Origin: Sphagnum magellanicum
Taxonomy: Eukaryota; Streptophyta; Sphagnopsida; Sphagnales; Sphagnaceae
Direction: 5' to 3'
Length of the DNA stretch: 64,000 nt
Assembly: GCA_021904315.1 (NCBI GenBank)
Contig: CM038916.1
Span: 4,402,001 to 4,466,000 of the forward strand
Made by a program: the position numbers and the translations under genes. This document shows, piece by piece, positions 1-64,000 of the stretch (within the stretch, counting starts at the first letter, position 1; the number at the start of each line of letters is the position of its first letter). The notes below the pieces were generated by a model. The model ran no database searches and was not told the DNA's origin. It worked only from the letters and a program-made list of their open reading frames with translations.

Positions 1-59
1 AGTTCTGGAACAGTGACAATAGTTGAATGGACATTGGGTTCAACTATTTTTTTGAGAAA

Positions 60-2868
60 GTTATATCATAAATGTATCACATTAATATTGCACAGACAAA
101 CAACAAAAGCATATGCAAGAAGAGGATACTAGAGTGATGATTGGAACTTGTCTTTCAATGTTTATACATGAAAGGTACATAATGAAATTTGCTTCCAACA
201 ATGACATACATAAAACATGAAATAGTGACATGCATAGTAATAACTAAACATGGACTAACAATATAAAATGTACACTAAGATAATAACATGATATCAATAG
301 GTTACAATCCATACTTAGACATTATAGGAAGACAACTTGCATGTTAAAAAATATCATTAGGTATGCATATGGAAAAAACATTATGGAATCAGAAGTTACA
401 TACCAATGTAGCCTAGGCAAGGATACACTATATATGTACATGACAAACTAACATAATAACATGAAACTAACATGTTACTAGAAGCCTTCACAAGTTATGA
501 AAAACTATCAAATGTTACAAAAATTGGAATTACCATATTATCAAGGTAAAGGGGACTCGTTACAACAACATCAAACAAGTTTCCCCATACAACTAAAAGC
601 TACATTACAAGATGGGATGGACATTATCTGGTGATCCATGTTACACCTAGGATGATGTACACAAATTTTAAGCATGTTACAGAGGATTGATTGAATACCT
701 TATTGAGATGAGTTGCAAGTTACAATTGTGGCTCAATGGACCTACAGGGAAAGCACTAAAATGTTGTTAGATGTGACATGAAATAATTGGGGTGACCACA
801 TCAAGGCAAATGGGAATGGTTACAAGAGAGGGCAAAGCAAGTTACATACCCTAACTAACAAGGTATAGGAACAATTCATGAGTAAGGACATGTTCCAAAA
901 CATGTTGTGAATTATAACATGAAATAGAGATCATTGTATTATCTAAGCAAATGGGCCTAATTATAACACCATCAAACAAGTTCCATCAAATGATTCACAA
1001 GGTGGGAGGAATCACATGGAATCAAAAGCTACATACCAATCTTACAACAAATTGGTATTACCATATTATTAAAGTAAATGGGACTAGTTACAACAACATC
1101 AAACAAGTTTCCCCAAACATCTAATGATCCATGTTACATCTAGGATATTATACATAGATTGTGGGCATGTTATAAAAGATAGATTGAACACCTTGTTGAG
1201 ATGAGTTGCAGGTTACAAACTATGGCTCAATGGACATGTAGGGACAACATTAGAATGTTGTCAGATGTCACATGAAATAATTAAGGTGACCACATCAAGG
1301 TAAGTGGGAATGATTACAGGAGAAGGCAAAGCAAATTACAACCTTAACAAACAAGGTATAAAATCAACAATTCATGAATAAGGACACATTTCAAGACATG
1401 TGAGATGTTACATGAAATTGGGATCATTGTATTATTTGAACAAGTGGACTTCATTACAACACCATCAAACAAGTTCCATCAAATGATTCACAAGGTAAAA
1501 TATTGTAAGAAGGGGCTTGTTACAAGGCATGGACATATGATTTGGAATTAAAATCATTTAGTAAATCATGTTTCAATTAGGATTGAGTTGACATAATAGG
1601 CCAATTTAGGCAAGATAGCGAATTAAACATAGTTTGTCGGCATGTTACAGAGGGTAGATTGAGGTTGCTTGGAATGAATACCTTGTTGAAAGGAATTGTA
1701 GGTTACACAACGTGGTTCAAATGACCTGTAGAAGCACCACAAAAACATTGTCAACACAAAATGGGGACAATTCATGGGCATGCATGTTCCAGGGGAAAGC
1801 CTACAATTGTAATATGATTGCCTTGTTTCAAATGAATTGTAGATTACAAAGGATAAGAAACCAAAAAAAACCATGGAAACAAGAAAACTTAATAGTATGT
1901 ACATGTTATAGGGGAAACTCTTGAACAATGCATACCTTTTCGACTCTAGGGACCACAAAAAAGAAAACTAGATCTTCCGTAGAATGTCGCTAAGCATAGT
2001 TGAAATCAAATGAAAGAATAGTGCTTGCAACAAACATGCGATCAAGGAATTGCTATTTATTTAATCAAGAAGGGGGAACTATGAACACTTTGGGAGATGC
2101 AAGATGTTGAAAACTTTCACCAAACTAATGAAGATAACAATGAAGAAGGAAGGAAAGAAACATCTCCATGGAAACACACAACATTCCAACAAAATTGTGC
2201 ACCTAGCAACTTCGAAAAAGGATTGAAAAGTGATCTTCCACTTGTAATTCATGCATCCAAGCCTACAAAGTAAATATAACTTCCTCTACATGTAATTTTT
2301 ACAATGAAGCTAATAACATGTAATTTTTACATGCAAACTACAAGCAATGCAAAACCTTCAAATTAGGCAATGCACGCACCTCAATAGGGTGTTGTAAAAA
2401 TACATGCAGTAGTTGTATTGATAAAATTGATCAATGACAAAGGCACCAGAGAAGAACTAGAGCTATTGTGAGAATATTTGACAATGGGTGCAAGTGAATA
2501 GAAAAGTGATGGAGGGAGATGTTATAAGATTGTGCAATACAAAATGCAAAACATGCACAATGACAAAGGATGATGACGATGCCTTAAAGCGAAAAGGTCT
2601 ATCATCATGATGGCGAAAAGACATGGTGGTGTGGCATGCATGGCACAAGAGTACCATGGGGATAGGGATGTTGATGGTCCATTACGCGAAATAGTTAACG
2701 TGAGTGTAACCAATGTCAATGAACGAAAGGCTTGTTATGCAAAGAGGGAAATCAAGGACTTGGAAGTTATGAGTGCAAGGGGGAGGATGATGTCATGGTG
2801 ACATGGGGTAGTCTTTCATACTATTAGCATTCAAGACCCTTGGCATGTTTAACATTTTCCTTACCATA
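60..2868 (+). repeat. MULE-type terminal arm, copy A1
   Basis: This stretch is a long non-coding block that reappears in reverse complement at 23356-24130 and at 31717-33220 plus 37599-38610. Alignment by eye runs from about position 60 to 2868. The outer end is probably the 2845-2868 side, because the copy at 23356 is followed inward by transposase coding sequence and the copy at 31717 begins abruptly inside another repeat. On that reading this is the 3' arm of an element lying mostly left of the window. The arm is internally duplicated: about 540-1010 and 1075-1500 are diverged tandem copies. The words GTTACA and TGTAAC recur densely. Small open frames inside it look spurious. Family assignment rests on the neighbouring transposase at 24.2-26.9 kb. 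Confidence 0.6.
540..1500 (+). repeat. Tandem duplication inside the MULE arm
   Basis: Two diverged copies of a block of roughly 450-480 bp lie in direct order, about 540-1010 and 1075-1500. Both run through a shared landmark series: a stretch about three-base-spaced ACAACA words, a 'ccatgttaca' word, a 'gttgagatgagttgca' word, 'acatgaaataatt', and 'accatcaaacaagttcc'. The same duplicated layout is present in reverse at 33.0-38.1 kb, so the duplication predates the separation of those arms. Confidence 0.6.
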
Positions 2869-3060
2869 TCACTAAACTCTAGAATCTACCATGTGTTTCA
2901 TCTAATTAGTTCATATTTCAAGATGGGTTGGTTAAATGCATATTCTTAGAACTAATGCACTGCCCTGTGAAAAAAATAGTGATATGTTTGGTGATGAAAA
3001 TATGTAATTGTATGCAAGGTACAATTTTCACCCGAAAGAAAATAAAGGAATTATGGAAAT

Positions 3061-4215
3061 AAATGTTGTGAAATTAAGGGCGATTTTAGATGAAGGTCCA
3101 AGGTGTGGGGACCAATGAATTCAAACAATCTTATTGGTGGAAAGCTTTAAATTGGTCCCAAGGCCTTTAGACAAAGGTCCAAGACCAAAAAGTGGCAAAT
3201 GAAAATTAATATGGCACCTATTTTGGAGGGAAAATCAATTGGTTCTAACCAAAAGACAATGCTAAAAGGAGAGCTCCTAATTTGGAAAACTAATAATCAA
3301 ACTAAGGACCAAGGAACACTCCAACTCAAGGATTCAATTTGCTTTATAGGAGTCCAAATTTGTTCCTAGGAAATTGGACCTTGGACCTTCATCTAAAGTG
3401 GAAAACATTAAATAGGCCAAAGGAAATGAATGTAGCTAGTACAAAAGTACTGTTGCGATTTTTTTCCTTTAATCTTCCCATTTGCCCAATTTATTTTCAC
3501 CTTTCATGCCTAGGCATGTTTTGAATCCATGTTATGCATGTTACGAACACATTAGGGGTATAAAGGGGTATGTAACATATTACTTAGCATGTTATGTGAA
3601 GTTACAAGTGCAAAACATGCCTAGGTGTCACTTGAGAAAATATGGATGGGGCAAAGGGGCAGATTGGAAGAAAAAATTGTAGGAATACTTTCATACTGAT
3701 TACATTCATTTCCTTTGTCCTATTTAATATTTTCCATCTAAAGTCGGCCTAATGGTGTTTTAAGTGCAAGACCTTTTTTACTCCTGATGTGGAGAACCAC
3801 AATCAGCACAATTGACATATGGTGGGCAAACATGTTGGATCCGAGATCTCAAGCCTTAGCCTAATGAAAGCTACTTATTTTTTGCCCATTTTTGGTTTTA
3901 TGACTTGCTTTGTGTTATGGTGCCCACAACTAAATCTGTTATTTGTGATGGAATTAGAGAAAACCTATAATTAATGGTCAGGCTAATCTTGCACCCACAT
4001 TAATACATTCACCTTCTTGAATGAGCCCTTTCTTCAATAATAACTCCAAGACGCATCAAGGAAATGTTAAATTTGAACATGGAGACCCTGATTTAGTCTA
4101 AGGTTCATTTTACACTAAGAATCAAGGCTGAAAAAACTTGGGGTCAACTTTGAGCATTTTTGGCTTTTTGTCTAGCCCCAAATTACTAACAAATGTTATA
4201 ACATTGGCCACAAGG
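3061..4215 (+). repeat. Dispersed repeat family B, copy B1
   Basis: This block matches 19301-20143 in the same orientation and 31435-31716 and part of 18883-18975 in reverse. B1 is interrupted by a MITE at 3400-3735 that B2 lacks. It is non-coding. Short inverted segments ('gctgaaaaaacttgggg' near 4125 and its complement near 4245) suggest a foldback at the right side, and the related sequence may extend to about 4460. No transposase, LTR or tRNA-like promoter was recognised, so the family is left unclassified. It serves as a landing site: the MULE arm at 31717 and the MAPKKK copy at 20144 both begin abruptly within it. Confidence 0.6.
3400..3735. mobile_element. MULE-type MITE with perfect 9-bp target duplication
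   Basis: A 336-bp element with terminal inverted repeats of about 36 bp: the left end starts GGAAAACATTAAATAGG and the right end, read in reverse complement, starts GGAAAATATTAAATAGG; the match continues through AAAGGAAATGAATGTA. It is flanked by the identical 9-mer ATCTAAAGT at 3391-3399 and 3736-3744. The related repeat B2 has an uninterrupted site near 19630 (GTCTAAAGT once), so the pre-insertion site is visible. A 9-bp duplication is the hallmark of Mutator-like elements. There is no coding capacity; it would need a transposase supplied elsewhere. Confidence 0.88.
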
Positions 4216-5379
4216 GATGCAAATTGGCTTCCCAAATTTGATGGTATCCTTTTTTTTCAGCCTTGGGGCCAATATAAAGCCATAAAGTTTAGCATTTATT
4301 AGTAACTTGGGGCAAATTGAAAAGATTTTTTCTATTTCAACCTTGATTCCTAGTGTAATTTAACCCTTGAGGCTAATTTCAACTTTTGAACTAATAGGAA
4401 TGTGTGATTTGAATTGAACATCGGCCTCAACTCCTAGTGTAAAGTGGGCCTAACGGCATCTCCACAAGTCCTGGGTATATGGCCTTGGACAATAAATTTT
4501 GGCTCAGCACAATGGCTTTGGTGTGGACATTTTCCCTGAGAATACAAAAGCAAGCAAAAGGCTTAAGAAAGGACAATGCTTGCTATTGATTGTTGGATAG
4601 ATTGTTAGACATGTGGTTGGTCCAAGCAAGTTGCTAGTAGTTATTATTAGTTACCAATCATTTGTAGTGTTAGTTTTAGAATGGGGTTGGGAAAAAAAGA
4701 AAAGAAATTAATCCTGGTTTTGGGAAATATTGTGTTCCATTGCCACATACTCAAAGCACCTATGGAGTTGTTATAAAAGATGATTTTAGCTACAATAGAA
4801 GGTGTCTTTCTACGTCAAGTGATTTCACTAGATTTTGAATGAATAACTAATGTTAATCATAGATGGAAGTCATTGTATGCGAACAATTCAGTTCACAAAA
4901 CCAAAAAAAAAAAAGTTTCAAATATCCTAGATTCATTCTAAATATAACATGCATAATAAAAGTTCTAACATAATCTATCAAAAGGATGAATGATATTAAG
5001 CTGATAATATATCTATTCTAACACCCCTTCATATGCTCAACATACACAAACACTTTTGATCGGCAAGATATGTTGGATGAGGGAGAACAAACAATAAAAC
5101 AACATAGATCTACTACTTCTACATTATTTCCTAACAAGATGTCAATAATGTTTTTTCGTCAGTAGTGTCTTTGTTAGCAAGATCTAAACATATTTTTCGT
5201 TAGTTAACATCTTCTTCATCATTCCTATGTCATCAACATCTTCCTTCACACTTTGTTAGAAGAAGTCATTCCATTCATAATGTAATCACACATGCACACA
5301 CTTTAATTTTGCTAATCCCAATCAAATTTTTAGGAGACTACTTAAGTAAAGACTTTCTATATCATTATATAACTTTTAA
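4216..5379. other. Unassigned AT-rich stretch
   Basis: No gene is recognised. The first part (to about 4460) continues family B-like sequence including 'aaagtgggcctaacgg', a word also seen in B2. An A-run lies near 4905-4915. The segment 5000-5380 may be 3' flank of the copia fragment that follows. Confidence 0.4.
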
Positions 5380-6345
5380 ACTTAACATTCTTTAGATTGA
5401 GTCTACTTCTACATGCTTCAAATTTAATTCGACCTAAGGCCTTCATGAGCATATCAACAGGTTGTTTTGTTGTATTGATAAAATCAACTTAAACTATTTT
5501 CTTTTCTACTTTCTTTTGTATGAAATGCCAAATATCTACTTCAAAGTGCTTTGTTTTATCATGAAAAATTGGGTTCTTAGAAAGTTTAATGGTGCTCTAA
5601 TTGTGACACATGATTTTGCGCTCATGTCTAGTCCTAGTTCATGCAATAGTCGATGAATCCATACAACCTCACAACAATAGTTAGCTAACAATCAATACTC
5701 ACATTCACATGACAACTGTGAAATTGAATTTTTTTTCCGACAACACCATGAGATGGGTGTAGATCCAAGGAGGAAAATGTTTGTTGTTGTGGAGGTTCAA
5801 TCATCTAAATCAAATGTGTAATCTGCATTAGAAAACCCCCAAAATTGGGTATCCTCCCCCTTGCCAAAGAAAAGGCCAAATGATGGGTATTTTTGGATGT
5901 AGCAAAAAATTTGTCAAACACATGAAGATGCTTAGTTTGAGGTGCTTGCATGTGTCGACTAAGGATGCTGATGATGTATTGAAGGTCAGGTTAGATCTTG
6001 GTCAAATAATGAAGTTTACCTACCATTTGCTAGTAAAGAGCAATGTTGATTGGTTCGGTGCCGATATCATGTCGAAGACGGGTGCTCTCATGCATGGGAA
6101 TGTGAACTGGTGTGGAATTAGCCATGTGGAATTCATCAAGGAGGTTGCAAGCATAGGATGTCTAGTGAAGCAGGAGATCGTGCATGGTGCACTTCAATTT
6201 GACACCAAAATACTTTTACACAAGGCCAAGTCATTCATAGGAAATTTTGCCATCAATTGAGAGTTGTGTTGGGCTACTCCTTGTTCATCATTCCCTATCA
6301 TAAATAAGTGATCAACATACATGACCATAATAACCTCTAAAACCT
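5380..6345 (-). mobile_element. Ty1/copia pol remnant (late reverse transcriptase and RNase H)
   Basis: Read on the minus strand, short stretches in several frames match the copia pol order. A YVD-type reverse transcriptase box lies near 6325, the 'MVGKLHYLT' segment near 6000, a DLDD-type RNase H segment near 5790, and the copia RNase H C-terminal signature ('FHDKTKHFEVD'-like words, then 'LMKALGRIKFEACRSRL') near 5400-5530. This is a degraded, partial fossil with multiple breaks; no LTRs were found around it. Age is not datable without LTRs, but decay suggests it is old. The plus-strand 126-codon open frame at 5880-6260 is only its antisense. Confidence 0.75.
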
Positions 6346-8939
6346 ATCTCTCGGTAATTATCTCTTCTTCATGGATCTCCAATAAAAAGGACGCAAGGTT
6401 TGATTTAAGTGCTAAAATTTAAACAAGAAGTATGGAGGAGCAAGCTTTGAGTGCAACTCTCAAGACCTTGAGGAAAAACAAATGCATTGCAATTCTAGAC
6501 TCAAAATCCAAGGAAGCTGAAATTGACCTTTTCTTCCCAACAACTTCTTTTTCTCCTCTTTATTTGAGAACTCTAAGGACTGAAGCATGAAGGGAGCTAT
6601 ACATCTTTGTGGCTCATGAAGTTGCTTCTACCTTGAATTTCTTCTTCATTGGAGAGGTATCCATTACCCACCCACAATTTTATTTTATTTTAATTTCTAG
6701 CAAACTCCCATCATTTCCTTATAGAAATAGTTGGCAACTTGGTTTCTCACATAATTTCAAGAATAATTCTCCAACTTGGGTTCTTGCAACTCTATTTGGA
6801 TTATCTAGTGAGGAGTTCCTATGACAACATTGACTTAATTATGTACCCAATTGAAAAACACTGAGGTTTTCACACTAAATGTGTCAAACTTAAGAATATA
6901 TAAACAAGCTTACAAAGCATAAAACAATAATGCAAGATCAATATCCATCCATGAGAACTTAAACCTTAATCAACTAATCTTCTACTATGTCAATGTTTGA
7001 AAGGAACCCTAGTCAAACATTACTTTGAGGAGTTTAATCACTAATTCCAACCAATTGTGGCAAGCAAGGAAAACAAGAACAAGTATTTGAAAGCTGGAAA
7101 TTATGACTCCTTTGGGTAACATTAACTTAAACAAAATATTGGAAAAAATTGCACATATGTCCATGAAGCAAAATTGTGGACAAACATTTCAATGAATCAA
7201 AAGGTGTTATGCTTTGATAGGTATTAAGTGCTATGAACTTAATGGATAAGTATCCAATATTGTAGCACATGGGAAAGGAGAAGAAGCAGATGTGCCAAGG
7301 CTCATGCTCAATGGAGCATGATCGTAGGAGCTTGAAAACTGGTGCTCTTAATGTGGAGAAAAGTTTCACATGTCGTCGACTTGCAAAACTTTGGCAAGAG
7401 GTTGTGAACCTCAAAAATGAGGTTGACAAAAAAAACACCTAGGTTGTTTGGTGAGGAGTTTTATACCCTAAGCCACGTCTTTTTGTGCATTGAAAATGCA
7501 AATGGTCTACAAGTACAAAATGGACACATTGAATTTTCAATGGTTGTTGAAAAATTGGTAAACATTGTTCCTATTTTGGTATGTCAAAATCCTTTCTATA
7601 AAACCTCAAATTCCAAAGTTGTGAAGCTGGCATATTCCCCTTTTTGATATCATAACAATGTTGTTTGGTTGTTTCATGGGCTTGTTGATGGTGTTTATTG
7701 ATTTCAATTTATTTTGAATTGAATATGACAAATGGGGTCATTTCATAATGAACTTGGTTGGGCCTTTTCACATTCCACAGGAGCTGACAATTCGATCTAA
7801 ATTGTATTGATTTACAAATGTCACCTCAATGTAAAAATGTTTTAAGACCTTCAACCTTGACTGAATGTGAAAGATGCAATGAGGAATATTTTTATGTGTT
7901 AGTGGATACACAATTGGAATCAACAATAACATCAATTGGACAAGTATGTTGAATGTTGGTAGTTGTGTAAAATTTTCTTCATGTGGGTGGGTGAAATTCT
8001 ATATGGTTTGCTTTTAGGTTGGGTGTGTCATGTTATGCAAGGATGGTGACAATTGTGGAACACTACCACTAGAGGTAGCTAGAGCTTGGGTATTAGGTAA
8101 AAATATTCCTTTCTTAATTGGGCCAGATATTATCAAAGCTCCTCAAGGCTCCAGAGCAAAATATTATCAAGGCTCTATCATGGCTTCAAAACAAAATCTT
8201 AACCATTTGAAAGTCCCAAAAAATGAACTATCTTGTATTAGATTGTCAGAATTTTTTGTAGAGAGAGAGGTGAATAATTTATTTGTTTGAAGTATGGGCT
8301 AAGAATCATGGAATCGAATTTTTGAAAATGCCTGATTAGTATGGGTGGTGACTTTGTGTGGATGATTTATTGGAACTATTACATTTGAAGTTTGAGTTAC
8401 TTAGTCATGGCAATGATTTCAAAGTTTGGGAAAAACAAAATCTAACGAGATCTTGTTAGGATGTCTAATGATATTCACAAGGGACTTTCATGAGACAACT
8501 TATCAATAAGAAGATAACACTAGTTGCTTATTATTAGAACCATCTTCATAGAGTATTATTGTGGGCAACCATTGTAACCATGACTTGTAATGAAGTATTC
8601 CCATTGTGAGTTGAGTATGTTAAGTAGTGCATTCATTGAATGGTTGTCATAGAGGTCTTTAGGGGCCAAAAACATCCACATTTGCCCACAATGTTAGTTG
8701 AATTTTTGTCATTAAATTCGAGTTATATGATTTTTAGTAGATGTCAAGTGGATCACAAAGTTGGTTCATCAAGGATGAAGGCTAAAAATGGTGATGAAGA
8801 GATTTTTTTGTGAAAATAAGAAAATTTAACTAATGATTTTTTGGCGCAACAAAAGGTTGATAGATTTATTCCCTCTTGTGATGATCTTCTTGCATTCAAA
8901 GGTCACAATCATAGAATGTTATTAACCTTTCCAATGGCC
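6346..8939. other. Unassigned stretch with small open frames
   Basis: About 2.6 kb without a recognised family. Plus-strand open frames at 7417-7647 (76 codons) and 8030-8290 (86 codons, containing the hydrophobic-polar run 'LPLEVARAWVLGKNIPF') have moderately gene-like composition. I could not place them in any family, and stops surround them. They may be pieces of a decayed transposon or of a captured gene. The right edge adjoins the 3' end of the resistance-gene relative. Confidence 0.3.
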
Positions 8940-11661
8940 TTAAATCCCTTTGTTACAATGTAGGAAAAAATGTTTTTCCATGTCATACCCAATCATTATT
9001 AATGCAAAATTGAATTTGCTTATATGTTTTTCACTTGCAATACTTGATGCGGTTTCAGATGAAAGTTGTTTTTTCAAATTGCAACACCCATTTAAATCAA
9101 GCTTTTGGAGTGCATTCAATTGGCCAATAGATGAAGGTAATTCTTTCAAGTTCGACACCACAACAAATCAAGCTTTGGGAGTGCATTCAATTAGCCAATA
9201 GATGAAGGTAGTTCTTTCAAGTTGTCACACCATGACAAATCAAGCTTTTGGAGTGCATTTAATTGGTTAATAGATGAAGGTAATTCTTTCAAATTGTCAC
9301 ACCATGACAAATTAAACTCTTGGAGTGCATTCAATTGGCCAATAGATGAAGGTAGTTTTTTCAAGTTGTAACACCCTCTCAAATCAAACTCTTGGAGTGC
9401 ATTCAATTGGCCAATAGATGAAGGTACTTCTTTCAAGTTGTAACACCTTTTCAAATCAAGCTCTTGGAATGCATTTAATTAACTAATAGATGAAGGTAGT
9501 TTTTTCAAATTGTAACACCATGACAAATCAAGCTCTTGGAGTGCATTCAATTGGCCAATAGATGAAGGTGGTTTTTTCAAGTTGGAACATGATAATAAAC
9601 CAAGCTTTTGGAGTGCATTCAATTGGCCAATAGATGAAGGTAGTTTTTTCAAGTTGTCACACCATGACAAATCAAGCTTTCAGAGTGCATTTAATTGGTT
9701 AATAGATGAAGGTAATTCTTTCAAATTGTCACACCATGACAAATCAAGCTTTTGGAGTGCATTCAATTGGCCAATAGATGAAGGTAATTTTTTCAAATTC
9801 GACACCACAACAAATCAAGCTTTGGGAGTGCATTCAATTGGCCAATAGATGAAGGTAGTTCTTTCAAGTTGTCACACCATGACAAATCAAGCTTTCGGAG
9901 TGCATTTAATTGGTTAATTGATGGAGGTAATTTTTTCAAATTGTAACACCATGACAAATCAAATTCTTGGAGTGCATTCAATTGGCCAATAGATGAAGGT
10001 AGTTCTTTCAAGTTTTTCAATTTTTTCAAATTGTAACACCATGACAAATCAAGCTTTTGAAGTGCATTTAATTGGTTAATAGATGGAGGTAGTTTTTTCA
10101 AATTGTAACACCATGACAAATCAAATTCTTGGAGTGCATTTAATTAGCCAATAGATGAAGGTATTTCTTTCAAGTTGGAACACCCTAACAAGTAAAACTT
10201 TTGGAGTGCATTCAATTGGCCAATAAATGAAGGTAGTTATTTCAAGTTGTAACACCTTTTCAAATCAAGCTTTTGAAGTGCATTCAATTGGCTAATAAAT
10301 GAAGGTAGTTTTTTAAAGTTGGAACACCCTCTCAAATCAAGTTGTTGGAGTGCATTCAATTGACCAATAGATGAAGGTAGTTTTTTCAAGTTGGAACACC
10401 CTAACAAATCAAGCTTTTGAAGTGCATTCAATTGGCCAATAGATGAAGGTAGCTCTTTCAAATTGCAACATTCTCTCAAATCAAGCTCTTGGAGTGCATT
10501 CAATTGACCAATAGATGAAGGTAGTTCTTTCAAATTGGAACACCTTCTCAAATCAAGCGCTTGGAGTGCATTCAATTGACCAATAGATGAAGGTAGTTCT
10601 TTCAAGTTGGAACACCCTCTCAAATAAAGCTTTTGGAGTGCATTCAATTGGCCAATAGATGAAGGTAGTTCTTTCAAGTTGTAACACTCTCTCAAATCAA
10701 GCTCTTGGAGTGCATTCAATTGACCAATAGATGAAGGTAGTTCTTTCAAGTTATAACACCCTATCAAATCAAGCTCTTGGAGTGCATTCAATTGGCCAAT
10801 AGATGAAGGTACTTCTTTCAAGTTGGAACACCCTGTCAAATCAAGCTCTTGGAGTGCATTCAATTGGCCAATAAATGAAGGTAGCTCTTTCAAATTGTAA
10901 CATTCTTTCAAATCAAGCTTTTGAAGTGCATTCAATTGGCCAATAAATGAAGGTAGTTCTTTCAAGTTGGAACACCTTGACAAATCAAGCTCTTGGAGTG
11001 CATTCAATTGACCAATAGATGAAGGTAGTTTTTTCAAGTTGGAACACCCTATCAAATCAAGCTCTCGGAGTGCATTCAATTGGCCAATAGATGAAGGTAG
11101 TTCTTTCAAGTTGGAACAACTTGTCAAATAAAGCTTTTGGAGTGCATTCAATTGGCTAATAGATGAAGGTAGTTTTTTCAAGTTGAAACACTTGCCCAAA
11201 ATAAACTCTTGGAGTGCATTCTATTGGCCAATAGATGAAGGTAGTTTTTTCAACTTGAAACACCTTGACAAATCAAACTTTTGGAGTGCATTCAATTGGC
11301 CAATAGATGTAGGCAATTTTTGCAAGCTCCCACACCCTACCAAATCAAATTCTTGGAGTGTTTTTAATCGGCCAACAGATGAAGGTATTTTTTCTAAACT
11401 TTGGCATTGTGCCAAATCAAATACTTGTAATTGTAAACAATAAAACAAATTATTTGGCAACTTTCGAATCATGCATTTTTTGAGGCACAACCACTTAACG
11501 TTATTCAAATTTCGCCCTTGGATGAAATTTTTCACTATAGTTGGTGAAGCTTTTGTTAGGTCAACCAACCTAAGGTTGTGAAATCCCTTTGAGCCGATTT
11601 GGGACAATGTAGGGAAATCGACACATTTTTTCAATGAGATGCCTTCTAAATTTTCCACCAC
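8940..11661 (-). pseudogene. HNL exon: LRR domain with expanded array
   Basis: The exon opens after an acceptor (gtgacag) with 'VVENLEGISLKKC', a normal divergent LRR start. It then enters an array whose unit is 24 residues: 'LNALQELDL' x C 'NLKELPSSIGQ'. The opening about seven repeats are diverse; the rest are near copies. In-frame stops occur at about 11219, 10235 and others, and two frame changes lie between about 9455 and 9800 and near 9150. Past 9060 the reading turns non-repetitive ('SSETASSIASEKH') and stops near 8940; whether that is the true C-terminus is unknown. Usual plant LRR domains have irregular repeats, so this regularity is unusual. Confidence 0.85.
9060..11340 (-). repeat. 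Tandem array of about 31 near-identical 72-bp LRR units
   Basis: The unit is 72 bp, readable on the plus strand as 'gagtgcattcaattggcca' followed by 'atagatgaaggtag', 'tttcaagttg' and 'acaccc...aaatcaag'. Units differ at a few positions, mostly in the residues flanking Cys and in the Glu/Lys before Leu-Pro. Higher-order structure is present: the multi-unit blocks starting near 9145 and 9790 share the same unit order and the same one-base-short unit ('ttcgacaccacaac' at 9151 and 9798). That points to block duplication or gene conversion. Confidence 0.9.
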
Positions 11662-11847
11662 CTGTCACATGAAATGAAAACAAAAAGGATTATCAATATA
11701 AAAACAAATTCATCCTAATGCCAATTTTTATTAAAAAAACATGTATTCACAAAATTAAAACTCAAAATTAAAACATTTCATTCTAGACATGAAAAATTCA
11801 TAGGAAATAAAAATAAAATTATAGGATTGCAATAGTATGATGACAAC

Positions 11848-12353
11848 CTCATCCTTTTGTAAAAGGAAATTTGACTCATTTGATTTCCATATAAATCGAT
11901 TCACAATTAGAAGTTCCATTGCAATATTTTGACCCATCTCTTGTAATTGTTCATTTATGTACAAGATTCCATCTTCTACCAATTGGACTAAAGATCTATG
12001 TTGCAAATTTTGTAATTCAAACTTCCGGTTTAAATAATCTCCATTCCACACTCGACAAATTGTACTTATTTTCAAACCACCCAAAAAACAAGCAATATCC
12101 AAAAACATGTTTTGATGTTGTTTATCCAAATGGTCATAAGAAATCTTCAATACATTCCAAAGCTCTTCATCATCATTGCCCCTCATGAGATTTTGCCCAC
12201 TTTTCAATTTTCTCAATGCACCTTGCCAGGTTTCTAATTCTTTAGTATTGCACAAAAAAGAACCCAATACTTTAAGACTTAAAGGGAGCCCCCCACAAGC
12301 TTTTATAATATTCATACATATGTCTTTAAAATCCTTTGTTGGAACATGGTTTG
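11848..12353 (-). CDS. HNL exon: NB-ARC, second part (GLPL to MHD region)
   Basis: On the far side of the LTR the minus-strand reading gives 'CGGLPLSLKVLGSFL' (GLPL), 'WNVLKISYDHLDKQ', then 'NMFLDIACFLGG' (the RNBS-D form typical of TNL-clade NB-ARC). It ends 'LVEDGILYINEQLQEMGQ', which occupies the place of the MHD motif. The MHD tripeptide reads INE, a departure from the usual Met-His-Asp that normally holds the switch off. A GTTGTC donor follows 'LLQKDE' near 11848. The frame is open throughout. Confidence 0.82.
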
Positions 12354-13173
12354 TGTCGCAACCCCACTTTGGCCAAGTGTGGGGGTGAAGCCCAACATTT
12401 GGAAAAGTTGGAGGTTGGGAGTCTTCCGGGACTCTCAAATGTTCAGAGCTTAACAACAAGGCCCAAAACACCTCGCATTGGGGTGTTCTTGGTGTCATTG
12501 GAAAGGTCTTGAAACTTAGATATCGAAAATGCCCTCGCATTGACAATTCGGACATCTGCAGCCCAAGTTATGGGCAAAAGAAGGGCCGGGAGTCAAATTG
12601 CCAGTTTGACTCCCGACCACTAAAAGTCGGGAATCGACCTCTTCCCGACGTCCGATTTGAGCGTGCGACATGGCGTTGGAAAGATCTTGACAAGGGCTAC
12701 AACTTTGGTTCAGACCTCGTCACGATCCAACTCTGCAGTCGGGAGTTATGGCGGTTCAAAGTTTTGAGAGTCTCGCCGGGACAATTTCGAGACTCCATTT
12801 CGGGAATCCCGAGAATTTGTGCCATTCGGATGTAGCCTCCGCGACCAGCCGCAGAGAATACTATATGGGGGAAGGTGGTGGCTTCCCCCGAGTCCGGGCC
12901 GTGGTGAGTCTTGTGTGTCCAAATGCCCGTGGCAAGTCCCAACACCAAAGGGTGTCCCGAATGCTAAACTAACCCGATTTGGGTGGTTTTTGGATGCAGA
13001 TTCACATGAGCTAAGTTAGTCCTTCTTCCTAGTCTAATTCCGGGGCTCCCAACTCGACCCTCTACCCCTTTCTAGAGTTGGAAGCCGGGAGCGTGCTACC
13101 AAGTTCAACTTTCCGCAACTTGACTTTGTGAAACCCTCAAGTGGGTTTCACCCCGTGACTTGGGAGCGCGTCA
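12354..13173 (+). mobile_element. Solo LTR of the ~820-bp family, inside the NB-ARC exon
   Basis: This 820-bp TG...CA unit starts TGTCGCAACCCC and ends GGGAGCGCGTCA. It is flanked by perfect 5-bp duplications GTTTG (12349-12353 and 13174-13178), and no internal region is present. It matches six other copies in the window. Solo LTRs form by recombination between the two LTRs of one element, so a full element once sat here. It splits the NB-ARC coding exon of the resistance-gene relative between RNBS-C and GLPL. The three open frames of 60-110 codons within it are LTR sequence, not genes. Confidence 0.92.
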
Positions 13174-13728
13174 GTTTGCATTACCAAATGCATGGAACAT
13201 AAATAGTTCCTTTGCTTGCTCTTCTTCCAAAGATTTCATGACCACTTTTCCATCTTCACTTACATGAGATTTTAGAATTTGCCAATTTCGACAATTCACA
13301 AGTACTTTGCTTTTAGAAGTTACATTTTTGGTATCAATGAGAAGTTGCAAGGATGTAAGGTTCTCCATTTTACCAACATCATCCACCACCACTAATACTT
13401 TTTTCGATATCATACATTGCCTAATTCGGTCAAGGTCATCTTGATTCACATTTTCATCTTTGCATAACCTTTTGCCACACAAATCATGTAGGAGTTGTTT
13501 TATGACATCGTTGATATTGTCCTTTGATTTCACATCCTCCAAAAAACTAAATTTGTCATATTGGTTGTGGAACAAATGATAAATTTTTTTGCTCAAAGTG
13601 GTTTTCCCAATCCCACCCATTCCAACCAAACCAACAATAGATTCCTTTTGTAACAAGATGTTTATGTCTTTTGCTTTGTCAATCAACGCCACCTCATGAT
13701 ATGGCAAACGTGGAAACAATATATTTTT
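13174..13728 (-). CDS. HNL exon: NB-ARC, first part (P-loop to RNBS-C)
   Basis: After an acceptor (ttttgacag) the exon reads 'KNILFPRLPYHEVALIDKA', then the P-loop 'GLVGMGGIGKTT'. RNBS-A-like 'FSFLEDVKS', kinase-2 'KVLVVVDDVGK', RNBS-B-like 'SKVLVNCRN' and RNBS-C 'AKELFMFHAFGNAN' follow. The P-loop Lys/Thr and the kinase-2 Asp pair needed for nucleotide binding are present. RNBS-A and kinase-2 look more TNL-like than CNL-like. The open stretch stops exactly at a 5-bp duplication (GTTTG, 13174-13178) that flanks the inserted LTR; the NB-ARC motif order continues on the far side of the insertion. Confidence 0.88.
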
Positions 13729-13895
13729 CTGTCAAAATTCACAAAATATAGGTCATTTATATGTTATCTTTTTTATTTAATAACCAATATATATGACATT
13801 GCATATGCGATACACATCAAGTGTGTTATGACCTAATGTGTATCAAATTACATGAACATATATGAAATGAAAAGACTTAGATTTGATGTTTTTAC

Positions 13896-14048
13896 CTCCA
13901 TACATATTTTCAAACATTTTAACAATAAAGAATAACTTGGATGATCTTTGTTTGGTGGCTTGCAAATTGTCAAATGATTAGCATCCTTAATTTTGTAATG
14001 GTTGTTGTTTGACAACTGAATAGCTGAGGCATATGGCACTAAAATTCC
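13896..14048 (-). CDS. HNL exon: C-terminal hydrolase segment with catalytic His
   Basis: An exon of exactly 51 codons, phase 0 at both ends, between an acceptor (aaatgcag) and a GTAAAA donor. It reads 'GILVPYASA' then 'YKIKDANHLTICKPPNKDHPSY' in two adjoining pieces and ends 'LKICME'. The His in NHLTICKP matches the catalytic His position of SERAC1-like hydrolases, so Ser and His of the triad are both visible. The preceding exon also ends in phase 0, so these two would join in frame. A 167-bp intron separates it from the NB-ARC exon. Confidence 0.78.
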
Positions 14049-14560
14049 CTGCATTTGCAAAAGATTACGTTAATGGAACTCATTGACTTGTTTGTTCACT
14101 TATGCTTTAACTTATAAGTAATATAGTAATTTCAAATGTTGGTGGAAATTAAGTTTATAACTATTGATGTTTGAATCAGAATGAAATATTTTGTGTAAAA
14201 ATAATTTCCTTCAACCCTTTGGCAAGCAAATTATATAAATACAGCACAAAGTTATTGGTCTTTAATCTCATTAATCTTACATGTTTTAATGATGTTATTA
14301 TTTTCCTTTAAAATATTTATATGGAATTGATTTAATGAAGGGAAAATTTTAAACCTATTTCCTAATGTTTGAAATCAATCAAATTTCCTTTCCATCAATA
14401 GTAATTCATGAAACAAAATTCATAAAACACATGACCCATTCACCAGATTAATATATTTAAAAGTATTGAACCCTTGATCCCAGACAAGTTTTGACAATAA
14501 AAATGTTCAACTATTGAACCAAGTTGGATAACTTTCAATGTGGTGAAATGAAAATCTTAC

Positions 14561-14953
14561 CCAATTCTCATCGACTGGTAAGCCTTCACCAAATGCGTAA
14601 ATGTTGAGGTCTTCACGAACATCATTTTTAAAATCCGTTGAAAGGTGCTCCATTTGTGGGTTGAAAGATTCTAATTTTTTTTGAAAACTATATTTTGTTG
14701 CATACTCACTCAATGTCTTGATTTGTTGATGTTTCCAAATGAAATAATTTGATAAAGATTGGGTACCACCAACATGTGGTACACTATAAAATATTACACC
14801 TTTAACATTGTTCAAAAATGTCTTACAACATTTGTGTACTTCATTATCCAAATCATTTATTAACCTTTGATGTACATGTTTGCGAGCTTCAACCATCAAG
14901 CTTTTGAGTACAAAACCTCCAAAACTATAAGCAACTAATGCCACCGGTCCATC
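14561..14953 (-). CDS. HNL exon: nucleophile-elbow half of alpha/beta-hydrolase
   Basis: This exon opens after an acceptor (cctttag) with 'DGPVALVAYSFGGFVLKSL'. The Ser in YSFGG sits at the nucleophile elbow (G/A-x-S-x-G), and 'VKGVIFYSVPHVGG' follows, a strand-loop typical of SERAC1-like hydrolases. It ends with 'GEGLPVDENW' at a GTAAG donor in phase 0. The first Gly of the usual GxSxG is Ala here, which is tolerated in some hydrolases. There are 131 uninterrupted codons, so this part has decayed little. It is separated from the next exon by a 512-bp AT-rich intron. Confidence 0.78.
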
Positions 14954-15709
14954 CTAAAGGGATTGATAACTACAAAATATTCAACAATGCACCAAAATTT
15001 TGTTATCAACATTATATTAGCATGTACAAATTTATCTTATTATTCTTGAGGCAATTTTCCAATTCACACATGACTTAAGCCATAAGTTCATAATTGATTT
15101 GCTCATCATTTTTCATTTTTCATTTATTCATTCCATTAATCTACCTAAAAAATGTGACAACCATGTTTTGGTAAAACTATTATTATGTACAAGTATGTAC
15201 GTGTTTACATTCTTGTGTTTATGTATAACTCCTCTTCTATGTGTTAATTTAGAAATATTGTTGAAATAAAAAGAAATTTAAATTAAAAAAAAGATATACC
15301 CTTTTATGGAAATAAATTTTTTGCAATGAAATGGATGCAAACTTTCTACACATGTATTAATATAATTTAATTTAATTCAATTGTAGTACCACAGATAAAG
15401 TTTCAAAAACATGAATTAAAAATTGCCATTAAAACCAAACTAGTTGTACCATGAACTTATAATATGAACATAGGCTTTGCTATTATCTTCAAACAAGAAC
15501 ATTTGCATTTTAGCCCCATTTTATGTTCTCGTACATGAATCTAATGATTCAAATAAATTGAAACTTGTTGGTGTGTATCACAATACTAGCACACATGAAC
15601 AATTAATTCGTGCAAAACATTTTAAAAATTCTAAAGTTGCAAACAATTATCTTTAATGTACATAAGGATTAACAATTAATGTGTCCATAAATAAAGGAGA
15701 TTGTCATAC

Positions 15710-16008
15710 CTTGAATTTGTAACCAAACTTTGAATGAGGTTTTTGGCAATTTCAGTCACATCATTGTGAACACTTGCCACAATGTTAGAATCATAGGACA
15801 ATGATAAAATTTGAACATTGTTGTTCAAGTCTTCGGGTAGCCACTTTTTTGGCCAACATATGCACTCTTCTCTATTGTTGGTGGGGCATGTTGTCCATGT
15901 TTCCTTCCATTCATCATTTGTGCCAAAAGTAATCCCATGAAAAAAAATGATGGTCAAGTTTGGATTATTGGAATTGCAAGTGGGATTCAAATCATGCACT
16001 AGATATTT
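15710..16008 (-). CDS. HNL exon: N-terminal half of alpha/beta-hydrolase
   Basis: The reading begins after an acceptor (tttatttgcag) with 'KYLVHDLNP' and runs to 'QSLVTNSR' before a GTATG donor. It contains 'LTIIFFHGI', the beta-strand plus oxyanion-hole segment of serine alpha/beta-hydrolases. 'DEWKETWTT', 'CWPKKWLPEDL' and 'VQILSLSYDS' follow, an order typical of SERAC1/lipase-like plant proteins. The frame is open for about 100 codons. It ends in phase 2, whereas the next recognised exon opens in phase 0, so either a very small exon lies in the 756-bp gap or the junction has decayed. The initiating exon is not identified; no convincing Met with a donor was seen in 16009-16780. Confidence 0.72.
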
Positions 16009-16779
16009 CTGCAAATAAAAAGAAAATGAGTCAACACAATTCTTCAAACGTCTCTTCAAATTATTTGACTATACATGAAATAAAAGAACTACAATATACA
16101 AATTATAGTAGTTAGATAAAAGCAATAACTAATCGAAAAGATTAAGTTTAATAAGAAGAAAATAATAGATGAATTGGAAAATACCAAATTTATCTTGCAT
16201 GACTAACAAATGAAGATCATTCACGTGTGTCATAGACCTTAAAGTTTCAAAAAATAGTTCAATTAAGTAAATATTGTTACATAGTAGGTGGAACATATGT
16301 CAATCAATAAAGGTTAATGCTAAGAATTGGATTCTTTCAAGTTTGGGTCGATTAGCTTAGCCATCTAGTTTGATTCATTTGTATTCAACATTTTCCCCAA
16401 CATTTGGGCCACTAAGGCCTCCAACTCCTAAGGAATTGGGACACAAACCCAATAAGAATGTCCAAGAGCATTTTAATCATTTGCTTTAGGTTGCTACATT
16501 AAGACTACACATTGAACTTAATTCATAATCTATAATGACAATTCCAATCCTTACAAGTTCACTATATTCTTAATCAATGCCAATTGACAAATTTCCCTTT
16601 CACCAATTCTACTTGTTATAGCAACTGAGTCACCGGCCTAATGTAAGAGGCTATAATGAGGACTCCATTTCCTATTGTTTTAAACATCATTTCATATTGT
16701 TTTTATCTAAACAAACAAACTGGAAAGTAGGCAAAATGAAAATGTATGACAAGGAAGCTTGTAAATGATTGAGGACATT
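16009..16779. other. Unassigned, upstream of the HNL pseudogene
   Basis: This AT-rich stretch should hold the missing first exon(s) and promoter of the HNL relative if the gene was complete. No Met-donor exon, TATA context or repeat could be supported by eye. Confidence 0.3.
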
Positions 16780-16865
16780 CAAGTACCCTAGTGGCTAAAG
16801 GGTATGGTTGTGAAGCTGCTGGTTGGGAGTTCAAATCTGAACTAGACTTCCTTCTCTTGATGCTT
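16780..16865 (+). mobile_element. Possible tRNA-derived SINE head
   Basis: Box A-like 'gtggctaaagg' (16791) and box B-like 'gagttcaaatct' (16828) are spaced about 37 bp apart, as in tRNA genes, but the surrounding sequence does not fold as a tRNA. A similar arrangement followed by the same 'cttctcttga' word occurs at 53.0/53.9 kb, suggesting a SINE family. No tail or target duplication was delimited. Confidence 0.35.
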
Positions 16866-16929
16866 TGTGAGGACAATAAGCTATCATGGTTTTAAGGGTC
16901 AAAGAAAATTGTCGACACCCAAACAAAAT

Positions 16930-17193
16930 AAAAAAAAGTAAAGAAAAATCAAACTTCAACATGTAACTTAGGAAAGCCCAAGAAAAAACAGTGCAAAGAA
17001 AGCTCATGATAAGATCAAGAAGAAGCACCACATCGCAGTGACATCCAGAGCTTGAAGGAGCATTTTCAGCAGGGACCAAAGGTGTCTCAATCACAGCAGG
17101 GATCCACACAACATCTCTCTTTCTTTTTGGTGGCCCTTGTGAAAGATCAACTCCTTTTCCCTTGAGGCCATATGAATTTCCCATATTTTGCAC
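16930..17193 (-). CDS. Unrecognised open frame with basic NLS-like motif
   Basis: A minus-strand frame starts 'MQNMGNSYGLKGKG' and contains 'PPKRKRDVVW' (a possible nuclear localisation signal) and 'IETPLVPAENAPSSSG'. The codon use and absence of low complexity up to about 17040 look gene-like. After that the reading becomes hydrophobic and AT-rich, as if it ran into an intron. It could be the first exon of a host gene or gene fragment whose remainder is lost. I do not recognise the family. The GC-richer 17194-17700 stretch upstream may be its 5' region. Confidence 0.3.
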
Positions 17194-17950
17194 TACTGAA
17201 ATTCTTTTTGCTCACTGCTCTCATAAAACCTGCTACAAATCCTTTGCCATCCCAATACATACACAGGGTATGATGGGTGTCCCTCACATCACAGATTCCC
17301 ACAAGCTAAGCTGATATTTCCACTAGATCTCCCCAAAAAACATCAACCCCTTTCCTCTTCACGATGAAACTCCCTGGAATTCTCACACTCTTCTCTCACT
17401 CCTTTCGACTTTTCTTGCAGATGTTTTTTCTTCTTCATTTTCTCCTCGCCCAGAAACTTCTAGAAGGGTTTTGCCATGACTCTTCAGACTCTAGCATACG
17501 CGCTTTACCGAGGTCTTGGCCACTGAACTTCTCTGGAACACATGTGTCTATTTTCTACTCATAATTGAGGATGGAACATGCAATGTCAGGTTGAGACTTG
17601 TCAAACGCGCTTTACTTTTTCCCTCTGGCCTCCTCCATTATTATCATCATGACTTTTGTTCACCTCTACACACTGACCTTTCTTTTACCGAAAAACTGTA
17701 GCGGAAAAAAAGCTAAGTCATAAATTTAAAAAGTGCTAAAATCAAATTTTTTTGAGATTCTCAATAGCCGAAATTAAACCAAATTCAAAGAAAAATCGTT
17801 AGATTTCCTTACATGGTTTTCATGTAGGTAGCCAAAAATAAGAGAAATATGTTTAAAATTTTCTAATGCCATATTTAGCTCATAGCTTAATCTGACTAAT
17901 CTTCCTACCGATGACAGCCACTTGGGCTATATCTCAAAACTGACACAATA
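17194..17950. other. Unassigned, relatively GC-richer stretch
   Basis: Short open frames exist here (17364-17564 plus, starting with a hydrophobic leader), but no family is recognisable. The base composition resembles gene-flanking DNA more than the surrounding AT-rich repeats. Confidence 0.25.
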
Positions 17951-18273
17951 AATTATTCATCCACACTTTTCCTGCTGTTGGCTGATTTCACCCAGTGCAT
18001 CATTGAAGCGCTCTGCCAGAGCTCATGTTGCAGGCAATGCATGATTAATTGGGCCAAAAAATTATTCATCCACACGTTTCCTGCTGTTGGCTGATTTCAC
18101 CCAGTGCATTTTTGAAGCGCTCTGCCAGAGCTCATGTTGCAGGCAATGCATGATTAATTGGGCCAAAAAATTATTCATCCACACGTTTCCTGCTGTTGGC
18201 TGATTTCACCCAGTGCATTTTTGAAGCGCTCTGCCAGAGCTCATGTTGCAGGCAATGCATGATTAATTGGGCC
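17951..18273 (+). repeat. 109-bp tandem repeat, three copies
   Basis: Units begin at 17951, 18060 and 18169 with 'aattattcatccacac'. The second and third look identical; the first differs at a few sites. Each contains 'gctgttggctgatttcac' and ends 'gattaattgggcc'. The near identity means the expansion is recent or is being homogenised. It is non-coding and has no clear link to a known satellite. Confidence 0.9.
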
Positions 18274-18283
18274 GAGGGCGAAC

Positions 18284-18500
18284 CGGCCAAGATGAATTGA
18301 CCCCCACATTGGAATCACTCTAAAAACCCCAAAACCCATTTAATTGGCCGTATAAGGCCCCAAAATTTATAGATTTGGACTTTGGGACCCTGATTTAGTG
18401 CAGGGAAATGATATTTATAAATATTTACGAGCAATTTAAATGAGCTTTGTGGCTTTTACCATGATCCCAATGTGGGGGTCAATTTGCCTTGGTTGGGTGG
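18284..18500. mobile_element. Foldback / MITE-like element
   Basis: Inverted arms of about 27-30 bp: left 'aattgacccccacattgg' (from about 18295), right 'ccaatgtgggggtcaattt' (from about 18465). They enclose about 150 bp containing 'gggaccctgatttagt', a word shared with family B. Target duplications were not resolved. It is likely a small non-autonomous DNA element. Confidence 0.6.
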
Positions 18501-18585
18501 ACCTGGCCTACGCTAGAGCCACCATGAAAATCCCAAAGTTTTTGGGGGCAGCTTCAAAACATTATAGATACATGTAGCGTCCTTA

Positions 18586-18879
18586 GAGCATCTCCACCCC
18601 ACACCTGCAAACACCCCTTTTCATTAAATCTTGTAGCTGGATAGTGTAACTCATGCTCCTCTCCAGTATTTAAGTCGATTTGCAGTGGTCATTTTAACCA
18701 CTTTAAAAGCTACCATGGATTTGGACGGTGCCTATTACTGGTCCAGATGTAAAGACATAAATGGTCTTTGAGTGTTTAAAGGGACTTCTATGACGTTTGT
18801 GGGTGGGGACAGTGATCATTAAAAAGTATTCTATTTTAACATAAAGCAGTTTTTTGCAGTTTTTGGGGTAGAGATGCTC
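18586..18879. mobile_element. PIF/Harbinger-type (Tourist-like) MITE, TSD TTA
   Basis: A 294-bp element with terminal inverted repeats GAGCATCTCCACCCCA (left) and GAGCATCTCTACCCCA (right, reverse complement), flanked by TTA at 18583-18585 and 18880-18882. The TTA duplication and the GAGCATCTCC terminus fit Tourist-like MITEs of the PIF/Harbinger superfamily. It has no coding capacity. Confidence 0.85.
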
Positions 18880-18882
18880 TTA

Positions 18883-18975
18883 GACAAAATCAGGGTCTCT
18901 AAATCGACAAAGACAGCCTCTAAGAGGCCTCACTCAAGAAGGTGAGTGTACCAGTGTAAGTGCTGGTTCGCCCCG
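18883..18975 (-). repeat. Family B fragment (B4)
   Basis: The 'ctcactcaagaaggtgagtgta' region (split here as ctcactcaag / aaggtgagtgta) is the reverse complement of the B2 segment near 19870-19930 and matches 31540-31600. It lies directly against the right TTA of the MITE. Confidence 0.55.
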
Positions 18976-19300
18976 GCCAGTGGCTATGATTGGAGCAGCC
19001 TGGGGGGAGAAGGAAAAATTACATGGAAGGTCAGAGCAAATAAATCCAGAGTAGAAAAACAAAAGAAATTCTGTACAGAGGAGTGATTTTTCTTGGTGAA
19101 TTTTCGCACTGTGGCTACAAAGAAAATTTGAAGAAATTGGGAATTTTCGTTTTAACAGTGTGAATTTGAGAAAAAAATGCACATAAAATGGAAAAAATCG
19201 ACAAAGTTTACAAATCACAAAATTGAAAAAAGAAGGAAAGGAAAAATAACACTGGTACAAAGGTATATATGTGTGCACCCTAAACAAAATATGGAAAAAC

Positions 19301-20143
19301 ATGTTGTGAAACTAAGGGCGACTTTAGAGGAGGGTCCAAGGTCCAGGGACCAATGAATTCAAGCAATCTTATTGGTCAAAAGCCTTAAATTGGTCCCAAC
19401 ACCTTTAGAGGAGGGTCCAAGACCAAAAAAGTGGTAAATTGAGGCTAATATGGCACCTGATTTAGAGGGAAAATCAATTGGTTCAGACTGAAAGACAGTG
19501 CTAAAAGGAGAGCTCCTGATTTGGAGAACCAAGAATCAGGCTAGGGACCCGGGTACACTCCAACTCAAGGATTCAATTTGCTTCACATGAGTCCAAATTG
19601 GTTCCTAGGAAATTGGACCCTGGAGCCTCGTCTAAAGTGGGCCTAATGGTGTTTTGCTGCAAGACCGTTTTGACCCCTTATGTGGAGAACCACAATCTGC
19701 ACGATTGACATCTGGTGCAAAATGCAAACATGTTGGATCTGAGATCTGAGGCCTTAGCCTAGTGAAAGCCAGTAAGTTTTTGCTCATATTTGGTTTTCTG
19801 ACTTGCTTTGTGCTATGGTGCCCACAACCGACTCTGTTGTTTGTGAAGGAATTGAGGAAACCTGTAATTAATGGCCAGGCCGAACATGCAGCTACATCAA
19901 TACATTCACCTTCTTGAATGAGCCCTTTTCCCATAATAACTCCAAGACGCATCAAAGAAATGTTAAATTTGAACTCAGAGACCCTGATTTAGTCTAAGGC
20001 CTGCTTTAGACTAGGAGGCCTGCTGTACACTAGGAGTCAGGGCTGAAAAAACTTGGGGCCGACTTTGAGCATTTTTGGCTTTTTGTCTGGCCCCAAGTTA
20101 CTAATAAATGCTACAACATTGACCACAAGGGTTGCAAATTGGC
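19301..20143 (+). repeat. Dispersed repeat family B, copy B2
   Basis: This copy is collinear with 3061-4215 at roughly 85-90 % by eye and lacks the MITE found there. It ends abruptly at about 20143 ('gcaaattggc'), where the MAPKKK-derived sequence begins. The minus-strand open frames here are repeat sequence. Confidence 0.7.
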
Positions 20144-21644
20144 GTCGTGACATCAAAGGGGCAAACATCCTGGTTGATAACGGAGGACGTATCAAGCTTG
20201 CAGACTTTGGTGCATCCAAAAAGGTGGTTAAACTTGGAACGATTTCTGAAGCCAAGTCCATGAAAGGCACCCCTTACTGGATGGCTCCTGAGGTCATAAC
20301 TGGCAAGCTGATATGTCGAGTGTTGGCTGCACTGTGATTGAAATGGCGACTGGTAAACGTCCCTGGAGCCAGCAGTTCCAAGAGATAGTTGCATTGTTCC
20401 ACATTGGAACTACAAACTCACACCCTCCCATCCCTGACCATCTTTCTCGTCAAGGCAAGGATTTTCTCCTCTCAAGTGTCTCCAGAGGGAGCCCACACTG
20501 AGGCCTAGTGCAACTGAGCTTCTGAAGCATCCCTTCGTTCTCACCTGTGAAGATTCAGGGAGGATTAGATGGATCTGAGGACATACAACAACAACAAGCA
20601 GCTGATGGTCATTTGCAGCAGCAGCCGCCAAATAGGGGAAACACGGAATTGCGATCTGTGAAAGGTACACGGAGACAGATTGGCCAGGACAGCTGGAAGC
20701 CAACTGGCTTGGGAAGGGTTCCTCCTTTTCTTTCAGAGGCTCCCCATACTCCGTGAAGAATTTTCATGACATCAACTGGGCTTCCAGAAGGGTTGGGAAT
20801 TCAGACATGGACGACCTTAATTGTTTTGTGAGGTTGGACTCTGTAAGGTTCGATTCTATCCAACATGATACTTGGAATGAAAGCTATAACCCGGTGTCAG
20901 AGCCCTCATTTGTGGATGGCAACAACTGGAGGCTTCATCTGACAGCGAATGGAGGGTTCTCTGTAGGAGGACCTGTTGCTAATGGAGATCTTGCAAGCAT
21001 GGGGACCCGAGAATGTGAGCATAGTCTCGGGGAGAGGGGATGGTCTCTGCAGCAGCAGGAGGAAGATGAAGTGACAGAATCCAAGATTCATGCCTTCTTG
21101 GATGAGAAGGCTTCGGAGCTCAAAAGGCTCCAGACACCACTCCAGGAGGAACTTTATGAGACCTCAATGAGGAGCTCAAATTCCTGCATCAACTAGGCCT
21201 GCAGAGAGCTTTATTGCACCTTTGAACCCTGCTATTGCGAAACAACAAACGCACAGCCCCAGCAAATCACCGGGCTGTCTCAGTGGAAGGTCAATTGGAA
21301 TCAGAAGCAGCCAAGAGAGTGAGACGAGTGTGAGTTCTGGGAGCCCCAGTGGAACTGGAGCACCTTCTCCCAGTGTCAATTGTTCCCTTATTTTGGAAAT
21401 TCCGTCAGCAAGGTTGAATGAATTGAAAGGTCTTATTAATGACACACAGCAACCCCTACCGAGCCCTAGTCTGAGTTCTAGTGAGCGTCAAAGGCTGTGC
21501 AAAGAGGAGCTTGAGCAGGAGCTTAGAATGAAGCGAGAGGAGAAACGAAAGCAATTGGCTAAACAGGGCTCTCCAATGTCTCCACCCAACTCCAAGGGGC
21601 TTCAACGACCTGCCAGTCGGCTGGCTACTCCTTCCGAAATTTAG
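20144..21644 (+). pseudogene. Intron-less, 5'-truncated copy of an NPK1/ANP-type MAPKKK
   Basis: The copy starts at the catalytic loop with '[13 protein letters not shown]', continues '[11 protein letters not shown]' (DFG), '[15 protein letters not shown]' (activation segment and APE), '[13 protein letters not shown]' and '[14 protein letters not shown]', then '[21 protein letters not shown]' in two pieces. The NPK1/ANP C-terminal region follows, with 'FLDEKASELKRLQTPL' and a Ser/Pro-rich tail ending 'RLATPSEI' and a stop at 21644. ANP/NPK1 kinases activate the MAPK cascades of cytokinesis and stress. The glycine loop and catalytic Lys are absent. At least four frame changes occur (near 20305, 20485, 20545, 21190). 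Angiosperm ANP genes are intron-rich, so the lack of introns suggests a retrocopy. Confidence 0.85.
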
Positions 21645-23355
21645 CAGCTATCCCATTTGAGGATTTGACCTGATACTCTATTGTGTAGTCTTCCCCCCAT
21701 TCTAGTCCATGGTGATGGGCTGCCCCTGGTTATGAACTTCCCTTCTGCAGGGTGCAAGGTCCTTCTCTCCCTCTCTGTCCGTTCTGTTTCTTTCTCTGTG
21801 GCTTTTTATATTTGTGATCTCCTGTATAGCCTGCTTAAACTCTCATTTGGTAAGCAAGATCATTTACCAACTCCAACCTGACAGTGGGTCACCTTGGCCC
21901 CCATCTTTGGCTCTGTTATCCTGTATCTTTTAGTTAATAAAATTAGGGTGTTTTGTGCACTTGTGAATGAGACAGCTTATAGTTGTGGAAGGTTTTCAAT
22001 TTTTGTGGTTTGATTTTTGGCTTATTACTACATTCTGCTAAAAGTCTTCAGAAGGTTGGCATTCCTGCACAGATTGTGAAGTTATTATTGTCTTTCCTTT
22101 TTGCTGTCTATCTCCTATTACCTCCTATTACACAGGTATTCATAATTGGAGCGTTCCTCATGCTGTGTGTTCATGTCATCTCTTTTGAAAAAAAAAAGTT
22201 GAGCACAGATAACAGTGCTGTAGACAATATTTTGTTTGCTGAAAATGAAGTAGTTTTAGTACATGTGGCAGGAGGTCCTGAAACAATCATGCATTTGTGG
22301 GTGTTTTAGCTCCACCAGGTTATATACATCTCTGGGAACTCTAGCAAGAGGAAACTCATCTGCAAGTTTACAAAATTGTGTCTCTTTCAGGGGTTCAGGG
22401 CCAGGCATGGATCCAGCTACTCTGGGTGAAGAAATGATTTTTTTTGTTGCACATTGATTTACAGCCTTATGGGACTTTAATCGTTGATCAGCTGTCATGA
22501 TCAATGATTGGCTGGTGGATGGGTGATTGAGATCATCTCCCTATTGGATGGGGTTTCTCCTCTCTTTACTCCTGCCATTGTTGCGCTACTGTTCTTGCCA
22601 TGTCGGTGTATGACACAAGCAAGCAAACCTATGGCTAGCATGCATGCATGTGTTTGAGAATACAAGTTCTTCACCTTCACTTTTAGTTTATCCATTATGG
22701 TTACTCTTCCTTTTAAGATTGGAAGTGGGAATATGTTGACCACTTGGGTGTAATCACAAGAATTGGAGGATGGATTTTCAGAGTTACTGGGGTTGCTGAC
22801 ACTAGCCTTTAGGGAATGTGGAGTTCCATTGATTGGTGTTCTAGATGTGGGGGCTCTGGGGATCATTTGAGCTTAGCGTTATTCCAATAAATTGCAGTGT
22901 TGATTTTCCAGAAAAAGTTTAGGTCATCGAGACATTTGCCATACTTGTGGATTGTCCTAGGAAAAAACACCTTACACGTGACACATTTAGTTGTTTCTCC
23001 TTCTTTAATGTTCATCATGGTTCAATGGGGGCTCTATCACATGGCCAAGTTGGTGCTACACAAAGTTGTTTTGTGCAATCCTGACTTGGTTATGAAAATT
23101 GTTAAGTTTCGTGAAGAGTTGTTGGGCATGTGCTAAAATTAGCGTTCAAATGGTGCAAGAGACTTTTGCTGCCACATGAAGTGTTGAGAATATCCTATCT
23201 ACAAAAGATGAGCCGGTTGTCCTCAGGGGATTTAGATAGGTGGCAATCCTTGGGGCACATAGTGACCTTTGTTCATCATGTTTATTATCGAGCAAGGTAT
23301 TTGTGGTTCATAAACATTGAATTTTGGAGCTTTCTTTAATGTTGTTAATGTTGGA
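21645..23355. other. Probable 3' UTR of the MAPKKK copy, then unassigned sequence
   Basis: The compositional style of the MAPKKK copy continues past the stop. AATAAA lies at 21936-21941 and a run of ten A at 22188-22197, either of which could mark the end of a reverse-transcribed message. Beyond it, a minus-strand frame (22501-22866) contains a Ser/Pro/Asn-rich, exon-like run ('RTPINGTPHSLKASVSNPS') of unknown family. A plus-strand pair of frames (22897-23136, 23130-23339) looks like a decayed coding region ('VVLCNPDLVMKIVKFREEL'). Neither could be assigned. Confidence 0.35.
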
Positions 23356-24130
23356 GGCTACCATATGTAAAATGTTAAACAAGCCAAGGGTCTTGAATGC
23401 TACTGGTACAAAAGGACTACCCCATGTCACCATGACATTTTCGTTCCCCTTGCCTTCGTAACCTCCGAGCCCTTTGTTTCCCTCCTTGGGTAACATGCCT
23501 TCCATTCATCTATAGTTACGTTCATATTATCTATTTTGCATAACAAACCATCAACATCCCCATCCCCATGGTACTCTTGTGCCATGCATGCCATACCACC
23601 ATGTCTTCCTACCATCATGATGACATACCTTTTCACTTTAAGGTGTTGTCGTCATCGTTTGTCGTTGTGCATGTTTTGCAATTTGTATTGCATAGTCCTG
23701 CAACATCTCCTTCCATTGTTTCTCTATGCACCTACGCCCATTGTTAAATGCTCTCACAACAACTTTCATTCTTCTCCAATGTATGTAACTTGCTTTGCTT
23801 TTCCTATAACCACCCCAATTATTTCATGTGACATCCAATGTTGTCCCTACAAGTCCATTGACCCCACAGTTTGTAACTTGCAACTCATCTCAACAAGGTA
23901 TTCAATCTATCCTTTGTAACATGCCCACAATTTGTGTACATAATCCTAGGTGTAACATGGATCACTAAATAATGTCAATCCCATCTTGTGATGTAGCTTT
24001 TAGTTATATGGGGAAGCTTGTTTAATGTTGTTGTAACTAGTCCCCTTTACCTTGATAATACGGTAATACCAATTTGTTGTAACATTTAACAGTGTCTCTC
24101 CTAACTTGTGAAGGCTTCTTGTAATAGGAA
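23356..24130 (-). repeat. MULE-type terminal arm, copy A2 (shortened)
   Basis: Reverse complement of A1: 23356-23765 matches about 2868-2440, and 23770-24130 matches about 850-480, so roughly 1.6 kb of the A1 arm has no counterpart here. The outer end ('atgttaaac' then 'aagggtcttgaatgc') matches A1 for about 25 bp beyond the common core. Transposase coding sequence begins directly inside it at about 24160, which orients the element. Confidence 0.68.
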
Positions 24131-24159
24131 ATACAAGAGGAATATTATGGAGAAGATAT

Positions 24160-26873
24160 CAAGTTAAGAAGGTGGCATTGATGTTACTAGAACTTTAAAT
24201 TATGGGAAGGTGTACATGGATCACCATAAAGAAACTTTGGAAGTAATGATGGAATGTGTTCAACAACCACCTCCTAGTTCTTTTAACTATAAGGACATTT
24301 GCTAGTGGAATGAATATTGTGTAACCCCACAACATGGTGTGGATGGCACATGCATTCACAATAAGGTTTATGTGGCATATATTCCATGGGACATAGTTCA
24401 TGATTTATTGGCTGGGGAAAAAAGATAAGGGGATGTGCAGTGCAAATTCATCTAAAAAAACAACTAGATCAATGAATACCTAAAAAATCCACGATGCAAC
24501 AACTATCTTAGAAGTGGTAAACCAATTCAAAGTTAGTGGTCAATAACGTGTAACATGATTGTATGTGTTATTTCAAAGACATACATAAAACAATCCTGCA
24601 ACAATTAAAGCATCAACTAATCTAATTGACTACTATTGTTCATTAAAGTTACGTGAAAGCATTACACTTGTCACAATGCAATACTTGTAGAACATATTAT
24701 AAAGTGGGAATGTCAATTAGGCTTTATCAAACCATTTATTTCTAATATTGCATGCACATGTTTAAATTATTGTGACATGTTATAATACATTTTAGTTTAC
24801 ATTATTAGGGTTTATAGCATCCACCAATGTGCGTGATGGCATTGAATTCTACACAGGTATCGTTGCGAATATGGACCGACATATTCTTCTAGCACCATGC
24901 AAATGCTCCAACCCAATATGGCCTCCAAGAAAACCAGGAGGAAAAACAAAGGCAATATAATTGCTAGCCAAGGGCATAAGGGTTTCTAAACTTCCATGAA
25001 AAGCCAAGGAGATTCGCATAAAAAAAAAAGGTGTTGTTGTTCATTCACTTTAAAGAGATTTTACCTTCACCCAACAATTGCAGAAGTTTCTTACACCACT
25101 TTTCAACATGTCAACAAATTGGGTCTTGTTGTCCATGGTAATGTCAAATCTAGTTACAAGTCAACATTTTCAGCCCTTATATCAAAGGAAACTAGGTCCT
25201 TTGTTTTGGAAAACCTTCACCTAGGCCTCTCTATATATCAAGTTATGAACAAGCACAAATCTTGAATTAAGGAGATCATGGAGAACAATGGAAACTTGTC
25301 AAGGGATTTTTTTTTATGTGAGCAAGACATTCGTAACATGGTAGGAAGCTTGCTAAAGAAACCTACAAGAAAGATGAAAATGATGTTCGAATGTGGGTCA
25401 TTGAAAACAAGGAAAAGGTTTTCTTCTACCAAGAATTTAATGTTCAAGTCGAAGGAAACTTGAATGATGGTAACATGCCTTTCACAATTGGCATATAAAC
25501 TAAATGGCAAAAGGAGATGATGCTACGTCATGGACATGAAAGTGGTGTGTCTATTGATGCTATGTTGGGAACAAAAAACAAAAAGGTAGCCATATCTCTT
25601 TACTTTAGGGATACATTGTTCCAGTAACATGCAATATATGTGAATATCTTAATATTTAGTGTGTGCATGTTATAGGTCCTTCATTGTAACATATGTTGTT
25701 GTTTACCTTCCATTCTAACATGTAACATATTTTGTTGATGATTATCATTTTCTAACATATAGGTGGTAATTTTGTAATTTATTTTTGCAGCTTTTCATGT
25801 GGCATGTTATAAGTTTTGTCTTGCAATGCCATTGTAACTTGTAATTAGTAACATTGTTTTTTATATAACATGCCAACTTGGTGTTCTTGTGTCCACAATT
25901 TCCATTGTACACCATGATGGTTTTTTATGAATGGCATAATGGTGTGCATGTTGCCTACATAATCACTTCTAACTACAAGACATGTGATTTGTCCCCTTAG
26001 ATGGATGCTTTGAACAAAAGCTTGTTGCTTGTTAAGGCTTATTGGCACCCTAATGCATTCATTGTTGATGATGTCAAAGCATAAATAAACAACCTAAGGT
26101 ACATGATGACACAATTGCTTCTACTCATCATTGGTGGTTTTTTATCACAAGTGACAAGTTTCAAAGCATGACAACCAACCCAACCTAACTATCTAGATAA
26201 CATATCTTAACTTTAGCAAATATTATGTGCCTATAATATCTTATATGATAAGTATGGTTCATTGCGTGTAACCACAACTTCTTGCATGTGAAATTTGTGG
26301 GTTACATGGTTTGTAATTAGGTTTTACACATTTGGTAATTTTTCACATTGCAAGTTTGTTACAAGTTACACTACTAAAATTATCTCATAATAATTGGAGC
26401 TTTTTGAATGCACCCCTATGTTCATTTTATGTAACTGGAGTTTGATTACATGTAACCAGCTGGGTGTGACCAGGAACAAAGATATTCTTATGTTTGTGGC
26501 ATGTTAAAAGAACTTGGTTGAAACAAGCATGCATTAAAATAAGGATGTTTCTACTTGTGTGAGTGCACTCAAGGTGTTGGGAAATATAATGTATAACACA
26601 AATTGCCCAAATGATCAAAAGTTGGATCCATGGGAAAAAGCTGAATTGGCAAGGGTAGCAAATGAAATGCCCACTATTAATTCCTCTTGGAATTACATAA
26701 AGTCTGAATGGCTACAAAAAACTCAAATGTGGATGGTGGGTAACCATAACTTACCTTACATAGGGCAAGATACTAATGCAGCTATTGAGAACTACCATGC
26801 AAATCTAAAGGCCACCCTCTGTTCCTTCAAGGGTAGATTCCATGGGATACGTGTGGGGCAATACATGAACTAG
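24160..26873 (+). pseudogene. Decayed Mutator-like (MULE) transposase
   Basis: Several frames on the plus strand match a plant MULE transposase in order. They are an N-terminal 'YIPWDIVHDLLAGEKR' segment (about 24370), 'FTLKRFYLHPTIAEV' (about 25050), 'QDIRNMVGSLLKK' and the DDE core beginning 'GVSIDAMLGT' (about 25550). Then come 'FYEWHNGVHVAYIITS' and 'HPNAFIVDD' (about 25930-26070), and 'IGQDTNAAIENYHANLKATL' near 26770. These are the conserved blocks around the catalytic acids, with the C-terminal 'TNAAIE.YH.NLK' block. The frame is broken by many stops and shifts. Introns may account for some gaps. No SWIM or CCHC tail was confirmed. Confidence 0.82.
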
Positions 26874-29336
26874 TTGGTGATGTTTTATTTCATTATTGTT
26901 GCATTTTTGCATTTGGGTTTTTTATGTAAGTATAAACATCACATTTTGGATTTTTTCATTTGTTTGAAGTATATTGGATTATATTTAGACTTAAAAAAAT
27001 CATTTTTTAAAAAAATTCCAACAAACATTAGTGAACTTCAACATATGAAGTATATTTGTGAAGAAATAATACTCATCATGAAATATGAAAAATTGCATAC
27101 ATACTTCAAAACTAAGGTTGTGGGTGGAATTTTTTGGTGGATATTTTTGTGGTCACTATTATTGATATACATCAATTGAATCTAAGGCCATTTGGAAGTT
27201 TAAATTTTTGGCTGAAAATTCATTCAAAATATGTGTTTTTCTCATTTTTTTAGCAATAAAGAAAATTATTATATGTATTTAAAGAAAACCAATACCAAAT
27301 GAAAGATAAAGAGATTTTATAGTTGGGCATTGCATTATTTTTTCAGATCTCTTTTGTGTAGTAATTTCTTATGAACCACAAACATGAGGCTCTATGGTTG
27401 ATAAAAAATTGCACATTATATATGTTGTGTACATTGATTTTATCAATCCTTTTCATCTAACCATTGGATTGAAAATAATTTTCATTTAAAGTGAAATTTG
27501 AGTTCCAAAATGTTGTTGTGCACATTCTAGGGCTTTTTGCTTATGTATAGGATTGTCAAATGATGCCATCAAAATCTAAATTTACTGGGTACTATGATAC
27601 TAATTATACATCATGGTTTTTGGTGAAAATTGGTTCACCCATAGTATGATTTCACCCTATGGGGAAATGCCACTCAACAGTCAGCAGAACAACCATAAAC
27701 ACATTACACATGTAACATGTAACAATGATAAACATTAATACAACATACGTAACTTGTGATCTATGTTATTAATTTATAAATGTTACAAGTTCCTTGTTAA
27801 TATAATACTTGCGTAATGTTACTTATTTCACTATTGCATATTATGGTTTATGTTTGTTACATGGAATTACATGTTACATTAAGGGTACATGTTACATTTA
27901 ATTACTTATTAACATTACATGGTTTTACATGTGAATGTTGTTTATTACTATTAATGTAAGTTGTAATTAGTTCTTAATGTACTTGGGTTACATGTTAATG
28001 TTTTTTATTACTTGTCAATTTACTACATATTTATATTACTTACACTGCATATGCATCCTTTATACTTTAAGTATTATGTCACTGCCTAAAGACATAAATA
28101 AACAAGTTTGAAGATTATAACTTGATTTTATCAAAACGTAAAAGGTGAAGAAAATCTTTTTAATTTTGCATCTATGAATAGCCACAAGTCTATCCTTGGA
28201 TAATAACCATAAGACAAAAGAGCTAACAATCGATGTTGATCCTTTCTTCTTTTTTAGTTATTGTGTGTTTGTGTTTTGATTGTTACATGTTTATAACACT
28301 AAAAAAATGGATGGTGTTGCTCTAGTGTGTTTTATTTCATGATGACAATCAAGTGAGTGGCTTGTTTGCTTATCCATGTTGGTTTTTAATGACGGTAGGA
28401 ATTGTTGTGGGAATTCAATGAGGGACTAAGAGAGGGAGGCACCTTGATGAAAAGATAAACATCTAGGTATTTTGGTTGTAGTTGCTGGATATAGGTACGT
28501 GTGAGTGTGTTTGTTTGTTGTTAGAACATTTTATGAAAAAATGTTCCAATCTTTAGGTTTGATTGGAGTTTTGAACTTTTTCATTGCACACAGAAATAAA
28601 ATATGTGATATCTGGTGGAAGTGATGAAAGCCATTAGGGAACAAAAAGGTTGGTCTGTGAAAGGCATCAAAATAATTGGGTTGTAAGGATTTTGGGTATG
28701 TGGGGAACTCATGTTTAAGGAAAGACTCAAATTGTTGGGAACTCCATGGAAATTAGGGTGTGTATTGCATTGAGGGGAAAAGTGAAGAAAAAAAATTGAA
28801 TTTGATGTTAGTACCTGATAATGTCCCTATCAAATACCAAAATGTAGTTATGGGTTAACTTGTGATGTTTTTGAACACTAGGGGAGTTGTTGATGCCAAA
28901 AAGAAGACCATGATAGCCATTTGAAAGATGTTTGGAGCAATTTGATCCACTAGGTCACAATTTTTTTGTTGCATAAGTTGTGCATGACAATAAATTAAGG
29001 TAGAGTGTTATTAAAAAATTCAACTTTGTGGGAACATATGTAGTTAGTGGAACTATTTGTTATTTTGATAACCCATTTTTTTTCTTCATGAAATTGGATG
29101 ACTTCAATGTGATCCGCATATGTTTAAAAGAAATAATGTGGTGAACTACTAGGAGATTGTCACAACCCTTCTTTTTTATTACAATGTGTCCATCATTTAC
29201 ACTGTTAGATTTTTAAGAGGGCTTTATGTTTCACCTTTTTCATCTCATAAAGTGTTCCTGCCCTACCTTTTAAATTTGAATACATAAATTAAATCAATAT
29301 CAACAAATTAATCAATTATGAAGAAAACAAATAACA
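26874..29336. other. Unassigned AT-rich stretch, rich in TGTAAC/GTTACA words
   Basis: This probably includes the rest of the first MULE. Between about 27690 and 28060 the hexamers TGTAAC, GTTACA and the word 'acatgttac' recur at short spacing. The 101-codon open frame at 26874-27179 is Phe/Ile/Lys-rich and looks like AT-rich noise. No 3' arm in the A1 orientation was found, so the element is truncated or rearranged. Confidence 0.35.
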
Positions 29337-29488
29337 TTAGAAGAAAAATTGTCTTTTGCAACTTGTCTTATGTAACTAAAAAATGTTGCATGCAACTACA
29401 CATGTTGCATGCAACTCCAAAATAGTTGCATGCAAGATTTTTTAGTTGCATAAGACAAGTTGCAAAAGACAATTTTTCTACTAGTATA
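29337..29488. mobile_element. Foldback derivative of the local CACTA family
   Basis: Left half 'agaaaaattgtcttttgcaac' (read as agaaaaattg / tcttttgcaac) with 'ttgtcttatg' and 'aactaaaaaa' is mirrored on the right by 'agttgcataagacaagtt' and 'gcaaaagacaatttttct'. The centre holds repeated 'gttgcatgcaact'. The same words form the ends of the CACTA element at 50315-52765 ('cttatgcaact', 'gttgcatgcgac'), so this is a miniature foldback of that family. The terminal CACTA is degraded, and no clear 3-bp duplication was seen. Confidence 0.7.
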
Positions 29489-31434
29489 ATCAATAATAGA
29501 CACTTTAAAACATGGTAATATAAAAGTGGGAAAGAGGAGGAAAAGGCGAGGGATACAATTATCAATTATAAAAGTAAAAGGTTAAGAAATCTTTCACATG
29601 TGAAGTTTAAACTTATAATCCCTTTTAAATCAAGGGTTTCCATTTTACAATTGTATTTAAATAGGACAAGTAAAGTTTAAACATTGCATAATAGCAGATT
29701 GGTAAATCTATTAAAGTTGACCTCTTTTCACCAAATAAACATTTTATGTATCTCAAATATTAACAAATAGTATTTGCCCTCAAAAACATGTTTAACAACA
29801 ACTTTCATTTGAACCTCTATCAATATTTAACACATCTAAAAAACAATGTTAATTCCTCTTGCATCCTCACCCTTAAACCTACAAAAATGGATTAAATAAA
29901 ATATAAACCATTTACATCATACCACATGGGCCAATCATATGGTTGACCAATTAAGGATAATCATTTCCTTCTATTGGCATTATTGTAGGGCCCTGTTAAC
30001 ATGGGCATAATTACCAACCCACAATATTTTGATTGTTTTACATCATTTCATTATAGATTTTCATTTAAAATCTATCGAAAAGACTAATATAGTTGTCATT
30101 GGGCACTTTTTAAGAAGACAAAACCAAAAAATGTTTGGTGACTCCATATGTTTTAAAACAAAATTTGGTGAAATTTGAAAAGAAGATTTAAGATTTTCCA
30201 ACAAAAGAGGGGGCACACAACTCAAATCATGAATTTTCAACTAGCTTAGTTTGCAATAAAAAAACAAGGTTGTTTTCACAAAACAACAATTAACTTTTTT
30301 GAACAACCAAAACATGAAAAAGAAATCCAACAAATGTTGCACTTTCAATTGTTGTTGACCCATGAAAGGACAAACACACCCCCACAAGCTTTTGCCATTG
30401 TCAAAATAATTAAATTGTGGCTTGTGCATAGAGAAAGTTTGTGTGTTACCAATAGCAATGACTTCCACAACTAATAATGTTCCTTGAAAACCATCAAATT
30501 TTTCACAAACAATAAACATATTTGTACTTGTGATGGGGTTGCAACCCAAGCTTTAGCCATGCTTGTAGGTTATGAAAGGTATAACTATGCAAAAAGGGAG
30601 AATTCCCATAACAAACAAACTCCAATTGCGTAAGGTGTTGAAAAAACCAAATAAAATAAGTTATAAAGATAACCTAGGCAATAAATAAAGCCCAATCACA
30701 AGATTTGCGGACATCAAGATTGTTAAATCAACAATCAAATGTTAACATCCATCATGTGAACATAATGAGTATATTGAAGCCCAATGTCAAGTCAAGTACC
30801 CAAATTTGGAACAAGTGCCAACTTGAATAAAATGAAAGATTGTTAGGATCTTTGCTTAAACATTATGTGCTATTGTGTGAATGTTTCCTAGTGTCAAAAA
30901 CTATGTTACTAAATTCTTAAATGATTGTAACTTTTTTGTGTAAGTTACACAAGGCATGGCATGTGACATGTGTTGTTGTGATAGATTTTTAAAAACCTTG
31001 CAAAAAATTCCCTTGTGCCCATCCCCCATCAAAAACCTAGTGAAAGTTTATATCCATCAGATGTTAACATTTAATAGATGAAAAACCAATTGATTTCATA
31101 TCATCTAATCCATCACATATTATTTGTTTTATTCAAAAGCTCATTTGTTGCCCATAACACCAAATGGTTTAACATATGGAGAATAGTCCCTTGTACTAGG
31201 TAGCCCAAACCCTCCTCTAGGGTATGTAAGGTCCTATAGTTGATCATCATCCAACCTAGGCTATGAAGTTGTTAGGCTTTTGGATTTTTTTAAAAAAATG
31301 TATTGAATACCAAAAAGTTAAGAAGTCACACATAAATTCAAATTTGTATTATATCTCAAACACATGTGTATTAGATAATCCTAAAGCATAATGCACCATT
31401 ATAATAATCAACCTACAATTTGAAGGCATAAGTT
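29489..31434. other. Unassigned AT-rich stretch
   Basis: No recognised gene or repeat. The minus-strand open frame at 30241-30549 (102 codons, 'MGCNPITSTNMFIVCEKFDGFQ') has no family that I recognise and may be chance. A poly-T/A pair lies near 31285-31300. Confidence 0.3.
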
Positions 31435-31716
31435 TTTTCAACCCTCACTCTTAGTGTAAAGCAGGCCTCAGATTAAATCAAGGTCTATGAATTCAAATTT
31501 AACATTTCTTTGATGCGTCTTGCAACGAATATTGAGGAAAGGGCTCATTCAAGAAGGTGAAAGTATTAATGTAAGTGCAGGTTCAACCTGGCCATTAAAT
31601 ACAGGTTTCCCCAATTCCTTCACAAACAATAGACTTAACACAAAACAAGTTAGAAAACCAAAAGTGAGCAAAAAAGTTACTCGCTTTCACTAGGCTAAAG
31701 CTTGAGATCTCGGATC
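31435..31716 (-). repeat. Dispersed repeat family B, copy B3 (cut by the MULE arm)
   Basis: Reverse complement of B1 about 4135-3835. It stops at 'ctcggatccaa', where B1 would read on into 'catgttt...'; instead the MULE arm A3 starts ('ggtcttgaatgc'). This abrupt join marks the outer boundary of the A element. Confidence 0.65.
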
Positions 31717-33220
31717 CAAAAGGTCTTGAATGCTATTAGTACAAAAGGATTACCCCGCATCACCATGACATCATCCTTCCCCTCACCCTCGTAATTTCCA
31801 AGTCCTCCATTTCCCTCCCTGTATAACAAGCCTTTCATTCATTGACATCAGTTATGCTCACATTACTTATTTTGTGTAATGAACCATCGACATCCCCATC
31901 CCCATGGTATTATTGTGCCATGCATACCATACCTCCATGTTTTATCGCTATCATGACAATGGACCTTTTTTCTTTAGGGCATTGTCATCATCCTTTGTCA
32001 TTGTGCATGTTTTGCGTTTTATATTACACAATTTTATAATGTTTCCTTCCATCATTTTTCTACGCATTTGCACCCATTGTCAAATGTTTGCACAACAACC
32101 TTGGTTATTCTTCGATGCCTTTGTTGTTGATCAATTTCATTGATATGACTATTGCATGCGCTTCTATAACACCCTATCAAGGTGCATGCATTGCCCAATT
32201 CGAAGGTCCTGCATTGCTTATAGTTTGCTTGTAGAAATTACATGTTATTAACTTCATTATAGAAATTACATGTAGAGGAAGTTATCTATGTTTCGTAAGC
32301 TTGGATGCATGAATTACAAGTGGAAGATCTTTTTCAATCCCTTTCTGAAGTTGATAAGTGCACAATTTTGTCCAAATGTTATGTGCCTACATGGAGATGT
32401 ATTTTTCCTTCCTTCTTCATTGTTACCTTCATTAGTTTGGTCAGAGTCTTCAACACATTGCATCTCCCAAAGTGATCCTAGTTCCCCCTTCTTGATTAGA
32501 TAGATAGCAAATCCTTGATCGCATGTTTCTTGTAGGTGTTATTCCTTCATCCAATTTCAACTACGCTTGGCCACATTCTATGGAAGATCTAGCTATTTTT
32601 TGTGGTCCCTAAAGTTGAAAAGGTATGCATTGTTTAGGAGTTTCCCTTATAACATGTACATACTATTAAGTCTTTTTGTTTCCATGGTTTTTTTGGTTTC
32701 TTATCCTTTGTAATCTACAACTCATTTGAAACAAGGCATTCAATCATATTACAGTCATAGGCCTTCCCCTATAACATGCATGCCCACGAATTGTCCCCAT
32801 TTTGTGCTGATAATGTATTTGTGGTGCTTCCGTAAATCAGTTGAACCATATTGTGTAACCTACAATTCATTTCAATAAGGTACTCATTCCAAGCAACCTC
32901 AATTTATCCTCTATAACATGCCCACAAACTGTGTTTAATATAATATCTTGCTTAAATTGGCCTATTGTGTCAATTCAATACTAATTGAAACATGACTTAC
33001 TAAACGATTTCAATTCCAAGTGAGATGTCCATGCCTTGTAACAAGCCCCCTCTTACAATATTTTACCTTGTGAGTCATTTGATGGAACTTGTTCGATAGT
33101 GTTGTAACTAAGTCCATTTGCTCAGATAATACAATGATCCCCATTTCATGTAACATTTCACAACATGTCCTGGAACGTGTCCTTACACATGAATTGTTGA
33201 TCCTATACCTTGTTAGTTAA
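31717..33220 (-). repeat. MULE-type arm A3, outer part
   Basis: Reverse complement of A1 from about 2845 down to about 1345. It is interrupted at 33220/33221 by the LTR-family fragment and the copia element, and resumes at 37599. Minor open frames (31842-32143) are shared with the A1 and A2 arms on opposite strands and are not genes. Confidence 0.68.
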
Positions 33221-33464
33221 TGTCGCAACCCCACTTTGGCCAAGTGTGAGGGTGAAGTCCAACACTTGGAAAAGTTGGAGGTTGGGAGTCTTCCGGGACT
33301 CCCGAATGTTCAGAGCTCGACAGCAAGGGGCAAAACACCTCGCATTGGGGTGTTCTTGGTGTCATTGGAAAGGTCTTGAAACGTAGATATCGAAAATGCC
33401 CTCGCATTGGCAATTCGGACATCTGCAGCCCAAGTTATGGGCAAAAGAAGGGCCAGGAGTCAAA
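33221..33464 (+). mobile_element. Fragment of the ~820-bp LTR family
   Basis: It begins TGTCGCAACCCC and follows the 12354 copy closely for 244 bp, to the start of the conserved inverted repeat. It then adjoins copia sequence. It is partial and broken; the left end sits in the MULE arm. Confidence 0.85.
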
Positions 33465-33763
33465 CTTAAAGTTTTTTTGACCATCCGAGCTCCAGGAGTA
33501 GTAACTAAAGTGATTCTTGATTCTTCACCCTCACTCTTCTCTGACTCACTTGATTCACCATCTACATGAGAATTTCTAGATGATGTTTGAGAATTACCAT
33601 GTACAATGTTTGAAGATTTTAATCTTCCTTTCCATGGAGTGCTACTGGACCCACTAATTGAAGACTCTTGTGGTCCACTAATTAATTGTGATTCTTGTTC
33701 CACATTTGATGAAACATCACCATTTCTAACTTCTCCATCTTCTGCTACCTTCAGTGGTGAGTA

Positions 33764-36065
33764 CTAGCTAGCCATCTCATCAAACACAACATCTCTACTC
33801 ACTTGCAACTTCCGAGTGGAAGGACTGAAACATCTATATCCCTTTTGTTTTGAGGAGTATCCAATGAAGATACATTTTTCAGCTTTTGGGTCTAGTTTTG
33901 ATCTCTTCTCATCAGGAACATGCACATATGCAATGCAACCAAACACTCTGAGGTGTGAAACATCAGGTTTCTTGCCTGTGAATTTTTCTTCAGGTGTCAT
34001 GCCATGAACTGTCGCTGTGGGTGTTCGATTCATGATGTAGACTGCAGTTGCTACCACTTCAGCCCAAAAGTAATTTGGCAAATTCTTCTCATTCAACATG
34101 GCACATGTTATTTCTGCAATGTGCCTGTTTTTCCTTTCAGCAACTCCATTCTGTTGTGGGGAATAACTACATGAGTATTTCCTTTGAATCCCATGCTCCT
34201 TCAAGTACTCACTGAATTCATTTGAAAAATATTCTCCCCCTCCATCGGACCTTAGGCATTTGATGCTCACACCCTTCTCCTTCTCCACCATTGCTTTGAA
34301 ATGCAAAAAATGTTGAAACACTTCACCTTTGTGTTTCATGAAGTAGACCCACACCTTCCTTGTGTGGTCATCAATGAAACTCACGTAGTACTTGCATCCT
34401 CCAATGGATTCTGTCTTTGTGGTCCACACATCTGAGTGGATCATTTCCAAAGGTTTGGAACTTACATGAGTTGTTTGAGTTAAGAATGGATGTCTAGCTT
34501 GCTTCCCCAATTGGCATGTTTCACAAACCTCTGGCATCACCTCTTCTGCTCCAAATTTGGGAAGACCTCCAACAAGTTTTTGTTTCTCCATGAGCTTAAG
34601 ACGTTGGAGATTAACATGGCCAACTCGCTTGTGCCAAATTCCAATGTCTCCAGCTCCTTTTCCATGTGTGAATAACATGGAATTCACCTCAGGCATGTTC
34701 ACATCCAAGGTGAACATTCGTCCATTCCTTTCCCCTTTTGTAATCAATTTGCCTTGGTTCTTCATATCTTCCACAAAGCACCCATTTGGGTTGAATGTCA
34801 CCTGTAAACCTTGTTCCACCATCTGGCCTACGGAGACCAAATTTTTTGTTATGGTTGGAACATGAAGTACATCTTTCAAGTACTTTGTTTGCCCATCTTG
34901 CATGGACAATGGCACCTTGCCAATTTGTGTGATGAGATGTGTAGTGTCATCACCAGTTTCCACAAACCCTAGTGTCTTCAAATCCTTTGCGTCTCTAAAC
35001 CATTCTCCATGGCTAGTCATGTGATTTGAAGCTCCAGAATCCACATACCAGACATTGTTGTCTGATACACCTCCTATCATTGAATTTGCCATGTGCTGCA
35101 TCACAAACAGTTGCTCATCACCTTGATTGCTAATTGATGCATAATTCCCTTGTTGCAGCTTTCCATTTCGTGCATCATGCTCCCTTTGATAACAGTTCTT
35201 TGCCATGTGCCCAGATTTCTCGCAGTAGTAGCAATTTGAATCGCTGTTGGGTTGTTGACCTCGATGACTTCCACCACGACCTCCACGGCTTCCTAGACTT
35301 CCTCTTCCTCCAAAGTTTCCTTGTCCACCTCCATGAGCTTGACCTTCATGTTGATGATGTCCACCATGCGAGCTTCCGTGTCGACCTCGAAATGAGGTTT
35401 TACCACCGCTACCTCTACCTCTATTGATATTTGAGTAGAAAACACTTTCTTGTGATCCTCCATTGGATGAAGTACCAACAATTCTCATCTCTTCACTTAT
35501 AAGTAGTGTTATTAAATCTTGGAAGTTGGGAAATGTTTCTCGAACTGCAATTGAAGTACGGAACTGGCTATAGTCTTTTCCAAGTCCATTTAAGGTCACG
35601 GCCACTAAATCTTCATCATCTACATGGGCTCCTATAGATGCAAGAGCATCTGCAAGGTTTTTCACCTTTGTAGAATAGTCATTGATGTTCATTTTGTTTT
35701 TCTGGAGATTATGCAACTTTTACTTGAGCTGCATTTTGCGGGCTTGTGTATTGGTGCTATACATCTTCACCAATGTATCCCAAGCTTGCTTGGGTGATTT
35801 TGCATCTTGAATATGCACAATCATGGAATCGGACACACTCACAGAAAGCTAATACAAGACTTTCCTTTCTTTTTCATGCCAAGTTTTATTGGCTTGAATT
35901 TGTTGTTATGTGGGGTTTTCTGGGAGAGAAGGTTCTGTCTCATCACCAGTTACGAATTCCCAGTAGCCTTTCCCCATCAAGAAATTCCTAATCCTAAATT
36001 TTCACACTTGGAAATTATTCTTGTCTAGTTTCTCAATTGTAATTTGAGAAAGGCCGTCCGCCATC
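33764..36065 (-). CDS. Copia gag-protease-integrase region (fossil)
   Basis: This is the coding part of the partial copia element. Gag of the UBN2 type lies at the 5' end, then a Gly/Arg/His-rich stretch, one zinc knuckle, the protease active-site DSGA, and an integrase core with its D, D and E regions recognisable. The usual full copia polyprotein is about 1300-1400 residues; the reverse transcriptase half is not present here. The element is treated as broken. Plus-strand open frames across this region are antisense shadows. Confidence 0.9.
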
Positions 36066-37273
36066 TTTCAAGGCACCACTCAATGTCTTCTTAGGGTTTC
36101 ACAATGATTTTAATTCCTTCCTTGGGTTTCTAGGGTTAGGGTTTTCCTTCCTTAGGTTTCTAGGATTAGATTAGGGCTGAACCATATGGACCTTGCATAT
36201 GTATGTATGTCTTGAGTATTATACGAAATTCTATACTATACATAGGTTTTACATATAGGTACGTATCTCGTATAATATTTCGTATGGTATTAAGTACATG
36301 ATTACATACCACACTTTTGTACAAAGGTCTTGATAATGTATTTGCGCTTCCCAATCTCCAAACTCCTTCCTTCAAGTTCTCCCAAGATGTATTTGCTCCA
36401 CTTCAAAACTTTGCTTTGATGTCTTCTCAAAACAACTTTTGTTACAACAACTTTGCAAAGCTACTCCACTCACATATGACCTTGAATCATCCTGAAATTC
36501 TGGTGAAACATGAAGAACTATGTCTACTAACTTCTCTCAAAATTTCAGCTCATTTAACTGCATAAAATGGGAGATCTTGCTACTTCTTTGAAGTCACCTC
36601 AAACTGGGACCTGAACACAAAATGACTTACAACTTGCTCTCAGCAACTCCAAAATCCTTGAGATTTTGGGAGACACATAAGATATATGTCTTCTATATCT
36701 GCTCAAAATTTCAGCTCTATTAATGATGACCACAAAGAGATATCACTTTCAAAAGAAACTGACTTAAAAACTGAGACTGAAACTTTAGATGCTTGGATCT
36801 CTCTCAATATAAATCCAAATGACATGAAATTTCTCTCACACATGTATTCCTATATGATCTATAAGATCCCAAAACTACAGATCCAAAAAAGCTCAAACAA
36901 AGGAGATATGACTAAAAAACCAGATTTGGCACAGAGTCTTCAAAAGCTCATAACTCTCACAAAACATATCCTTTTCTTTTGAAAATTTGAGAGTAGAAGC
37001 GTCTTATAGTCTTCTATAATCCCTCCAAGTTTCAGTTCAAGATCTTTTCATAGTAGATCTAGATCTAGGTTTAAAGATATGACTTCCACAACTTTGATAT
37101 GTTGATCTCCTCTCACCTCTTTTCTTTTCTTTTCTTTCTCTCCACTTCTTTCCTTTCCCTTTTTCTCTTTTGCACTTGACAAACTCCTATGATATTACTA
37201 GAGACTCTCAAGTTCTAATTCTAGAGACTTTCTAACTCTAGACCTCTTTCAACTTTCTCACCAAACAACCTAA

Positions 37274-37285
37274 GCTCTGATACCA
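37274..37285 (-). other. Primer-binding site of the copia element
   Basis: TGGTATCAGAGC on the minus strand, directly inside the 5' LTR (which ends at 37286 on the plus strand), is complementary to the 3' end of initiator tRNA-Met, the standard primer of Ty1/copia elements. Confidence 0.9.
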
Positions 37286-37598
37286 TGTTAACAAATAGGA
37301 GATCTACTCAAGTGCAAACATAAATCTTTATTGAAAGGAAACTACAACATAATGCTCACAACACAAAACACAACATCAAGAACCCTCCAAGGTTCTTGTC
37401 ACATGAAATACACAAACTTGTGTAATGAAGAAAAGATAAACAAACCATCAACACCAAGGTATTTAACTACAAGACCAAACCACAAATAACCAAACTAAAA
37501 TAAGTAACGAAAGTAATTCAACCTTGAGAAAGTAACCTAGTTACTTTCCTACTCCAGTAACTACTGAAACCTAACTAGTTGAGCTTGAATTCTCAACA
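37286..37598 (-). repeat. 5' LTR of the copia element
   Basis: A 313-bp unit, on the plus strand TGTTAACAAATAGG...TCTCAACA, thus TG...CA in both readings. The outer edge adjoins the MULE arm at 37599. The partner LTR is not in the window, so no LTR-divergence age can be given. Confidence 0.85.
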
Positions 37599-38610
37599 CA
37601 TTGGTATGTAGCTTTTGATTCCATGTGATTCTTCCCACCTTGTGAATCATTTGATGGAACGTGTTTGATGGTCTTGTAACTAGGCCCACTTGCTTAGATA
37701 ATACAATGATCCCAATTTCATGCAACAATTCACAACATGTTTTGGAACGTGTCCTTACTCATGAATTGTTCATATACCTTGTTAGTTAGGGTATGTAACT
37801 TGTTTTGCCCTCTCTTGTAACCACTCCCACTTGCCTTGATGTGGTCACCCCAATTATTTCATGTGACATCTAACGACGTTATAGTGTTGTCCATGTATTG
37901 AACCACAATTTGTAACATGCAACTCATATCAATAAGGTATTCAAGCTATCCTTTCTAACATGCCTAAAATCTGTGTACATAATCCTAGGTGTAACATGGA
38001 TCATTAAATAATGTCAATCCCATCTTGTGATGTAGCTTTTAATTGTATGAGGGAGCTTGTTTGATGTTGTTGTAACTAGTCCCTTTTACCTTGATAATAT
38101 TGTAATCCCAATTTGTTGTAACATCAGATAGTCTTTCCTAACTTGTGAAGGCTTATTGTAATATGTTAGTTTCATATCATTATGCTAGTTTGTCATGTAC
38201 ATATATAGTTCATCCTTGCCTTGGCTACATTGGTATGTAACTTTTGATTCCATAATGTTTTTTCCATATGCATACCCAATGATATCTTGTAACATGTACA
38301 TGTCTTTGTTCTAACATGCATATTGTCTTACTATAATGTCTAAGTATGGATTATAACCTATTAATATCATGTTATTATCTTAGTGTATATTTTATATTGT
38401 CAATCCATGTTTAGTTATTACTATGCATGTCACTATTATGTGTTATATATATGTCATTGTTGGAAGTGAATTTTATTCTGGACCTTTCATGTATAAACAT
38501 CAAAAGACAAGTTCCAATCATCGATCTAGTATCCTCCTCTTGCATATGCTTTTGTTGTTTGTTTATGCAATATTAATGTGATACATTTATGATGTAATTC
38601 CTTCACATGA
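37599..38610 (-). repeat. MULE-type arm A3, inner part
   Basis: Reverse complement of A1 from about 1045 to about 60, ending near 'gatgtaattccttcac'. Together with 31717-33220 it makes the longest arm copy in reverse orientation. The decayed open frames that end in a Ulp1-like domain begin about 300-400 bp further in. Confidence 0.68.
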
Positions 38611-38949
38611 AGTTGTATCTAAGTTAATTTTTAAAATAGTTCCTAGTATGCAACATTTTAATTGGTAACAATTTAGATATGCATATTTATTTTAACCCAT
38701 TGCATTGTAACATGTTTACAATTATTTTGGTGGGAAAACATTCATCATTGGAATTTTATGGAACCTTAAGCCTGTTAATTGGTTTCCCTAAACTCTAGAC
38801 TACAACAAAACCTTTGGTGAGTTTATTATTTCCATAACTTTGCAAAGAGATTGTGCATAGAACTTTGTAGTTCATTGGGCTACACTTTGATGTTGTTTGT
38901 ATTGTTTATTGCAATAGCAATGGGTACAAACTTAATCCTTTGGAAGCAA

Positions 38950-41860
38950 TCAATTCATAATAATATTGTGTTGGGTTAGTATTGTAGGACATACCAGAAT
39001 AATCTTTCACAATTAGAGTTTTTTGTGACAAGTGTTTTATCAATTATGGCCATCGAGAAAATCAATGCAATGGCGTCAAAGGAGTGTTTTGAAGGCTTGT
39101 TGAAGTATTATGGTAAAATGAATGTGGGGTAGTTCATAAAACAATGGGTGACCCCTGAGCTTTATCGCAAAATACTTGAGTAAACCCAAACTACTCAAGT
39201 TCTTCTACTATGGTGAAAGAAGGATTGCCCTAACTTCTAGTGCATATATTGTGGGGGAGAGTGGTTTAGTAAGTTAAGGTTGTTTGACCACATGGTTTAA
39301 AGGGTGTGAGTTTGGTCCATTTCACCCAAGCACAAAAAAATGGAATGCTCTTTTTGTTTTTCTTAACCTACATAGTGCCCAAATGTCCAAGCTTATGAAG
39401 CACACAATGGAAACTAATAATGGTTGTACATTGTCTTTCAAGTTAAGGATGCAATTAAAAGTTGATGCAAAGCAAGATCTAGATAAGGGTGCCCCTAGAA
39501 TTGGAGGCCATGCGGATGTTTGAGTGTGCAAGTTCAAAAGACTCAAGGGGCTATTTCCTGAGCTTGTTTATAAGAAAGACAATCGTAAACAACAAGCATA
39601 ACATCTAATCCAAGGGTGACTACATCAAACATTGGGTTATTGTTAGAATCCACAAATGTTGTGGCAAATCATCTATAAGTATCCAAGGGTGTCTTGCCGA
39701 AAACAAAGCTCAACTTGAAATAATTAAAAACAATTAGGTGACACAAAGGTGCACAAATAATGTCTACCCCAGTGAATGTGCCATCATCAAAAGATGAGGA
39801 TGATTATACCATCATGGGGACAATTAAAAAGCCTACGCATGAAGAGAATGTGAATAAACTTGACACATGTGCACTTGGTGAAAATTGGCATACACAAAAT
39901 GGACAACATCTTGTTCGCCTAGCCTTGCAAGGTGAACAAAATGTCTAGGACAAGGTTCCACAAATAGATTTTACAGTTGAACTTATTTCACTTTCTCCTA
40001 GCAACAAAAGGCCCAGGAGTACTCCAAAGTCCTTGATTTAGATGATGGGATGTGCTTCAAAGGGTAAAAATCTCCTTGAATCCTTGCCTATAATTCCACT
40101 TATTGATGAACATGAAATTCAACTAGGGGGTTGAAGAGTGGTGAGGAATTTGAAAATGTGCGTAGTCAGTATTTGAAACATGTGGAGGTAGAGGCTCATG
40201 AACATGTTACACTTTCATGGGAGCCATCGTTACCTCTTCCTTTCAAGCTTCCACTCGGATTGTTTAATTTAATTCCATATATGTTGAGGAAGTATGATTG
40301 GTTGAGTAACTTTATTAATGATTTCAAGAAAAAACTTGTAATATATTGGGCTTTCCCTGAAGGAGGTTGGGCAAAATGGGTTGATAACGTCTTTTCAATG
40401 TTAGTTGGCCAATGGACTATGAAGGATCAAGCAAGAAACACAAATTGTATTTAAGTTCTTTAATATCGATGTGTGTTTGTAGCATCCAGTTTTAGCCTAT
40501 TTGTTGGTAAGAAATGCTTTGCATCATGTTATAATTTAGTTCATGCCATCATTCTTCTTTTGTTTATGCCATCAAACTAGGTTATGTTCCATGCACGTAG
40601 TGTAACTATATCTTTTTTTTTGGTAAAGGTTTTGGCATCATGTCAATTTAGTTTAGGTCATCACTATTGGAATAGGTTGTTCCAAGCACATAATCCAACT
40701 TTTTAGCTTTCTATAACATCCCCATTTCCAATTGTCCATTATGGTTTTGTTTGCATCATGTCTTTTATTATCCTTGCTTTGGGACCCTATGTGTGCATCC
40801 ATAACATTACAATTGGTTAAGGTTGTTTTGTAATATGTTAGATTATTTCATGTTACTAACTACTACCCTTTTTCATGTTAGGGGGTATGCGTAACATGCC
40901 CATAATCTCACAACCCCTTGTTACAAGGTCTTTGAAACATGGTCACAATTTTGGACCTCCTTGTTACAAGAACTTTGGAAAAATGCATAGGATTCAAGGA
41001 TCCTTGTTAAATGGACTTTGAAACATGGTCATAATTTCAAAACCCCTTGTTACAAGGACTTTGGAACATGCCCAAGATTCAAAACTCCTTGTTACATGGA
41101 TTTTGAAACATGGCCATAATTTCAAAACTCCTTAATACAAGGATTTTGAAACGTGCCCATCATTTCATAACTCTATGTACATGTTACAAGTTTATATTTA
41201 CAACGTTTTCCTTTTACCTTATAATGATATATATTAAACATGCTCCTTATGATTGTGAATGATTTACTAACCAATGTAAGCTTTATTGCTTTGTGTCATG
41301 ACCATTTATCAAAAGCCCAAAGGAAAGAAGTGCGAACTACAATTGGCCATGTAATGAACCTTGAAATTGTGGATGAGGAGTTTACCTCACTTGTTGAATA
41401 CATCAAATATAAGTTACTTGAACGAGACAACCTTAAGCTTGAAGCACAATGGGCAAAAGAACATGTAGAGAAGATGGCAGACTACATTGGTAAACAAATG
41501 CAAGATTTTGAGATTTTGCATGCTATAGAAGTTGAAGAAAGAAAATGGGTTTGGCACCCATTTTACCATATGTTCACTTCAAAACATGCACTCCAACATC
41601 TTGCTCCCATTTTTCCATGGGCACATAACCAAGAAGAAGCCACAAGCTTGTAAGATGTTGTTGTGTGCAACATGAAGAGGTTACAAATGTTTGACCTTAT
41701 GCCATGGTCTACAAGGTTTCTTAAATTATACCTATTTGCAAGAGGGTTACAAAGTACATTGGTGCACCCACTACATGGAGCTACCCAAAGCAACACATCA
41801 AATGGTTTTCTAAAAGGTCACATAGTAGGCAATGGTTGGGTATTCTTTGAATGATTGAAG
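38950..41860 (+). pseudogene. Decayed open frames of unknown family, inside the second MULE block
   Basis: A series of plus-strand frames has gene-like composition but is broken by stops. They include 'LEFFVTSVLSIMAIEKINAM' (about 39010), 39284-39523, 39760-39948 ('KDEDDYTIMGTIKKPTHEEN'), 40131-40454 ('LSWEPSLPLPFKLPLGLFNL', 'FPEGGWAKWVDNVFS') and 41240-41653, which is charged and probably helical ('LLERDNLKLEAQWAKEHVEK'). Non-coding TGTAAC-rich gaps separate them, like introns. I do not recognise the protein. Position and strand place it upstream of the Ulp1-like domain, so it may be the N-terminal part of the same MULE-borne or captured gene. Confidence 0.45.
40893..41180 (+). repeat. 43-bp tandem repeat, about six diverged copies
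   Basis: Unit near 'ggactttgaaacatggtcat' plus 'aatttcaaaaccccttgttacaa'. Successive copies start near 40926, 40969, 41011, 41054 and 41096. Each ends in the GTTACA-type word common in this block. It lies in an intron-like gap between decayed open frames. Confidence 0.75.
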
Positions 41861-42335
41861 AGGAAGGACCCTTATTGTTTACCAAAAGGGTGGGATCATT
41901 GGCTATAGAAGGTTGGCAAACCCATGCCATTCATGCATATGAAATGTTATTTTCTTTTAATGAGTGGTGAATAGAGTTGACAGAATGGATGCATCATGTG
42001 CAATTGAGAATTATCCAAAACTTTAGTTTGCAAAACAAGGAGGAATTGATTTCAGCCTAGCAATACCTCCATGAAGATCTAGAAAGTTGTGCTTTTGATG
42101 TAACCTTCACTAATTGGTTAATATGGGAAAAAGACATTGATTTGGGTTGGGTTATTGCCAGGACATGTAAATATGCATTATTCCCAACCTATAATTATAA
42201 TTAAAACTATAGAATGTTTTTTCCAATGATCATTTTGTGCATTCCAAAATTCCCTATAACATGTGAAATGTTGTGCATTTTAAACCTTCAATAACTAGGA
42301 ATATCAAACAACATTTCAAAGCTTCTTATAACATG

Positions 42336-43158
42336 TGTCGTAACCCCACTTTGAGGGAAGTGTGAGGTTGCCATTCACACTCCCGAAAATGGGATTTGGG
42401 AGTCCTTCGGGACTCCCAAAAATTTAGAACGCAATTACAAGGGTCAAAACACCTTGCATTGAAGTGTTATTTATACCATTGGAAAGGCCTTGAAGTGTAG
42501 ATGTCCAAAATGGCCTCGCATGAGCCATTTGGACATATGTAGCACAAGTTATGGTTAAAAGAAGGGCCGGGAGTCAGACTAGCAATTTGACTCCTGACCA
42601 CTAAAAGTTGGGAATCGATCCGATCCCGGTGTGTGCAGGTGGAGTGCAATACACCATTGGAAAGCTCTCAAGGAGAACTACAAGTTTGCTTTAGACCTCG
42701 TCCCAATTGGAGGTCGGAGTGAGAAGTTATGAACGCCCAAAGTCTCAGGAGTCCAAACTGGGACAGTTTCAGGACTCCACTTTGGGAGTCCCAGGAAAAA
42801 GTGCCATTCGGATGCAAGTGCGGCAGAGAGGCACAAAGAATACTATATGGGGGAAGGTGGTGGCTTCCCCTGAGTCCGGGCCGTGGTGAGTCAAATGAGT
42901 TTAGAATTGCCCGTGGCTTGTCCTAGCACCAAAGGTGTTTCATAATGTGTACTAACCAACTTGTTGGTTGGTTTTGGATGCAAGACCGAGTAACTAAATA
43001 GTTTGTCCCTCTTCCTAGTCTAATCCCGGAGCTTTCAACACGCCCCTCTTACCCCCCTTTAGTGCTGGAAGTTGGGAATGGCACCAAGTTCCAACTACTT
43101 CCGCTTTTTAACATAATTAGACCCTTTTGGGTCCAACAAGGGACTTGGGGGCATGTCA
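42336..43158 (+). mobile_element. Solo LTR of the ~820-bp family
   Basis: An 823-bp TG...CA unit flanked by a perfect 5-bp duplication ACATG (42331-42335 and 43159-43163). It carries the conserved inverted repeat near 42570 in a slightly diverged form. There is no internal region. Confidence 0.92.
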
Positions 43159-43860
43159 ACATGGCAGATGTTGTACGTTAATGTAAACAAAAACTTTTAG
43201 TGTTATTTACTAATAAGGTTTTTTTGTTCTAGGAGGTATTCAAACATTTGAAATAACTGAACAAGATGTGAGGGTGGTTGCCCAAAAGAAATTCTGAGAT
43301 TGCCACCAATTGAAATATCTTGCAACAAAAAAAAAAATTTCCACTCTATGTGTTGTAAATCATGTTGAAGGTGTAGATCAAGGTTAGCACATATGGACAT
43401 GATAATCAACATATTATTGACAAGGGGATGGGAAGAGGTGACCATCAAACACCTCAAGAAATTGGGACAAAGTGTGGCACCAACGGTGTTATGGCAATAT
43501 CAGTCATAAAACATGTTACCTCCCCTAACCCAACAACTACAACAAAGGTGATTATCCTAACTTTATCTTTTGTATCTAAAGCAATATTGCCACTATCCTA
43601 ACTCCCACCAGAATTTGACTTGAGCCAAATATAACCTTTCAACCAATTAAGAGGAGGGGTAACTTGTAACCAACTAGATTTGAACTAAGTTATGTGCCAT
43701 CTCAAGTGTTTGAGTTCACCACCCTTATAGACTACCCCCCAAAAAACCTTACTCATCAATTTGCTACAATAGAAGAATAGGTGTTGCCAACCCCACCCTA
43801 ATTGAACCAAAATCTCCACCTATTTTTAGTCTATCAACTTTTGTTTCAAAAGGGTTAATT

Positions 43861-44223
43861 TTGATTCAACCACTACCCCCATCTACAACATTTGCATCCC
43901 ATGATACTGAGCCCCCCCCCATAAATTCACCTATTATGGTGAAAGCACCACCCACACTAGAAGTGCCAAATCCCTCCTTTGCACAAATGGCCATGGAACC
44001 CCATAGTAACATCCTAGCGTTACCATCTACTAAAATCTTATATCCAATCCCTATTGATATACCAACACCAACCCCTACAGAGGTGTCAGAACCACTACTT
44101 GCTATGGTACTATTTCCACTATTTGTTCAAGCACCAACTCCCCCCATTCATGAGGTATCTACCCCATCTTCTACTAAGGTGCCTCCAATTTCTACCATTC
44201 ATGGCTGTGTGCAGAGAAGCTAA
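43861..44223 (+). CDS. Proline-rich open frame, possible linker of the Ulp1-bearing protein
   Basis: 120 codons rich in Pro, Ser and Thr ('IPIDIPTPTPTEVSEP', 'QAPTPPIHEVSTPSSTKVPP'), on the same strand as the flanking frames and between them and the Ulp1-like domain. No domain is recognisable; such linkers are usually disordered. It could be an exon of the decayed gene or a chance product of a CCA-rich stretch. A run of nine C lies near 43912. Confidence 0.35.
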   Translation: MIQPLPPSTTFASHDTEPPPINSPIMVKAPPTLEVPNPSFAQMAMEPHSNILALPSTKILYPIPIDIPTPTPTEVSEPLLAMVLFPLFVQAPTPPIHEVSTPSSTKVPPISTIHGCVQRS

Positions 44224-44820
44224 AGAGTCATTAAAAACATTGTAGCAAAAGTTTTATAAATCAATTACACAAGTTATGAAGGATGCTAAATTATAACAAC
44301 TATATGTTTCTTTGCGATGAGTCCTTTTGCCATCCTTGTATGTTTATATAACATAATTTTTGATGTGTTATGCTAGATATTTTGTTATTCAAATAAACTA
44401 CACCATGTTACAAATTGTTCATTGTCTCCCATGTTACATGAGCTATTGAGATGGTTTGTAACATAACTTGAAATAATCATGATCATGTCATAGCAAACTG
44501 TGTAACTAATATATGCATATCTTACATGCATATCTTCTAATATGTTAGTTACTTACATGAGCTATTGAGGTGGTTTATAACATAGGTTGAAATAGGTTTG
44601 ATCATGTTACAACATAATGTGTACCTAGCATATGCATATGTTCTAATTTTGTAATTATCATGTTTCCATTATTATCCCTCCATGTTACAACTCCTATTTG
44701 TAACGTATTCATTGATTGTAACCATGTTACATGACTTAGTATGTAACTTGCTAATTAGTTTCCCACCATATAATGCAATTATTTCACATTATAGTCTAAT
44801 GCCTTGAATTGTTTTGTAGG

Positions 44821-45441
44821 GTTGATGATATATTGAATGAGTTGAAGAAAGGTGTGAACATGGAGACGACTAATTACATTATTTTCTTCAAGGGTTTGAA
44901 GAACATGGAAATTGACATTGGTTTTAATGATTTTGAGGACCTCATTTATTTTTAAGCACAATTAAGTGACACATGGCTTGATTTCATGCTTGTATACACA
45001 TTTGTAATGAATGTAACATCGAATAGGAGTGGATATTTGTTGTTGACTTCACAAGCCTCTTCTTGTTTAAAGAATGATGTTAAAACTAGGGGAGGGGTGG
45101 CTAGGTGGGGGAAGAAAAATTTCAAGAATGATACAAATTCTTGTAATATTGTGATTGCCCCTTATTTAGCTTGGAACTATTGGTCCTTGTACATATTTGA
45201 GGAGAAGAGGACCATTCACTTTGATTCGATACTAGGGCACCATGATAACCCAACAACTTTGCAATTTTCAAAGAATTTGCAAAGAACATGGGTTATTTCT
45301 AAAGGCCTGAAGCTAGGTGATGGGAATTTTGAGGACTTCATGAAGGTGAAGTTTTGTATTCTCAAGGTGCATAATCAAACAAATGACCAGGAATGCGGGC
45401 ATCAAGTTGTTGCAAACTTTGCCACCTATGTGAAGAGCTAA
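44821..45441 (+). pseudogene. Ulp1/SENP-type (C48) peptidase-like domain in a MULE context
   Basis: The plus-strand reading opens after a TTTTGTAG acceptor-like sequence with 'VDDILNELKKG' and passes an in-frame stop near 44953. It continues 'AQLSDTWLDFMLVYTFVM' (the substrate-groove start, L-x-D-x-W-L). Next are 'IAPYLAWNYWSLYIF' (the HW block), 'IHFDSI' (catalytic Asp region) and 'NQTNDQECGHQVVANFATYV' (Gln oxyanion and catalytic Cys). Ulp1 peptidases cleave SUMO or related modifiers. The residue expected to be the catalytic His is Tyr here, so the domain is probably inactive. Ulp1 domains are known passengers of Kaonashi-type MULEs. Confidence 0.75.
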
Positions 45442-45626
45442 GGGACACAATCTTCTTTATTAAGATAGTTGGTGAATTACATATGCATATGCCCTTAAAT
45501 TAGTATATAAAATCCCATTTTTTTTTTCCCTTTTGTAACTTGCTTGTGTTATTAGATATGTAACAAACATGAACCATTTAGTAGGAAGGTTTTTCTATAA
45601 TAATGTTTGATTTTGCACATTGTAGG

Positions 45627-46545
45627 TGTTGCAACCCTAGCTTTGGGCTCGCGACCAAGGCAAAAGGGCTTGCAAGGGTGCGGGCCAAGACTAAGTCAAG
45701 GAGTCGCATTCTTATGCCCCCGAAAGTGCAAAAGAGTGTGAGGGAAAGAACCTTCACACTCCCAAGTGAACTCCCATGTTGGGAGTTGGAGTCCCAGTGG
45801 ACTCCTGAATGTTCAAAGAATGATTGCAAAGGTCAAAACTCAATGGCTTTAGTATTTCTTCATACCATTAAAAAGCTATTGAAATGTAAATGTCTAAAAT
45901 GGGTTCGAATCACCCATTTGGACATCTAAAACACAAGTTATGGGTAAAAGAAGGGCCAGGAGTCAAATTGGTAATTTGACTCCCGACCACTAAAAGTCGG
46001 GAATCAACCCGATTTCCTTGCGTGTAGGTGGTGTGCCACATACCATTAGAAAATCTCTCAATGAGGGTTATAACTTTGTTTCAGACCTCATCTCAATCGG
46101 AGGTCTGCGCACAAAGTTATGGGGCCCCAAAGTTGCGAGAGTCCCAACTTTGGCAATTTCGAGACTCCCACTTGGGAGTCTCGGGACAAAAAACCATTTG
46201 GATGTGGGTCTCGTGGAGAGGCACTGAGTATACTATAATGGGGAAGGTGGTGGCTTCCCCCAAGTCCGGGCCGTGTTGAGTCTTGTGAATCCGAGTTTAC
46301 CCGTGGCTCGTCCTAGCACCAAAAGTGCTCCAATTATGCACTAACCACCTTGTATTGGTTTTGTGTAGGTCCGTGTGATTAGTTGATGCTTGTCACTCTT
46401 CCTAGTCCCATCCCGGAGCTCCAACACGCCCTTCTACCCCTCAAAGTGTTGTGAGCCAAAGAGCGTGCCCCAACTCCTTACTTTTCCGTTGTTTTCAATT
46501 TGGACTCACATTTGAGTCCATTAAGGAGTTTGGGGGTGCGTCACA
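45627..46545 (+). mobile_element. LTR of the ~820-bp family with adjoining primer-binding-like site
   Basis: It starts TGTTGCAACCC and ends TGGGGGTGCGTCA (46543). It is longer (about 917 bp) than the other copies because of extra sequence near its start. Two bases after the terminal CA comes TGGTATCAAAGCC (46546-46558), resembling the initiator tRNA-Met primer site. So this copy seems to keep the edge of an internal region, unlike the solo copies. No second LTR in the same orientation lies downstream in the expected form. Partial and broken. Confidence 0.75.
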
Positions 46546-46558
46546 TGGTATCAAAGCC

Positions 46559-47547
46559 TCAAGTTTCAACATGGGAAATTGAGAGCCTCAAGTTTCAAGG
46601 ATATGGCCTCAAGTCTCAACATGGGAAATTGAGAGCATGATCAACCATGATTTTGTTGACGAGCTTGGTGTTGTAGATGAAAGTAGGGACTATGCTCCTC
46701 CAAATGTTCCGCTTGTAAGGGACACACAATTTGGTCCTAGTGTTACAATTGTTATAATAGATGTAGAAGCATAACAAGTCATCTTGGATGACATTTAGAA
46801 TAAGAATCAAGGTAGCAATTCATAGAAGACTCTAAAAAAAGGCAAGAGGGTCACTAAACCCAGTAAACAACTTGCCCTCCCAACCATTTCTGACCCTATA
46901 ACCCCATGTAAAACACCCAAGGCCCCTGGACAACTCGTGCAAAGTAGGACAACAAATGTCAAAATATGTAATGCCCCTTGTAAAAAAAACATTAAGGACA
47001 AATGTTTTAGTGCCCATAACATTTCTAGACATGTTACAATAATATGTATGAATACAAAATTGAATTGACGTTTCTTTCAGCATATATGTTAATGACAAAT
47101 GATGTAATGTAATGGTGTACAACATAATATAATTGCAATGTGGTGGGATTTATAATCCAATATAATTAATGTATGTTATTGTGCATGGAATCTTCTCTTA
47201 CAATGTCCTTGCACTTTTGTAGGTTATGATGGAACTATTTTGGAAGGTAGAATTTTAAAAGGCATTGAGTTGCTGAGGAAGAGAGCAATTGGGCATTGAG
47301 CTAAACACCCTCAAAGGAAGCTAACTTTGACTGAAACCCTATATTTATCTCATTGTTTTTTTTGGTAGTTTTTTTTTTTTCATTTTCAAGTTTAGGGTTT
47401 ACGGTTGGCGTCTTGTTATTACAAGTCTTGTAACTTAAACTACCGATGTTGGGTTTAGGTTTGACAGTGACCTTCACCCATTGTAGGTGAGCAAGTGAAG
47501 TTCACATGGGATGTTACATGGTAGGTGGTCAATGCATTCATTTTTTA
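46559..47547. other. Unassigned; short remnant of internal LTR-element sequence then decayed coding-like DNA
   Basis: Directly after the primer-binding-like site a short duplicated word ('aacatgggaaattgagagc' at about 46568 and 46618) occurs. Plus-strand readings such as 'NHDFVDELGVVDESRDYAPP' (about 46640) and 'TILEGRILKGIELLRKRAIGH' (about 47235) look coding-derived. They are unassigned and may continue the MULE-borne gene or the LTR element interior. Confidence 0.3.
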
Positions 47548-48366
47548 TGACGCGCTCCCAAGTCATGGGGTGAAACCCACTTGAGGGTTTCACAAAGTCA
47601 AGTTGCGGAAAGTTGAACTTGGTAGCACGCTCCCGGCTTCCAACTCTAGAAAGGGGTAGAGGGTCGAGTTGGGAGCCCCGGGATTAGACTAGGAAGAGGG
47701 ACTAGATTAGCTCGTGTGAATCTGCATCCAAAAACCAACCAAATCGGGTTAGTTTAGCATTTGGGACACCCTTTGGTGTTGGGACTTGCCACGGGCACTT
47801 GGACACACAAGACTCACCACGGCCCGGACTCGGGGGGAAGCCACCACCTTCCCCCATATAGTATTCTCTGCGGCTGGTCGCGGAGGCTACATCCGAATGG
47901 CATAAATTCCCGGGACTCCCGAAATGGAGTCCCGAAATTGTCCTGGTGGGACTCCCGGAACTTTGAACCGCCATAACTCTCGACTACAAAGTTGGATCGC
48001 AACGAGGTCTAAACCAAAGTTGTAGCCCTCGTCGAGATCTTTCCAACGCCATGTCGCGCGCTCAAATCGGACGTCTTGAAGAGGTCGATTCCTGACTTTT
48101 AGTGGTCGGGAGTCAAACTGCCAGTTTGACTCCCGGCCCTTCTTTTGCCCATAACTTGGGCTGCAGATGTCCGAATTGCCAATGCGAGGGCATTTTCGAT
48201 ATCTACATTTCAAGACCTTTCCAATGACTAAAAACACCCAAATGCGAGGTGTTTTGCCCCTTGCTGTCGAGCTCTAAACATTCGGGAGTCTCGGAAGACT
48301 CCCAACCTCCAACTTTTCCAAGTGTTGGGCTTCACCCCCACACTTGGCCAAAGTGGGGTTGCGACA
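47548..48366 (-). mobile_element. Solo LTR of the ~820-bp family (reverse)
   Basis: An 819-bp unit in reverse orientation, flanked by a perfect 5-bp duplication TTTTA (47543-47547 and 48367-48371). Of all copies it is the closest to 12354-13173 by eye, so these two may derive from one recent burst. Open frames of 60-116 codons inside are LTR sequence. Confidence 0.92.
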
Positions 48367-49959
48367 TTTTAATATTTTGTATGATTTTTTGTTATTGTTC
48401 AAAATGTTCTTTTATTGTTGGTTTTGGCAATAGACTATGGTTGAAATTGAAACATAATCCAATCTAAATGTGAACAACATTTGTAAGTTGTTACTTGGAT
48501 GTTTTTTGGGTTGATGCTTCTATTTATGTTTGTTGACATATTAATTTTAAAGCATAGTTGTTTCATAACACGTAAAAATACTAGTTTTTAAGGGACACAT
48601 GCTTAATAACAAATCCCACGACCTTGAGTCAAGCAATTGCACAAGCTATGCATTGTGATAATCGACTTTTTGAATGTCGACAAGAGAAATGTTAAGAACC
48701 ATCACCAACATTGAGGCAATTCATGCCACCCATGTTGCAACCCAAACATATGGTGTTTGCACCCAATGACGACCCCATGCAAATTGATAAGACACAATTC
48801 AAACAACTCATAGAATAAGAGAAACTTATTATTGATTGCCTTTATGCCTGGACATGGCATTGTCAAGAAGTGTTGATTTAAATTAAGTTTGTGTCCCCAC
48901 AATTTCTCACAACATGGGCATTTATACTTGGTGTTTGCCCCTAAGCAATGTAGATTGCACCTTTAATGTTTCTCAACCTTAGCAATGTTTTCAACCCACT
49001 CCTCTAGAGTATATCAAAACAAAAGCCATGTAGACGACAACACTATTTTGCCCTTCTCTTTCCGATGCACCTCATGCCACCATTATAACATTTCTTCCTT
49101 TGGTAGAGGTGGAGTCAATTCCTGAATGTTGCAAGGCATCAAGAATTCACCCCCCATCATTATCATGTGTCTTCGAAGTGAATTCCTTATCAGACATGGT
49201 TGCGAGTGATTTGAAATGATGTTGAAACTAAATGAGATGAAAGAAATGCATGCTACAAACCAAGAAATCTCAGGAAGAATACACAATGAAAGTCTAGAAG
49301 ACAATAAAACATACAATACAAAATAACTAATCCAAAGATTAAGTTATAGAGAAGATGAAAGTTCTACTTGTGCCAAGAATAATTACAACAAGTGGAGTGA
49401 AGAATTGAAATAATAAAAAATGCAATTAAAACACATAAAATGTAAATGCAAATGCAAATGTTTTCCACAAGGCATACAACAAGTTGCGTCCCCACGCATC
49501 AACATCTTGGTGCCCTTGGGCATGGATGGGAAGGCAGAATGTCCTCGAGCATCTTCTTCTAGGTACTCATGCCTTTTCCAAGCTTGAATTCTCTGAATCC
49601 TTGGGCAGCACTAGAGAAAGATCAGCCATGAAAGGTGAACATTGGTCGTGGATCTTACAAACCCTAATAAAAAGGGCCAAAAAAAAAAGTGAAGCAAATT
49701 ATGCTTGTTTCATAATCATGTTTTTATTGTCATTACTCAAACACTACAACATCGAATTTAATGAATATGACCCTAATGGCGGCTTCTTTTCACAACCATC
49801 ATTGATTTGAATTAGATCAATGATAGGGAATGATAACCTTAAACCTCCTATTGATCATAAACATTAATTCCTTTAACAAGTTTAAAAGCTCGTGAAAACA
49901 AATGAAAATCATAATTGATAGTACCTCTAAAGAAGGAGGGTTGTGGCCAAGGAGAATGG
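48367..49959. other. Unassigned AT-rich stretch
   Basis: No gene or repeat recognised. The 108-codon frame at 49484-49810 is unassigned and its composition is not convincing. Confidence 0.3.
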
Positions 49960-50311
49960 ACTATGGCATGAGACAATGTGGGGCAAGGAGAAAACATTCT
50001 TAGGGAAAAGGTTGGCTCGGGGAGGGGATGGGGCCAAGGAGACGATGTGGGCCGGGGGAGAAGACGTTCCCGAGGGAGAAAATGTGTCCCCAAGGAGATA
50101 GGGCAGGGGAGAAAGGTGGGGGGGGGAAGAAATGGGGTCGGGGACAAGGTGGGTGGGGGGAGGAAATGGGGTTGGGGAGAAGATGTGTCCTCGGGGAGAT
50201 GGGGTTGGGGAGAAGACGTTCCTCAAGAAGAAGGTGGGTGGGGGAGAAGATGTGAGTCGATGAGAATATGTGTCCCCAAGTCGATGGGGCCAAAGAGAAG
50301 ACATTCCTCGA
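49960..50311 (+). repeat. G-rich minisatellite, left part
   Basis: Degenerate tandem words 'ggggagaagatgtg', 'gtccccaaggagatgggg', 'gagaagacgttcc' and 'gaggaaatggggt' fill about 350 bp of an otherwise AT-rich region. G-runs of four to eight bases are closely spaced (50120-50180), which favours G-quadruplex formation on the plus strand. The array continues at 52769, so it was split by the CACTA insertion. Overlapping minus-strand Pro/Ser-rich open frames are artefacts of this composition. Confidence 0.85.
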
Positions 50312-51989
50312 AGACACTACTAGAAATTTGACATTTTGCAACTGTCTTATGCAACTGGTTTTTAGTTGCATGCGACACATGCAATTGGAAATTCGTTAAG
50401 TTGCTTAAAACAAGTTGCATGAAATTTGCAATTGCATGCGACAGTCGTATAATACAAGTACATACGGTTGGGTTATACGGTTTCATCCACCCATACTCTA
50501 TATTAGCAATTGGTCGTGCGACTACATGCAACTACAGGGGCTGCGTTCACACTTCATTACATGTTAATTAGCTAACCCAATTGTATGCGAACACGTGTAC
50601 TTTTATTTTGTAATTAAATATTTAGTTTTAATAATTACTTTAATGCCATTGAGATGATGACATGTGGCACACCATGGAACGTTCATTGACCATTTGACAC
50701 GTGTCATTTTTAAACACAAATTATATGATGACACGTGGCTAAGGCCTACCTTTTTTTAAATTTTTAAAATATTAATTAATGAAATTTAAATCGTCCATTT
50801 TTTGGCCAATAAGATGTTGACACATGTGCCTAGGTAAGTAGGTAGGTAGGTTATTATTAACCCTATTAGATAAGTAGGTTTATTTATGTATGTAAGTAGG
50901 TTGAACATAGCTAGGTTTAGGCTATATAGGTAAAATTAAAATAATCCAATTTTATTTTTAAAATTAACCATTTCATAGAGGTCAAGCTTTATTTATTTAC
51001 TCATCCCCAATGGCATTTGGTGTTTGGTTACAATAAAGTTATTGCTCCTAGTTATATACTAAGCCAAATAGAATTGGAAGCCAAAGGATATGGGATAAAA
51101 ATTTCCATTGCAAACTTCATGAACCAATACACATTAGATCCAACTAATGTATTAGAGTATAGCAGCCATGGGAGGGTTTTTTTGCTTCTGGTGTCCAACA
51201 AAACTTGAAGCCCTCCTCTTGGCGCATCTAACACACTAAAAATTGTGAAAAACAGATTAAAAATGAGAAAGTTATGGCCCCCCAAAGTAAAGGGGGTCAA
51301 AAACTCAGAATAAAAACCATTTAGCACTACAAAGGCCGATTCTTAAACACCCAGAAAGTCCCTTTTATGTTTTTTTTTTTGCTATTAAAGTTCAAATATA
51401 ATTTTTATAACTTTAGATGGCGCTCCTATAGCATTTTAAATCGTTTAAAATGAATAAGAAATAAGAAAGTTATGAGGTTTGAAAGTAGGAGGGGTCCAAA
51501 GAAAAAAAAAAAACGTCTTGTAACTTGGAAAACTTATTCTTCTTGTTAATTTTTCATTACTCCTTCTTTTTTTGCACTTCAAAAATGATTGTAGAATATT
51601 TTTAATAATTATGAGTACTCAATGAAAATATGACTTTAACATTATTATACAGTTCAAACTAGTAATTAGCTTTTTGTGTACTTGGAGGTTAATTCGTGTA
51701 GCCTATTTACATTAATATTTTAACATAAATAATAGAATTTAAATATATAATACCTATTGATATTATATATATAATTGATTATCATTATAATTATAATAAA
51801 AAATTAATTGATAATTATAATAAATTATAATATTATCATATTAATTGATTCTGAACAATGTTTTTGTTTAATCAAATTTAAATTTTCTGAAAAAATTCCA
51901 AATAAAATAAAATAAAATAGTTTTACTTGCCAAAATAAATATTTAAATATATTTGACAAATAAAATTTAAAAACTTGTAATATATACTT

Positions 51990-52400
51990 AAACCATGGTT
52001 TAGTTTAGTTTAATTTAATTTAGACATAATTAATATAACCATTGTTAGTTTTAGTTTAATTTAGTTTAGCCATAAATATTTTAGCCATAATTGGTTTGGC
52101 TTAATTTAATTTAGCCCTATTTATTCCATGTTAATTTAATTTAGCTTAATTTATTTTAGCCATAAATAATTTAGTCTAACTTAATTTAACCATAATTAGT
52201 TTGGCCTAACTTAATTTAGCCATAGTTAATTTAACATAATTTAATTTAGCCATAATTAGTTTAGTCTAATAAATTTAGCCATGGTTAGTTTTAGCCTAAT
52301 TTAATTTAGTCATGGTTAGTTTAACTTTTAATTTATTGAGCCTAGGTTAGTTTAGCCATGGTTATTTTAACTTCGGTTAGTTTAGGTTAACATAAGTTAG
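51990..52400 (+). repeat. AT-rich degenerate minisatellite inside the CACTA element
   Basis: Irregular repetition of 'tttagccataattagttta' and 'taatttaatttagcc' with a period near 25-50 bp. Bases are almost only A and T plus the regular 'gcc' word. It is probably replication slippage within the element. Confidence 0.75.
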
Positions 52401-52608
52401 CATGTGGTTAACCTTAATACTAAAGGCACAAAATATTATTATACATAGCCTATGTAGATATATTAAGTATAATAATTTAAGTGTGTATAAGTTTAGGCCA
52501 TCATTTTTATGACACGTGTCCATGTTGTACACATTTAGTTGCACACACAACCGTATGGTTGAAAATTTATACAATATCAAATTTATAGTTGCAAACATGA
52601 TCGAGATA

Positions 52609-52752
52609 GTTGCAAACGACAACTAGTTGCATGCCAATTGCATAGTGACTGGTTGCAAACGACAACCAGTTGCATGCCAGTTGCATAGTGATTGGTTGCA
52701 AACGACAACCAATTGCATGCCAGTTGCATAGTGACTGGTTGCAAACGACAAG
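52609..52752 (+). repeat. 43-bp subterminal repeats of the CACTA element
   Basis: Three units of exactly 43 bp start at 52609, 52652 and 52695, and a partial one at 52738. Each contains 'gttgcaaacgacaac' and 'gttgcatgccagttgcatag'. They lie just inside the right terminus, where CACTA transposase binding sites are normally clustered. Confidence 0.9.
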
Positions 52753-52768
52753 ATTTTTAGTAGTGAGA

Positions 52769-52960
52769 AAAGGTGGGCAGGGAGAGGACGTGGGTCGAAG
52801 AGAAGATGTGTCCTCATGGAGATGGGACCGGCCTTCAAACATTCCCTAGGGAGAAGGCGAGTGAGGGGAGGAAATGGGGCCGGGGAATGGATGTGGGCTA
52901 AGGAAAAGACATTCCCCGGGGAGAAAATGTGTCCTTAGGGATGGATAGTGGTTGGGGAAT
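52769..52960 (+). repeat. G-rich minisatellite, right part
   Basis: This is the continuation of 49960-50311 after the CACTA insertion, with the same words ('gagaagatgtgtcctc', 'gaggaaatggggcc', 'gagaaaatgtgtcc'). Confidence 0.8.
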
Positions 52961-53012
52961 TGCTACCTTAACCCTAATTTGATGTTAATGAAAGTAGAAT
53001 AGATGATGAAAG

Positions 53013-53950
53013 ATTCAAGTTGGTGCAATGGTTAAATGGTAAGTCATTCGATGTCGCAACCCCACTTTGAGGGAAGTGTGAGGTCGCCACTCACACTCCC
53101 GAAAATGGGACTTGGGAGCCCTCCGGGACTTCCGAAACTTCAGAGTTTGATTGAAGAGGTTAAAACACCTCACATTTGGGTGTTCTTTATATCATTAGAA
53201 AGGTCTTGAAGTGTAGATGTCCAAAATGGCCTTGCATGAACCATTTGAACATCTACAGCACAAATTATGGTTGAAATAAAGGTTGGGAGTCAAATTGGTA
53301 GTTTGACTCCCAACCACAAAAGGTCAGGAATCGACCCGATTCTGGTGTGTGCAAGTGGAGTGCGTCACACCATTGGAAAGCTCTCAAAAAGGGCTACAAG
53401 TTTGATTTAGACCTCATCCCAATCAGAGGTTGGGGCGAGAAGTTATGAGTGCCCAAAGTCCCGAGAGTCCAAATCAGGACAGTTTCGGGACTCCACTTTG
53501 GGAGTCCCGGGAAAAAATGCCATTTGGATGTAAGTGCGACGGTGAGACGTAGAGAATACTATATGGGAGAAGATGGTGGCTTCCCCTGAATCCGGGCCGT
53601 GGTGAGTCAAGTGAGTCCAAGGTTGCCCGTGGTTTGTCCTAGCACCAAAGGTGCTCCAGAATGCGAACTAACCAACTTGTTAGTTGGTTTGATGCAGGTT
53701 CAAGTGAGTAAATAGCTTGTCCCTCTTCGTAGTCAATCCTAGAGCTTTAGCACGCCCCTCTACCCCTTTTAGTGTTGAGAGCTGGAAGTGTGCCCCAAGT
53801 CCTCCCCAATTCCGCAACTTGAGTAACCTAATCCCAACTTGGGACTAACTAGGGATTTGGGAGCGTGTCATTCGGCATGGTTATTGACTGAAGGATCAAG
53901 GTTCATGGATCCAAATCCTTGTCTAGTCACATTCTTCTCTTGACATGTTT
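53013..53950 (+). mobile_element. Possible tRNA-derived SINE head split by a solo LTR
   Basis: A box A-like 'tggtgcaatggttaaatgg' (53021) precedes the LTR at 53052-53870, and a box B-like 'ggatccaaatcc' (about 53907) and 'cttctcttga' follow it. Together they resemble the element at 16780. The spacing after allowing for the insertion is tRNA-like, but no tail or flanking duplication was delimited. Confidence 0.35.
53052..53870 (+). mobile_element. Solo LTR of the ~820-bp family
   Basis: An 819-bp TG...CA unit. Flanks are TTCGA (53047-53051) and TTCGG (53871-53875), a duplication with one difference, which suggests an older insertion than those with perfect flanks. Its conserved inverted repeat has changed on both arms in a matching way (GGTTGGG / CCCAACC). 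Confidence 0.88.
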
Positions 53951-54029
53951 ATTTTCACCAAGTTTTAACAAACTTTGTGGAACTTAATCCATTTTTAGGT
54001 CTAAAATCAGCTTTTCCCCGCAAGTAAGT

Positions 54030-54330
54030 TCTAATACATATGACCCATTTTTAGACATGGCTAATGACATAATGGGTAGGAAAAGGTGGCTTGATGATCT
54101 TGAAAGGGTACGAATGAAGGATGACAAGTTGTGGGACAAAGAGAAAGCATGGGCCTAACTACATGGAGATGGCATAATGAGATGCCCTTGTGCTAAGTGT
54201 GTTAGTTGGCAATGTTTGATCACATTTGATTATGAATAAGAGGCATTCAAGATTCAAAGTGTGGATAGGCCTAGGGGAGAAGGACGACTCTGAATGGGCT
54301 TATAATCTTCTTCAATGTAATTTTGGCTTG
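54030..54330 (+). pseudogene. CACTA (En/Spm) transposase-associated domain remnant
   Basis: The plus-strand reading shows 'GIMRCPCAKCV', the Cys signature of the transposase-associated domain of CACTA elements. In another frame comes 'HLIMNKRHSRFKVWIGLGEKDDSEW', given here as HLIMNKRHSRF and KVWIGLGEKDDSEW, which resembles the domain's C-terminal tail. There is a frame change between them and a stop just upstream. No neighbouring TIRs were found. It is not obviously part of the CACTA element at 50315. Confidence 0.55.
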
Positions 54331-54639
54331 ATCAAAAGTTGCACTTTCAACATCTATTGTTCCTTCCTTGGAAATCCCAAGTTGTTCATGAATAAGTACC
54401 TGGTTAATGAAAATTTCTTGACCACGTACTCGCCCTTGAATTCTTCCATCTTTTGTTACTTCCTAGGTTCATAAAAAATCTCGTAATAGGTCCTCTCATG
54501 GTGTAGTCCATTACAGGTTGAACAAGCCTTCCAAATTGGCTCGTCGAGCCCATTTGAGTTTGTTGGAATCCATTTTCATCAATAAGTTGTTACAACTCCT
54601 CTTTTTCCACAAGTGTTGATGCATGAACTTACTTTAACT

Positions 54640-57600
54640 ATTCCTCCACAACAAGTTGAGGTAAAATTTCAACCTCCTCCTCTAAGTCTAAAATAACAAT
54701 GACTTGTGGTGTTGGTGTTACTGTAAAAGTAATGGTTCCCCTAAGAAAATTAAGAATTGTTTTTAAATCCTCTTCTAACTCCCTACTTTTATGTTCTTGC
54801 TCAAAAATTCTAGTTTCCTCTACTGTAGGTGCACATGAAGCTAACGATTTTACATAGATTATTCCAATCAATCTAACATGTTCCACTCTTTCCCTCTCTA
54901 CCTACTCTCTTCTAAAAGCTTCAGCTTTTTTCTCAAGTTCTTATTCCCTTTATTCTCATTTTAACTTCTTTAAGGTGCTTTCATTGATGGCCTCTAATAA
55001 TATGAAAAAATAAACAAAGATGAAAATACAAAATAAAGGTTACGGTGGTTCTTTATATTGTTTCAACTGGTAATGACCCTATAGCTATGAATAAATGTGA
55101 CCTTTAAGGTTATAAACTTCTAGGATGTAGACGTCAATAAGTGCTTCACTAAATGCATCGTTTTGATCATTTCAAATAGTTACATTATTGTTTTGAACAT
55201 GCACATATGTTCGTTTAATACTACCATGTGTCAAATGATTATTAACCGGTTCAAATTTTATAGGTTGAAGATCTTCAAGTTCAATAGGTAGTGGTTTAGG
55301 TTCCTTGGTTTGAATGGGTTCATTAGTAACCAAGTCACTAGGTTTAGCTAATACAAGTTGTAGAGTTATATTTTCAATTAACATGTGTGGCTTCAACTTG
55401 TTGATGTTAACAAGGATTAGGTTAGGATGAAATTTACCAATAGTGGCAAATAGAACAATATTATTGGGCAAAAATTATTGGATCCTATATGATCCAAACC
55501 ATCATCTTTGAAATTTTGGTGCATGTTTGCAAACAATTCCTAGAAACCATATTACATAATTTTTAATTTGAAACTTTGTTTCAATGAACCAGTTTTGTGA
55601 CCATAATGATTTGTTCCATTGGTTAGAAGTAATTAAATCTTATGCAATCAACCTATTCTATTATAATTATTCTAACTTAGACAATATGTTTGTTAGGACT
55701 CTAACAGGTTGTGGATCTTTGTTTTCACCAGGTTTAGATGGTAATAGGTATTATGTAGGCAATAATGGATGTAATCCATACACAAGTTGAAATGGGGTAT
55801 GACCAATTCCAACTTTGTAAGTGGTTCGATATGAAAATAAAACTGTGGATAAGTGTTCATCCCAACCATTTTTGTTTTCATTAACCAATTTGGTTAGTAA
55901 GGTTCCAAAAACCTTATTTGTAGACTTAGCCTATTCATTTCCTTGTGGATAGTAAACAATAAAACTAGTATGTCTAAAGATAAAATGGTTAGTAAGGTTT
56001 TTGATTACATCATTGATAATGGGGTACCTTGATCGATCATAATTATTAACGAACATCTAAATCTCGTAAGATATGCTCGTACAAAAACTTGGCAAACACT
56101 ATATTAGTGTTGGTGCGGATGCTTATGTTTCCACCCACTTTGTTGCACAATTAGTGGCCACCAAAATGTACCGATTGCTTAACATTTTGCTTGTAGGTTT
56201 AATAGGTCCAATAAAATCCAATCCCCATTTTTGAAATGGTTCTTCAAGTAAAGTAGTAACCAATTTGGCTAGATTTTGTGTCAATAAGTTACTTGTTCTT
56301 TGACATTGATCACATGTTCGACAATATTCATGAACATTTTGATTCATTGTTAGCCACCGATACCCAACATTTAAAATCTTTATCATAGTGATTTCAGAAG
56401 AGAAATGCCCTCTTGCAACTCCTCCATGTAATTCTTGCAAAATTGCGAGCACCTAATCTAGTTGTAGAACTCGATGAAACCTGTTATCTTAGCTTGTCCA
56501 AATCTATATAGTACTCCTTTTTGAAACACAAATGGTTTAACTTTTTGGGCTAAATTTTATTTTTGGGATGTAGTAAATCTTTCTAGCATCACTCCCTCTA
56601 ATAGATACTCATAACCATTATGTAACCACTTAGGTTGTAAAGTGAACATGTGAGCATCACAAGTTTAATTAGGTACTCCAATAGGTTCAATCTAGTTGGG
56701 TAATCTATTCATCTACCATTTGATGGAACCTACAAGTTTGTATACAATCTTGAAATTATATTCTAAAAATAATAAGAGCCATATAACTAACATGCCAAAA
56801 ACCTATGGCTTGTTAACTAAATAGACTAAAACCACATGGTCTACATAAAATGTGAACTTGTTGCCTAACAAGTAATGCATAAATTTGTGTAAGGAATAAA
56901 CCATAGCTAAAACCTATCTTTGTGTAGTGGTGTAGTTTCTTTCAATAGAATTAAACAATCTTGATGAGTACATAACAGGTTGATCTATTTTACCTATTGG
57001 GATCTGGGCCAATATACCCTTACTACTAGCTAAGATGCACCAATATGAACATGAAATTCTAGTTCCTAGTTAGGACCAATGAATATAGGAGTTTGAATGT
57101 ATTGATTTAATGTCTTCCCAAGTGGTTTGACATTCAACAGTCCATTCGAACTCTTTAATTTTTCTGAATAACTTGGTGATTAGTGCCATAATAGAGGTAA
57201 AAAAAATTACGAACCATATATAAAATTGTGCCATTCCATTGAGGACTTGAATATCCTGGGGTGTTTTGGGTATTGGCATTTTGATTAAAGCCTTTACCTT
57301 CTTAGGATGAAGAATCTTTCCCTCTTTGGAGACTATTAATCCTAAAATAGTTCAAGAACACACCATAAATGCACATTTTTTTGGATTCAAACTAATGCCA
57401 TACTCTCTACATTCTAGAAAATTTGAGTTTTAAAAAATGAGTGGAGATGTCATTAAAAATAGTAAAATCATCTAAAAAGATCTTCATGAATACATCAATT
57501 ATTCACATAAAGCTTTGGTGACTGCCCTTTGATAGGTAGGTGGTCCATTTTTGACCCCAAAAGGCATTTCAACCCATACAAAAGCCCCCTAATCAACAAC

Positions 57601-60600
57601 AATGGCGGTTTTGTACTAGTCCCTCAGTGTTATGGAAATATGATGGTATCTAGAAAAACCATTTAAGAATGTATAAACCTCATGTCTAATTACAATGTTA
57701 ATAACCTCATTAATAAGAGGTAATGGGTATGGGTCTTTTTTAGTAGAAGCATTAAACTTTTAAAAATCCACACAAATTTTTAGTTTCCCATTTTTCTTAG
57801 GCACTACAACTATAGGTGATAGCTAAGTAACCTCTTCAACATGTTCAATAAAACCTGCAACAAGCAATTTATCAATATCTTATTTGATAATAATTGCATA
57901 GTTAGGATTTAACCAGTACCTTGTTCGATGAGTAGGTGGTATCGATGTCTCCAACTCAATTTGATGTTGAATTATTTTAGGTGATATACCTTTTAAATCC
58001 TTATAAGTCCATGCAAAGATGTCTTTGAATTCCTTTAGCAATTCAATCAGCTAATAATTGCGTACAACATGTTCCAAGTCAACTCTAATTTTAACTTGTT
58101 GCAGGTTTTCTTTAAAACCTAAGTTGATCTTGGTTAATTACTCTTCTTTGGTGATAATCCATTTAATAATGCGAAGATTTTGAACTATAATTCAAGCAGG
58201 CATCTTGTGAATCTCCATTTTTCCTATTTCAAGTTGGAAGAAAGTTTCTAGTAAATGTTATTTGAAAGTACTAGGGGGTATAACTATTTTAATAGGTAGT
58301 ACAAATATCAATTCGACAGGTATATTAAACAAAATAGGTAGTATAGATATAAGTTCAATATGTTCAATTATATTCAAACTTGTTGATGTAATCAACTTCA
58401 TAAGTTGATCTAACCAGATTCATATAAAGATAACATGTTATGGTTCCTACTGAAAATAGTCATGGTTCTATAGGAAACATCAAATCCTCTTCTTTGTTAA
58501 AAATTCCAAAATGGAAATCGTAACAAACTAACATTTCTAGATGCTTAATTAGTGTTTTAAGTTTCTTAGTAACATGTATGGTTCTAATTGTACTGGTTCC
58601 TTGTATAATGATAGTATCGTTGCCCTAATCATGAGACATTTTAACAACCCTTACCAAGGTCAGCCTAACAACATAAAATAGTTAAAATCTAACACACTAC
58701 TTTGAATTATAATGAAAGTCACTACATAGGGAATTCCATGAACAAGAATCTTAAGATCTTTTATCAGACCTAAAGGTTTAACAATGTTTGATCAGCCATG
58801 TGTAGGGTGTGAATTTTGGTTTTAATAGACCTAATTGCCCTTTCAACTTTGTCGTAATGATATTAATTCTAGAACCACCATCTAAAAGTACATCTTCAAT
58901 AAAATTCATCCCTACTTGAATTCGTATCATTGCCATCTAATGATCAATGGCAATTGATGCAACTTTCGGTTTTGGTAAAACATGTTTTGATGGTATTAGG
59001 TTAAAAATGTAATGTTTGATATTAGGGATCATTCACAACAATTGACCCAAGTTCAATGTATACTTGGTCTCCAAGACTTGTTTGTTGATATCCCGTTGAA
59101 TTTTTTCTAAAGTCTTATTTGTTGTAATTTGTTTTGAAATCATAGGTTGTCAATTTACATCACCAATTCAATTAATTTCAACTAGTTTAATTATAGTAAA
59201 ATTATCAAGTTGTCTAACCTAATTACTCTATAATGATTCCTCATTGATGATAGTAGGTTGTTTATTAGTCCCACCATGTTGTAGTTGTTTAATAATTTTA
59301 ATAAATGAATCATGTAAACTGTCGCAACCCTACTTAAAGGGAGTGTGAGGATGAAACTCACATTTTCGAATTTGGGACTTAGGAGTCCTCCAGGACTCCC
59401 AAAACTTCAAAGTTCGATTGTAGGGGTCAAAACACAAATTGGGGTATTCTTTATATTATTGAAAAGCTATTGAAATGCAAATGTTGAAAATGGCCTCACA
59501 TGGGCCATTTGGACATATGCAACACAAGTTATGGCAAAAAGAAGGGTCGGGAGTCAAATTACCAGTTTGACTCCCGACCACTAAAAGTCGAGAATCGACC
59601 CGACCCTTATGCGTGCAGGTGAAGTGTAACACATTATTGGAAAGCTCTCGAGGAGAGCTACAAGTTTACTTAAAACCTCATCCCAATTGGAGATCTGAGC
59701 AAAGAGTTATGATCGCTCAAAGTCCCGATAGTCCAAACCGGGACAGTTTTAGGACTCCTCCTTGGGAGTCCCGAAACAAAAAGCCATTCAGATGTGGGTG
59801 CCGCGGAGAGGCACATAGTATACTATATGGGGGAAGGTGGTGGCTTCCCTCAAGTCCAGGCCGGTGTGAGTCAAGTGAATCCAGAGTTGCCCGTGGCTTG
59901 TCCTAGCACCAAAGGTGTTCCAAAATGTGAACTAACCAACTTGTTGGTTGGTTTGATGCAGGTTCCAGTAAGTGAATAGTCTATCACTCTTCCTAGTCCC
60001 ATCTCGGAGCTTCAACATGCCCCTCTACCCCTTCTAGTGCTGAAAGCTAGGAACATGCCCCAAGTTCTTCACAATTCCGCTGTGAGAGTAACTTAGACCC
60101 AACTTGAGTCTAACTAGGGATTTGGGAGCGCGTCACGTAAACACTATTCTTGTTACCAATCTTTAGCTCTTTTGGCTTTAACCAACTCCCTTTTTAGCAC
60201 ATGTTGTTTGGACTATTGATTATGACTGGTAATAGTAGTTACTACATTAACTGCCACATTGTTAATTTTAGGTGGTTTAAGTGATGTCATAGCATTAAAA
60301 CTAACAAGTTTAGTTTTGAACATGTTTTGTACTTCAATCTTCCTAGAGCATTCTCCATATTTATGTTTTTTAGTAAAACAAATTATATAGGGATAACAAA
60401 TGGGTATTCTTCCTAGTTTGACAAGTTGGGTTTTAATTTTTGTTATAAGTTTTGTAGATTTAAATGTAACAGTTGGTACACTTGGTACCTCTTTTTTCTT
60501 GTTATGGCAAGTCTCTACTAAATGACCAGTTTTATCACAATTGGTATAGGTTAATGTTGATTTAGTTGTAACAACAAGTATTATAGGTTTAATTATTGTA

Positions 60601-62958
60601 TTAACCTCTGGTGTGGTTAGTAAAACATTGTAACTCAAACTAATAGGTCCACTTTCCTCACATACTACAACAACTTCCTTATGCTCAATTAAGGAATTTC
60701 TTTTCACACCTGCAATTGTTAATCGTAGGTAAGGTAATAAACTTGCCCTAAAAATAGTGGTGAGAAAAACATATGTTGTTTTAACATGTAGACAGTTTGT
60801 TAGTTTCAACAAATGTTCATAATAAACCTCAACATGTTCAGTGGTTTGTTGTATATTTCATAATTACATGTAGACCTCTTCATTATACTTTATAGTTTTA
60901 AATCATTTGCAAAATGCTTGTTCCAACTTTTCAAAAATGTAATTTGGATGGTCTTGAACATAATTTTCTCCCCATTCAAATATATTATTCCTTAGAGTAA
61001 AACCAAACAGGTTGATGATGTCAACTTCCATTGTTTCACCATTAGTTTTAATGGCCTTCTTGAATACTTTGATGTGAACATCAAGATCAATGTCCTTGAC
61101 ATAGGTTGGATATTGTAACTTCCTATATGGTAGTTTGGTTGCTAATTCTAATATAAGTTGCACAATAAATGATTGATACCATGGTGGTATAAACATACAC
61201 ATGTCAAGTGCTAACCATCCATAAAATCCAATAGGTGGATTAAAAGGTGGTCCTCCAAACAGATCTCCTATGGGTGAACTTCCTCTAGGTGAGTTTCTAA
61301 GTTGTCCTTCATCCAATGGTTAGTGAGTAGAACCTTTGGGTACATAAGTTGGTAAACTAATAGTAACATGTATAGTGGTTGGAATTGGTGTAATAACAGG
61401 TTGCTAAACATGTTATTTGTTGGTCACTAGTTAAACCACTATAGGAAATTAATTTCCAACATAGTGTGGTGTAGGTTGGTGGTACAAGTTGTTCAGGTAC
61501 TGGGTACACATTCCTAGGTACATAACCTACATAATTCCTAAAGATTGAGGAATCATGTCCTTTTCTTCTAGTTGGATATGCTGGATACAAACTAGGATTT
61601 AAAGGCACAAAAGAGGGTATGACATTATACCACATTGGGTATGTTGAAGTAGGTTTACCTAGTGTGATTGGTGTAACATGTTGTGACCATGTTATCTAAT
61701 AATTAATAATTATTGCCATATGACCCATACCAACATTCATGGCTTGAGTTCCTAATACATACACATTGGGTACTACTATTGTAATGGTTAGAAAAACAGG
61801 TTGATGAATATTTATCACCTCCTCCTTTAATAATTGCTTAATCTATCATCAACAAATGGGCAGCAATTAAACAAGTGTCCCACATGTTGACAATATGAAC
61901 AAGTTATAATTCTAGCATCTTGGTTTCTTCTTGAAATTGATCTATGATGCAAAACTTGTGATCTTTCACCTAGACCAAATATTGATCTAATAGGCCAAAT
62001 GCCTTGTGGATATGTGATTCCTTGTCGAACAATTGTGGGTGTTGTTCAGGGTTCAACATGTTCTAAGTGTGGTATAGAAATTGATTGATTAGATGGTCTT
62101 TGGTCGATGTGATGAAGTTGCTCCAACTTGTTGAGTAGGTGAAGTCATTCCATCTCCAAATTAGTAGGTACCAAATTGATATTGGCGTTTGGTGGGTAGT
62201 TCTGAAAACTAGTAGAAGTTGCAACTAGTTATGGGTAAATTGTAACATGGGGTTACAAATCGCCATGGTTATCATGCAGAGACAATTTCATCAAACAACT
62301 GAACAAGTTCATGATTGTCATCATGATAAACGCTCATTGCCCATGGTTTGGTTATTATTTGTGGTGTTTTTTTATGAGTGGTTAAGAGCATTGTTGGGTC
62401 TCTATGCATAAGTAGTTCTATTACATTATTTTTATGTTGTTCATTCACTTCTCCTTTTTGTGCTACATCCATGTTTGGTGCATTCATAGGTTCATTTCCC
62501 ATAGGTTGCACTTGATGTTAATCTTGTTCTTGTGTAGGTTCAAAATTAAGTTGATGTCTAACCTACTCTAGTTGTTTTCTAAGATTTATAGTAATTGATT
62601 TTGACATTTTTTGAAATCAAAAAGTTTTAAGAAAGCCCTTGCATTATTTTTTAACATAAAATTTTTAGAACAACCTCTCCCAGTAGTTAGGGGTTTATTC
62701 AAAATTTCTTTTATAAATTGGGCGCATGTTTTACTTCAAAAACTTTACACTAACTTCACCCTATTCCTAATGTTTTCAAACTAAACAAAAAAGCATAAAC
62801 TTCAATCCTAAAGTTATCAGAAAAACAAGTAAACATGAAACAAATCAGAATTTCAAGTGTGATTGTTTTTCAAACTTGATCTATTAAAATTACTAAATCA
62901 AACCAGAAATTTTAAGTGTGATTACTTCTAAATTTTGATCCCCAGTATGGTCGCCAAA
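54640..62958 (-). mobile_element. Decayed Ty3/Gypsy element, body
   Basis: Parts read on the minus strand in Gypsy order. They are a primer-binding site at about 62938-62956 (TGGCGACCATACTGGGGAT, a tRNA-Arg-like form used by several Gypsy lineages), and gag near 60903-61316 ('EWGENYVQDHPNYIFEKLEQ'). A CCHC knuckle lies near 60530, protease/reverse transcriptase pieces at about 57.0-58.9 kb, the integrase zinc region and core start at 56123-56452 ('[11 protein letters not shown]', '[12 protein letters not shown]'), and the polyprotein end near 55172-55471 ('NINKLKPH'). It is heavily broken, with many breaks, and old. A solo LTR of another family is inserted at 59320-60135. The 3' LTR was not found. 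Confidence 0.85.
59320..60135 (+). mobile_element. Solo LTR of the ~820-bp family inside the Gypsy element
   Basis: An 816-bp TG...CA unit. TAAAC precedes it (59315-59319) and TAAAC recurs two bases after its end (60138-60142), so the duplication is recognisable but offset by 'cg'. It carries a perfect 14-bp version of the conserved inverted repeat near 59546. It postdates the Gypsy element. Confidence 0.85.
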
Positions 62959-63514
62959 TGTTAACATGTTTTTATATTCTTGTTAAGATTGTTCAACTTT
63001 TAAATTTTCCAACAACATATTGTCTTTACAACAAATACATGCAAAAAATTAACAAAAGTAAAACTAACTACAAATCCTAAACTAACATGTACACAAATTA
63101 CTAACAACTTGAAGAAAGTTGGTTGAAAGATAATGATTCATGTTTCAAAATGAAAGAATGAAAGATGTAACCAAAAATGAAATCAAAAGTCCATAAAAAC
63201 AAGTATGTATTATTAATCTTATACTAGTTATTTCAAAATACAACAATCATAACTAACCATTATAAATAGTCATTAGCCAGTACCTAGACTAATAGTCCAA
63301 AATTTCAAAAAGTTACACCCTGTTCAACTACTTGTTCAACTACATGTTGACTAACCTATCAACCAATCTTCTTAACCCAATATGATATTACCTATCAAGT
63401 TCAATAATCAGTTAGGTTAATGCTACATGTTAGGTTAACTAACAAGTTAAGTCACTTGTTAGGTTTAACAATATGTTTACATTTTCAACCTATTAAGTCA
63501 CTTGTTGTTAAACA
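62959..63514 (-). repeat. Probable 5' LTR of the Gypsy element
   Basis: On the plus strand it starts TGTTAACATG directly against the primer-binding site. The far end is uncertain; 'gttgttaaaca' at about 63514 would give a TG...CA unit of about 556 bp. The partner LTR is not in the window. Confidence 0.5.
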
Positions 63515-63682
63515 TGGGTAACATAAACAAAAGTATCGCAACAATTTCATACCCATGATTTCTTCTTTGGATGCCAAAACTGTTGTTACAAATTATGCAA
63601 GTTGTTGATTGGCCCTAGGAAAAAAAACAATTTATTTGCCAAAACTACCACATATGGCCAAAATGTATAGCCAACTACCCAA

Positions 63683-63934
63683 CCTTGGGCAAATGGCAAA
63701 AATATGTTGCATGTTAATGAAATATAAATATGAAGTGTATCATGGTTTTGATACAACCATTCTACATAATGACACAATTTTATACGATAGTTTATATTGT
63801 AAAATATACCTTGGGCAAATGAAAAAAATACGTTACATATTAATGTGATATAAATATGAGGTGTATCATGGTTTTGATACAACCACTCTACAAAAAAATG
63901 TAGTTTTATATGATGGTATATACCATAATATATA
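63683..63934 (+). repeat. 126-bp tandem duplication
   Basis: Two copies start at 63683 and 63809 with 'ccttgggcaaatg' and share 'gtgtatcatggttttgata' and 'caacca'. The long minus-strand open frame here is a by-product of the repeat. Confidence 0.8.
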
Positions 63935-64000
63935 TATGTACATTGGGATACAAGTGTACAAAGTGTATTAAGCATAGGGTTGGGACTCCTAATGGTCATA

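What the first reader, a model, noticed from the sequence alone, without database searches (positions are those of the whole stretch)
8940..16008. A hydrolase-NBS-LRR (HNL) immune-receptor relative in a probable seed-plant genome
Three spliced exons of a SERAC1-like alpha/beta-hydrolase (HG oxyanion, YSFGG nucleophile elbow, NHLTICKP His) lie directly upstream, same strand, of an NB-ARC exon with P-loop, kinase-2, GLPL and RNBS-D, then LRRs. HNLs are established in liverworts. Finding the architecture next to gymnosperm-like repeats would bear on how widely this class survived. The Ser and His of the hydrolase triad are retained, suggesting a catalytic ancestor. The MHD position reads INE, which is unusual.
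Basis: partly seen in the sequence, partly recalled or inferred. Interest (0 to 1): 0.8.

Follow-up and report, generated by a model that had tools for sequence, protein, structure and literature searches.

The report
Broken hydrolase-type plant immune receptor gene
A plant genome carries the remains of a rare kind of immune-receptor gene, one with an enzyme of the esterase type at its front end; this copy has been knocked out by a jumping-gene remnant and by stop codons, and whether its host is a seed plant, which would make it noteworthy, could not be settled here.

Summary
The minus strand carries three exons of a SERAC1/sesB-like alpha/beta-hydrolase (16008-13896), a TNL-type NB-ARC (13728-11848) and about 32 leucine-rich repeats (11661-~9045). 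The hydrolase/NB-ARC and NB-ARC/LRR introns are phase 0, as published for liverwort HNL genes; a TIR-NB-ARC gene met here has phase 2. The NB-ARC exon has no start codon before its P-loop and closed frame upstream, so one transcript is the likeliest reading. Earlier, the array looks like a diversifying sensor: nonsynonymous change is concentrated at LxLxxCx positions. The hydrolase shares Ser, Glu and His with all eight bacterial relatives aligned, one of them a cyanobacterial hydrolase-NB-ARC-WD40 protein. The host could not be identified, so a seed-plant HNL remains untested.

The parts
15710..16008 (-). Hydrolase exon E2 (99 codons and 2 bases): oxyanion motif FFHG, CWPKKWLPEDL, YDSN; acceptor TTTGCAG, donor AAG|GTATGA, ends in phase 2
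   Evidence: motifs shared with bacterial relatives
14561..14953 (-). Hydrolase exon E3 (131 codons): nucleophile AYSFGG, VIFYSVPHVGG, acid FGE; donor TGG|GTAAGA phase 0; starts in phase 0, which does not fit the end of E2
   Evidence: weak DUF676 hits
13896..14048 (-). Hydrolase exon E4 (51 codons): VPYASA, catalytic-type His in NHLTICKP; phase 0 at both ends
13174..13728 (-). NB-ARC exon, 5' part (185 codons): linker, P-loop, kinase-2, RNBS-B, RNBS-C; first Met lies in the P-loop, in-frame stops just upstream of the acceptor
   Evidence: Pfam NB-ARC 2.1e-22; Roq1 1.9e-15
12354..13173 (.). Solo LTR (820 bp) inserted in the NB-ARC exon; ends TG...CA, duplication GTTTG on both sides; puts a TGA at once into the NB-ARC frame
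   Evidence: 93.7% identical copy at 47548-48366 and further copies in the window
11848..12351 (-). NB-ARC exon, 3' part (168 codons): GLPL, FLDIACF, winged helix, INE at the MHD position; donor in phase 0
   Evidence: WHD_ROQ1 1.1e-09; Roq1 8.7e-17
9045..11661 (-). LRR exon E6: phase-0 acceptor, irregular first LRRs, then about 32 units of 72 bp (NALQELDLxxCxNLKELPSSIGQL); six in-register nonsense codons (11223, 10239, 10146, 9682, 9481, 9193) and two 71-bp units (9834, 9187); 3' end not determined

Best explanation
This is a recently dead member of the hydrolase-NBS-LRR (HNL, Hyd-NLR) class. SHOWN: one strand carries, in order, a SERAC1/sesB-like hydrolase with its Ser, Glu and His kept, a TNL-type NB-ARC with winged helix, and a long LRR array, with intron phases at the domain borders that fit HNL genes; the copy is broken by a solo LTR, nonsense codons and frame breaks. 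INFERRED: in intact relatives the LRR array senses a pathogen effector or its effect, the NB-ARC exchanges nucleotide and oligomerises, and the clustered hydrolase domains then act as an esterase or lipase whose products or membrane effects trigger defence and cell death, where TNLs use TIR enzyme activity. The LRR array grew by tandem duplication of a 72-bp unit under selection for variety on its ligand face before the gene was lost. The present copy could make at most a fragment, not a receptor.
For: Hydrolase: PADLOC DUF626_VIII 2.3e-6 over residues 33-276 of 282; tblastn to 12 of 72,556 plasmid records, 9 of the 12 with at least 80% coverage, best 2e-11; H24, G25, S110, G112, G113, E223 and H256 identical in 9 of 9 sequences. 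One gene: phase 0 on both sides of E3/E4, E4/E5 and E5/E6; first Met of the NB-ARC exon lies in the P-loop and stops lie just upstream. Class: HNL phases 0 and TNL phase 2 (PMC3352924 sections 8 and 13); a TIR-NB-ARC gene in L009 shows phase 2 (sequence). NB-ARC type: Roq1 best for both parts, WHD_ROQ1. Sensor past: pN/pS 2.29 at four LxLxxCx positions (bootstrap 1.47-5.31) against a bootstrap median of 0.46 (0.34-0.63) at the other twenty; AF2 model of the 327-residue stop-free stretch, pLDDT 94.9, regular strands in register with xLDLx. Death. Function of the class: two Marchantia hydrolase domains gave cell-death-like responses and ion leakage in N. benthamiana (PMC11218826 section 8).
Against: No transcript and no intact paralogue could be examined, so the single transcript rests on splice logic. 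The hydrolase has more exons than the two published for Marchantia HNLs, and positions could not be compared. It is only 18-25% identical to the bacterial relatives, and its Pfam DUF676 hit (0.00072, 19.6 bits) is below the curated cutoff of 20.3. For the 5' NB-ARC part the second TNL-like entry, 7crb (RPP1 by recall), scores only 0.00061, worse than the CNL Sr35 at 1.4e-7, so the TNL call rests on Roq1, on the 3' part and on the winged helix. The four pN/pS positions were chosen after the variation table had been seen; a wider set of six positions gives only 1.33 (other eighteen 0.39), the whole unit 0.82, and the two wrong frames 0.40 and 1.20; repeats are not independent. E3 alone gave no usable AF2 model (pLDDT 39.9).
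Confidence: 0.85

Rival explanations
1. Two neighbouring genes: a free-standing SERAC1-like hydrolase gene ending after E4, followed by an N-terminally degraded TIR-NB-ARC-LRR gene whose TIR exon has been lost.
For: Hydrolases of this family also occur outside NLR proteins (for example the ABC-3C relatives in L004 and L008). Reading past the E4 donor meets a stop after 15 further codons.
Against: The E4 donor and the NB-ARC acceptor are 167 bp apart and both phase 0, whereas a lost TIR exon would leave a phase-2 acceptor. The NB-ARC exon has no start codon before the P-loop. Six open frames of the locus were scanned with Pfam (E4 not among them) and no TIR family is among the hits shown (25 of 26 hits shown for one frame); introns and intergenic stretches were not scanned for TIR.
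Confidence: 0.09
2. A functional gene with unusual splicing: the LTR is removed like an intron or supplies an early end, giving a hydrolase plus half-NB-ARC protein that acts without LRRs, as TIR-only proteins do.
For: All 634 codons of E2, E3, E4 and the two NB-ARC parts are free of stops, so the 5' half looks better preserved than the LRR exon.
Against: E2 and E3 do not join in frame with the strong donor; the weak in-frame donor TTG|GTTACA would remove residues at places where all eight aligned bacterial relatives have residues. The LTR brings an immediate TGA.
Confidence: 0.06
3. The host is a bryophyte, so this is an ordinary broken HNL in a lineage where the class is already known.
For: The hydrolase-NLRs named in the passages I saw are from liverworts and mosses (PMC3352924, PMC11218826, PMC10952240). 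Nothing in the window identified the host.
Against: Weak only: strongly depleted CpG (observed/expected 0.29) and a repeat-rich window, which from recall suit large, heavily methylated genomes such as those of gymnosperms or ferns.
Confidence: 0.35

Closest known systems
HNL / Hyd-NLR class of Marchantia polymorpha and of Sphagnum and Ceratodon mosses
   Same: N-terminal alpha/beta-hydrolase, NB-ARC near the TNL type, C-terminal LRRs; phase-0 introns inside the hydrolase (E3/E4), at hydrolase/NB-ARC and at NB-ARC/LRR
   Different: More exons in the hydrolase than the two published for Marchantia; a very regular array of about 32 LRRs; this copy is a pseudogene; direct sequence comparison was not possible
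TIR-NB-ARC-LRR receptors (TNL; Roq1)
   Same: NB-ARC with FLDIACF and Roq1-type winged helix; phase-0 intron between NB-ARC and LRR
   Different: No TIR domain found; N-terminal hydrolase; phase-0 instead of phase-2 intron before the NB-ARC
Fungal NLRs with sesB-like (SERAC1-like) hydrolase domains
   Same: Same general design: lipase-like hydrolase as N-terminal effector of an NLR (PMC4986451, passages)
   Different: Among their annotated C-terminal repeats the paper's passages name ankyrin, WD40 and TPR, not plant LRRs
Bacterial hydrolases of PADLOC family PDLC02918 (DUF626_VIII), including Gloeothece hydrolase-NB-ARC-WD40 (WP_012599445.1), proteins matching PD-Lambda-4_A and ABC-3C proteins
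   Same: Near full-length relationship of the hydrolase; HG, WP, Ser, Glu, His and PH identical in 9 of 9; one of the eight is fused to NB-ARC
   Different: Only 18-25% identity; other sensor and ATPase modules; families catalogued for anti-phage defence

Membership tests
HNL (hydrolase-NBS-LRR) | N-terminal alpha/beta-hydrolase domain | tested here: met
   (Pfam just under cutoff; PADLOC 2.3e-6; tblastn 2e-11; profile finds esterases and lipases, best 9.4e-6)
HNL (hydrolase-NBS-LRR) | NB-ARC domain followed by LRRs on the same strand | tested here: met
   (NB-ARC 2.1e-22 and 1.6e-08; LRR_14 8.6e-60)
HNL (hydrolase-NBS-LRR) | Phase-0 intron between hydrolase and NB-ARC (TNL has phase 2) | tested here: met
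   a TIR-NB-ARC gene shows phase 2 (sequence); published phases in PMC3352924
HNL (hydrolase-NBS-LRR) | Phase-0 intron inside the hydrolase, splitting it into two exons | tested here: inconclusive
   E3/E4 is phase 0, but the hydrolase has at least three exons here and E2/E3 does not match in phase; position not comparable without Marchantia sequences
HNL (hydrolase-NBS-LRR) | Phase-0 intron between NB-ARC and LRR | tested here: met
   GATGAG|GTTGTC / TGACAG|GTGGTG
HNL (hydrolase-NBS-LRR) | NB-ARC belongs to the TNL/PNL/HNL superclass, not CNL | tested here: met
   Similarity only, no tree. 5' part: Roq1 1.9e-15, ADR2 1.7e-8, CNL Sr35 1.4e-7, 7crb only 0.00061. 3' part: Roq1 8.7e-17, 7crb 7e-10, At5g66900 2.6e-8, ADR1 3.9e-7, NRC4 2e-5. 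WHD_ROQ1 1.1e-09
HNL (hydrolase-NBS-LRR) | Sequence grouping with bryophyte HNLs in an NB-ARC or hydrolase tree | not testable with these tools
   no plant proteome or genome collection offered; own genome not held
HNL (hydrolase-NBS-LRR) | Hydrolase, NB-ARC and LRR in one transcript | not testable with these tools
   no RNA data; indirect support only (phases, no start before the P-loop)
HNL (hydrolase-NBS-LRR) | Intact reading frame in this copy (a working receptor) | tested here: not met
   solo LTR, six nonsense codons, two frame breaks, E2/E3 mismatch. Lowers 'working receptor', not class
TNL | N-terminal TIR domain and phase-2 TIR/NB-ARC intron | tested here: not met
   N-terminal exons are hydrolase; intron is phase 0; no TIR among the Pfam hits shown for six open frames

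The most novel reading that the evidence does not exclude
The host is a gymnosperm, and the hydrolase-NLR class known from liverworts and mosses survived into seed plants, keeping its intron phases and running a large, rapidly diversifying LRR sensor until recently; hydrolase-NLRs would then be an old land-plant class lost in flowering plants, with an effector enzyme of the same family as those in bacterial NLR-like defence proteins.
Probability: 0.4. Interest if true: 0.7.

Novelty: new member of a known kind. Interest (0 to 1): 0.48.

Why it matters
If the host is a seed plant, it extends a class that one of the papers seen calls bryophyte-specific (PMC12512272), and makes it testable whether hydrolase-based signalling was an ancestral option of land-plant NLRs that flowering plants lost. 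A related hydrolase in a plant NLR, in fungal NLRs and in bacterial NLR-like proteins (one fused to NB-ARC in a cyanobacterium) bears on the open question of what these hydrolases cut. If the host is a bryophyte, it is an ordinary pseudogene of a known class.

Tried and rejected
Own genome: none held. Viral contigs with E3 and the 5' NB-ARC part as proteins (3 and 6 pattern matches, none confirmed) and with one LTR and one LRR DNA pattern (no match). GTDB contigs with the hydrolase (21 pattern matches, none confirmed). Rfam and tRNA scans of the window: nothing, so no host clue. tblastn of the parts against the window itself found no second copy of E2, E3 or either NB-ARC part (E4 was given there in a wrong frame, put right). 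PDB by sequence with the hydrolase alone: 8 hits, best E 0.15, read as chance; with the nine-sequence profile: lipases and esterases, best 6wpx, 9.4e-6. AF2 of E3 alone: pLDDT 39.9, useless. NB-ARC parts against plasmids: 74 and 8 records, weak STAND or ABC-type hits among those listed, plus one record that holds plant DNA. Considered and rejected: the weak donor TTG|GTTACA for E2; a 7-bp duplication at 12347/13192 that the script also offered for the LTR, because the copies of the repeat end at 12354 and 13173; separate hydrolase and NB-ARC genes (rival 1). Exon 1 was looked for by eye in three frames and not found; E2 already starts about where the bacterial proteins start, so it may be only a few codons.

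Literature: ten searches of the held library were used (the last was on bacterial Lamassu). No title or abstract opening in the listings names an HNL in a gymnosperm; one search listed 15 of 32 papers. Papers seen: PMC3352924 (sections 8, 13 and passages), PMC11218826 (sections 7, 8 and passages), PMC12512272 (section 10 and passages), PMC10952240, PMC4986451, PMC9815663, PMC6691002, PMC11075562 and PMC11126693 (passages found by word); the rest only as listings. The library lacks most subscription papers and no supplements could be read, so this is weak evidence of absence. PMC11218826 surveyed three gymnosperms, says Hyd-NLRs are enriched within nonflowering lineages, and gives per-species counts in a figure and supplement that I did not see.
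Full report
WHAT IS THERE. The window's minus strand, read from high to low coordinates, carries a gene-like series: E2 16008-15710, E3 14953-14561, E4 14048-13896, an NB-ARC exon 13728-11848 and an LRR exon from 11661 to about 9045. The four introns between them measure 756, 512, 167 and 186 bp, each with GT and AG ends. E2 starts at a TTTGCAG acceptor in phase 0, so at least one more 5' coding exon existed; I did not find it. The 3' end of the LRR exon was not determined.

THE HYDROLASE. The spliced E2-X-E3-E4 protein (282 residues) scores 19.6 bits for Pfam DUF676, just under the cutoff of 20.3 (E 0.00072), and E 2.3e-6 for PADLOC family PDLC02918 over residues 33-276. tblastn against 72,556 plasmid records (E limit 1) finds 12 records, 9 of them with at least 80% of the query, best E 2e-11. 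I fetched 8 of the 12. In the nine-sequence alignment the oxyanion HG, a WP pair, S110 with GG after it, PH, E223 and H256 are identical in 9 of 9; overall identity of the window protein to the others is only 18-25%. Calling Ser, Glu and His a catalytic triad is inference from the alpha/beta-hydrolase fold. A profile of the nine finds esterases and lipases among solved structures (best 6wpx, 9.4e-6), while the window sequence alone finds nothing better than 0.15.

WHO ELSE HAS IT. One of the eight bacterial relatives fetched, from the cyanobacterium Gloeothece (L001), is a single 1411-residue protein with the hydrolase, an NB-ARC (Pfam 4e-14) and WD40 repeats. Two are annotated as ABC-three-component system proteins, two match PD-Lambda-4_A (L002, L005) and one carries TPRs in the same protein (L006). 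Pfam was run on 4 of the 8 and PADLOC on 7 of the 8; all seven hit PDLC02918 (L003 was not scanned). So the hydrolase belongs to a family repeatedly placed beside NLR-like or other defence modules.

THE NB-ARC. Both parts match the TNL Roq1 best among solved structures (1.9e-15 and 8.7e-17). For the 5' part the next are ADR2 (1.7e-8) and the CNL Sr35 (1.4e-7), while the other TNL-like entry 7crb, RPP1 by recall, scores only 0.00061; for the 3' part 7crb is second (7e-10), then At5g66900 (2.6e-8), ADR1 (3.9e-7), an unnamed NB-ARC protein (1.1e-6) and, further down, NRC4 (2e-5). Pfam adds the Roq1 winged helix (1.1e-09). The MHD position aligns as INE. [quoted passage not shown] No tree was made.

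ONE GENE OR TWO. The E4 donor and NB-ARC acceptor are both phase 0 and 167 bp apart. The first methionine of the NB-ARC exon is codon 37, inside the P-loop, and the frame upstream of the acceptor is closed by stops, so this exon cannot start its own protein with a complete P-loop region. Read past its donor, E4 meets a stop after 15 codons, so a separate hydrolase gene is not excluded by that alone. In PMC3352924 (sections 8 and 13) HNL genes have phase-0 introns inside the hydrolase, between hydrolase and NBS and between NBS and LRR, while TNL genes have phase 2 before the NBS. As a check on the method, a TIR-NB-ARC gene that turned up in L009 shows phase 2 at that place (my reading of the sequence printed). 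The window gene has phase 0 at E3/E4, E4/E5 and E5/E6; the phase at E4/E5 speaks against a recent swap of the TIR exon of a TNL. Against full identity with Marchantia HNLs: the hydrolase here has at least three exons rather than two, and E2/E3 is not phase 0 with its strong donor.

THE COPY IS DEAD. (a) 12354-13173 is an 820-bp repeat with ends TG...CA and an exact 5-bp duplication GTTTG, the signature of a solo LTR. Related copies lie at 47548-48366 (93.7% identical, duplication TTTTA), 42336-43158 (duplication ACATG), 53052-53870, 59320-60136, 45779-46544 and, in part, 33221-33464; of the six copies tested for it, 3 show an exact 5-bp duplication with TG...CA ends and 3 do not. The insert separates FHAFGNAN from NHVPTKDFKD and brings a TGA at once. 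(b) The LRR exon has in-register nonsense codons at 11223, 10239, 10146, 9682, 9481 and 9193, and 71-bp units at 9834 and 9187; two further stops printed (9795, 9148) follow from the frame breaks and are not counted. (c) E2 ends in phase 2 at AAG|GTATGA, and E3 has a TAG directly before its first codon, so the two do not join in frame; the in-frame donor TTG|GTTACA is weak and would delete residues where the relatives have residues. The other 634 codons are free of stops, so the loss looks recent, or the sequence is in part erroneous; sequencing error would not explain an LTR with a target duplication.

THE SENSOR BEFORE ITS DEATH. Tandem Repeats Finder sees 13.3 + 19.1 copies of a 72-bp unit. 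In 27 units that could be kept in register (those with frame breaks and the stretch with an 18-bp insertion were dropped), pN/pS is 2.29 at the four variable positions of LDLxxCx (bootstrap 1.47-5.31); at the other twenty the bootstrap median is 0.46 (0.34-0.63). Against this: those positions were named after one search had shown where the variation lies; a wider set of six positions gives 1.33 and the remaining eighteen 0.39; the whole unit gives 0.82, between the two wrong frames (0.40 and 1.20); and repeats share ancestry. The positions are nevertheless those expected from LRR structure (general knowledge), and an AF2 model of the 327-residue stop-free stretch (pLDDT 94.9) puts regular strands at xLDLx. 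I read this as past selection for variety on the ligand face.

MECHANISM. Most likely, in intact relatives: ligand sensing by the LRR, nucleotide exchange and oligomerisation by the NB-ARC, then hydrolase action on an ester or lipid as the immune signal. All three steps are inferred from the families; the nearest experiment in print that I saw is that two Marchantia hydrolase domains caused cell-death-like responses and ion leakage in N. benthamiana (PMC11218826 section 8). For the present copy no working receptor can be expected.

HOST AND NOVELTY. The host could not be identified. CpG observed/expected is 0.29 and G+C 36%; this fits large methylated plant genomes from recall but does not decide between gymnosperm, fern and bryophyte. 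[quoted passage not shown] PMC11218826 section 7); PMC11218826 says only that they are enriched within nonflowering lineages, and PMC12512272 calls them lineage-specific to bryophytes (background passage). Two conifer NLR papers and one wide survey that I searched by word have no occurrence of hydrolase in the main text (PMC6691002; PMC11075562; PMC11126693). No listing of the ten literature searches names a gymnosperm HNL in a title or abstract opening. I therefore file it as a new member of a known kind, with a seed-plant HNL as the open, more interesting reading.

Noticed in passing
L009 (CP036489.1, Rahnella aquatilis plasmid pMEM40-2, 11942-20319): This public 'bacterial plasmid' record carries what looks like plant TNL genes (TIR-like open frames, NB-ARC 1.9e-23, WHD_ROQ1 9.6e-18, LRRs, a phase-2 intron): plant contamination or a chimeric assembly.
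   Followed up: partly
L001:203-4438: Cyanobacterial protein WP_012599445.1 joins the same hydrolase family to NB-ARC and WD40 repeats in one ORF, a bacterial counterpart of an HNL in design.
   Followed up: partly
window 12354-13173, 33221-33464, 42336-43158, 45779-46544, 47548-48366, 53052-53870, 59320-60136: One LTR family is present in seven copies or pieces in 64 kb, three of them with exact 5-bp duplications as solo LTRs; I did not see a complete element of this family.
   Followed up: partly
window 33764-35719 (-): 651-codon open Copia gag-integrase frame (SH3_retrovirus, Pol_BBD, gag_pre-integrs, rve).
   Followed up: no
window 17946-18273: Three copies of a 109-bp tandem repeat, 98% alike.
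   Followed up: no
window 20636-21644 (+): Two overlapping open frames (186 and 157 codons) in the G+C-richest 2 kb of the window, with no Pfam hit up to 0.01; possibly exons of another gene.
   Followed up: no
window 11661-9045 (-): All six in-register nonsense codons of the gene lie in the LRR array and none in the 634 codons of the other exons; duplication of units that already held a stop may be part of the reason.
   Followed up: no
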